This document shows, in pieces, positions 1 to 50,236 of a stretch of 50,236 nt of DNA. How positions within the stretch are numbered: position 1 is the stretch's first letter; the number at the start of each line of letters is the position of its first letter. The notes below the pieces were generated by a model. The model was not told the DNA's origin. It saw nothing but the letters and a program-made list of their open reading frames with translations, and did no database searches. Made by a program: the position numbers and the translations under genes. Origin of the DNA: Polaribacter sp. (GTDB lineage Bacteria; Bacteroidota; Bacteroidia; Flavobacteriales; Flavobacteriaceae); the NCBI GenBank assembly GCA_030758355.1, contig JANREL010000007.1, positions 1 through 50,236 of the forward strand, given 5' to 3'.

Positions 1-1
1 T

Positions 2-757
2 GCAGGTTTGATGTATCAAAGACCTTTTCGAAGTCCACATCACACCATTTCAAATATTGCGTTAATTGGAGGTGGAAATAATTTACCTCAACCTGGCGAA
101 ATTTCACTCTCGCACAATGGCGTGTTGTTTTTGGATGAATTGCCCGAATTTCAACGTTCGGTTTTGGAAGTAATGCGTCAACCTTTGGAAGATCGTGAAG
201 TTTCTATTTCTAGAGCCAAATTTACAGTAACCTATCCAAGTAGTTTTATGTTGGTAGCCAGTATGAATCCAAGTCCGAGTGGTTATTTCAACGATCCAAA
301 TTCGCCTATGACTTCATCTCCACATGAAATGCAACGCTATTTGAGCAAAATTTCAGGACCATTATTGGACAGAATTGACATTCATATTGAAGTAACTCCT
401 GTACCTTTTGAAAAATTATCTGACGAACGAAAAGGAGAATCTTCTGTCGAAATTAGAAAACGGGTAACTGTTGCAAGAGAAATTCAAACTGAACGTTTTA
501 AAGACACTGAAAATTTACACTACAATGCGCAAATGAATGTAAAACACATTCGAAAATACTGTAAATTGTCCGAACAAAGTAAGGAACTTATTAAAACAGC
601 CATGGAAAAACTGAATCTTTCTGCAAGAGCCTATGACCGAATTTTAAAAGTATCTAGAACCATTGCGGATTTGGCAAACTCCGAAAATATCCATCCAGAG
701 CATATTGCAGAAGCCATTCAATATCGCAGTTTGGATAGAGATGGTTGGTTTGGGTAA
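2..757 (+). CDS. YifB/ComM-family Mg-chelatase-like AAA+ ATPase, C-terminal part (5' end outside window)
   Basis: Open reading frame runs in from the window edge (AGLMYQRPFRSPHHTIS...). Contains GEISLSHNGVLFLDELPEF, SMNPSPSGYF and the YifB C-terminal LSARAYDRILKVSRTIADL / AIQYRSLDR. Confidence 0.95.
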   Translation, partial: AGLMYQRPFRSPHHTISNIALIGGGNNLPQPGEISLSHNGVLFLDELPEFQRSVLEVMRQPLEDREVSISRAKFTVTYPSSFMLVASMNPSPSGYFNDPNSPMTSSPHEMQRYLSKISGPLLDRIDIHIEVTPVPFEKLSDERKGESSVEIRKRVTVAREIQTERFKDTENLHYNAQMNVKHIRKYCKLSEQSKELIKTAMEKLNLSARAYDRILKVSRTIADLANSENIHPEHIAEAIQYRSLDRDGWFG

Positions 758-770
758 AATCGTTTGTATT

Positions 771-2045
771 TCAACTCTTCTTTCCAATCGTCAACAATTC
801 ATCCCATTGTGTGGTAAATCTAGGGCTTCTATGCTCTTTAACAAGCGCCCACTCTTTTTCACGATTACCAACAGTTGCCAATTTTACTTTGTTTTTGCCA
901 TATTTACTGTTGATTGCATCCATCGCTTTTGATAAATTAGCATTTCCAATTTTGTTTTCTTGATGAAATAAACTCATCTGCACTTCATTTTCAGGGATCA
1001 AATGATGCAAATGAACGCCCACTTTTTTATACCGAAAACCCGGTTTGTAAATTGCCTTTAATCCTTTTATGGCTTCCTTGGTAAGTGTTATGGTGTTATT
1101 GGTAGCCGTATCTAAGGTTATAAAAATATTTTTAAAGTATTGATGTTCGTTTTTGCTAAAGTGATTCGTTTGTAAAAAAACCTCCAAACAACGCGCTGCA
1201 GAGCCTTGTTGACGCAATAAATCTGACACTTCTGCTACATAAAAACTAGTGGCTTCTTCAATCAAATGATAATCTGTTAATTTTTGTCCAAAAGATTTTG
1301 CAGTACCAATTCCTTTTTTGATATCTGGAAAAATTGTCATTTCTAAACACGGCTGATTGTTGAGTTCGCGCCACAAGCGTTCGCCCACAACTGTCATTTC
1401 TTTACGCACCCAAACAACAGAAAGATTTGCAAAATCTAAGGCATTTTTAGCCCCTGTTTTTTCTATACGAATGGCGTGTTTTCGTCCAATTCCCCATACA
1501 TTTTTCAACGAAGTTACTGTCAATAAATGTAGTCGTTTTTCTTCAGAATCTACCACATAAACTCCTTTGTTTTCCGGAACTTGTTTGGCAAATTTATTTG
1601 CTATTTTCGATAAGGATTTGGTTTTAGCAATGCCTATTCCAACAGGAATTCCTGTATTTTTTAAAATAGTTTCCTTTATTTTATTCGCAATTTCACTCAA
1701 CTCGTCTTCACGATAATGAGAGACATCAACAAAACTTTCATCAATACTGTATTCTTCTATCAAAGGAGAAAATTCGCGCAATGTTTGCATCACACGTTGA
1801 GACATATCAGCATATAAAGTGTAATTTGATGAAAAACAGGTTACGTTATTACCTTCTAATAGTTGCTTGATTTTAAAGACAGGTTCAAACATTGGAATTT
1901 GTGTTAATGCCTTTGCCTCTTTATTTGCGGCAATGACACAACCATCATTATTGCTAAGAACAACGACTGGTTTTCCTTGTAAATCGGGTCTAAAAACTTG
2001 TTCGCAAGAGGCATAAAAACTATTGCAATCTACTAAAGCAATCAT
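771..2045 (-). CDS. umuC: Y-family DNA polymerase V catalytic subunit UmuC
   Basis: [45 protein letters not shown] and [10 protein letters not shown]. Start moved to the internal ATG at 2045, overlapping the end of umuD. Confidence 0.95.
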
Positions 2046-2407
2046 AGCGTGTTTTTTATGATATAGGTAATCACGCCCCAAAGTTGAAGTTCTTCTTTTG
2101 AATCCGAGTCAATTTGGGTGATGTTAAAACATCCATCTTGAATAATAACAGCTAATTGATTGTTTTTTGGCGTGAGTGATTTGTCAATAATCAACACATC
2201 TTTTTCAAAAATATTTAATTTGCCAAAGCTATCATCAATCACTCTTACATAAAAAGTTGCTGACGGATTTGAAACTAAAACATCGTTTAAATCAATTCTT
2301 GGTTCTGTATAATGTGTAGCAGGACTCGCAAAACCAGTTTGAGTTGAACGTACGACTCGAAAGCTTTTCTTTGTTTTTTCTACTAGTTTTACTTCACCAA
2401 ATTCCAT
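2042..2407 (-). CDS. umuD: UmuD-like LexA/S24-family protein, apparently degenerate at the catalytic lysine
   Basis: [11 protein letters not shown]...[33 protein letters not shown] resembles UmuD. Adjacent to umuC. Start taken at 2407 rather than the ORF-track start. Confidence 0.85.
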
Positions 2408-2657
2408 GCTTAAAATTACTAGAAAAAAAAATATCTGAATGTTAAAATTAAAAAAAAGAATGAACAAAATTATTCTTTGCCTTTCTTTACTTCCAATGAA
2501 TCACATTTTCTTTACCAACTCTCTCTAAAGTTTGGCAATCAGAAGTACGTTATCATTTGTAAACTTATCGAAACAATTACTAAAATTATAAGCTTTATTA
2601 TTGTTTGATAACCCAAAAACAACCTTGTTTTTTGTCCTTTAAAAAAGAAATAAAAAA

Positions 2658-2682
2658 TACCCTTCCAATAATGCAAGGGTAT
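2658..2682 (-). terminator. Intrinsic terminator downstream of ahcY
   Basis: ATACCCTT / AAGGGTAT inverted repeat followed on the minus strand by a T-rich tract. Confidence 0.7.
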
Positions 2683-2706
2683 GTAAAGTTGTAAAAATTA
2701 TAAAAA

Positions 2707-4014
2707 TTAATATCTGTAATACTCAGGTTTAAAAGGACCTTCTGTAGTTACACCAATATAATCTGCTTGATCTTGTCTTAATTCAGTAAGTTCTACTCCA
2801 ATTTTTTCTAAGTGTAATTTTGCTACTTTTTCATCTAAATGTTTTGGCAACATATACACTTCGTTTTTATAGGCATCTTTGTTTGTCCACAATTCAATTT
2901 GCGCCAATGTTTGGTTGGTAAATGAATTTGACATTACAAAACTTGGATGACCTGTTGCGCAACCTAAATTTACCAAACGACCCTCTGCTAATAAAATAAT
3001 GTCTTTTCCATCAATTGTATATTTATCAACTTGAGGTTTGATTTCGATTTTTGGACTGTTGGCATTTAACCAAGCAACATCAATTTCGTTATCAAAATGA
3101 CCAATATTACATACAATTGTTTTGTCTTTCATCATTTTAAAATGCTCAGCACGCACAATATCTCTGTTTCCTGTTGTGGTAATTACAATATCAGCATTGC
3201 CAACAACGGTTTCTAAACGCTTTACTTCAAAACCGTCCATAGCAGCTTGCAACGCACAAATTGGGTCAATTTCAGTAACAGTTACAATAGAACCCGCACC
3301 TTTAAATGACGCTGCTGTACCTTTGCCAACATCACCATAACCACAAACTACGACTCTTTTTCCTGCTAACATAGTGTCTGTTGCTCTACGAATTGCATCT
3401 ACTGCAGATTCTTTACAACCGTATTTATTATCAAACTTTGATTTGGTTACAGAGTCATTTACGTTGATTGCTGGCATTGGCAACGTGCCGTTTTTCATAC
3501 GCTCATACAATCTGTGAACTCCTGTTGTGGTTTCTTCTGACAAACCATTGATGCCTGATGCCAATTCAGGATATCTGTCCAAAACCATGTTTGTTAAATC
3601 ACCACCATCATCCAAAATCATATTTAATGGTTTGCGATCTTCACCAAAAAATAGGGTTTGCTCTATGCACCAATCAAATTCTACTTCGTTCATTCCTTTC
3701 CATGCATACACAGCAGTTCCTTTTGCAGCAATTGCAGCAGCAGCTTGATCTTGCGTAGAAAAAATATTACAAGAACTCCAAGTAACTTCAGCACCTAAAG
3801 CTTGTAATGTTTCAATTAAAACCGCAGTTTGAATTGTCATGTGTAAACATCCAGCAATTCTTGCACCTTTTAAAGGTTGTGCATCTGCATACTCTTCTCT
3901 TAAACTCATTAATCCTGGCATTTCTGCTTCTGCCAGTTCTATTTCTTTTCTACCCCAATCTGCTAAGGAAATATCTTTCACTTTGTAAGGTATATATGCT
4001 GTTTTTGTGCTCAT
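2707..4014 (-). CDS. ahcY: Adenosylhomocysteinase
   Basis: [58 protein letters not shown]-terminus. Confidence 0.98.
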
Positions 4015-4074
4015 ATTCTGTATATTTATGGTCTATTTTTGCGAGTGCAAAGTTACGAACTCCATTTTAAAAAT

Positions 4075-4701
4075 ATGCCACTTTACAAAACATTAACGAT
4101 TAACGAAAAAACAAAAGTTGTTATTTGGAAAATTGAAGAAACAATTGAGGATTTACTAAATGGCATTTTGCTTTCTGAAAATAGTGAAACCCGATTGCAT
4201 TCTATGAAATCGGAAATCCATCAAAAAGGGTTTTTAAGCATCAGACATTTATTGAAAGAATTCAACATAAAAGACATTGATTTAGAGTATGATGAATTTG
4301 GAAAACCACACTTAAAAGACGGACGATTTATTTCGATGACACATTCTTTTCAGTTTACTGGAGTGATAGTTTCTGAAGAAAAAAGCGTAGGAATTGACAT
4401 TGAAAAACAGCGTGAAAAAATTTTGAAAATTGCACATAAATTTACGCCAATTGAAGAGTATAAAACCATTGCAAATGTTGCTACTCTAACTCGAAAATTA
4501 ACCATTGTTTGGGGAGGAAAAGAAAGTTTGTATAAAATTTACGGGAAGAAAAAACTACTCTTTTTGCATCATATTTTTATTGAAGATTTTAATTTTGAGG
4601 ATGAAAAAACCACAGGAATCATTCGTTATGAAGGAGAGGATTCCAAATATCACATCAATTTTTTAGAATTCGAAGACTTTACGTGCGTATTTGCCTATTA
4701 A
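4075..4701 (+). CDS. 4'-phosphopantetheinyl transferase superfamily protein
   Basis: FGKPHLKDGRFISMTHSFQFTGVIVSEEKSVGIDIEKQREKI...WGGKESLYKIYG matches the PPTase signature. ATG at 4075 preferred over the upstream TTG at 4039. Confidence 0.85.
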   Translation: MPLYKTLTINEKTKVVIWKIEETIEDLLNGILLSENSETRLHSMKSEIHQKGFLSIRHLLKEFNIKDIDLEYDEFGKPHLKDGRFISMTHSFQFTGVIVSEEKSVGIDIEKQREKILKIAHKFTPIEEYKTIANVATLTRKLTIVWGGKESLYKIYGKKKLLFLHHIFIEDFNFEDEKTTGIIRYEGEDSKYHINFLEFEDFTCVFAY

Positions 4702-4734
4702 AAACCGTTACTTTTACACTTCATTGCACGGATA

Positions 4735-5367
4735 ATGAATGATCTTTTCAACTTTTTTTTAGCAGCTTATCAACAAGCATCAACTGCAGATATCGTTTTA
4801 GAAGCCATCGCTTTTGTATTTGGAATTGCAAGTGTTTGGTATGCGAAAAACGAAAATATTTTGGTCTATCCAACAGGGTTAGTTGCCACAATAATTACTG
4901 TTTATTTATTGTATAAAGCGGAATATTTTGGTGATATGATGATGAATTTCTACTATTCTGTGATGAGTATTTTTGGTTGGTGGAATTGGTCTAGAAAAAA
5001 AAATGACAAAGTAATAGTTCCTATTTCTAGAACAACTCTTAAAGAAAAAATTATTGGAGTTGCTCTCGTAGTTTTAACAATGATTGTAACTTATATTGTA
5101 TACAGGTATTTTGGAAATGAAATCAAAACCGAAAATTATATTGATATTTTTACATCTGGAATCTTTTTTACTGCCATGTGGTATATGGCAACTAAAAAAT
5201 TAGAAAATTGGACGTTATGGATTTTTGCTGATATCATTACCATCCCTTTATATGCTTATCGTGGATTAGGGATGCTGTCTTTACAATATTTAATTTTTAC
5301 TATTTTAGCCATTCAAGGGTATCTCGCATGGAAAAAAAGCTTCAACAACAACCCATCAACATTGTAA
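4735..5367 (+). CDS. PnuC-family vitamin/nucleoside transporter (nicotinamide riboside or thiamine)
   Basis: Multi-pass protein with PnuC-type ASVWYAKNENILVYPTGLVATIITVYLLYKAEYFGDMMMNFYYSVMSIFGWWNW. Confidence 0.85.
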   Translation: MNDLFNFFLAAYQQASTADIVLEAIAFVFGIASVWYAKNENILVYPTGLVATIITVYLLYKAEYFGDMMMNFYYSVMSIFGWWNWSRKKNDKVIVPISRTTLKEKIIGVALVVLTMIVTYIVYRYFGNEIKTENYIDIFTSGIFFTAMWYMATKKLENWTLWIFADIITIPLYAYRGLGMLSLQYLIFTILAIQGYLAWKKSFNNNPSTL

Positions 5368-5933
5368 AAGTAGTGCTATTTGGCCCAGAATCTTCTGGCA
5401 AAACAACACTTTCACAACAATTAGCACGCTATTATAACACTGTTTGGGTGCCTGAATTTGCGCGTGATTATCTGCAAGAAAAATGGAATAACGAACGTAA
5501 AACCTGTGAAATGTCTGATTTCATTCCAATTGCAATTGGGCAAATGAAACTGGAAAACAAACTCGCTGTAAAAGCTGACAAAGTATTGATTTGCGATACA
5601 GATTTATTAGAAACAAAAGTATATTCTGAAGAATTTTATAATGGTTTTGTAGAGGCAACTTTGGAAAAAGCGGCTTTAGAAAATTCCTATGATTTGTATT
5701 TATTGACCTACATTGATACTCCTTGGGAAAAGGACGATTTGCGTGACAGACCTGAACAGCGATTGGAAATGTTTACCGCTTTTGAAAACGCATTGAAAAA
5801 ACACAACCGCCCTTATATTTTATTGAAAGGAGATAAAAAAACGAGGCTCGCATTGGCAACAACAGCCATCAATAAAATGATTGCTGACAGAGAAAATTTA
5901 CATTCTTTTTCCAATAAAATTGCAAAAAAATGA
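5328..5933 (+). CDS. NadR-like AAA family ATPase/kinase
   Basis: P-loop FGPESSGKTTLSQQLARYYNTVWVPEFARDYL resembles the NadR ribosylnicotinamide kinase domain. Overlaps the pnuC-like gene by about 40 nt. Confidence 0.85.
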   Translation: MEKKLQQQPINIVKVVLFGPESSGKTTLSQQLARYYNTVWVPEFARDYLQEKWNNERKTCEMSDFIPIAIGQMKLENKLAVKADKVLICDTDLLETKVYSEEFYNGFVEATLEKAALENSYDLYLLTYIDTPWEKDDLRDRPEQRLEMFTAFENALKKHNRPYILLKGDKKTRLALATTAINKMIADRENLHSFSNKIAKK

Positions 5934-6334
5934 ACAAAGAACAAATTGTAAAAGAGCTCAATTTCAAAGCCATCAGGAGTTCTGGTGCAGGTGGTCAACA
6001 TGTGAATAAAGTGTCTTCAAAAATTGAATTGACCTTTGATTTGGAAAATTCTGAAGCATTGAATGATGATGAAAAAACACTCCTAAAATCGAAACTTTCT
6101 TCCAAATTAACTTCCGAAAATAGCTTAATTCTAACAGTTGAAGAAACACGTTCTCAGCATAAAAACAAAGAATTGGCCATCAAAAAATTTGTTTCTTTGA
6201 TGGAAACAAATCTAAAAAAACCAAAAAAAAGAACGCCCACAAAACCTAGCAAAGCTGTCATTAAAAAAAGATTGGAAACCAAAGAAAAAACATCTGTAAA
6301 AAAAGCGTTGCGTAAAAAACCGAACCTAGAATAA
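5930..6334 (+). CDS. arfB: Alternative ribosome-rescue factor ArfB / class I release factor-like peptidyl-tRNA hydrolase
   Basis: GGQ motif in SSGAGGQHVNKVSSKIELTFDL; RSQHKNKELAIKKF; basic C-terminal tail. Confidence 0.93.
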   Translation: MNKEQIVKELNFKAIRSSGAGGQHVNKVSSKIELTFDLENSEALNDDEKTLLKSKLSSKLTSENSLILTVEETRSQHKNKELAIKKFVSLMETNLKKPKKRTPTKPSKAVIKKRLETKEKTSVKKALRKKPNLE

Positions 6335-6373
6335 ATTTTTTCTTTTTTTAATCAGAAAATCAATTTTCATAGT

Positions 6374-6381
6374 TACTTTTG
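6374..6381 (+). promoter_or_regulatory. Bacteroidetes-type -7 box (TACTTTTG) upstream of the TPP riboswitch
   Basis: TACTTTTG matches TAnnTTTG and lies about 15 nt before the start of the riboswitch. No clear -33 TTTG. Confidence 0.5.
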
Positions 6382-6391
6382 CATCGTTCTC

Positions 6392-6534
6392 ACAAAGGGG
6401 TGCTGATTTAGTTGTCAGTTGATAGTTTCTAGTTTACAGCAATGTTGGATTTTAAACTAAAAATTTTGAACTAAAAAGGCTGAGATCATACCCAAAGAAC
6501 CTAGAACAGGTAATGCTGTTTAGGGATTGCGAGC
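6392..6534 (+). ncRNA. TPP riboswitch (THI element) with extended P3 arm
   Basis: GGGGTGC ... GGCTGAGATCATACCC AAAGAACCT AGAACAGGTAATGCTGTTTAGGGA, the conserved THI-box core, immediately upstream of a TonB-dependent receptor. Confidence 0.93.
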
Positions 6535-6540
6535 GTAAAG

Positions 6541-6561
6541 AAAACATCTAGTAGATGTTTT
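6541..6561 (+). terminator. Hairpin after the TPP aptamer, candidate expression platform
   Basis: AAAACATCTAGTAGATGTTTT near-perfect inverted repeat ending in a short T run, directly after the aptamer and before the receptor start. Confidence 0.5.
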
Positions 6562-6676
6562 TAGTGAGTAGCGAAAAACCTATGCTTTTTCTCTTAATCA
6601 CCGCTCAGAAAATGAATTATTCAATACTAATCACAAGAATAATTACCTCTTTTTATTCGTTTTAAATTTTTTTAAA

Positions 6677-9016
6677 ATGAAAAAAATATCCATTTTTTTA
6701 TTCTTGTTTGTAAGCATGCTTGCAAACGCACAAACAGTCACAATTTCAGGAAAAATTGTAGATGAAAACAACGAACCTTTGCCCAATGCCAGTATTTTGG
6801 TTCAAAAAATTAACAAAGGAACTTCTGCTGACAATGAAGGAAAATTCAGTTTGACGGTCTCCAAAGGAACCTATGTTTTTCAAGTGTCATTTATTGGTTA
6901 CAAAACTGTAAATCAAGAAGTTATTGCGACCAAAAATGACGAAATTACGATTGCTTTAAAAACAAATCAAACACTTTTAGACGAAGTATTGGTTTCTGCA
7001 GTTCGTGTAAATGCTGATATTCCAGTAACATTTTCAAATCTGTCAAAAAAGGAAATTTCCAAGCGAAATTTGGGTCAAGACATTCCTATTTTGCTCAATT
7101 ATTTGCCTTCGGTAGTGTCATCTTCAGATGCAGGTGCAGGAATTGGGTACACGTATATGAGCGTTCGTGGTTCCAATAACGAGCGAATTAACGTTACTGT
7201 CAACGGAATTCCTTATAACGATGCTGAAAGTCATGGCACTTTTTGGGTGAATTTGGGCGACTTTGCTTCTTCCACAGAAAACCTGCAGTTGCAACGGGGT
7301 GTTGGAACATCCACCAATGGTGCTGGGGCTTTTGGCGCGAGTTTAAACATCTTGACAGATGCCATTGCTGAAAAAGCTTTTGGCGAAATTTCCAATTCAT
7401 TTGGTTCTTTCAGCACCCGAAAACACACTGTAAAATTCAGTACAGGAAAAATCAATGACAACATCGAAATTGCAGGTCGATTTTCAAATATTTATTCTGA
7501 TGGTTATGTAGATCGTGCTTTTGCGGATTTGAAATCCTACTTTTTACAAGGGAGCTTTGTGGATGAAAATACGCTCATCAAGGCGATTGCTTTTGGCGGA
7601 AATGAACGAACCTACCAAGCTTGGTTTGGGTTAACGGCAGATGAATTAGCGCAAGACAGAAGGCAAAATCCATATACCTATGACAATGAAACAGACAATT
7701 ATCAGCAAGATCATTATCAATTGCATTGGAATGAACAATGGAATGAGAAATGGTCCACAAATCTCGGGTTGAATTACACAAAAGGTGCAGGATATTTCGA
7801 GCAATTTAAAGAAGCAGAAGATGCTGCTGCACTCAATAATTTGATAGTTGATGGAACAGATGCAATTGTAAGACGTTGGTTAGACAACGATTTTTATGTC
7901 ATCAATTTCAACACCAATTATAAAACTGACAAACTGAATTTCATCACAGGGATTTCGTATTCCAATTATACTGGAGATCATTTTGGCGAGGTAATTTGGG
8001 GTGAAAATTTGGCACCAAATAAGCAAATTAGAGACCGTTATTATTTTTCTGATGCGAGAAAATCGGACTTTTCTTTGTTTGCAAAAGCGAACTTTAGTCT
8101 TAGTGAAAAACTTTCTGCTTATGCAGATTTACAAGGACGTTTTGTGAAGTATCAAACACAAGGAATTACCAATGACATTATTCCTATTGACGTAAATAGA
8201 AATTTTAATTTCTTCAATCCGAAGTTTGGTTTTACTTATAAAAGCAATGACAATAACAACTTTTACACCTCATTTGCAGTGGCAAACAGAGAACCAAATA
8301 GAAATGATTTTGAAGTTGGCGTTTCTACTCATGAAACTCTTTTTGACTACGAATTGGGTTGGCGTTTGAAAACAGAAAATATGAAACTAAATACAAACAT
8401 TTATTTTATGGATTATAAAAATCAATTGGTATTGACAGGAGCAATTGATGGGGTTGGCGCACCAATAAGAGCAACTTCAGGAAAAAGTTACAGATTAGGA
8501 TTAGAAATTGATGCAGATATTCGGTTAAATAATCAGTTTTCCATCAAACCAAATGCGGCATTTAGCTCGAATAAAAACCGAGATTTTGTCTCGGAAATTG
8601 ATGGTCTTTTGCAAAATTTAGGCAACACAAATTTATCATTTTCACCAAATGTAATTTTAGGAAATATTTTTACCTATCAGCCTAAAGAAACTTTTCAAAT
8701 CTCATTTTTGTCAAAATTTGTTGGCAAACAATGGATGAGCAATTTGAGTAGTCGCATTTCTGAAAATGATGTTTTGGATTCCTTTTTTACAAGTGATTTG
8801 AATGTGGTGTATCAACTAAAACCATCAAAAACCTTTAAATCAGTTACGTTTACTGCATTAATTAACAATATTTTCAATGCAGAATATGTAGATAGAGGCT
8901 ATTATGGAACTTTCGATTTCCCTGATGACAATGGAAATACAATTACTGGTGATTATGCTGGATATTATCCTCAAGCAACAAGAAATTTCCTTTTAGGAGT
9001 GACGCTTAATTTTTAA
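6677..9016 (+). CDS. TonB-dependent receptor with carboxypeptidase-like N-terminal domain; predicted thiamine/thiamine-precursor uptake
   Basis: Signal peptide, VTISGKIVDENNEPLPNASILV, plug VRGSNNERINVTVNGIPYNDAESHG, C-terminal beta-barrel strand ending in FLLGVTLNF. Preceded by a TPP riboswitch. Confidence 0.93.
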   Translation: MKKISIFLFLFVSMLANAQTVTISGKIVDENNEPLPNASILVQKINKGTSADNEGKFSLTVSKGTYVFQVSFIGYKTVNQEVIATKNDEITIALKTNQTLLDEVLVSAVRVNADIPVTFSNLSKKEISKRNLGQDIPILLNYLPSVVSSSDAGAGIGYTYMSVRGSNNERINVTVNGIPYNDAESHGTFWVNLGDFASSTENLQLQRGVGTSTNGAGAFGASLNILTDAIAEKAFGEISNSFGSFSTRKHTVKFSTGKINDNIEIAGRFSNIYSDGYVDRAFADLKSYFLQGSFVDENTLIKAIAFGGNERTYQAWFGLTADELAQDRRQNPYTYDNETDNYQQDHYQLHWNEQWNEKWSTNLGLNYTKGAGYFEQFKEAEDAAALNNLIVDGTDAIVRRWLDNDFYVINFNTNYKTDKLNFITGISYSNYTGDHFGEVIWGENLAPNKQIRDRYYFSDARKSDFSLFAKANFSLSEKLSAYADLQGRFVKYQTQGITNDIIPIDVNRNFNFFNPKFGFTYKSNDNNNFYTSFAVANREPNRNDFEVGVSTHETLFDYELGWRLKTENMKLNTNIYFMDYKNQLVLTGAIDGVGAPIRATSGKSYRLGLEIDADIRLNNQFSIKPNAAFSSNKNRDFVSEIDGLLQNLGNTNLSFSPNVILGNIFTYQPKETFQISFLSKFVGKQWMSNLSSRISENDVLDSFFTSDLNVVYQLKPSKTFKSVTFTALINNIFNAEYVDRGYYGTFDFPDDNGNTITGDYAGYYPQATRNFLLGVTLNF

Positions 9017-9062
9017 ATTTTTCTTAATTTTTAACCGAATTTGGGTAAAAATCCATTATAAT

Positions 9063-9088
9063 AAGCCGTTTTTTAGTTAAAACGGCTT
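9063..9088 (+). terminator. Intrinsic terminator after the TonB-dependent receptor
   Basis: AAGCCGTTTT-TTAGTT-AAAACGGCTT, followed by TAATTTTT. Confidence 0.8.
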
Positions 9089-9110
9089 AATTTTTGTACC
9101 TTAGCAAAAC

Positions 9111-9215
9111 ATGAAAATTTCCACCATTTATCAAAAAAGAAATCTACGCGTTTATAGTTTTGATTTTAGCGTCTTTAGAAATCAATCTGATAAATTCATT
9201 CCTCCTACTTTTTAG
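9111..9215 (+). CDS. Candidate 34-aa small protein
   Basis: ATG to TAG: MKISTIYQKRNLRVYSFDFSVFRNQSDKFIPPTF. Sits between two intrinsic terminators. Not in the supplied ORF track. Confidence 0.35.
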   Translation: MKISTIYQKRNLRVYSFDFSVFRNQSDKFIPPTF

Positions 9216-9256
9216 TTGACTTTTCAATAAAATTTACAACCATTTTATTTTATCAA

Positions 9257-9280
9257 AAAACGCATTTTTCAATGCGTTTT
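9257..9280 (+). terminator. Intrinsic terminator
   Basis: AAAACGCATT-TTTC-AATGCGTTTT. Confidence 0.75.
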
Positions 9281-9294
9281 AAAAAACTATTTAT

Positions 9295-9486
9295 ATGAAA
9301 CTTATCAGAATTAAAAGACATACAAAACAACAAAAATATTACTCTTCAGCTATGGGAATGTTGAATTGTAGGGTAACTTCTATTAAAAAATATTTCTTCG
9401 GAATTCCTGTGAAAACACTTCATAAATATAGAGAAACCTATTATGGAGAAATCAAAAATTGTGAAGATTGTAATTTATTTATTTAA
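9295..9486 (+). CDS. Small basic protein of unknown function (63 aa)
   Basis: ORF MKLIRIKRHTKQQKYY...CEDCNLFI, upstream of the sigma factor gene. Confidence 0.55.
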   Translation: MKLIRIKRHTKQQKYYSSAMGMLNCRVTSIKKYFFGIPVKTLHKYRETYYGEIKNCEDCNLFI

Positions 9487-9510
9487 TCATTTAAAACATA
9501 AAAATAACAA

Positions 9511-10374
9511 ATGAGGCAACTGAAAATCACCAAGCAAGTTACAAATCGCGACACAAAATCTTTAGAAAAATATTTTCAGGAAATTGGTAAAATCGAATTA
9601 ATTACGGCAGATGAAGAAGTAGAATTGGCGATAAAAATTAAAAATGGTGATCAAAGAGCGTTAGACAAATTGGTGAAATCGAATTTACGATTTGTGGTTT
9701 CTGTTGCTAAACAATATCAAAATCAAGGGTTAAAATTATCTGATTTGATCAATGAAGGGAATTTAGGATTGGTAAAAGCTGCCAAAAGGTTTGATGAAAC
9801 AAGAGGTTTTAAGTTTATTTCGTATGCTGTTTGGTGGATTCGCCAATCAATTTTACAAGCGTTGGCTGAGCAATCTCGAATTGTACGTTTGCCGTTAAAT
9901 AAAATTGGAAGCATCAATAAAATCAATAAAGTATATGCAAAATTAGAACAGCAAAACGAACGAGTTCCTTCGTATATAGAAATCGCCAATGAATTGGATT
10001 TGACAGAACAAAATGTTGCACAAAGCATGAAAAATTCTGGCAGACATTTGTCTATGGATGCTCCATTTAGAGAAGGTGAAGACGCTAATTTTTATACCAT
10101 ATTGGGATCTGAAAATTCTCCAAAACCAGATAATTCATTGATGAAAAAATCCTTAGAAATTGAAATTAGCAGAGCATTAAAAACACTTCCTGAGAAAGAA
10201 GCTGCAATTATTCAAATGTATTATGGGTTGAATAATAAAAACACCACTTATAGTTTGACAGAAATTGGCGAAACTTTCAATATCACCAGAGAACGTGTTC
10301 GTCAAGTAAAACAACGCGCTTTGAATAAATTAAAATCAAAATCTAGGGCTACTGTTTTGAGGACTTACCTTTGA
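9511..10374 (+). CDS. RpoD-like sigma-70 factor, Bacteroidetes short type, divergent
   Basis: [97 protein letters not shown]. Confidence 0.93.
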
Positions 10375-10386
10375 TAAAATAAATCT

Positions 10387-12243
10387 TCAACTTAAAAATC
10401 CCTCAATTAAATTTTTAGGATGTTTGGTTTTTGGAATGGGAAAATCAAACCAATTTTGTAGATTTTCTTGATATCCTGCATCATTTAAATAATTATGCAA
10501 TGCCAAATTTAATCCTTTTGTATATTTTGGATGATCTGCGCCTTTTGGGTCTTTGTGATACAAATCATTTTGAGCAAAACCTTCAAAAACAGGTCCTGTA
10601 ATTTTGATATCAAACTCCTCAGGATTTTGTCCAACAGGACTGTGTGCAGTTGCTGTAAATTGATGCCAAAAGGCAGATTTAATACAATTTTTCTCAAATA
10701 ATTGTCTTACAACTTCCAAAGAATCTATTGTTTCTTGTTCTGTTTGTGTTGGAAAACCATACATCAAATAGGCATGTACTAAAATATTATTCTGAGAAAA
10801 ATTGTGGGTAACTCTGGTAACTTGAGCAATATCTACACCTTTTTTCATTTTGGATAATAATCTATCTGAAGCGACTTCTAAACCTCCAGTTACAGCAATA
10901 CAACCAGATTTGGCCATGAGTTGACACAATTCAAAATCGAATGTTTTTTCGAAACGGATGTTTGTCCACCACGTAATTTTTACATCTCTTTCTATCAACT
11001 TCAAAGAAAGTGCTTTCAGCATTTTTGGAGGCGCAGCTTCATCTACAAAATGAAAACCTGTAATGCCAGTATCTTGCATAATTTGCTCAATTTTATTGAC
11101 CAAATCATCAGCAGTGGTGTTTTGATAGTTGCCAATATAATCTAACGTAACATCGCAAAAAGAACATTGTTTCCAATAACATCCATGCGAAATCGTAAGT
11201 TTATTCCATCTGGCATCTGTCCACATCCTGTGCATTGGATTCACCACGTCCAAAAAAGAAACATATTTATGAAAAGGCAATCCTACATAATTGGGCACAG
11301 GCAAATTTTTGTGATGAAAAATAGTATTAGGCGTTTTGTTTTTATAAACAACCTTATTTTTTTCTAAAACAAAAGTTCTCTCCAGTTGATTGATATCAAT
11401 TTTACGTTCTAAAAAATGAACAATTTTAAGTAAAGGTCCCTCACCATCATCCAAAGAAATGAAATCTACATAGTCAAAAATTCTAGGATCAGATAAAGAA
11501 CGTAATTCTGTATTGCAATATCCACCACCAAAAGCGATTTTAATATCTGGAAAAAACTGTTTGATAAATTGCGAACAACGCAAAGCCGCAAATAAATTTC
11601 CAGGAAATGGAATCGTGAAACAAACTAAATTTGGGGAATGTTCTAAAATTTGAGCTTCTAAAAGATCGAACATTTTGTCTTCAATCAAAGAATGTTGACT
11701 ATTTAAAAACTCGTCAATTTGAGTAAAACTACTTGCTGCTGTGGCAATTTGTTCAGCATACTTGGTAAAAGCAAAAAACTCATCAACATTTGCGTGAATA
11801 AAATCACCAATTTCTTCAATAAAAAGGGTGGCATAATGTTTTGCTTTGTCTATAATTCCTGCTTCACCTTGTTCCCACTTTATGGCTTTATTTACATGCA
11901 GAAGCCTATGCCCTTTTGGCAAAAAATTGATTTCTAGTATTTTATTCGCGCTTTCAATATCTTGTTTTTGAAGAAAAGAAATAACAAAATCAACTCTTGA
12001 AATGTAAATATCCTTCAACTTTTGAACTTTTGGAAAATCAAAATTTCCTAACAAAGCGGCTTCTTTAAAAATTTCTTGCAAAAAATTGCCTGTAAAAATG
12101 GCTGTAAAAAGCTCAATACTTAAATCACAGTGCGCAAAAGAAACCTTATTTTTTTCTAAAAATCCTTTTAAATAAGCACTTGCGGGATACGCTGTATTTA
12201 ATTGCGTAAAGGGAGGTGTGATAAAGAGGAGTTTGGTTTGCAT
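10387..12243 (-). CDS. B12-binding-type radical SAM protein of unknown function
   Basis: N-terminal Rossmann-like domain (IKIAFGGGYCNTEL), then radical SAM part ISHGCYWKQCSFCDVTLDYIGNY...GFHFVDEAAPPKML...GGLEVASDRLLSKMKKGV. Confidence 0.85.
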   Translation of the reverse strand: MQTKLLFITPPFTQLNTAYPASAYLKGFLEKNKVSFAHCDLSIELFTAIFTGNFLQEIFKEAALLGNFDFPKVQKLKDIYISRVDFVISFLQKQDIESANKILEINFLPKGHRLLHVNKAIKWEQGEAGIIDKAKHYATLFIEEIGDFIHANVDEFFAFTKYAEQIATAASSFTQIDEFLNSQHSLIEDKMFDLLEAQILEHSPNLVCFTIPFPGNLFAALRCSQFIKQFFPDIKIAFGGGYCNTELRSLSDPRIFDYVDFISLDDGEGPLLKIVHFLERKIDINQLERTFVLEKNKVVYKNKTPNTIFHHKNLPVPNYVGLPFHKYVSFLDVVNPMHRMWTDARWNKLTISHGCYWKQCSFCDVTLDYIGNYQNTTADDLVNKIEQIMQDTGITGFHFVDEAAPPKMLKALSLKLIERDVKITWWTNIRFEKTFDFELCQLMAKSGCIAVTGGLEVASDRLLSKMKKGVDIAQVTRVTHNFSQNNILVHAYLMYGFPTQTEQETIDSLEVVRQLFEKNCIKSAFWHQFTATAHSPVGQNPEEFDIKITGPVFEGFAQNDLYHKDPKGADHPKYTKGLNLALHNYLNDAGYQENLQNWFDFPIPKTKHPKNLIEGFLS

Positions 12244-12277
12244 AGTGCAAAGATAGAATACTTAAATTTCTAATTTA

Positions 12278-12544
12278 TCAAGATTCTATTCTACCCACGG
12301 CACAACTTACAAACGATTTTGCTTTGTGCAATACTGTATTTTTATCTCCTGCTTCGGGATACCCTAATTTGGAAAGTTTTTCTTTGATTTCAACTAAATT
12401 AGCATTCTCTGAATCAATAGTTACCATTGAGTTTTCAACATCAACTGCAACATCATTTACACCATTTATTGTTGAAATTCCTTTTTTGATAGTTGCTGCA
12501 CAACCACCACATTTTAAATTTTCTATTTGAATATTTGTTGTCAT
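12278..12544 (-). CDS. Heavy-metal-associated (HMA) domain protein
   Basis: IENLKCGGCAATIKKGISTINGVNDVAVDVENSMVTI, an HMA fold with a CxxC motif. Confidence 0.85.
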   Translation of the reverse strand: MTTNIQIENLKCGGCAATIKKGISTINGVNDVAVDVENSMVTIDSENANLVEIKEKLSKLGYPEAGDKNTVLHKAKSFVSCAVGRIES

Positions 12545-12549
12545 AATAC

Positions 12550-12909
12550 TTAGTTATTAAATTTCCATTGAGTATATCCTCCTTCTAAAAAATATACTTT
12601 AAATCCTTTTTCTTTTAAAATAGCTGCTGCTTTACTACTTCTGTTTGATGATCTGCAATACAAATACACGGGTTTTGATTTGTCTAGTTGAGCACTTGCG
12701 CTTTGATAAAAGTCAGTATCAAAAAAATTGGCAAATTTGGCAGATTTTATAAATCCTTGAGATACTTCATCAGGAGTTCTTACATCTAACAGTTGAATTT
12801 TTTCTTTTGATAAAAGTTGTTTTAACTCAGTTGTAGAGATTGATTTTACATCTTGAGATTTTACACAAGACACAAAAAAAATACTCAAAATAAGGAATAA
12901 ATATCTCAT
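12550..12909 (-). CDS. Exported (probably lipoprotein) single-domain rhodanese
   Basis: Lipobox-like LSIFFVSC; LLDVRTPDEVSQGFIKSAKFANF; active-site loop YCRSSNRSSKAA. Confidence 0.88.
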   Translation of the reverse strand: MRYLFLILSIFFVSCVKSQDVKSISTTELKQLLSKEKIQLLDVRTPDEVSQGFIKSAKFANFFDTDFYQSASAQLDKSKPVYLYCRSSNRSSKAAAILKEKGFKVYFLEGGYTQWKFNN

Positions 12910-12915
12910 TTGTAC

Positions 12916-14322
12916 TTATTTTAAGGTTGTTGGGCACACATAAGCACTTTTCTCGATATTTGTTTTTTTAATAGCATCATACCCACCTTCAATGTCAATT
13001 ACGTTATGAAAACCACGCGCTTTTAAAATTGAAGCCGCAATTACTGAACGATAACCACCTGCACAATGTACAAAAAAAGGTTCTTTTTCAGGAAATTGAG
13101 CAATGTAATCGTTCAAATAATCTAATGGTGTGTTTTCGGCAATTAATGCATGTTCGCTTTGATATTCTCCTGATTTTCGAACATCAAAAACAATTGGATT
13201 TTCTGTGATTTTTTCTGATAATTTATCAGCAGAAATTGAATTCAAAACATCAATTTCTTTGCCTGCATTTTTCCAAGTATCAAAACTTCCGTCTAAATAT
13301 CCAATCACATTATCAAAACCAACCCTTGATAAACGAGTGATGGTTTTTTCTTCTTCACCAACAGGAGTTACCAATAAAATTGCTTGTTTAATATCTTTAA
13401 TCAACGCTCCAACCCAAGGGGCAAAAGTTCCTCCCAAACCAATAAAAATTGATTGAGGTATAAATCCTTTCGAAAATTCTGATTGATGACGAACGTCTAA
13501 AATAACAGCGTCAGTTTCAATGGCAAGCAATTCAAATTCTTTAGCAGACAAAGGTTTTGCACTATTTTTGATGACATCATCAATGTTTTCATACCCTTCT
13601 CTATTCAATTTTACATTCAATGGAAAATACGCAGGAGGTGGTAATAAACCGTCTGTAACTTCTTTTATAAACTCTTCTTTGGTCATATTGGCTCTCAATG
13701 CATAATTGGTTTCTTTTTGATTTCCAATTGTACCAACAGTTTCTTTACTTAGGTTTTTTCCACAAGCTGAGCCAGCTCCATGTGCAGGATACACAATGAC
13801 ATCATCTGCTAAGGTCATGACTTTTGTTCTCAAACTATCATATAAGAATCCGGCTAAATCTTTTTCAGTAATGTTTCCTTTTTGAGCCAAATCTGGTCTT
13901 CCAACATCACCCAAAAACAAGGTATCTCCACTAAAAAGGGCGTGATCTTTTCCATTTTCATCTTTCAATAAATAACAAGTGCTTTCCATGGTATGACCTG
14001 GAGTATGAAGCGCAGTTATGGTAATATTTCCAATTGTAAAAACTTGATTGTCCTCAGCAATCAAGGCATCAAAATAAGTTTGTGCTGTAGGTCCAAAAAC
14101 AATTTTAGCACCTGTTTTTTCTGCTAAAGTAACATGACCACTTACAAAATCTGCATGAAAATGGGTTTCAAAAATATACTTAATTTTTGCATTTTCTTTT
14201 GCAGCTCTGTCAATATAATCTTGTACTTCTCTTAATGGATCAATGATGGCAACTTCGCCGTTACTTTCAATATAATAGGCTCCTTGCGCTAGACAACCCG
14301 TATAAATTTGTGCTATTTTCAT
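12916..14322 (-). CDS. Metallo-beta-lactamase-fold hydrolase with two C-terminal rhodanese domains (persulfide dioxygenase-like)
   Basis: FETHFHADFVSGHVTLAEKTGAKIVFGP, HTPGHTMESTCYLL, SGDTLFLGDVGRPDLAQ, then two rhodanese domains. Start taken at MKIAQIYTGCLAQ. Confidence 0.92.
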   Translation of the reverse strand: MKIAQIYTGCLAQGAYYIESNGEVAIIDPLREVQDYIDRAAKENAKIKYIFETHFHADFVSGHVTLAEKTGAKIVFGPTAQTYFDALIAEDNQVFTIGNITITALHTPGHTMESTCYLLKDENGKDHALFSGDTLFLGDVGRPDLAQKGNITEKDLAGFLYDSLRTKVMTLADDVIVYPAHGAGSACGKNLSKETVGTIGNQKETNYALRANMTKEEFIKEVTDGLLPPPAYFPLNVKLNREGYENIDDVIKNSAKPLSAKEFELLAIETDAVILDVRHQSEFSKGFIPQSIFIGLGGTFAPWVGALIKDIKQAILLVTPVGEEEKTITRLSRVGFDNVIGYLDGSFDTWKNAGKEIDVLNSISADKLSEKITENPIVFDVRKSGEYQSEHALIAENTPLDYLNDYIAQFPEKEPFFVHCAGGYRSVIAASILKARGFHNVIDIEGGYDAIKKTNIEKSAYVCPTTLK

Positions 14323-14400
14323 GAATAAATTATTTTTAAGCAACATCAAATTTACGATTGATATTGCGATGATTTCCTGATTTTTATCAGAATTTTCTAT

Positions 14401-16128
14401 TTATTTATAGGCTTGATGAATGTATTTTGCATACTTTTCTTGTCTTTTTTTATCTCCTGTTCTAAAAAACTTAACAGCATCATTAGCTCTCATAAAAAAA
14501 TGATTAACATCAATGATTTCTAAAAGTCCACCTTTGAACAAAGCATCTCTTAAAGGTCCTTTTGCGCCTGCAAAATAAAATAAAACCCCCTTTTTCTGAT
14601 AAAATTTAATTCGCTCTTTGAGCATTTCAACTCCTGTACTATCAGTTCTGTTGATGCTTTCCGAATCTAGCACTATCAATTTTAATGCCTTTCCTTTTTT
14701 ATCTGCCATTTCGTCCATTTTATCTCTAAAATAATTTGAATTTGCATAAAATAATTGAGCATCAAAACGAAAAACTAAAATATCTTCTTCTATAATTACT
14801 TCTTCAAAACGCTCTTTATTTCTATAAAAATTAGCATCAGGTACTTTTCCTAATTCTACCACATAAGGTCTTGATGTTCTAAATATCAATACAATAAGTG
14901 ACAATCCTACACCTACAGTGATTCCGTATTCAATACCAAAAAATAGGGTAGCAATAAAAGTAGAAATCAATAACCAAAAATCTAAATTATTCGCACGCCA
15001 CAAAAATGCCGCTTCTTTGATATTGACCAAGGCAAAAACAGCCACGATGATAATTGCCGCCAAAATAGCTTTGGGTAAATAATAAAATAATGGGGTAAAA
15101 AAAAGTAAGGTAATGATCACCATCACAACTGAAATAAATGCAGCCATTCCTGTTTTTGCGCCACTTTCTTGATTGATTGCCGAACGCGAAAAACTTGATG
15201 CAGTTGGATATGCTTTAAAAAATGACCCAAAAATATTGCTCAAGCCCAATGCTATCAATTCTTGATTTGGTCTCACTTTATACACATCTTGTTTTGTTTC
15301 TTGAGATTTTCCAATTGAAATTGTTTCGAGATAACCCACCATTACCAACGTTAATGCAATGGGAAACAATTCTCTGATTTGTTCTAATTCGATTGTTGGA
15401 ATTCCGAAAGAAGGTAATCCTGAAGGAATGTTTTTTACGATGGAAACATCTGTCAAATTTTTTCCAAAAAATCTCATAATGACAATTCCTAAAACCACCA
15501 CAATCAATGCACTTGGAATTCTTTTATCTATTTTTCTGAAAACAAAAATAATAGCGACAGCAATCATTCCAATAATCGTTGTTGGCAAATTATAAAAGGA
15601 AATTTTCAGCCAAATATCTTCTAAAAGTTCATGGATTTGATCACTTTGAACGAAATCAACTCCGAGTAAATTTCGGAATTGATTGATTCCGATAATCAAA
15701 GCTACAGCAGATGTAAATCCAGTAATCACAGGTCTTGACAAAAAATTGACAATAAATCCTAAGCTGAAAATACCCAATACAAATTGGATAGTTCCCACCA
15801 TAAATGCCAATAAAATGGCAATTTCAATATAACTTTCTGAGCCTGCCAACGCCAATGTAGAAACTCCAGTTGCTACAATCAATGAATCCATGGCTACAGG
15901 ACCAATAGCAACTTGTCTTGCTGAACCAAAAATAGCGTAAATAACTTGAGGGACTAATGCACAATACAATCCATAAATAGGAGGTAAACCTGCAATCAAA
16001 GCATAAGCAATTCCTTGTGGAATCAAGATAATTCCGACAGTAATTCCCGCAATCAAATCACCTTTTAAAAAGGATTTTTCATAATTGGGTAACCATTCTA
16101 AAATCGGAATTATTTTTCTAATCTTCAT
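14401..16128 (-). CDS. SulP-family inorganic anion (sulfate) transporter with STAS domain
   Basis: LKGDLIAGITVGIILIPQGIAYALIAGLPPIYGLYCALVPQVIYAIFGSARQVAIGPVA; C-terminal STAS domain. Confidence 0.95.
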   Translation of the reverse strand: MKIRKIIPILEWLPNYEKSFLKGDLIAGITVGIILIPQGIAYALIAGLPPIYGLYCALVPQVIYAIFGSARQVAIGPVAMDSLIVATGVSTLALAGSESYIEIAILLAFMVGTIQFVLGIFSLGFIVNFLSRPVITGFTSAVALIIGINQFRNLLGVDFVQSDQIHELLEDIWLKISFYNLPTTIIGMIAVAIIFVFRKIDKRIPSALIVVVLGIVIMRFFGKNLTDVSIVKNIPSGLPSFGIPTIELEQIRELFPIALTLVMVGYLETISIGKSQETKQDVYKVRPNQELIALGLSNIFGSFFKAYPTASSFSRSAINQESGAKTGMAAFISVVMVIITLLFFTPLFYYLPKAILAAIIIVAVFALVNIKEAAFLWRANNLDFWLLISTFIATLFFGIEYGITVGVGLSLIVLIFRTSRPYVVELGKVPDANFYRNKERFEEVIIEEDILVFRFDAQLFYANSNYFRDKMDEMADKKGKALKLIVLDSESINRTDSTGVEMLKERIKFYQKKGVLFYFAGAKGPLRDALFKGGLLEIIDVNHFFMRANDAVKFFRTGDKKRQEKYAKYIHQAYK

Positions 16129-16131
16129 TTT

Positions 16132-17154
16132 TTAAAACAATTCTGCTTGACTACTTCCTTTGATTCTTCCTAGATGTTTATAAGCTAATTCAGTCACTTC
16201 TCTTCCTCTTGGCGTTCTTGTAATAAAACCTTGTTGAATCAAAAAAGGTTCATAAACTTCTTCAATAGTTTCTGTATTTTCACTCACCGCAGTTGCAATT
16301 GTGCTAATCCCAACAGGACCACCTTTGAATTTATCAATAATCGTAAGTAGGATTTTATTGTCCATTTCATCCAAACCATATGTATCAACATTGAGTGCTT
16401 GTAATGCAAATTTTGCGATTTCAATAGTGATTTTTCCATCGCCTTTTATTTGCGCAAAATCTCTTACTCTTCTCAGTAAAGAATTGGCAATTCTTGGAGT
16501 TCCTCTACTTCTGCCAGCAATTTCGATAGCAGCTTCCATGGCAATTGGAACTTTTAAAATTTGTGCACTTCTTTGAATAATGGTCGTTAAGAGTTCTTTT
16601 GTATAATATTGTAATCGAGTACTAATTCCGAAACGAGCTCTCATTGGCGCTGTTAACAATCCTGAGCGAGTTGTTGCGCCAATTAACGTAAAAGGTTCTA
16701 AATTAATTTGAACAGTTCGTGCATTTGGACCAGACTCAATCATAATATCGATTTTATAATCTTCCATTGCTGAGTATAAATACTCCTCTACCACTGGACT
16801 TAATCTGTGGATTTCATCGATAAAAAGTACATCACGTTCGTCTAAATTGGTTAATAAACCTGCCAAATCTCCTGGTTTGTCTAACACTGGTCCTGAAGTT
16901 ACTTTGATGCCAACTTTTAACTCATTTGCTAAAATATGAGCCAACGTAGTTTTTCCTAATCCTGGAGGTCCGTGAAACAAGGTGTGATCTAAAGCTTCAC
17001 CCCTTTTATTGGCAGCTTGTACAAAAACTTTCAAATTTTCTAATGCTTGATCCTGACCTGTAAAATCCTCAAAAGAAAGTGGACGCAGTTTTTTTTCTAC
17101 CTCTAATTCTTGATTAGAATAGTTGGTGTTTTCAGGATTTAGATTCTCATTCAT
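16132..17154 (-). CDS. ruvB: Holliday junction branch migration helicase RuvB
   Basis: [70 protein letters not shown]. Confidence 0.98.
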
Positions 17155-17206
17155 AGGTACAAAGATAAAAGAAATGGTTCAGAAAATGGACAGGAACTAA
17201 ATCGAA

Positions 17207-17234
17207 AAAACCTCTCCGAATTTGGAGAGGTTTT
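17207..17234 (-). terminator. Intrinsic terminator downstream of ctaD
   Basis: AAAACCTCTCC-GAATTT-GGAGAGGTTTT between ruvB and ctaD. Confidence 0.8.
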
Positions 17235-17254
17235 CTAATAAATATTTTTTGTTT

Positions 17255-19036
17255 TTAAGAAGGTTCTTCTCCCTCTAAAAGTGGTGTTGTTTGCAGAACA
17301 AAATCTTTTCCATGTAAATAATCACTTTCATCATCATTTGGATTTATACGTTTGCTATAATCATAAGGCCATCTATGAACTTCAGGTAATTTTCCTGGCC
17401 AGTTTCCATGTATATGTTCTACTGGAGTTGTCCACTCTAACGTATTTGAATTCCAAGGATTTTGTGATGATTTTTCTCCTCTGTAAATAGAGATGAAAAA
17501 GTTTGCTAAGAAAATAATCTGAGCGATTCCACCTACAATTGCAAAAATGGTAATCACAACATTGATATCCGCAATGTCATCAAACATTGGGAAATTTGTG
17601 TTGGTATAATATCTTCTTGGCAAACCAGCTAATCCGATAAAATGCATTGGCCAGAAAACTCCGTAAGCACAAACAATCGTAATCCAGAAATGCCAATATC
17701 CTAAAGTTTTATTCATCAAACGACCATACATTTTTGGAAACCAATGATAAATACCTGCATACATTCCGAAAATTGCAGAAACACCCATTACCAAATGGAA
17801 GTGAGCTACTACGAAATACGTATCATGAATATTGATATCTAGTGCTGAATCTCCTAAAACCAATCCTGTCAAACCTCCAGTTACGAAAGTTGAAACCAAG
17901 CCAATTGAAAATAACATGGCTGGATTTAGTTGAAGATTTCCTTTCCAAAGTGTGGTTACATAATTAAACGCTTTTACAGCAGAAGGAATGGCAATCAATA
18001 ATGTTGTAAATGTAAATACCGATCCTAAAAATGGATTCATTCCAGAAATAAACATGTGGTGTCCCCAAACTATGGTTGATAAAAACGCAATTGCAATAAT
18101 CGACATAACCATGGCTCTATAACCAAAGATTGGTTTTCTTGCATTTGTTGAAATGATTTCGGAGGTAATTCCCAATGCAGGAAGTAATACAATATACACT
18201 TCAGGGTGTCCTAAAAACCAGAATAAATGTTCAAATAAAACGGGTGATCCGCCTTGATAATGCAATACCTCGCCTGAAATAAAAATATCAGAGAGATAAA
18301 ATGAAGTTCCAAAACTTCTATCAAAAATCAGTAATAACGCTGCTGATAATAATACTGGGAAAGAAACAACGCCAATCATTGCAGTTACAAAAAAAGCCCA
18401 AATTGTTAAAGGCATTCTTGTCATTTTCATGCCTTTTGTTCTAAGGTTTAAAACGGTAACAATGTAGTTTAGAGCTCCAATCAAAGACGATGCAATGAAA
18501 ATTGCCATAGAAACCAACCAAAGTGTCATTCCTGTTCCAGAACCTGGAATTGCTTGCGGCAGTGCACTTAGTGGTGGATAAATTGTCCATCCTGCTGATG
18601 CTGGTCCTGCTTCCACAAAAAGAGAAATAACCATGATAATACTTGACAAGAAAAACAACCAATAGGAAACCATGTTCAAAAATCCTGAAGCCATATCTCT
18701 TGCTCCTAATTGCAATGGAATTAAAAGATTCGAAAACGTACCACTTAAACCAGCAGTCAAAACGAAGAACACCATAATTGTTCCGTGAATTGTTACCAAA
18801 GCAAGGTAAATATCAGGATTCATGATTCCATCTGTTTGATGTGGACCTAAAAAAGCTTCGATAATTGTAAATGATTTATCGGGCCAAGCAAGTTGTAAAC
18901 GGAAAAGCATTGACATGAAAAGAGCAATGACTCCCATAAAAATACCAGTCACCAAAAATTGTTTTGAGATCATTTTGTGATCTTGACTGAAAATATATTT
19001 TGTTACAAATGTTTCTTTATGATGATGTTCTGACAT
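17255..19036 (-). CDS. ctaD: Cytochrome c oxidase subunit I
   Basis: HPEVYIVLLPALGITSEIISTNARKPIFGYRAMV, WGHHMFISGMNP, HDTYFVVAHFHLVMGVSAIFG. Confidence 0.98.
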   Translation of the reverse strand: MSEHHHKETFVTKYIFSQDHKMISKQFLVTGIFMGVIALFMSMLFRLQLAWPDKSFTIIEAFLGPHQTDGIMNPDIYLALVTIHGTIMVFFVLTAGLSGTFSNLLIPLQLGARDMASGFLNMVSYWLFFLSSIIMVISLFVEAGPASAGWTIYPPLSALPQAIPGSGTGMTLWLVSMAIFIASSLIGALNYIVTVLNLRTKGMKMTRMPLTIWAFFVTAMIGVVSFPVLLSAALLLIFDRSFGTSFYLSDIFISGEVLHYQGGSPVLFEHLFWFLGHPEVYIVLLPALGITSEIISTNARKPIFGYRAMVMSIIAIAFLSTIVWGHHMFISGMNPFLGSVFTFTTLLIAIPSAVKAFNYVTTLWKGNLQLNPAMLFSIGLVSTFVTGGLTGLVLGDSALDINIHDTYFVVAHFHLVMGVSAIFGMYAGIYHWFPKMYGRLMNKTLGYWHFWITIVCAYGVFWPMHFIGLAGLPRRYYTNTNFPMFDDIADINVVITIFAIVGGIAQIIFLANFFISIYRGEKSSQNPWNSNTLEWTTPVEHIHGNWPGKLPEVHRWPYDYSKRINPNDDESDYLHGKDFVLQTTPLLEGEEPS

Positions 19037-19064
19037 AATCTTATTTATTTGTAGTGTCTTAAAA

Positions 19065-20078
19065 TTATTGATTTATAACTGTTGATAATGTTGGTTGTTG
19101 TGCAATCCATTTGTCATATTCCTCTTGCTCAACAACTGTAATTTTCATTTGCATATTGTAATGAGAAGCTCCACAGATTTTGTTACATAACAATAAGTAA
19201 TCAAATTCGTAAGTCTCCTCTTCTCCTTTTGCTTTTCTAATTTTATTGATTTCACGAGTTTTGTCAACCACTTCTGATTGCATTCTCATTTCTTCAGTTG
19301 TATATTTTGGAGTAAAACCAAACTCTGTTACCATTCCAGGAACACAATTCATTTGTGCTCTAAAGTGAGGCATGTAAGCAGAATGCAGCACGTCTTGAGA
19401 ACGGAATTTAAAATGAATTTTACGCCCTTTAGGCAAATACAATTCTGTAACTTGTTTGTCATCTTGCGAATTTTTATCAGACATATCGACACCCATTGTA
19501 TTGATTCCTTTGATAAAGTTTACGTTTCCATAACCTAACATATTGTCTTCACCTGCATAACGAGCATCCCATCTAAACTGTTGAGAATAAACTTCAATAA
19601 CTATTGCATCTTTTTCATCAGACAAATCCATTACATTGTTCCATTGCCACAATCCATACCCAATTAATACTACCAACACAACGGCTGGAGTAATTGTCCA
19701 AATTGCTTCTAATTTATGACTATCTGCATAAAATTTTGCTTTGTTATGCTTATTTCCTCTGTACTTAAAGGTGAAGTAGAAAATCAAAAATTGCATTCCA
19801 AACTGCACGATTCCAATCAACCAAAAAGTGATATTGAATAAATTATCATCATGTTCACCTTCAATAGATGCTGATTCTGGGAGCATTATTACATTCAAAG
19901 CAATCAAGCAATAAATCATCATTGCATATAAAAAAGCCATAAATAACAATGCATATTTACCTTGTTTTGAATTGTCATTGTCATTGGCAACAGACTCTCT
20001 TAAATTAAGAATTCTGGTTATTTGCCAAAAACTTACTCCAATTGCAACACCTATAAAAATATAAAATAGAGCTAACAT
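19065..20078 (-). CDS. coxB: Cytochrome c oxidase subunit II
   Basis: CuA ligand region CNKICGASHYNMQMKITV; SQDVLHSAYMPHFRAQMNCVPGM. Confidence 0.95.
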   Translation of the reverse strand: MLALFYIFIGVAIGVSFWQITRILNLRESVANDNDNSKQGKYALLFMAFLYAMMIYCLIALNVIMLPESASIEGEHDDNLFNITFWLIGIVQFGMQFLIFYFTFKYRGNKHNKAKFYADSHKLEAIWTITPAVVLVVLIGYGLWQWNNVMDLSDEKDAIVIEVYSQQFRWDARYAGEDNMLGYGNVNFIKGINTMGVDMSDKNSQDDKQVTELYLPKGRKIHFKFRSQDVLHSAYMPHFRAQMNCVPGMVTEFGFTPKYTTEEMRMQSEVVDKTREINKIRKAKGEEETYEFDYLLLCNKICGASHYNMQMKITVVEQEEYDKWIAQQPTLSTVINQ

Positions 20079-20110
20079 AAATATCTTTCTTTATTGTTTT
20101 AAAACTTTAA

Positions 20111-21484
20111 TTAATGATGATGATTGTCTGAATTTTCTCCTCTATGTTCAATATTAAAATAATGGAAATGTTCACTTTCTTTTAAGAATGGATTTCCTTT
20201 TGGTATTGGATTTGCTTTCGCGAATGCACTAAATACGGTATAGATAAAGATTCCTAAGAAAAATAAAAGTGAGCTCAATTCTGGTATTCCAAATGACCAT
20301 TGATCACCAACAGTTGCAGGCATAATCATCACAAAGAAATCTACATAATGTCCTGCTAAAATTACAATTCCACCCATAACCACAAACCAAGGAATACTCT
20401 TGAAATCACTGTTGATTAATAACAAAATTGGGAAAACAAAATTCATTACAACCATTGATAAGAATGGTAATTTGTACTCATTAAATCTTGCAACGAAATA
20501 GGTAGTTTCTTCAGGAATGTCAGCATACCAAATCAGCATAAATTGTGAGAACCATAAATAGGTCCAAAATACAGAGAAACCAAACATGAATTTCGCTAAA
20601 TCGTGAATATGACTATCATTTACACTTGGCAACGCACCTTTAGATCGTAAATAAATAGTTACAAATGCAATTACAGTTAATGCACTTACTAATAAACTTG
20701 CCAATACATACCAACCAAATAATGTTGAAAACCAGTGTGGGTCTAATCCCATAATCCAATCCCAAGACATCATTGATTCAGTCAACATAAATATTACTAA
20801 AAATATTACAGAAGCATGATAATTTTTCTTGTACGTTTTGTTTCCGTCATTGGCAGTATCTTCTGCAATAGAATTTTTTCTGATAAAAAAACGATATGCA
20901 TTCCAAAGAACTAAATAAATAATCCCTCTAATTGTCCACCCTGTAGTATTCATCCACCAAGATTTTCCATCTACAATGGCATCATATTTTTCGCTTGTCG
21001 GGTCAAAAGTTCCTTCTGCCATCCAAGAAAACAGATGATTGTAATGGAAAAGTGAAGCAGATAAAATTACCAATAACATGATGATTGACGTTGGAACTAA
21101 ATTCGCAGTAATGGCTTCCATCACTCTAAATAAAACTACAGACCAACCTGATTGTGCTACTCTCTGCGCTGCATAAAATGCCAATGCCAATAGAGAAATT
21201 CCTAAAAAGAAAATCAACGAAACATACAGAGCAGACCAAGGTTTGTTTTGCAATTGATGGAACACATGTTCCTCATGGGCAGCATCATGATGTTCTTCAT
21301 GATTATTTGTGGTGATTGCATGATCATCTCCATGAGTATTTCCATGGGAAGAATGAGCTGCAATCATTTCTTTAGCTTCCTCTATTGTACTTGGAGCAGA
21401 CATAAAACTGAATCCAATTCCTAAAGCACCTACTATGATAAGTGCTAAAGAGAGTATTTTTAATTTACCTGAGAATTGATACAT
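20111..21484 (-). CDS. actF: Alternative Complex III membrane subunit ActF
   Basis: Polytopic protein in the ACIII gene order between actE and coxB; YHASVIFLVIFMLTESMMSWDWIMGLDPHWFSTLFGWYV. Confidence 0.88.
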   Translation of the reverse strand: MYQFSGKLKILSLALIIVGALGIGFSFMSAPSTIEEAKEMIAAHSSHGNTHGDDHAITTNNHEEHHDAAHEEHVFHQLQNKPWSALYVSLIFFLGISLLALAFYAAQRVAQSGWSVVLFRVMEAITANLVPTSIIMLLVILSASLFHYNHLFSWMAEGTFDPTSEKYDAIVDGKSWWMNTTGWTIRGIIYLVLWNAYRFFIRKNSIAEDTANDGNKTYKKNYHASVIFLVIFMLTESMMSWDWIMGLDPHWFSTLFGWYVLASLLVSALTVIAFVTIYLRSKGALPSVNDSHIHDLAKFMFGFSVFWTYLWFSQFMLIWYADIPEETTYFVARFNEYKLPFLSMVVMNFVFPILLLINSDFKSIPWFVVMGGIVILAGHYVDFFVMIMPATVGDQWSFGIPELSSLLFFLGIFIYTVFSAFAKANPIPKGNPFLKESEHFHYFNIEHRGENSDNHHH

Positions 21485-21510
21485 ATCTTTCGTATTCTAT
21501 CTTTTTGTAA

Positions 21511-22059
21511 TTATTTTAATAAATCAGCACGCAACTGTTCCACATAATGGATAATCTGCCAACGTTCTGTGTATGTTAATTGAGAGGAATGAGAACCCAT
21601 TAAATTTTTACCATGCATAATTACATGATAAATAGTTCCTGCATTGATTTCTCTATCTTTATAATTTGGAATTCCTTCGAATTTACCATTTTGAACTAAG
21701 GCACCATTTCCATCACCTTTTTCACCATGACAAGAAGTACAATAAATTGTGTACAACTGTTTTCCTTTTTCTAAATTTTTCTCTGAAGCCTCAATAGGAT
21801 TTGTAACTTCCACTCTTGCTCTTTCGTAACCTTCTGGAGTATCAGGAATATCGTATGCTGGGAAGCCTCCCCTTGGAATAGTCCCAGCAACTGGTGGTCT
21901 ATTCACAGGTTTATTATTCAATCCTTTTTCAGCATCTGTATCATAAGGGATTGACTCATACATGTCTGGCATGTATTGAACCTGAGGCGTTCTTTTGTTA
22001 TTGCAAGAGACTAAACTTACAAAAACAACTAAAGCGAAAAGTATTTTTAAATTTTTCAT
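21511..22059 (-). CDS. actE: Alternative Complex III monoheme cytochrome c subunit ActE (lipoprotein)
   Basis: Lipobox LVSC; heme motif CTSCHGEKGDGNGALVQNGKF. Confidence 0.9.
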   Translation of the reverse strand: MKNLKILFALVVFVSLVSCNNKRTPQVQYMPDMYESIPYDTDAEKGLNNKPVNRPPVAGTIPRGGFPAYDIPDTPEGYERARVEVTNPIEASEKNLEKGKQLYTIYCTSCHGEKGDGNGALVQNGKFEGIPNYKDREINAGTIYHVIMHGKNLMGSHSSQLTYTERWQIIHYVEQLRADLLK

Positions 22060-22069
22060 TACCTATTAA

Positions 22070-22597
22070 TTAGTGCTTTTCTACTACATTAATTTCTACA
22101 GCGCCTGTTTTTGCTAACAATGCTGTTAATTCTTCTTCATTATTATGAACAGGAATTTCCATCAAAAAATGATCATCAGTTGTTCTTGGATCAGGATTTT
22201 CTGCTTTTCTGAATGGCCAAATTTTACTTCTCATATAAAAAGTAATCACCATTAAATGTGCTGCAAAAAACACGGTTAATTCGAACATAATTGGCACAAA
22301 AGCTGGCATGTTTTCAAACCATGAAAAACTTGGTTTTCCACCAATATCTTGTGGCCAATCTTGAATCATCATATAATTTGTCATCCAAATAGCTACAGAT
22401 AAACCTGTAATTCCATACATGAATGCAGTAATTGCAATTCTTGTTGGGGCTAATCCCATGGCTTTATCTAAACCATGCACTGGAAAAGGACAAAATACTT
22501 CTTCAATGTGATGATGAGCTGCTTTTACAGTTTTTACTGCGTCAAGCAAAACTTCGTCATCATTATAAAATGCGTGAATAACTTTTGATGAACCCAT
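22070..22597 (-). CDS. actD: Alternative Complex III subunit ActD (DUF3341)
   Basis: DEVLLDAVKTVKAAHHHIEEVFCPFPVHGLDKAMGL; two TM segments; gene order. Confidence 0.9.
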   Translation of the reverse strand: MGSSKVIHAFYNDDEVLLDAVKTVKAAHHHIEEVFCPFPVHGLDKAMGLAPTRIAITAFMYGITGLSVAIWMTNYMMIQDWPQDIGGKPSFSWFENMPAFVPIMFELTVFFAAHLMVITFYMRSKIWPFRKAENPDPRTTDDHFLMEIPVHNNEEELTALLAKTGAVEINVVEKH

Positions 22598-24060
22598 TAT
22601 TCTGTATCGTTTTTATCTGATTTATCACTTCTTTTCTCAACATCTAAAACAACAATTGCTGGTTTAGTAGGAATTCCTTGTTCACTTCTTTTTTTGTAAA
22701 ACTCTCCTGATGATTTCAAGATTGTTTTTACTTCTGCTTGTGCAATTACAGGGAAAGTTCTTGCATATAATAAAAATAACACAAAGAAGAATCCAATTGT
22801 TCCAATAAAAATTCCAACATCTACAAACGTTGGCTCAAAACGCCACCAAGTTGAAGGTAAATGACCTTTACTCAATACGATTGCGATAATGTCAAAACGC
22901 TCAAACCACATACCGATATTGATAGCAATTGAGATAATGAATGATGCTATAAAACTTCTTCTAATTTTCTTGAACCATAATAACTGAGGAATTGCAATGT
23001 TGAATAACAACAATGAGTAAAATGCCCAAGCATAAGGCCCTGTTGCGGCTCCTACTGATAAATACGTGTAGTATTCATAAGGCGAACCTGTATACCAAGC
23101 AATGAAAAACTCAGTTGCATACGCTACTGCTACAATTCCACCTGTTAAAATAATTACAATATTCATGTATTCTACATGAAGTCTTGTAATATATTCTTCC
23201 ATATTGGTTACTTTACGCATAATCCCTAACAATGTTTGTACCATCGCAAACCCTGAAAAAATGGCTCCAGCAACGAAATAAGGAGGAAAAATTGTTGAGT
23301 GCCAACCTGGATTGATAGACGTAGCAAAGTCCATAGATACAATTGTATGTACAGAAAGTACTAATGGTGTTGCCAAACCTGCTAAAACCAAAGACACTTC
23401 TTCAAAACGTTGCCAATCTTTGGCTCTTCCTGACCAACCAAAACTCAATAATGAATATATTTTCTTTTGAAAAGGTTTTACAGCTCTATCACGAATCATT
23501 GCAAAATCTGGTAATAAACCTGTCCACCAGAAAACCAACGATACAGATAAATAAGTAGAAATTGCAAATACATCCCACAACAATGGTGAGTTAAAGTTTA
23601 CCCACAATGATCCGAATTGATTAGGAATTGGGAGTACCCAAAATGCATTCCAAGGACGCCCCATGTGAATGATTGGAAACAATCCTGCTTGAAAAACAGC
23701 AAAAATTGTCATGGCTTCTGCAGAACGGTTGATAGCCATTCTCCATTTTTGACGGAATAATAACAATACAGCTGAAATCAATGTTCCTGCGTGACCAATT
23801 CCTACCCACCAAACGAAATTGGTGATATCCCAAGCCCAACCAATGTTTTTGTTTAGACCCCAAACTCCAATACCTGTTCCAACTGTGTAAAAGATACATC
23901 CAAATCCCCAAAGCATTGCTGCTAAAGAAATGTAAAATGCCATGTACCAATTCTTGTTTGCTTTACCTTCAATAGGTTTTGCAATGTCTTCGGTAATATC
24001 GTGATATGATTTATCACCTAGTATTAACGGTTCCCTGATGGGTGCTTCGTAATGAGACAT
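22597..24060 (-). CDS. actC: Alternative Complex III NrfD-like membrane subunit ActC
   Basis: NrfD/PsrC-type polytopic protein: VGIGHAGTLISAVLLLFRQKWRMAINRSAEAMT. Confidence 0.92.
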   Translation of the reverse strand: MSHYEAPIREPLILGDKSYHDITEDIAKPIEGKANKNWYMAFYISLAAMLWGFGCIFYTVGTGIGVWGLNKNIGWAWDITNFVWWVGIGHAGTLISAVLLLFRQKWRMAINRSAEAMTIFAVFQAGLFPIIHMGRPWNAFWVLPIPNQFGSLWVNFNSPLLWDVFAISTYLSVSLVFWWTGLLPDFAMIRDRAVKPFQKKIYSLLSFGWSGRAKDWQRFEEVSLVLAGLATPLVLSVHTIVSMDFATSINPGWHSTIFPPYFVAGAIFSGFAMVQTLLGIMRKVTNMEEYITRLHVEYMNIVIILTGGIVAVAYATEFFIAWYTGSPYEYYTYLSVGAATGPYAWAFYSLLLFNIAIPQLLWFKKIRRSFIASFIISIAINIGMWFERFDIIAIVLSKGHLPSTWWRFEPTFVDVGIFIGTIGFFFVLFLLYARTFPVIAQAEVKTILKSSGEFYKKRSEQGIPTKPAIVVLDVEKRSDKSDKNDTE

Positions 24061-24079
24061 ATGTATATCTTAAATTTAA

Positions 24080-27000
24080 TTACGCTTCGTTTGTATTTTT
24101 AATTTTCACTTGGTAGATTACATTTGGTTTGGTTTGTAAGTAATCTAACACGTTGTATGCTCTTTTATCTTTAGCTAAAGCTGTTACTTTATCTTGTTTG
24201 TTGTTTACATCTCCAAATACCAATGCTCCTGTTGTACAAGCTGACGAACAAGCTGTTTCAAACTCATCTGTGTTTACTGCACGTCCTTCTTTTTTAGCTT
24301 TTAAAATAGTAGCTTGAGTCATTTGAATACACATAGAGCATTTTTCCATAACTCCTCTTGAACGAACAACTACATCTGGATTCAATACCATTTTACCATA
24401 TTCGTTGTTCATGTTAAAGTCGAACTCGTTATTATTTGCATAATTGAACCAGTTAAAACGACGCACTCTATATGGACAGTTGTTTGCACAATATCTTGTT
24501 CCCACACATCTGTTGTAAGTCATTTGGTTTTGTCCTTGACGACCGTGAGTTGTTGCTGCAACAGGACAAACAGTCTCACAAGGAGCATGATTACAGTGTT
24601 GACACATCATTGGTTGGAAAGTAACTTCAGGATTTTCAGCCTCTGTTTCTAATCCTTCGTACATTTCAGCTCTACTCAAACCAAGTTCTTTTGCATCTTC
24701 TCGGGTTTCAACTTCAGATGAATAATACCTGTCAATACGCAACCAGTGCATATCTCTACCAACTCTCACTTCTCTTTTTCCAACTACTGGAACGTTGTTT
24801 TCTGCATGACATGCAACCACACAAGCTCCACAACCTGTACAAGAAGTTAAATCGATGGATAAATTGAAATGATGACCCAATTCTCTGTTGTGTTCATCCC
24901 ATAAATCAATCGTATTTGCTTCTACTTCTTTGTGATCATAAGATACGTATGATGGTTTATTCCATCCATGGTGATGATCTTTTGGATCAACAGTTTTATA
25001 GTCTTTTAAAGATGCTACCTTTAAAATATCATGACGTCCAGCAATTGTCTTTTGTACTTGCGTACAAGCAAATTGATGCGTTCCAGATACTTTTTCAATA
25101 GTAACTCCAAATTGGATGTTATTGGCATTTACATACAATGGATATGCATTTACACCCACTTGCATTTCTTCTTTCAACCCAAAAGTACGACCAAATCCTA
25201 ATGACAAACCTACAGAACCTTTTGCTTGTCCTGGTTGAATCATTACTGGAACAATTACTTCTTTTCCGTTCACAGAAACTTTTGCATAATCCCCGTCAAT
25301 TGCGCCATTGTCTTTTACAGGATTTGTAAAACCCAATTGTTTTGCATCAGCGATTGACATGGTCAAGTAATTATCCCAAGAAGCTCTTGTTATTGGATCA
25401 GGGAACTCTTGCAACCAAGGATTGTTTGCTTGTTTTCCATCACCTAAGCCAGTTTTTGTATATAGTTGCAACTCAAAACCTGAAGCTTTTTTTGTAATAT
25501 TTGACAATTGAATTGCTGCATCAGTAACTGAATTTTCGGAAGCAATCGTAGCAGTTGTAATTTCTCTTGTAAAGAAACCATTATGTAAAGCAGTATTCCA
25601 AGAACTACCATTTAAAATAGTTGTTGAAGCAAATCCTTTTAAGTACTCATAATATTTTGTAGTATTTCCTGACCAACCTAGCAACGTATCTTGCAGTTGA
25701 CGTGTGCTAAATAATGGTTGAATAGTTGGCTGCATTAAGCCATACGTCATTTCATCAAACTGAGTATCACCCCAAGATTCTAGGAAATGAGAAGTTGGCA
25801 ATACATAGTTAGAAGCATTTACTGTTTCGTTATTTTCAGTTGATAAGGCAACCGTTAACGAAACTTTTTTCAATCCGTTTGCAAATTCTGTAGCATTAGG
25901 TAATGAATACAATGGATTTACATTATAAGAGAGTAACCCTCCTATTTTTCCAGCATTCATATCTTTTATCAACTGATTTACAGTAGCTTCATTTCCTTGA
26001 CGTATGTTTAAAGTATTAGTTACATCAACAATTTCGCTATTCAATGCCTTGTTAATTGCCAAGGCAACTAGCTGTGCATTTTTATCATTGATGCCTGTCA
26101 TTACAACACCTTTCGAACCTGCTTTTTTCAATGCAGCTGCCATTTGTTTCACTTGCGCATCAACTGGAGTTGCTTTCGAAGGAACATTTGAACCTGTAAT
26201 TGCATTGAATAAGTTTATCAATGCAAAAATTTGATCTGAGGGTTTTGTAACAATTCTTTTATCAGCATTTGCACCAGTCAAAGACATGTTACTTTCAAAC
26301 TGAACATGGTATGACATGGATCCTGTTTCTGGTTTTCTGCCAGCAACATATTGTTTTTCAAATCCACCATGGAAATCACCCAAAAAGTCAGCCCCGAATG
26401 AAACTATAACTGAAGCTTTGTCTAAATGATATTTTGGCAACGCGCGTTTTCCGTACATAGCCAACATAGCATCAGCAGCTGCAGATTCTGATATTGCATC
26501 ATAAATAACATGAGTTACATTTGGATAAGCAACTATAAATTCTTGAATGATTCTTTCTGTAGATGGACTAGCCAACGTTCCTGTTAATAAAACAACAGGT
26601 GTATTTGCCTCTTTTAATTTATTTAAAGCAGCACCAATTTCTTTATCAGCATCAATCCAAGAAATTTTTTCACCTGCTTTTGTAGGATTTTTTAAACGAA
26701 GTTTTTCATCATATAAAGACAAAACAGCCGCTTGAACTCTGGCACTTGTAGTTCCATTAGCGTCTTTGTTTGGCATGATTTGAATTGGTCGTCCTTCACG
26801 TGTTTTTACCAAAATGTTGGCGAAATCATAACCATCAGCCATCGAAGTCGCATACCAATCTGCAACACCAGCTATGATATCATTGGGTTTTACCACATAA
26901 GGAATTGATTTTTTCACAGGTCCTTCACAAGCAGCTAATGTTGCTGCTGCAGTAGTAAAACCAACATATTTCAAGAAATCTCTTCTTGAAGTAGATGAAT

Positions 27001-27136
27001 TTGCCAATGTTTCTTTATCTCCTAAAAACGTATCCGTTGGAATTTCCTGAACGAATTCATTTTTACTTAACGTCTCAACAAAAGAACTATTTGTAAGTTC
27101 TTCAACACTTTTCCAGTATTTTTTGTCTGAAGCCAT
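24080..27136 (-). CDS. actB: Alternative Complex III subunit ActB (molybdopterin-oxidoreductase-like domain fused to an Fe-S ferredoxin domain)
   Basis: Tat-like SRRDFLKYVGFTTAAATLAAC with lipobox; Fe-S motifs CTGCGACVVACHAENN, CQHCNHAPCETVCPV, CVGTRYCANNCPY. Confidence 0.95.
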   Translation of the reverse strand: MASDKKYWKSVEELTNSSFVETLSKNEFVQEIPTDTFLGDKETLANSSTSRRDFLKYVGFTTAAATLAACEGPVKKSIPYVVKPNDIIAGVADWYATSMADGYDFANILVKTREGRPIQIMPNKDANGTTSARVQAAVLSLYDEKLRLKNPTKAGEKISWIDADKEIGAALNKLKEANTPVVLLTGTLASPSTERIIQEFIVAYPNVTHVIYDAISESAAADAMLAMYGKRALPKYHLDKASVIVSFGADFLGDFHGGFEKQYVAGRKPETGSMSYHVQFESNMSLTGANADKRIVTKPSDQIFALINLFNAITGSNVPSKATPVDAQVKQMAAALKKAGSKGVVMTGINDKNAQLVALAINKALNSEIVDVTNTLNIRQGNEATVNQLIKDMNAGKIGGLLSYNVNPLYSLPNATEFANGLKKVSLTVALSTENNETVNASNYVLPTSHFLESWGDTQFDEMTYGLMQPTIQPLFSTRQLQDTLLGWSGNTTKYYEYLKGFASTTILNGSSWNTALHNGFFTREITTATIASENSVTDAAIQLSNITKKASGFELQLYTKTGLGDGKQANNPWLQEFPDPITRASWDNYLTMSIADAKQLGFTNPVKDNGAIDGDYAKVSVNGKEVIVPVMIQPGQAKGSVGLSLGFGRTFGLKEEMQVGVNAYPLYVNANNIQFGVTIEKVSGTHQFACTQVQKTIAGRHDILKVASLKDYKTVDPKDHHHGWNKPSYVSYDHKEVEANTIDLWDEHNRELGHHFNLSIDLTSCTGCGACVVACHAENNVPVVGKREVRVGRDMHWLRIDRYYSSEVETREDAKELGLSRAEMYEGLETEAENPEVTFQPMMCQHCNHAPCETVCPVAATTHGRQGQNQMTYNRCVGTRYCANNCPYRVRRFNWFNYANNNEFDFNMNNEYGKMVLNPDVVVRSRGVMEKCSMCIQMTQATILKAKKEGRAVNTDEFETACSSACTTGALVFGDVNNKQDKVTALAKDKRAYNVLDYLQTKPNVIYQVKIKNTNEA

Positions 27137-27214
27137 TTATTTTTAGTTATTAGTTCTTAGATTTTAATCAATAGTTTTGATGCTATGACTAAAGGCTATT
27201 TTTTTATTGCTTGA

Positions 27215-28522
27215 TTAATAATGACATTTACCACACTCTAAACCACCAAGTTGGGCCACTGTTACTTGCTCAACATTGTATTTTTTAGCTAACTCTTTGT
27301 GTATTTTATCATAATACTCTGTGCCTTTTAAATCAACTTTTGTTTCTCTATGGCAATTGATACACCATCCCATAGTTAGAGGAGAAAATTGATACATTTC
27401 ATCCATTTCCTCTACAGGACCATGACAAGTTTGACATTCTAATCCTCCAACTGTTACGTGTTGTGAGTGATTGAAATAGGCAAAATCAGGTAGGTTGTGA
27501 ATACGAATCCATTTGATTGGTTTTGTTTCTCCTGTATATTCTAATGCTTCAGGATCCCAACCAGCTGCTGTATATATTTTTGCAATTTCTTTATCCAATT
27601 CAGCTTTTCCATAAGTAACACCATCCCATTCTACAACAGTTCCTTCAGCAACTTCAGCAATATTTTTATGACAGTTCATACATACATTTACAGATGGAAT
27701 TCCAGAATGTTTACTATGCTTAGCTGATGAATGACAATATTGACAATCAATTTTATTATCACCTGAATGGATTTTGTGCGAAAACGCAATTGGCTGTAGG
27801 GGTGAATATCCTTGATCTATACCCACTTTGAAAAGCGTTCCAAAACCTACATAAGCACCCATTAATAAAAGGAAGATTGTTGTAACGACTTTCAAGAATG
27901 TATTTTGTTTAACTCCTTCCCAAAGCTCTTGCAAATCTCTTTTTAAGTTTGATTTTATCTCAGGAGATTTATTTCCTTTCAATTCACCAACTTGTTTCAG
28001 CAAGCTTGCAATCATCAAGAAAGCAACCACAATCGCAGCAGCTAGAATGTAGATTAACCATTCTGGCGCAGTTGAGCCACCACCTCCAGTTGTAATAACT
28101 TCGGAAGCTGCAGGGTCAACTTTTGGTTTTGGATCACCAACTGTTGTGTAATATAAAATATCATCAATATTTTGATCTGTCAACTGAGGAAAAGCGGACA
28201 TTGCAGAACCATTGTATTCTTCAAAAATTGCGATAGCATCTCTATCACCTGAAGCTCTTAGTTCAGCATTATTTCTAATCCATTTAATTAACCACTCACG
28301 CTCTCTTCTTGCCTCAACACCTCCAAGAGCAGGTCCTACTAACTTTTTATCTAATTTGTGGCAAGAAGCGCACAAAGATTTGAACAATTTTCTACCTTCT
28401 TGTTGACGTGCTTCGTCTACTTCTTGTGAGGAAGCAGAAAGACTAAATGCAAAAAACAGGATAATTGTAAAACTCTTCAGAAGAATTAGGGTTCGTTTAC
28501 TGTGTAATGCTACACTTCTCAT
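27215..28522 (-). CDS. actA: Alternative Complex III multiheme cytochrome c subunit ActA
   Basis: Six CXXCH motifs (CASCH, CQYCH, CMNCH, CQTCH, CINCH, CGKCH); signal peptide and a second TM. Confidence 0.92.
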   Translation of the reverse strand: MRSVALHSKRTLILLKSFTIILFFAFSLSASSQEVDEARQQEGRKLFKSLCASCHKLDKKLVGPALGGVEARREREWLIKWIRNNAELRASGDRDAIAIFEEYNGSAMSAFPQLTDQNIDDILYYTTVGDPKPKVDPAASEVITTGGGGSTAPEWLIYILAAAIVVAFLMIASLLKQVGELKGNKSPEIKSNLKRDLQELWEGVKQNTFLKVVTTIFLLLMGAYVGFGTLFKVGIDQGYSPLQPIAFSHKIHSGDNKIDCQYCHSSAKHSKHSGIPSVNVCMNCHKNIAEVAEGTVVEWDGVTYGKAELDKEIAKIYTAAGWDPEALEYTGETKPIKWIRIHNLPDFAYFNHSQHVTVGGLECQTCHGPVEEMDEMYQFSPLTMGWCINCHRETKVDLKGTEYYDKIHKELAKKYNVEQVTVAQLGGLECGKCHY

Positions 28523-28696
28523 ATTTACAAACTATTTTTAGTATCGTGTATAAAATGGTCCAAAAAAACGCTTTTTGAACAGCTGCACAAAAGTAATGCT
28601 TATTGGCAAATTTTAAAAAAAGAATAGAATGTTAAACATTAATTTATAATAATTCTAAATAATCTATTTTTAAGATTATTTTAAAAAAGATGTTAT

Positions 28697-28704
28697 TACT
28701 TTTG
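28697..28704 (+). promoter_or_regulatory. Bacteroidetes-type -7 box before the SPOR gene
   Basis: TACTTTTG, TAnnTTTG consensus, 16 nt before ATG at 28720. Confidence 0.5.
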
Positions 28705-28719
28705 TGGAAATTATTTTTT

Positions 28720-29088
28720 ATGAAGTATTCTTATTCTTATTGGTTTTTTGGATTGTTATTAGTAGTTGGATTAGGGAATATGACTGCTCAAAACAACACC
28801 AATATGAGTCCACAAATCAAAAATTTGATTGCAAAAAAGAGGGCTTTTAATAAAGACATTGGCTTTGGTTATCGTGTTCAAATTTTTTATGGTGATGAAT
28901 CGAACGCAAAAAAAGCACTAACAACGTTCTCTTCTAAGTATCCAACAGTATTTACAAAACTGAGTTATGATCAGCCTTTTTGGAAAGTTCAAGTTGGTAA
29001 TTATAAAACAAAATTAGAGGCTGACAAAGCTTTGCTCAATTTCTCTGAAAAATTTTCAGGATTGATTGTGATATCTCTTTTGAGATAA
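28720..29088 (+). CDS. Exported SPOR-domain protein
   Basis: Signal peptide; GYRVQIFYGDESNAKKALTTFSSKYPTVFTKLSYDQPFWKVQVGNYKTKLEADKAL is SPOR-like. Start at 28720 chosen because the track start precedes the predicted -7 box. Confidence 0.8.
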   Translation: MKYSYSYWFFGLLLVVGLGNMTAQNNTNMSPQIKNLIAKKRAFNKDIGFGYRVQIFYGDESNAKKALTTFSSKYPTVFTKLSYDQPFWKVQVGNYKTKLEADKALLNFSEKFSGLIVISLLR

Positions 29089-29110
29089 GTTTAAAAATCA
29101 TATCAAAATA

Positions 29111-29144
29111 AAAGAGCCAAAATCAATTGAGATTTTGGCTCTTT
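29111..29144. terminator. Bidirectional intrinsic terminator between the SPOR gene and infB
   Basis: AAAGAGCCAAAATC-AATTGA-GATTTTGGCTCTTT. Confidence 0.85.
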
Positions 29145-29163
29145 TTATGAAGTAGAAATGTTG

Positions 29164-31965
29164 TTATAATTTCTTTTTAACAGCAAATTCTTTATACGCC
29201 TCTATTAAATCACCTTCTTGGATGTCATTGTAATTTTTGATTTGCAATCCACAATCATACCCTTTTGCAACTTCTTTCACATCGTCTTTGAAACGTTTTA
29301 AAGATGTTAAGTAACCATCATGAACTACGATACCATCTCTAATAATTCGGATTTGAGAGTCTCTGAATATTTTTCCAGACATCACCATACATCCTGCAAT
29401 GTTTCCGACTTTAGATATTTTATAAACTTCTCTAATTTCAACATTTCCAGTAACTTCCTCTTTCATTTCAGGAGAAAGCATTCCCTCCATAGCATCTTTC
29501 AAGTCATTGATAGCATCGTAAATGATAGAATATGTTCTGATATCTACCTCTTCTCTATCAGCAATCATTCTTGCATTTCCTTGAGGACGAACGTTAAATC
29601 CAACAATAATTGCATCAGAAGCTGTTGCTAATAACACATCACTTTCTGTAATGGCTCCAACACCTTTGTGTAAAATATTGATTTGAATTTCTTCTGTTGA
29701 TAATTTTTGGAATGAATCTGCTAATGCTTCTACAGAACCATCCACATCTCCTTTTAAAATGATATTCAACTCTTTGAAATCTCCCAAAGCAATTCTTCGT
29801 CCAATTTCGGCAAGAGTCAACGTTTTTTGAGTTCTTACAGATTGTTCTCTTTGTAGTTGTGATCTTTTCGCGGCAATTTGTTTTGCTTCGCGCTCGTCAT
29901 CAAAAACAACAAATTTATCCCCTGCTTGTGGCGCTCCATCTAATCCTAAAACAGAAACTGGCATTGAGGGTCCTGCTGATTTTAATTTTACACCTTTATC
30001 GTCAAACATGGCTTTTACCTTACCACTGTTTTTTCCGGCTAAAATATAGTCACCAATTTTTAAGGTTCCGGCTTGTACTAAAATAGTAGTAACATACCCT
30101 CTTCCTTTATCTAACTGAGCTTCTACAACGGTACCTGTTGCATTTTTATTTGGATTTGCTTTCAACTCTAAAACCTCAGCTTCTAGCAATACTTTTTCCA
30201 ATAACTCTTCAATTCCTTGACCTGTTTTTGCTGAAATATCTTGCGATTGAATATTTCCTCCCCATTCTTCAATAAGCAAATTCATTGCAGATAATTGAGT
30301 TTTTACATTGTCAGGATTTGCATTTGGTTTATCAATCTTATTTATGGCGAAAATTATCGAAACTCCAGCTGCTTGAGCGTGAGAAATGGCTTCTTTTGTT
30401 TGTGGCATTACATCATCATCCGCTGCAACTACAATAATTACCAAATCTGTGATTTGCGCTCCACGAGCACGCATTGCTGTAAATGCTTCGTGACCAGGAG
30501 TATCTAAAAAAGCAATTTTTTGATCACCAACTTTCACTGCATACGCACCAATATGTTGCGTAATTCCACCGCTTTCACCTTCAGTCACATTTGCTTTTCT
30601 AATATAATCTAACAGAGAAGTTTTTCCATGATCCACGTGACCCATTACTGTAATAATTGGTGCACGTGTTATTAAATCCTCTGGATTGTCATCAACAGTT
30701 TCTATTGCTTCCTCGACTTCAGCACCAACAAATTCTACTTTGTGATCAAATTCTTCAGCAACAATAACCAATGTTTCAGCATCTAAACGCTGATTCATGG
30801 TTACCATCATTCCTAAAGACATACATGCAGAGATAATTTGAGTTACAGGAACATCCATCATGGTTGCAACTTCACTAACTGTTACAAATTCAGTGACTTT
30901 TAGAATTTTGCTATCTAATGCTTTTGCTTCTAATTCTGCCTCAGATTGTTCTCTGTGGGCATCTCTTTTATTTCTTCTGTATTTCGCTCCTTTTCCTTTA
31001 GAAGATTTTCCTTGAAGTTTTTCTAAAGTTTCTCTTACTTGTTTTTGGATATCAGCCTCAGATGGATCTTCTTTTTTGATAGGAGCTTGATTTCCTCTAG
31101 GTCTAAAACTTCCTTGTCTGTTATTTCCTTGTCCACCTTGATTTGGTTGATTTGGTCTGTTTAAATTATCTTGAGGTGGTCTTGAATTGGCTCCTGGTCC
31201 TACACCTGGTTTGCTAATACGCTTACGTTTTTTTCTAGGATCCGCAGAAGCGTCTTTTTTAACCTCTGGTTTTTTCTTTTTAGCCCTTTCAAACTGCTTC
31301 AAATCAATTGTTTGTCCAGTCATTTTTGGGCCATCCAATTTTTTGTATTGAGTAACGATCGACTCTGCATTTTCTGAAGTAATTTCAGTTTGTTTTTCGT
31401 TTTTTTGAACTTGTTGAACTGGTTGAACTGGTTGAACTGGTTTACTATCTAATTTTGGAGTTTCAACTTTAGGCTCTTCGAATTTTTTAGATTCAGTTAC
31501 GACTTCAGGTTTTTTCTCTTCTTTTATTGAAGCTACTTCTTCTTTAGCAACTGGAACGCTAGCTGTTTCTTTTACTGTTTTTTCAACTTCAGTTTTTTTG
31601 CCTAAGTTATCAATATCGATTTTCCCAACAGTTTTAAACTCTATTTTATCTGCTTTTGCTCTTAGAATTTCTTCCTCTTTTTTAGCCTCTTCTGCTTTTT
31701 TCTTTTCTAGTTTGGCTTCGATTTCAACTCGAATTGCTTCTTTTTCTTTTCTTTTTTCCTCTCCAACTTCTTTTGATGCCGCTTTTTTATTAGCATCTGT
31801 TTCAAAGCCATCAAGAAGAACTTGATAGGTGTCTTGAGAAATTTTAGTAGTTGGTCTTGCTTCTACTTCATGACCATGTTTTCCTAAATATTCTACAGCT
31901 CTGTCAAGAGAAATATTCAATTCTCTTAACACACTACTAAGTCTCATTGTTTTGTCTACAGACAT
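29164..31965 (-). CDS. infB: Translation initiation factor IF-2
   Basis: [61 protein letters not shown]. Confidence 0.98.
31405..31440 (-). repeat. 9-bp tandem repeat within infB (about four units, three perfect)
   Basis: TTGAACTGG x3 preceded by TTGAACTTG, encoding [12 protein letters not shown] in the IF-2 N-terminal linker. Confidence 0.85.
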
Positions 31966-32028
31966 ATATAATTTTTTATGCTTTAATTTTTGTAAAAATA
32001 ATCTTTTTACTTTTAATCATTTTGGAAT

Positions 32029-33282
32029 CTATTCTTCGAATTCTTCTCTTAAAATTCGTTGAACATCCAAAATAGTTTCTTCTTCTAAATCGGTTCTTTT
32101 TACCAATTCTTCCACAGAAGTTTCTAATACACTTCTTGCAGTGTCTAATCCAATATTCTTGAATTCTTGGATAATCCATCCTTCAATTTCATCAACAAAC
32201 TCTGTCAATTCCACATCTTCTTCAGCTCCTTCTCTTTGAACATCAATTTCATAACCTGTCAATTCACTAGCCAATCTGATATTTACACCGCTTTTTCCAA
32301 TTGCTTTTGAAACTTCTTCAGGTTTTAAAACGACTTTTACTCGTCCTTTTTTGCCATTCTTCTCAGATTCATACAATTCGATTTCCATAGAAGTCACTTT
32401 TGCAGGACTCAAAGCTCTAGCAATATACAATTGTTCGTTTTTTGTATAATTGATAACGTCGATATTTTCATTCCCCAATTCACGAACAATTCCATGAATT
32501 CTTGATCCTTTTACACCCACACAAGCTCCAACTGGATCAATTCTGTCATCATAAGAATCTACAGCTACTTTTGCTTTTTCACCAGGAATTCTAGCAACGC
32601 CTTCAACTGTAATTAAACCGTCAAAAACTTCAGGAATTTCTTGCTCGAATAATTTTGTTAAAAACAAGGGTGATGTTCTTGACAAAATAATAGCTGGTTT
32701 ATTGCCTCTTAATTCAACAGATTTTACAACGCCTCTTACTGAATCGCCTTTTCTAAAAAAGTCTGATCGAATTTGCTCACTTTTTGGCAATACAATTTCG
32801 TTTCCATCATCATCTAATAAAATGATTGCATTGTGACGAATGTGGTGCACTTCTGCAGTATATAATTCGCCTTCTAAATCTTTAAATTGCTTAAAAATAT
32901 TTGTGCTATCGTGTTCATAAATTTTTGAAATCAAATTTTGACGCAAAGCCAAAATTGCTCTTCTACCCAATTGAACCAATTTTACTTCTTCAGAAACATC
33001 TTCACCAATTTCAAAATCAGGCTCAATTTTACGAGCTTCAGTTAATTCGATTTCTTCATTGTCATCTTCAGACATTCCGTCTGCAACAACTACACGATTT
33101 CTCCAAATTTCTAAATCTCCTTTATCAGGATTGATGATGATGTCAAAATTATCATCAGAGCCAAACTTTCTTTTTAAAGCCGCTCTAAAAACTTCTTCTA
33201 AAATAGACATCAATGTAACTCTGTCTATACTTTTGTTATCTTTAAATTCAGAAAACGATTCAATTAACGCTATATTTTCCAT
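32029..33282 (-). CDS. nusA: Transcription termination/antitermination factor NusA
   Basis: S1/KH domains; DPVGACVGVKGSRIHGIVRELGNENIDVINY. Confidence 0.97.
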   Translation of the reverse strand: MENIALIESFSEFKDNKSIDRVTLMSILEEVFRAALKRKFGSDDNFDIIINPDKGDLEIWRNRVVVADGMSEDDNEEIELTEARKIEPDFEIGEDVSEEVKLVQLGRRAILALRQNLISKIYEHDSTNIFKQFKDLEGELYTAEVHHIRHNAIILLDDDGNEIVLPKSEQIRSDFFRKGDSVRGVVKSVELRGNKPAIILSRTSPLFLTKLFEQEIPEVFDGLITVEGVARIPGEKAKVAVDSYDDRIDPVGACVGVKGSRIHGIVRELGNENIDVINYTKNEQLYIARALSPAKVTSMEIELYESEKNGKKGRVKVVLKPEEVSKAIGKSGVNIRLASELTGYEIDVQREGAEEDVELTEFVDEIEGWIIQEFKNIGLDTARSVLETSVEELVKRTDLEEETILDVQRILREEFEE

Positions 33283-33294
33283 TACCTTATTTTC

Positions 33295-33759
33295 TTAAAA
33301 TACAATCTTCACTTTTGATTCTTTGATGTTTTTATACTCTATTGTTGCTGTTTTTTCAACAGTCATTTTTCCTTTTCCTTCCAATTTTGGTACTCTTGCT
33401 TCCCAAACTAACACAATATTTTCTTCATTTACAGCAACTAAAGTTCCTGCTATTTCTTCTTCGTTGGCTGTTTTTACATTCAATATCCTATTGATATTCT
33501 TTATATATTGTCTTTGTAATTTTATAGGCTTTGAAACATCTGGAGTTGAAACTTCTAATGCAAAATCTTCTGCTTCTCTATCCAAATTATGTTCAACATT
33601 TCTACTTATCCTGATACATTCACTCAATGATACACCTTCATCACCGTCTACAATTACTTTGATTTTATTAGCTTCAGAGATTGAAAGATCTACTAAAAAT
33701 AGTTTTTCATTTTCTGCTAACGCCTCCTCAACTAGATATCTTACTTTGGCTTGATCCAT
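33295..33759 (-). CDS. rimP: Ribosome maturation factor RimP
   Basis: VDGDEGVSLSECIRISRNVEHNLDREAEDFALEVSTPDVSKPIK; gene order rimP-nusA-infB. Confidence 0.95.
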   Translation of the reverse strand: MDQAKVRYLVEEALAENEKLFLVDLSISEANKIKVIVDGDEGVSLSECIRISRNVEHNLDREAEDFALEVSTPDVSKPIKLQRQYIKNINRILNVKTANEEEIAGTLVAVNEENIVLVWEARVPKLEGKGKMTVEKTATIEYKNIKESKVKIVF

Positions 33760-33802
33760 TATTATTTTTTACTAAATCTTAAAAAACAATTCTTTTAGAT
33801 AT

Positions 33803-33827
33803 AAAAAGAGGGGACTTTAAGTCCCCT
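33803..33827 (-). terminator. Terminator-like hairpin in the rimP-nusA-infB 5' leader
   Basis: On the minus strand AGGGGAC-TTAAA-GTCCCCT then CTTTTT, between a consensus promoter and the rimP start. Confidence 0.65.
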
Positions 33828-33857
33828 TCATTTTCATTTTCCCTTATTTTTTCGGTG

Positions 33858-33888
33858 CAAATATACTAAATGTTTGCGATTTACCAAA
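33858..33888 (-). promoter_or_regulatory. Consensus Bacteroidetes promoter of the rimP-nusA-infB operon
   Basis: On the minus strand TTTG-N19-TATATTTG, matching the -33 TTTG / -7 TAnnTTTG pattern. Confidence 0.7.
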
Positions 33889-33954
33889 AGGTTTGTAATT
33901 CAAATGTTTTTTCTAAATTTAAAAATGCATTTTCGGTTTATGTAAACTTCCATT

Positions 33955-34399
33955 TTGAAAACAATTTTTGGTACTATTAATTTTCAAAATCGTATGAATT
34001 TGTTTGTAAAATGGCTGCAAAAATTGCCAAAAATCTGAAAATGCTGTGTCTTTTACACGTTATTGAATTGCCTCTAGCTAAGCAGATATAGGTTCAAAAG
34101 GCAATTTTAGCATTCCAGAAAGTAAGTTGTATTTGCGCAAAAATAGAGAACAAATTTTTGATTTTAAAGAGTGATTTTTCTCAGAAACCCAAGAAGCGCG
34201 TCACTTAATTCGATTTCAAAATCCATAGGAAGATATTTTTGCCTGTGCAGAAAAAATAAATGCAGGTTGGACTATTATGGGCTCTAAAGGAAATTCTGAT
34301 TTTAAAGAAATTTTGATTGGGTCTAATACTGAAAAAGTAGTTCGAAAATCGACAATTCCTGTGCTAGTTGTTAAAATTATAGACAAGACAAAAAATTAA
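33955..34399 (+). pseudogene. Decayed universal stress protein (UspA family) gene
   Basis: Fragments MAAKIAKNLKMLCLLHVIELPLAKQI*, GSKGNFSIPESKLYLRKNREQIFDFKE*, and GWTIMGSKGNSDFKEILIGSNTEKVVRKSTIPVLVVK, separated by stops. Confidence 0.8.
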
Positions 34400-34510
34400 A
34401 GATTTTGTTACCCAATTTGATTTGCAATAACCATTAAAATTCCTAAAATCCAGTTAATTCTATCGAAAAGAGTTGTGTTTTGAAATTTATACAATTCTTA
34501 CAAATAAAGA

Positions 34511-34548
34511 AAAAAGCCACTATTTTCATTTTTGAAATAGCGGCTTTT
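34511..34548 (-). terminator. Intrinsic terminator downstream of the GapN-like gene
   Basis: AAAAAGCCACTATTTC ... GAAATAGCGGCTTTT with one mismatch. Confidence 0.65.
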
Positions 34549-34571
34549 AATAATTCTATAAGTTTTCCTTT

Positions 34572-36164
34572 TTACAAAATATAATCAGTATTGATAAAAT
34601 TAGACGATTTAGTGTCCAATAATTCTTGTAAAATTTTATTATTGTAAGCAGAATCTTTGGATGCTACAAAAGTTCTGATTGAAAAAGAACGTAATGCGTC
34701 ATAAACGCTCAAAGTTGCCACAGCTGAGTCTTTTCGTCCAGTAAATGGGTACATATCCGGTCCTCTTTGGCACGAACTATTCAAATTCACCCTACAGACC
34801 AAATTTACCAAGGTATCAATTAAAGGCGCTAAGGTTTTTACATCACTGCCAAAAACACTTACTTGTTGACCGTAATTGGATGCAGCCATATCCGTTAATG
34901 GTTCTTGAATATCTTTGAAAGAAAGTACAGGAATTACTGGCCCAAATTGCTCTTCTTCAAAAACACGCATGTTTTTAGAAACAGGATACAACACTGCTGG
35001 GAAAATAAAATTTTCGGTAGTTTCCCCACCATTTTCGTTGATGATTTTTGCTCCTTTTTTGATAGCATCATCAATCAATTCTTGAATATAAACAGGTTTT
35101 TCTGGTTCCGGCAAAGGTGTTAAAAGAACCCCTTTTTCCCAAGGATTCCCGAATTTTAACGCATCCACTTTGGCTGCGAAACGCTTGTTGAATTCGTCAA
35201 CAATTTCTTCGTGAACATAGACAACTTTTAAGGCTGTACAACGTTGACCATTGAAAGACGTTGTGCCAACAATACACTCGCTAATTGCCAAATCTAAATC
35301 AGCATCTGGCAAAACTATTGCTGGATTTTTAGCTTCCAATCCCAACACCAAACGCAATCTGTTTTTATTTGGATGATTTGCTTGAATCGAATTTGCAGAT
35401 TTGCTATTTCCAATCAATGCCAATACATCTACTTTTCCAGTTTCCATAATGGGAGTTGCCAAAGTTCTTCCGCGGCCATAAATGATGTTTACAACGCCTG
35501 CTGGGAAACTATTTTGAAATGCTTCTAACAAAGGAGACAATAACAAAACTCCGTGTTTTGCAGGTTTAAAAATGGCTGTATTTCCCATTATTAACGCTGG
35601 AATCAATAATGCAAAAGTTTCATTTAATGGATAATTATAAGGACCTAAACACAAAACAACTCCTAAAGGTCCACGTCTGATATGCGCATACACTCCTGAA
35701 TTTTTTTCAAATTTGGCAGAAGTTCTGTCCATTTTTTTATAATCTTCAATCGTGTCGTAAATGTATTCTACGGTTCTGTCAAACTCTTTTTGTGAATCTG
35801 GTAAGGTTTTTCCAATTTCCCACATCAATAGTTTTACGATTTCTTCACGTTTGGTTTTCATCTGTAAAACGAACTTTTCCATGGCTGCAATTCTGTCAGC
35901 AACTTTCATTGTTGGCCACAAACCTTGTCCACGACCATAGGCTTTTTCTGCTGCATGCAACGCCTCTAAAGCTTCACTTTCGCCCAAATCAGGAACCGTT
36001 CCTAATAATGTTGGTTGGTATTGTTTGGTAGAAGAAATAGTTGAAAAAACATTGGCTGTTTTTCCTTTCCATTCTTTTAATTTTCCGTCAACTAAATAGG
36101 TATTTTGGTGCAATAATGTGTCAATTGCAAACTCATTAGGAATTTCTTTAAATGTAATTTCCAT
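34572..36164 (-). CDS. NADP-dependent non-phosphorylating glyceraldehyde-3-phosphate dehydrogenase-like aldehyde dehydrogenase (GapN type)
   Basis: ALDH fold: [33 protein letters not shown], catalytic [27 protein letters not shown]. Start at [12 protein letters not shown] (36164). Confidence 0.85.
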
Positions 36165-36276
36165 AGAAAAATATTGTGTTTTAGAAATCAAAGTAACAAA
36201 AAATAAGTTCAATTTTTGCGATTTATTCAATAAAAAGCTATAAAAATTACGAAAAGCATTTCGGGTTTTTCAATAA

Positions 36277-36308
36277 AAAAGCATCTTTTATTAAGAAAAG
36301 ATGCTTTT
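36277..36308 (-). terminator. Intrinsic terminator downstream of ilvC
   Basis: AAAAGCATCTTTT-ATTAAG-AAAAGATGCTTTT. Confidence 0.8.
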
Positions 36309-36331
36309 AAAACTTTAAAAAATAAAATTGA

Positions 36332-37807
36332 TTAAGCTGTTTTTACTACTTTCATTGCTGTCATGGAAGCTCTTAATGTTGCACCAATTTTTTCCACTGG
36401 ATGATTTCTAATCGCTTTGTTCACCGCAATTAATTGTTGATTATCTACCCCATTATCGCTGGTGAATTTTTTTCCAATCACATCAGTAGAGACTTTTTTC
36501 ATGAAATCTGTCAACAAAGGTTTACAAGCGTGATCAAATAAATAACAACCATATTCTGCAGTATCAGAAATAACTCGATTCATTTCGTATAATTTTTTTC
36601 GAGCAATGGTATTTGCAATTAATGGTGTTTCATGCAATGATTCGTAATAGGCGGAAGCATCTATAATACCAGATTCAGTCATAGATTCGAAGGCTAATTC
36701 AACTCCTGCTCTCACAAAAGCAACCAATAAAGTTCCGTGATCAAAATACTCTTGTTCTGAAATTTCTTGAGTAGTAATCGTTTGTTTTTCAAACGCAGTT
36801 TCGCCAGTTGCAGCTCTCCAAGTCAATAAATTTTTATCATCATTTGCCCAATCTTCCATCATGGTTTTTGAAAAATGACCTGTCATGATATCATCCATGT
36901 GTTTTTGAAATAGTGGACGCATAATGGCTTTTAATTCTTCCGAAAGTTCAAATGCTTTTATTTTTGCAGGATTAGACAATCGGTCCATCATATTTGTAAT
37001 CCCTCCGTGTTTTAAAGCTTCAGTAACAGTTTCCCAACCATATTGAATCAATTTTGCTGCATAACTTGCATCAATACCTTCAGCCACCATTTTGTCAAAA
37101 GATACAATAGCGCCTGTTTGCAATAAGCCACATAAAATAGTTTGTTCGCCCATCAAATCAGATTTTACTTCTGCCACAAAAGACGAAGCTAAAACACCCG
37201 CTTTGTGACCTCCAGTGGCAACTGCATATGCTTTTGCTTGTGTCCAACCTTTTTGTTCTGGATCGTTTTCAGGATGTACAGCAATCAATGTTGGTACCCC
37301 AAAACCCCGTTTGTATTCTTCACGGACTTCAGATCCTGGACATTTTGGAGCCACCATAATTACCGTTAAATCTTTTCGGATTTGCATGCCTTCTTCAACA
37401 ATATTAAAACCATGAGAATAGCTTAAAGTAGCGCCTTTTTTCATCAAATGCATTACTGAATTTACAACGCTTGTATGTTGTTTATCAGGAGTTAAATTGA
37501 TCACTAAATCAGCAGTTGGCAATAATTCTTCATACGTTCCTACTGCAAATCCGTTTGAGGAAGCATTTGCGAAAGAATCTCTTTTTTGATCAATGGCAGC
37601 TTGTCTTAAAGCATATGAAATGTCCAAGCCAGAATCTCTCATGTTCAAACCTTGATTTAACCCTTGTGCGCCACAACCTACAATGACTATTTTTTTTCCA
37701 AGCAATGCGTTTACACCATCTTCAAATTCTGAAGCATCCATAAAACGGCATTTTCCTAGTTGTTCTAATTTTTGTCTTAATGTTAATGTGTTGAAATAAT
37801 TTGACAT
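36332..37807 (-). CDS. ilvC: Ketol-acid reductoisomerase, class II (long form)
   Basis: [59 protein letters not shown]; 491 aa. Confidence 0.97.
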
Positions 37808-37817
37808 TTTTTTGGTT

Positions 37818-38351
37818 TTAGTTGTTGTTGAATGCTTGTAGCATTTTTGATATTTTCATTTCGTCTTTGGTCACTGCAATTCGTCCAGAACGTGTGTATT
37901 GCATAATGCCAAAAACACTTAGTTTTTCATATAAATCTTTTAATTCTTCTCTTTTTCCTGATTTTTCAAGCACAAAAAAATCTTTGTTTACAGTAACAAT
38001 TCGTGCATTGCTTTCTTTGATGATGTTTTGGATTTGGCGTTCTTCAAACAATAAATCAGATTTTATTTTAAACAAGCCTGAAACTTGATAAATAGTTTCT
38101 TCTTCTGTATGATAAAATGCTTTGATAACCTCTACTTGTTTGTCAATTTGACCGATGATTTTTTTCATCCCAACTTCATCCATGTATACCACAATAGTGA
38201 ATCTTGAAACGCCCTCAATTTCAGATGGTGAGGTATTTAAACTCTCAATATTGATGTGTCTTCGTTGGAAAATTGCCGAAATTCGATTTAACAATCCAAT
38301 ATTATTTTCCGTATAAATGGAAACGGTGTATAGTTGCTCTTCTGTGTTCAT
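37818..38351 (-). CDS. ilvN: Acetolactate synthase small (regulatory) subunit
   Basis: ACT domain: [48 protein letters not shown]. Confidence 0.96.
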
Positions 38352-38439
38352 ACTAATAAGTTCAAGGTTTAAAGTTTAAAATTTCAGAGTTTTTACTCAT
38401 CTCTTTATTCTTTGTTCTTTATTCTCTTTTCTTTTTTAT

Positions 38440-40173
38440 TTATTCCAATCTAATATCAGAAACACTCGCTCCAGAGGGAATCATTGGAAATACGTTGTCT
38501 TCTTTTTCCACACAAACTTCTAAAAAATAAGCGTCTTTACTTGCCATCATTTCTGCAACCGCTGGTGCTAATTCTTCGCGTTTGGTAACTTTTTTTCCTT
38601 TGATGTAATAGCCTTCAGCAATCGCTACAAAATTTGGATTCACCATTTCTGTAGAAGCATATCTTTTTTCAAAAAACAATTGTTGCCATTGACGCACCAT
38701 TCCTAAAAAATCGTTATTCAATACCACAATTTTTACTGCCGCTTTTTGCTGGAAAATCGTCCCTAATTCTTGAATGGTCATTTGGTAACCTCCATCACCA
38801 GAAATTGAAACCACTTCACGATCAGGAGCTGCCATTTTTGCACCAATAGCTGCTGGCAATCCAAAACCCATAGTGCCTAATCCACCAGATGTGATGTTAC
38901 TTTTTGTGATGTTAAAATCAGCATATCTACATGCAATCATTTGATGCTGACCAACATCAGTAACAATGGCGGCATTTCCATTACTTTGGAGGTTGATCTC
39001 TTTCAACACTTCGCCCATTGTCAATCCTTCTTTTGTCGGATACAAATCATGTTTGATGACTTTTTCGTATTCAATGGCATACAAATCTTTGAATTTTTGA
39101 TGCCAATCAGAATGAGAATTTTCTTTCAATAAAGGCAACAACATTTCTAAACTCGCTTTTGCATCACCCAAAACAGCTATGTCGGTTTTTACATTTTTAT
39201 CTACCTCAGCAGGATCAATTTCAAAATGAATGATTTTTGCTTGTTTTGCATACGTATTCAAACTTCCAGTAACTCTGTCATCAAAACGCATTCCAATGGC
39301 AATCAACACATCGCATTGATTGGTTAAAATATTTGGCGCATAATTTCCATGCATGCCAACCATACCAACATTCAATGGATGAGAAGTTGGAATCGCAGAA
39401 GCACCTAAAATTGTCCAAGCTGCAGGAATTCCTGCTTTTTCAACAACTGCTTTTAGCTGTTTTTCAGCTTTGCTCAAAATCACTCCTTGACCCCAAACAA
39501 TCATAGGTTTTTTTGCTTGATTGATGAGTTTTGCCGCTTCCTCTACAGTTTGAATGTCCGTTTTTGGAATAGGATTGTAACTGCGAACTTTGGTGCATTT
39601 TTCGTACGAAAAATCAAAATGACTAAACTGAGCATCTTTTGTAATGTCAATTAAAACAGGACCTGGTCTGCCACTTTTTGCGATATAAAAAGCTTTCGCA
39701 ATTACACTCGGAATATCTTCAGCTTTGGTAACTTGACAATTCCATTTGGTAATTGGTGACGAAATCCCAATAATATCTGTTTCTTGAAAAGCGTCACTTC
39801 CCAATAAATGCGAAGCCACTTGACCGGTGATGCAAACCATAGGGGTTGAATCAATTTGAGCATCTGCAATTCCTGTGATTAAATTGGTAGCTCCAGGCCC
39901 AGAAGTTGCGATGGCAACTCCTACTTTTCCAGAAATTCGTGCATAGCCTTGAGCTGCATGAGTGGCCCCTTGTTCATGACGTGTTAATACATGATGAATT
40001 TTATCTTGAAATTTGAACAATTCATCATACACTGGCATAATTGCGCCTCCAGGATACCCGTAAATAATATCAACTCCCTCTTCAATCAAACAGCGAACAA
40101 TTGCCTCAGAACCTGAAATACGTTCTGTAATTTGTTTGATTTCTTGACTTTTTGTTATGGTTTGTGTTTCCAT
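38440..40173 (-). CDS. ilvB: Acetolactate synthase large subunit
   Basis: YGYPGGAIMPVYDEL, RHEQGATHAAQGYARISGKVGVAIATSGPGATNLITGIADA, SGDGGYQMTIQELGTI. Confidence 0.97.
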   Translation of the reverse strand: METQTITKSQEIKQITERISGSEAIVRCLIEEGVDIIYGYPGGAIMPVYDELFKFQDKIHHVLTRHEQGATHAAQGYARISGKVGVAIATSGPGATNLITGIADAQIDSTPMVCITGQVASHLLGSDAFQETDIIGISSPITKWNCQVTKAEDIPSVIAKAFYIAKSGRPGPVLIDITKDAQFSHFDFSYEKCTKVRSYNPIPKTDIQTVEEAAKLINQAKKPMIVWGQGVILSKAEKQLKAVVEKAGIPAAWTILGASAIPTSHPLNVGMVGMHGNYAPNILTNQCDVLIAIGMRFDDRVTGSLNTYAKQAKIIHFEIDPAEVDKNVKTDIAVLGDAKASLEMLLPLLKENSHSDWHQKFKDLYAIEYEKVIKHDLYPTKEGLTMGEVLKEINLQSNGNAAIVTDVGQHQMIACRYADFNITKSNITSGGLGTMGFGLPAAIGAKMAAPDREVVSISGDGGYQMTIQELGTIFQQKAAVKIVVLNNDFLGMVRQWQQLFFEKRYASTEMVNPNFVAIAEGYYIKGKKVTKREELAPAVAEMMASKDAYFLEVCVEKEDNVFPMIPSGASVSDIRLE

Positions 40174-40278
40174 ATTTTCTATTTTGAGATGAAAGAATTA
40201 AAAAAATAGAATAAAGGTGTTCTCCTCATTTTTTCTTTTCTCTTTTTTCTTGTGTCTTTTTATATTCTCTTTTTTGAA

Positions 40279-41955
40279 CTACAAATCAGTCACACATCCT
40301 TTTGATGCTGATGCAACTGTTTTTGCATATTTGTATAAAATCCCTTTGGTGTGTTTTAAATCTGGTGCGACCCAATTTAATTTTCTTTTAGCCAATTCTT
40401 CCTCAGAAATCAGCACGTTTATGGTATTATCCTCAGCGCTAATTCTGATTTTATCTCCTGTTTTTACCAAAGCAATAGTTCCTCCAGATTGAGCTTCTGG
40501 TGTAATATGCCCTACCACAAAACCATGAGTTCCTCCTGAAAAACGTCCGTCAGTAATCAAAGCAACCGTTTTTCCCAAACCTGCACCCATAATTAACGAA
40601 GTTGGTTTCAGCATTTCTGGCATTCCTGGGCCGCCTTTTGGACCTACATAACGAATGACAACAACATCTCCTTTACCAACTTCACCATTTGAAATTCCTG
40701 TGTTTGCAGCTTGTTCACCATCATAGACTACTGCTTTTCCTTCAAAAAGTAATCCTTCATTTCCTGAAATTTTGGCAACTGCACCTTCTTCAGCCAAATT
40801 GCCATATAAAATTTGAATATTTCCAGATGATTTCAACGCTTTATTTTTGGGAAAAATTACGTCTTGCTCTTCAAATTCCATTGGTTCTATATTCGCTAAA
40901 TTTTCAGCCAATGTTTTACCTGTAACCGTTAAACAATCTCCGTGTAAAAAGCCGTTTTCTAATAAATATTTCATTATTGCTGGAATTCCTCCAACTCCAT
41001 GAACATCTTCCATTAAATATTTACCCGATGGCTTTAAATCTGCAATTAACGGGGTTCTATCTGAAACTCTCTGAAAATCATCTAAAGTAAAATCGATATC
41101 TGCAGCATGTGCTATCGCTAAAAAGTGCAATACTGCATTGGTAGACCCCCCTAAAGCATTGACTAAAGCCACTGCGTTTTCTAAAGATTTTTTGGAAATA
41201 ATATCCAATGGCTTTAAATCTAATTCTAGTAAGTTTTTAATAGCGATTGCGTATCTCTCTGCCTCAGATAATTTATGTGGGTTTTCTGCAGGAATAGATG
41301 AATTATAAGGCAATGCAAGACCCATGCATTCTATGGCTGATGCCATCGTATTTGCAGTATACATGCCTCCACATGCACCTGCTCCTGGAATGGCTCTTTT
41401 GATGATTTCTTTATATTCATTTTCATCAATTTCACCAGCAACTTTTTGCCCTAAAGCTTCAAAAGCAGAAACAATATTCAATTTTCTTCCTTTATATTTT
41501 CCTGATGCAGTAGAACCTCCATACATCATAATAGATGGACGATTTAAACGCAACATAGAAATAATAGCTCCAGGCATGTTTTTATCACAACCAACAATAG
41601 CAATCAATGCATCATAACTTTGAGCATTCATGACAGTTTCAATAGAATCTGCAATGATATCTCTCGAAACTAAGGAATAATTCATCCCGGATGTTCCCAT
41701 AGAAATTCCGTCAGAAACACCAATAGTATTGAAACCTAAACCCACCAAACCAGCAATATTGCACTCTATTTTTACCTCATCTTTCAACTTATTTAAATGC
41801 ATATTACAAGGATTCCCATCATAACCTGTGCTTGCAATTCCCACTTGTGCTTTTTGCATGTCTTCCTCTGTCAAACCAACTGCATATAACATTGCTTGAG
41901 ATGCTGGTTGAGATTCATCTTGTGTTAATCTTTTACTGTGTTTATTTAATTTCAT
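40279..41955 (-). CDS. ilvD: Dihydroxy-acid dehydratase
   Basis: [73 protein letters not shown]. Start at [10 protein letters not shown]. Confidence 0.97.
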
Positions 41956-42129
41956 GTCTTGAAAACTTAATTCTGTTAACAAAAATAGATTGATTCTAAA
42001 ATTTTGTTGCGTATTTATTAGTGTTGTAAGTTACATTCATACATTCTAAAAAAAGGTTATATTTTTGATTTTCAAATACTTATATATGTTATATTATGAA
42101 ATTCAATCTGAAAAATTTTGATAAAAAAA

Positions 42130-42151
42130 CCCTCTTGTTTTTTGAGAGAGT
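42130..42151 (-). terminator. Intrinsic terminator downstream of leuB
   Basis: Minus strand AACTCTCT-CAAAAAACA-AGAGGGTT then TTTTT. Confidence 0.65.
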
Positions 42152-42184
42152 TGAATTTCATTTGACATTGAATGAGCCTTTTAT

Positions 42185-43306
42185 TTAAATAATTGTACTT
42201 TGTCCCATATGAATATTTTGAAAATTCAAATTACTGTCCTCCTGATTGGCAATATAATCCGCGATAAAATCACCTACTTTTGAGGTGCTTGCGACATAAT
42301 TATTTTTTCCTTTAAGATCTTCTGTAGTAATGCCTAAAAGAATTGATTTTTCAACAGCTCTTTCAATAGCAAAAGCTTCTTCATGTAAACCAACATGTTG
42401 TAAAAGTAATGCTGCTGACAATATTGAGGCTAATGGATTTGCACAATCTTTTCCTTTGAATTGAGAAAGATGACCGTGAATGGGTTTGAATAATGCATTT
42501 TTTTTGCCAATAGATGCTGAAGCTAACAATCCTACTGATCCAGCAATAACACTTGCTTCATCAGCAATGATATCACCAAATAAATTTTCAGTTAAAATGA
42601 CATCAAACTGTTTTGGATTTACAATTAATTGGATTGCTGCATTGTCTACAAACAAATACTCTAGGGTAACATCAGCATATTCTTTGGCAATTTCTGTGAC
42701 TGTTTTTCTCCATAAACGGGATGTTTCAAGCACATTTGCCTTGTCAACTAATGTTAGTTTTTTTCTTCTTTTTTGGGCAGATTTAAAGGCTAAATGGGTA
42801 ACTCTTGCAATTTCTTCGACAGAATAAGAGCAACCATCAAATGCGCTTTGTCCATCATCACTCAATTCTTTGATTCCAAAATAAACGCCTCCAGTCAACT
42901 CTCTGTATATTAAAATATCAGTTCCTGAAATAAATTCTTTTTTTAATGGAGAATTATGAATCAACCCTTCATAGGTTTTTATGGGACGAATGTTACAAAA
43001 CAAACCCAATTCTTTTCTCAAATGCAACAATCCTTGAACGGGTGTAACTTTAGCAGTTGAATTGTTATCAAAAATTGTATCACCAATGGCACCTACTAAA
43101 ATAGCATCTGCTTTTCTACAAATTTCAAGTGTTTTTTCTGGTAATGGATTGCCTGTTTTTTCAATAGCACAAGCGCCCATTTGAGCTTCTTTATACAAAA
43201 AAACATGATTGTATGTGTCTGCAATGGCATCTAACGTTTTTTTCGCTTGATTGATAACTTCAGGACCAATTCCATCTCCAGGAATCACTGCAATTGTAAT
43301 TTTCAT
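42185..43306 (-). CDS. leuB: 3-isopropylmalate dehydrogenase
   Basis: IPGDGIGPEVINQAKKTLDAIA; RELTGGVYFG; ENLFGDIIADEASVIAGSVGLLASASIG. Confidence 0.96.
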   Translation of the reverse strand: MKITIAVIPGDGIGPEVINQAKKTLDAIADTYNHVFLYKEAQMGACAIEKTGNPLPEKTLEICRKADAILVGAIGDTIFDNNSTAKVTPVQGLLHLRKELGLFCNIRPIKTYEGLIHNSPLKKEFISGTDILIYRELTGGVYFGIKELSDDGQSAFDGCSYSVEEIARVTHLAFKSAQKRRKKLTLVDKANVLETSRLWRKTVTEIAKEYADVTLEYLFVDNAAIQLIVNPKQFDVILTENLFGDIIADEASVIAGSVGLLASASIGKKNALFKPIHGHLSQFKGKDCANPLASILSAALLLQHVGLHEEAFAIERAVEKSILLGITTEDLKGKNNYVASTSKVGDFIADYIANQEDSNLNFQNIHMGQSTII

Positions 43307-43337
43307 GGTAATTTTTGTATTGAAATTTGCTTTAAAA

Positions 43338-43402
43338 AAGGTAGTTGAACGGTTTTTTTTTGGTTGATTGATTTCTCAAAAATTATGGTATTCAACTACC
43401 TT
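43338..43402 (-). terminator. 12-bp inverted repeat with a large loop between leuA and leuB, possible terminator or processing hairpin
   Basis: AAGGTAGTTGAA (43338-43349) and TTCAACTACCTT (43391-43402); the minus strand reads into a short T run. Confidence 0.5.
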
Positions 43403-43424
43403 CGAAGACAAAAGTTTGATTCAT

Positions 43425-44600
43425 TTAGACCATTTCAATTTTTGAAACATTATTTACTTCTTTCATGATACCATGAATATCTTGGTCTTTTACTTCTTTT
43501 TGAATATCTGCAACAGTTAAAAAAGCATCATAAGCAACATCCAATTGAACTTTGGTCAATTCATACCCAATTTTTTTTGCTCTGTAAGCCAACGCTGCTC
43601 TTCCACTTCTAGCAGTTAGAACAATGGCACTTTCTGTAACTCCAACATCTTCAGGATTCATGATTTCGTAAGTTTCTCTATTTTTAATCACGCCATCTTG
43701 ATGAATTCCTGAACTGTGAGCAAAGGCATTTGCACCAACAATGGCTTTGTTTGGTTGCACAGGCATTCCCATACTTTCTCGGACCAAAATACTGGTATCG
43801 TATAACAATTTTGTATTGATACTCGTCTCCAAATTCAAATATGGATGTTGTTTTAAAATCATTACCACTTCTTCTAAAGCAGTATTTCCTGCACGTTCTC
43901 CAATTCCATTGATAGTACATTCTATTTGACGAGCACCATTAATCACGCCTGCAATTGAATTGGCAGTTGCCATTCCTAAATCATTATGACAATGACAAGA
44001 AAGAATTACATTTTCAATTCCTTTGACATTTTCGCGCAGATATTTGATTTTTGCTCCATACTCGTCTGGCAAACAATAGCCTGTTGTATCAGGAATATTC
44101 AACACTGTTGCACCAGCTTTGATGACTGCCTCACAGACTTTTGCTAAGAATTCATTGTCAGTTCTTCCTGCATCTTCAGCATAAAATTCGACATCTTCCA
44201 CAAATGATTTCGCGAATGTAACTGCCTTAATTGCACGTTCAATAACTTCCTCTCTGGTTGAATTAAACTTAAATTTGATGTGAGAATCACTCGTTCCAAT
44301 TCCAGTATGAATTCTAGGAAATTTCGCATATTTCAACGCTTCAGCAGCAACTTTTATATCATTTTCAACAGCTCTTGTCAAACCACAAATAGTTGCATTT
44401 TTTACAATTTTTGCGATTTCTGAAACAGAAAGAAAATCACCCGGACTTGACACAGGAAAACCAGCTTCAATGACGTTTACTCCCAGTAAATCCAATCTTT
44501 CAGCAATGATTAATTTTTGTTTTGTATCTAATTTACAGCCGGGAACTTGTTCTCCATCTCTTAGTGTGGTATCAAAAATTTGTACTTTATTATCTTGCAT
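43425..44600 (-). CDS. leuA: 2-isopropylmalate synthase, short form without the C-terminal regulatory domain
   Basis: [85 protein letters not shown]; 391 aa. Confidence 0.92.
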
Positions 44601-44630
44601 GATTTATGTAAAGATTATATTTGTAGATAC

Positions 44631-44662
44631 CAAATGTATATATTGCATTCGCAATTGAGCAA
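44631..44662 (-). promoter_or_regulatory. Candidate leuA promoter
   Basis: Minus strand TTG-N21-TACATTTG. The -7 box matches TAnnTTTG, about 30 nt before leuA. Confidence 0.45.
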
Positions 44663-44733
44663 TATTAAGTTGCTTTTTGCACGATATCTAAACCTTAAAA
44701 TATACAACTTAAAATACTGTTTTTAAAATAGTT

Positions 44734-46299
44734 ATGAATAAAAACATTACATTAGCCAATCAGCAAAATGATGCTCTTTTTGTGCTTATTAAGTCGTTAA
44801 CAAAATCCGAAAAAAGACAATTTAATTTGTATGTTGGAAGATTGGGAGGTAATATTGATGCAAAATTTTTTGCGCTTTTTAAGTTTTTAGAAAAACTAAA
44901 AGTGTATAATGAAAAAGAAATTATCAAAAGTGAGATTGTTTCCAAACAGCAATTGTCCAATTTAAAAGCACATTTATACAAACAAATTCTCATCAGTCTT
45001 CGACTAAATCCTGCTCACAAAAATATCCGAATTCAAATCAGAGAACAGCTCGATTTTGCAACGGTTTTATATCAAAAAGGATTGTATAAACAGAGTTTAA
45101 AATTGTTGGATAAAGCCAAAACTTTTGCGCTTGAGAACGAAGAAAAAAACATAGCCTACGAAATTGTAGAACTCGAAAAAGTAATTGAAACACAATACAT
45201 TACACGAAGTTTAAGCAACAGGGCTGACCACCTTTCAGAGCAAGCAAAAACGCTGAGTCAGCAAAACGTAATTGCTAGTAAATTGTCTAATTTATCTTTG
45301 CAATTGTATAGTCATTTATTGCAAAATGGGTATGTAAAAAACAACGAAGAATTGGAATTTATCAACTCTTATTTTTACAGGAAGTTGCCAAAATACGATT
45401 TCAATACATTTGGATTTAGAGAAAAATTATGGTTATACAAATCACATTTATGGTTTAGTCTGCTAACTCAAGATTTTTTACAGAGCTATAAATATGCCAA
45501 AAAATGGGTAAGTCTTTTTCAAGAAAATAAAAAGTTGATTGGTTTGCATCCTGTTTTTTATCTAAAAGGGAAAAATTATTTGTTAGAAGCTTCCTTTTTC
45601 GTCAAGAAAATCAGCACTTTTAAAGAGGAGTTGCAATCATTTGAAGAAGATGTTGCACACGATTATGTCCCTTTAAATACCAATACTGAAGTACTTATTT
45701 TTCAATATTTGTATGCAAATAAATTGCATTTGCATTTCTTGGAAGCCACTTTTGCGGAGGGTGAATATTTGGTGGCAATTATCAATAAAAAAATTGAGCA
45801 ATATCATAGTAGATTGGATTCGCATCATATTGTGATGTTGTATTACAAAATTGCCTGTTTGTATTTCGGGATGGGGAAAAACGAACTGTGCATCAAATAT
45901 TTAGAAAAGATTATTGATTCAAAAAACTTAAATGCAGGTGAAGATTTACAATGTTTTGCACGTGTTTTAAACTTGATAGCGCACTACGAATGTGGATTAG
46001 ATTACGACCTTGAAAGACAGTTTTTAGACACTTACAAGTTCCTGATAAAAATGGAAAATTTGCAAGAAGTCCAGAAAGAATTTATCATTTCTATCAAAGA
46101 TTTGAGTGATGTTTTTCCACATGAAATTAAAAACGAATTCAAAAAAATTCACGCTCGTTTAAAGAAATATGAAAACCATACTTACGAAAAAAGAGCCTTT
46201 TTATACTTGGATATTTTGTCTTGGTTAGAAAGTAAAATTGAAAATAAACCCATTGCAACAATCATTAAGGAAAAATCAAATTTGATTGGTAAAAAATAG
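44734..46299 (+). CDS. Helical-repeat (TPR-like) protein of unknown function, 521 aa
   Basis: Long ORF, alpha-helical composition; ATVLYQKGLYKQSLKLLDKAKTFALENEEKN, LSFREKLWLYKSHLW-type TPR-like helices. No enzyme motif recognised. Confidence 0.75.
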   Translation: MNKNITLANQQNDALFVLIKSLTKSEKRQFNLYVGRLGGNIDAKFFALFKFLEKLKVYNEKEIIKSEIVSKQQLSNLKAHLYKQILISLRLNPAHKNIRIQIREQLDFATVLYQKGLYKQSLKLLDKAKTFALENEEKNIAYEIVELEKVIETQYITRSLSNRADHLSEQAKTLSQQNVIASKLSNLSLQLYSHLLQNGYVKNNEELEFINSYFYRKLPKYDFNTFGFREKLWLYKSHLWFSLLTQDFLQSYKYAKKWVSLFQENKKLIGLHPVFYLKGKNYLLEASFFVKKISTFKEELQSFEEDVAHDYVPLNTNTEVLIFQYLYANKLHLHFLEATFAEGEYLVAIINKKIEQYHSRLDSHHIVMLYYKIACLYFGMGKNELCIKYLEKIIDSKNLNAGEDLQCFARVLNLIAHYECGLDYDLERQFLDTYKFLIKMENLQEVQKEFIISIKDLSDVFPHEIKNEFKKIHARLKKYENHTYEKRAFLYLDILSWLESKIENKPIATIIKEKSNLIGKK

Positions 46300-46377
46300 T
46301 ATTATTTAATATTTTAACATTTTTTATGATCTATTCATATTTATTGTTTCATTTATCAAAAAAATAAATAATAAATG

Positions 46378-46407
46378 TTGCTAAGATAATTTTAACCATT
46401 ACTTTTG
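46378..46407 (+). promoter_or_regulatory. Consensus Bacteroidetes promoter upstream of the thr operon
   Basis: TTG-N19-TACTTTTG, matching -33/-7 spacing; the -7 box ends 4 nt before a leader ATG. Confidence 0.65.
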
Positions 46408-46411
46408 GCAC

Positions 46412-46513
46412 ATGAAATTTTCTTTTTTAAATAAAAATCTTTCAAATTTGACTTCAGTTTTTTGCATCTCTGCAACGAAAACTCTAAATACAACTTCAAC
46501 ATTTACCCTTTAG
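46412..46513 (+). CDS. Candidate threonine-rich leader peptide (33 aa) upstream of thrA
   Basis: MKFSFLNKNLSNLTSVFCISATKTLNTTSTFTL*; 7 Thr of 33, 6 of the last 12 residues; directly after a consensus promoter. Confidence 0.6.
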   Translation: MKFSFLNKNLSNLTSVFCISATKTLNTTSTFTL

Positions 46514-46609
46514 GGGTTCTCACTATTTATATCATCCTATCATTATTTTTCGAACAAAATTCGAAACAAAAACCCTTAAAAATCAATCAACCTATTTATC
46601 CTTCATAAG

Positions 46610-49048
46610 ATGAAAGTACTAAAATTTGGAGGCTCATCAGTAGCCAATTCAGAAAATATAAAAAAAGTTTTAAAGATTGTTTCTGACGCATCAAATGAAA
46701 CAAAAATTGCAGTGGTTGTCTCTGCATTTGGAAAAACTACCGACAATTTATTAGCTGGAGCAAACCACGCTTTACAAAATATTGAACTAGCAAAACAGCA
46801 ACTAGAAATCATTCAAAAACTACATTTTGAAGTTATCAATGAATTAATTAAAACAAATATTACTGAAGTTTCTGAAAAGGTTAGCTCTCTATTTAATAAA
46901 GTATTATCAATCTATCAAGGGGTTTTTTTACTGCAAGAATTGTCCGCCAAAACATTGGCAAAAGTTTCGAGTTTTGGAGAAAAATTATCTTCTTTTATCA
47001 TTGCAAATGCCGCAAAAGAATTGTTTGATGCCACACATCAGGAAAGTAATAAACTCATAATTACAGATTCCAATTACTTGAATGCACAAGTTGATTTTGG
47101 AAAAACAAATCAAAATATTATTGATTTTTTCAACACAAATTCACATCAAGTTACCATTTTTGGAGGGTTTATTTCTTCAAATGAAGGAGAAGAAATTACC
47201 ACTTTAGGAAGAGGAGGCTCAGATTATTCTGCTGCTATTTTCGCAGCTGCTTTGGATGCTGATGTATTGGAAATTTGGACAGATGTAAGTGGTATGTTTA
47301 CTGCCAATCCAACCATCGTAAAACAGGCATTTGCGATCAAAGAAATTTCATATGAAGAAGCTATGGAATTATCACATTTTGGTGCAAAAGTGCTATATCC
47401 ACCAACAATTCAGCCTGCTTTGCGAAAAGAAATTCCTATTAGAATCAAAAATACCTTTGAACCTGAAAATTCAGGAACTTTAATTTCAAATAATCCTCAA
47501 AAAAACGGAGCAGTTAAAGGAATTTCACACATTGAAAACATCAGTTTGATAACCCTTGAAGGGGGAGGAATGGTTGGAATTCCTGGTTTTTCAAAACGAT
47601 TATTTGAAACACTTTCTCAACAAAAAATCAATGTAATTTTTATCACTCAAGCATCTTCAGAATATTCAATTTGCGTTGGTGTTTATGAAAATGATGCTCC
47701 AAAAGCGAAACTTTCTTTAGAAGAAACCTTCTGTGTAGAAATTGAACGAAAAAAAATCAAACCAATTCATATTGAAAGTGATTTGGCAATCATTGCAGTT
47801 GTTGGCGAAAGCATGAAAAACCACCAAGGTTTAAGCGGACAAATATTCAGTGCACTTGGGAAAAATAATGTAAATATTAGAGCTATTGCACAAGGTTCTT
47901 CAGAGAAAAATATTTCGGCAGTTATCAATAAAAAAGATGCCAAAAAAGCGTTGAACACTCTACACGAGCAGTTTTTTGAAGAAAAAATAAAACAAGTAAA
48001 CCTTTTTGTTACTGGAATTGGCAATGTTGGTGAACGTTTTTTAGCGCAACTATATCAACAAAAAAACCATTTGAAAGAACACCTCAAACTCAATATTCGT
48101 GTTATTGGAATTTCAAATTCTAAGAAAATGATTTTTGATAAAAATGGAATTTCTTTATCAAACTGGAAAAAGGAACTAGAAAATGGAGAAAATGCAAGTT
48201 TGGAAGGATTTTTCAAAAATGCAAAATTACTAAATTTACGCAACTCCGTTTTTATTGATAATACTGCCAATGAGCAAGTTGCAGCTATGTATTCAAATTA
48301 TTTGAGAGAGAGTATTGCTGTGGTAACTTGCAATAAAATTGCTTGTGCTTCAAACTTAGAAAATTATAAAAATCTGAAGAGAATTTCAAGAAAATACAAT
48401 GCTCCATTTTTATTTGAAACTAATGTTGGTGCAGGTTTACCGATTATTGACACCCTTAAAAATTTAATAAATTCAGGAGATAAAATCCATAAAATACAAG
48501 CTGTTTTATCAGGAAGTTTGAATTTTGTTTTCAATAATTTTGATAAAAAAACGACTTTTCAAAGTGTGGTTATGCAAGCCCAAAAAGAGGGATATACAGA
48601 ACCTGATCCAAAAATTGATTTGAGTGGTATTGATGTTGCCAGAAAAATATTGATTTTAGCACGTGAAAGTGGTCATTCTTTGGAATTGAAAGACATTCAA
48701 AATCAAGCTTTTTTACCAAAAGAAACCTTAGAAACTGGTGATAACCAAAGCTTTTTTGATTCGTTACTGAGATTTGAAAATCAATTTCAAGAAATCTATC
48801 AAAAAGCTGCTTCAAAAAACTGTAGGTTGAAATATGTAGCTGAATTTGTAGATGGAAAAGCCAATGTTGGTTTGCAAGAAATACCTCCACAACATCCATT
48901 TTACAATCTGGAAGGAAGTGATAATATTGTATTGTTTTTTACTGACAGATATTCAAAAAATCCATTATTGATAAAAGGTGCAGGAGCTGGAGCTGAAGTA
49001 ACAGCATCAGGAATTTTTGCAGATGTTATCAGAATTGGAAATAATTAA
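46610..49048 (+). CDS. thrA: Bifunctional aspartate kinase / homoserine dehydrogenase I
   Basis: MKVLKFGGSSVANSENIKKV, GRGGSDYSAAIFAAALDADVLEIWTDVSGM; ACT domains; HSD part VNLFVTGIGNVGERFLAQL, NVGAGLPIIDTLKNLINSGDKI. Confidence 0.97.
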   Translation: MKVLKFGGSSVANSENIKKVLKIVSDASNETKIAVVVSAFGKTTDNLLAGANHALQNIELAKQQLEIIQKLHFEVINELIKTNITEVSEKVSSLFNKVLSIYQGVFLLQELSAKTLAKVSSFGEKLSSFIIANAAKELFDATHQESNKLIITDSNYLNAQVDFGKTNQNIIDFFNTNSHQVTIFGGFISSNEGEEITTLGRGGSDYSAAIFAAALDADVLEIWTDVSGMFTANPTIVKQAFAIKEISYEEAMELSHFGAKVLYPPTIQPALRKEIPIRIKNTFEPENSGTLISNNPQKNGAVKGISHIENISLITLEGGGMVGIPGFSKRLFETLSQQKINVIFITQASSEYSICVGVYENDAPKAKLSLEETFCVEIERKKIKPIHIESDLAIIAVVGESMKNHQGLSGQIFSALGKNNVNIRAIAQGSSEKNISAVINKKDAKKALNTLHEQFFEEKIKQVNLFVTGIGNVGERFLAQLYQQKNHLKEHLKLNIRVIGISNSKKMIFDKNGISLSNWKKELENGENASLEGFFKNAKLLNLRNSVFIDNTANEQVAAMYSNYLRESIAVVTCNKIACASNLENYKNLKRISRKYNAPFLFETNVGAGLPIIDTLKNLINSGDKIHKIQAVLSGSLNFVFNNFDKKTTFQSVVMQAQKEGYTEPDPKIDLSGIDVARKILILARESGHSLELKDIQNQAFLPKETLETGDNQSFFDSLLRFENQFQEIYQKAASKNCRLKYVAEFVDGKANVGLQEIPPQHPFYNLEGSDNIVLFFTDRYSKNPLLIKGAGAGAEVTASGIFADVIRIGNN

Positions 49049-49119
49049 TCAATAACTTTAATTGGATATTTAGCTACTTTTGAACATTGAATCCAAAATT
49101 TTAAACTTTAAACAACAAA

Positions 49120-50049
49120 ATGAATTATTTAAAAATATTTTCCCCAGCAACAGTAGCCAATGTTTCTTGTGGATTTGATTCACTCGGATTTGCAATTGAT
49201 ACTGTTGGTGACGAAATGACGTTTACAAAAACTACTGAAAAAGGAGTAAAAATTACCGAAATTACAGGAGCAAATTTACCTTTTGATGTGGACAAAAACG
49301 CTGCAAGTGCTGTTGTTAAAAAAATGTTGCTAGAAAGTAATGCCGATTTTGGAATTTCAATTACCATTCACAAAGGGTTTTCGCCAGGAAGCGGTCTTGG
49401 AAGTAGTGCTGCAAGTGCTGCTGGTGCTGCTTTTGGTGCGAATCAATTTTTGCAAAATCGTTTCTCTGAACTAGAATTGACCAAATATGCCATGTTTGGT
49501 GAAGAGGTGGCTTGTGGGTCACAAATTGCCGATAATGTAGCAGCCGCAACGTATGGAGGTTTTGTCTTAGTAAGAAGTTACAATCCTTTAGAAATCATTA
49601 AATTGCCTGTTCCAAATGAATTGCGATTGGTAGCAATTCACCCACAAATAGAAATCAAAACCAAAGATGCAAGAGAAGTTTTGCCGAAAGAAATTCTACT
49701 GAAAGATGCCGTAACTCAATGGGCAAATGTAGGTGGTTTGATTGCTGGTTTGTATGCGAATAACTACGAATTGATTGGGCATTCTTTAGTAGATATTATT
49801 GTAGAGCCAGCTCGCAAAAACCTAATTCCTCATTTTGATATTGTAAAACAAAACGCTATCAATGCAGGTGCTTTAGGCGCTGGAATTAGTGGCTCAGGAC
49901 CAACTATTTTCGCTCTTTGCAAAGGTGATGTAATTGCTAAAAAAGTGTTTGAGGCGATTCAGCATAATTATAAAAACACGGGAATTGAAGCCACTGCTTT
50001 TATTTCGAAAGTGAATAATGAAGGGATAAAAATTCTTGAAAAAAAGTAA
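49120..50049 (+). CDS. thrB: Homoserine kinase
   Basis: IFSPATVANVSCGFDSLGFAID; SPGSGLGSSAASAAGAAFGAN; GALGAGISGSGPTIFAL. Confidence 0.96.
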   Translation: MNYLKIFSPATVANVSCGFDSLGFAIDTVGDEMTFTKTTEKGVKITEITGANLPFDVDKNAASAVVKKMLLESNADFGISITIHKGFSPGSGLGSSAASAAGAAFGANQFLQNRFSELELTKYAMFGEEVACGSQIADNVAAATYGGFVLVRSYNPLEIIKLPVPNELRLVAIHPQIEIKTKDAREVLPKEILLKDAVTQWANVGGLIAGLYANNYELIGHSLVDIIVEPARKNLIPHFDIVKQNAINAGALGAGISGSGPTIFALCKGDVIAKKVFEAIQHNYKNTGIEATAFISKVNNEGIKILEKK

Positions 50050-50050
50050 T

Positions 50051-50236
50051 ATGAACTACTACAGTCTAAACCATAATTCTCCAAAAACAAACTTTATAAA
50101 TGCTGTCATTAGTGGTATTGCTCCTGACAGAGGTTTGTATTTTCCTGAAAAAATAACACCACTTCCAAGTGATTTTTTTGAAAATATCGAAAGCTATTCT
50201 AACCATGAAATTGCGTTTGAAGTCATTAAACAATTT
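50051..50236 (+). CDS. thrC: Threonine synthase, N-terminal part (truncated by window end)
   Basis: MNYYSLNHNSPKTNFINAVISGIAPDRGLYFPEKITPLP, directly after thrB. Confidence 0.92.
   Translation, partial: MNYYSLNHNSPKTNFINAVISGIAPDRGLYFPEKITPLPSDFFENIESYSNHEIAFEVIKQF

Follow-up and report, generated by a model that had tools for sequence, protein, structure and literature searches.

We analyzed a window of 50,236 nt, the whole stretch of DNA under study, which comes from a Polaribacter-like Flavobacteriaceae genome whose closest named genomes are Polaribacter and Tenacibaculum. Toward the 3' end of the window lie thrA and thrB, followed by a probable thrC fragment that is without a family match and is named from its position and N-terminal sequence only. 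Upstream of thrA we find a promoter, a short ORF ending in threonine codons, a hairpin (H1) that holds the stop codon of this ORF, and an untranslated stretch reaching to thrA (Table 1).

The gene 5' of the leader (44734-46299, + strand) resembles the BT2802 family with a score of 94.3 bits for NF058569, under the cut-off of 550. Farther upstream on the minus strand (43425-44600), the leuA product of 391 aa aligns only with about the first 385 of the 494-516 leuA-model positions and is without the C-terminal part, the usual place of the leucine feedback domain.

Table 1. Features of the thr leader and operon, in window coordinates
Feature	Position	Strand	Basis
Bacteroidetes sigma-A promoter: TTG (46378-46380), N19, -7 box TACTTTTG (46400-46407)	46378..46407	+	sequence
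Predicted transcription start, A of leader ATG (leaderless)	46412	+	promoter geometry
Leader ORF, MKFSFLNKNLSNLTSVFCISATKTLNTTSTFTL and stop, 33 codons	46412..46513	+	homologous leaders in relatives
Candidate regulatory codons, 6 Thr among last 12	46475..46510	+	codon enrichment across leaders
H1, ACCC-TTTAG-GGGT, holds stop TAG (46511-46513)	46505..46517	+	arms kept in 163/189 loci
C-rich, G-poor untranslated stretch, candidate Rho-loading region	46518..46609	+	base composition
Conserved sequence element ATATCA (consensus cATATmA), 11 nt 3' of H1	46529..46534	+	sequence conservation
H2 hairpin, TTTCGAA-CAAAA-TTCGAAA	46548..46566	+	recurs in genus
thrA, bifunctional aspartate kinase/homoserine dehydrogenase I	46610..49048	+	NF006959 (PRK09436.1), 1038.4 bits, cut-off 726
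thrB, homoserine kinase	49120..50049	+	NF002288 375.9 bits, TIGR00191 229.5 bits
Probable thrC fragment	begins 3' of thrB, leaves window		position and N-terminal sequence only

Codons, promoter and hairpins of the leader

An earlier note on this DNA had described the leader ORF with its six Thr codons among the last 12 and had proposed that a ribosome senses threonine on it. The ORF is as described, with a seventh Thr codon farther upstream. We drew thrA upstream regions from genomes of the same genus, from the order, from named genomes and from the class; the loci are related, and counts of this type are not independent events. The comparison of relatives that the note had called for supports the proposal, as leader ORF, Thr-rich frame and H1 are present in 163 of 189 thrA loci (Flavobacteriales-centred, duplicates removed), and every one of the 29 complete thrA loci first examined in the genus has a short Thr/Ile-rich ORF ending in H1. 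Across leaders, 42.9 % of the last 12 codons are for Thr and 19.7 % for Ile, compared to 13.0 % each in the N-terminal part. The Thr-richest frame over the 12 codons before H1 is the frame that reads the ACC of H1 as a codon in 163/163 cases. Amino-acid leader-peptide attenuators have a short translated ORF rich in cognate codons between the promoter and the first gene. The leader ORF, translated as predicted, would be of this kind, and these sequence comparisons make it very probable that the element is such an attenuator, with Thr and Ile as the amino acids read.

The TTG-N19-box layout with 4 nt before the leader ATG, also claimed earlier, is present in the window. In F. psychrophilum the TAnnTTTG box spans -12 to -5, and about 5.5 % of mRNAs are leaderless (PMC9723704). 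With this box position applied to the window, the +1 is predicted to fall on the A of the ATG. An exact TAnnTTTG box is found 5' of the leader start in 141 of the 158 loci having a start and any box match, and internal promoters between H1 and thrA occur in only 3 of 163 loci. Of 53 loci from the genus of the window, 35 have 4 nt and 15 have 5 nt between the box and the start codon (4-5 nt in 50/53), and 35 of these 53 leaders start with GTG. This geometry predicts a leaderless or nearly leaderless mRNA in the genus, as the note had suggested. Flavobacterium and Chryseobacterium-like genomes have a box-to-start distance of 9-12 nt, and other groups mostly one of 14-22 nt; strict leaderlessness would therefore be a trait of the window's genus and not of the whole class.

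The general form of H1 is ACCC(C/T)-loop-GGGGT with the stop codon inside or just after it. Its loop length and the position of the stop vary between lineages while the arms stay. With a stop codon either in the loop or a little 3' of the 3' arm, the peptide ends in TL, TP, TPLG, TPFGV, TLWG or TLRG, and the remainder of the peptide diverges. Such variable ends next to constant arms argue for selection on the RNA hairpin and the codon content rather than on the peptide, and the sequences thus point to H1 being selected as an RNA structure. H1 is the only conserved helix found by RNAalifold in five lineage groups, save one extra helix in Flavobacterium, with a predicted pair probability of 0.70-0.99. 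In at least two more loci (L067 and L148, by eye) it lies just outside the searched range.

The earlier note had seen the short ACCC/GGGT hairpin as a competitor of a longer pairing between the stop region (46511-46518) and 46571-46578. The hairpin exists, but it is the conserved structure (ACCCTTTAGGGGT) and not a mere competitor. The longer pairing, with AACCCTTA downstream, has a shuffle rank of 0.40 in the window and mean ranks of 0.51-0.69 in relatives; its downstream partner is missing in L002, a relative with 91% identity, and is changed in L127. Being at or below chance and lost in the nearest relatives, this alternative pairing was rejected. A search for 2:3 pairing in general, between GGGGT and CC motifs farther downstream, gave no signal across the five lineage groups. 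A further proposed hairpin over the first Thr codons, GTTTTTTGCA...TGCAA..AAAAC, is seen by eye in L002 and partly in L127, and only in those nearest relatives.

Hairpin H2, correctly noted before, shows modest covariation in the genus (87.6 % paired versus a shuffle maximum of 85.6 %). Fold z-scores downstream of H1 average -1.16 in the window's genus and -1.79 in the Chryseobacterium-like group and are near 0 in the others. Since they are near zero in two of the five groups, H2 is not a universal part of the leader; lineages other than the window's genus carry second hairpins of their own. The cATATmA element follows H1 at a distance of 5-15 nt in 128 of 163 loci where dinucleotide shuffles predict 19. 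Its spacing is tied to H1 (sd 1.7) and not to the stop codon (sd 5.6).

We also considered the H1 motif as a general leader element and rejected it, as the window's genome has a single exact copy of ACCCTTTAGGGGTT, the one at thrA, and likewise most relatives having the motif. One relative (G013) has 12 copies of ACCCTTTAGGGGTT, mostly as inverted pairs 5 bp apart (e.g. G013:C1 1962316-1962348), and another (G026) has 3. The G013 copies form a separate palindromic repeat family that resembles H1.

Output of the leader and rival explanations

A terminator scan finds no intrinsic terminator after H1 in the window, in line with the earlier remark that none of the 3' hairpins has a clear U-tract. 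The same scan, looking for a strong hairpin followed by a U-tract, finds one in 28 of 30 trp leaders, in 21 of 22 his leaders and in all 8 thr leaders without H1, the latter chosen by eye and thus an illustration rather than a sample. Among H1-type thr leaders a terminator-like match is found in 22 of 163; most of those listed consist of H1 and a moderately T-rich tail, and the match in L092 is a separate hairpin. The mutually exclusive terminator and antiterminator with U-tract of the classical attenuator are not found here, there being neither a terminator after H1 nor a conserved alternative pairing. With no such terminator where the his and trp leaders have one, the H1-type thr leader would act through another output. 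That the thr pathway uses attenuation at all is suggested by the thr leaders without H1, which pair Thr-rich ORFs with classical intrinsic terminators.

The his and trp loci, mostly of the same family, read as textbook attenuators. The his loci (L237-L258, of which L247 is the window's own genome, G000:C159) have a leader such as MIFIQAHHHHFYNCSQAI and stop before hisG, a CTCAAGCG antiterminator segment and a classical terminator, AACCCGTTTGAGCAAATCAAACGGGTTTTT.

The earlier note had offered Rho-dependent termination or translation control as the output. To the first, the composition of the RNA is favourable: in the window, C accounts for 22.8 % and G for 3.3 % of the stretch from H1 to thrA, compared to an average of 13.2 % C and 11.3 % G in the control intergenic regions of the window. 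C exceeds G in 160 of 163 such stretches versus 11 of 20 control intergenic regions, with a weak bias in Flavobacterium (14.1/9.9 %). A rho gene is present in the window's own genome and in 30 of 30 genomes searched. Rho-loading sites are expected to be C-rich and G-poor like the RNA after H1, and this composition, together with the rho gene, favours an output of the Rho type. The arguments are indirect, and on them Rho is tentatively taken as the most likely effector of the thr leader. Translation control finds no support in the predicted access to the thrA start, since the unpaired probability of positions -18 to +6 is 0.48 both with the full leader and with leader and H1 removed in the genus, and 0.55-0.65 versus 0.55-0.67 in the other groups.

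We hypothesize that the leader works as follows. The sensor would be charged tRNA-Thr, and secondarily tRNA-Ile, as read by a ribosome on the leader. Judging from the promoter geometry, the first transcribed nucleotide would be the A of the ATG, and ribosomes would load on the 5' end. The ribosome would then translate the 33 codons, of which the Thr-rich last third runs directly into the hairpin with the stop codon. With ample Thr it would finish and depart, H1 would re-form, and 60-100 nt of ribosome-free C-rich, G-poor RNA would allow Rho to load and to stop the polymerase before thrA. When Thr or Ile is scarce, the ribosome would stall beside H1 with its leading edge masking the ACCC arm; H1 would be blocked and the polymerase would escape into thrA. 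It is conceivable, as a speculation, that H1 and the ATATmA at its fixed distance make the polymerase pause and so gain time for Rho.

As a whole, the reading of thrABC as controlled by terminator-less Thr/Ile attenuation, probably with a Rho-dependent output, seems likely to us. We put forward more hesitantly the generalization that Bacteroidota have a widespread class of leaderless or near-leaderless Thr/Ile attenuators, in which a small stop-codon hairpin and a downstream motif at a fixed distance would pause the polymerase and hand it to Rho. Starvation would then be read without a terminator/antiterminator pair, while his and trp are classical in the same family.

Alternatively, H1 itself may be the terminator, or a pause hairpin at which transcription ends. 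This short GC hairpin and its weak T-rich tail would then stop the polymerase without Rho unless a ribosome sits on it. Nearly all of the terminator-like matches listed are H1 with a T-rich tail such as ATTTTTCT, and ATATmA follows at a fixed 8-13 nt, a spacing close to the hairpin-to-3'-end distances of known hairpin pauses. H1 could indeed be a weak terminator in some lineages. However, the tail in the window and most loci is TTCTCACTATTT or similar with a score of zero, and the hairpin, with 4-5 pairs and about -5 kcal/mol in the window, is far weaker than the his and trp terminators of the same family, which makes this explanation rather unlikely for the leader at large.

Less probable still is translation attenuation, in which the leader would alter access to the thrA start. 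It has a precedent in what was proposed for mycobacterial leaderless poly-Cys leaders (Canestrari et al. 2020, as cited in PMC13236596), and the absence of an intrinsic terminator here would suit it, but the predicted access is unchanged by removing the leader and H1. It is very improbable that a repressor binds ACCCC-GGGGT as a palindromic DNA operator and that the Thr-rich ORF is incidental. H1 is a near-perfect inverted repeat that is nearly sequence-invariant within the genus; across lineages, however, the gap between its arms differs by several bases, unlike in a dyad operator, its GC polarity can flip, and the repeat always follows the Thr codons directly and in frame (163/163). A chance ORF, or a small functional protein without a regulatory role, is highly unlikely: when the bases of the 198-nt leader are shuffled, 0.3 % of the shuffles contain an open 12-codon stretch with at least 6 Thr, which for a single sequence is not vanishing, but conservation refutes chance, with frame, position and Thr/Ile bias kept over the order while the remaining peptide diverges.

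Known systems and distribution in Bacteroidia

Threonine attenuation is a textbook case from enterobacteria. Like the enterobacterial thrL (RF00506 Thr_leader), the flavobacterial element would combine a Thr/Ile-rich leader peptide before thrABC with ribosome stalling as the sensor. Unlike thrL, it is predicted to be leaderless, has its stop codon inside H1 and has no intrinsic terminator. RF00506 has no match in the window stretch at E<=5, and the best matches in relatives score 32.5 bits or less, with a gathering cut-off of 55 bits. We found no Rfam family that covers the element.

A second comparison is with the his and trp leaders of the same family, the latter being the Bacteroid-trp RNA (RF01692), which also place a leader peptide with cognate codons before a biosynthetic operon. 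They differ by their strong intrinsic terminator and, in the loci read by eye, by a start farther from the promoter box. RF01692 has no match in the window at 44000-50236; the sole match of the window's genome is on another contig (G000:C19:5688-5801, 42.6 bits, just under the cut-off). Bacteroid-trp RNA has been described (PMC2864571) and was noted 5' of the F. psychrophilum trp operon (PMC6414381). For F. psychrophilum, Guerin et al. (2021, PMC9723704) state that there are strong clues to attenuation by leader peptides upstream of operons for amino-acid biosynthesis; the main text of that paper does not mention threonine, and its supplementary table may list thrA. Among the papers searched, none was found on thr attenuation in Bacteroidota.

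Mycobacterial poly-Cys attenuators (Canestrari et al. 2020) resemble the flavobacterial leader, as predicted here, in that a short leaderless ORF with many codons for the amino acid being sensed stands 5' of its operon, and mycobacterial leaderless ORFs have ATG or GTG at the 5' end (PMC4633059). They belong to another phylum, sense another amino acid and, according to PMC13236596, act by translation attenuation in M. smegmatis, whereas access to the thrA start is predicted to be unchanged in the flavobacterial leader.

Our reading would place a comparable threonine sensor in a distant phylum without Shine-Dalgarno initiation, with the leader at the 5' end of the RNA and no intrinsic terminator. 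It would be a natural system in which to test the cooperation of Rho with transcription and leaderless translation in Bacteroidota, and would give a matched comparison within one family between thr, which is without a terminator, and his/trp, which have one. For annotation, the element points to a specific RNA family made of Thr/Ile codons, H1 and ATATmA.

Five very small, endosymbiont-sized genomes (0.3-1.3 Mb; L097, L098, L106, L116, L121) retain thrA, but neither a Thr leader nor H1 is seen in the stretches read. In the class-level sample, read by eye, H1-type ends occur in several further families (L259, L267, L270, L283, L286-L288), and at three distant Bacteroidia loci (L274, L276, L281) the place of H1 is taken by ACGGGG..CCCGT, a hairpin whose GC polarity is reversed. 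Terminator-type thr leaders are found in the same sample at L272, L277, L278, L280 and L282. Those at L104, L122-L126, L272, L278, L280 and L282 likewise have a Thr-rich leader before thrA but differ in that the Thr run is near the N-terminus of the peptide, with a classical antiterminator segment and then a U-tract terminator coming after it. Two kinds of output thus seem to have served thr leaders. The thr leader of L093 has the stop region AGGGAGGGGTTG followed by a terminator-like AACCTTTC-TTTTTTA-GAAAGGTTTTTTTTT, and may stand midway between the H1-type and the terminator-type leaders.
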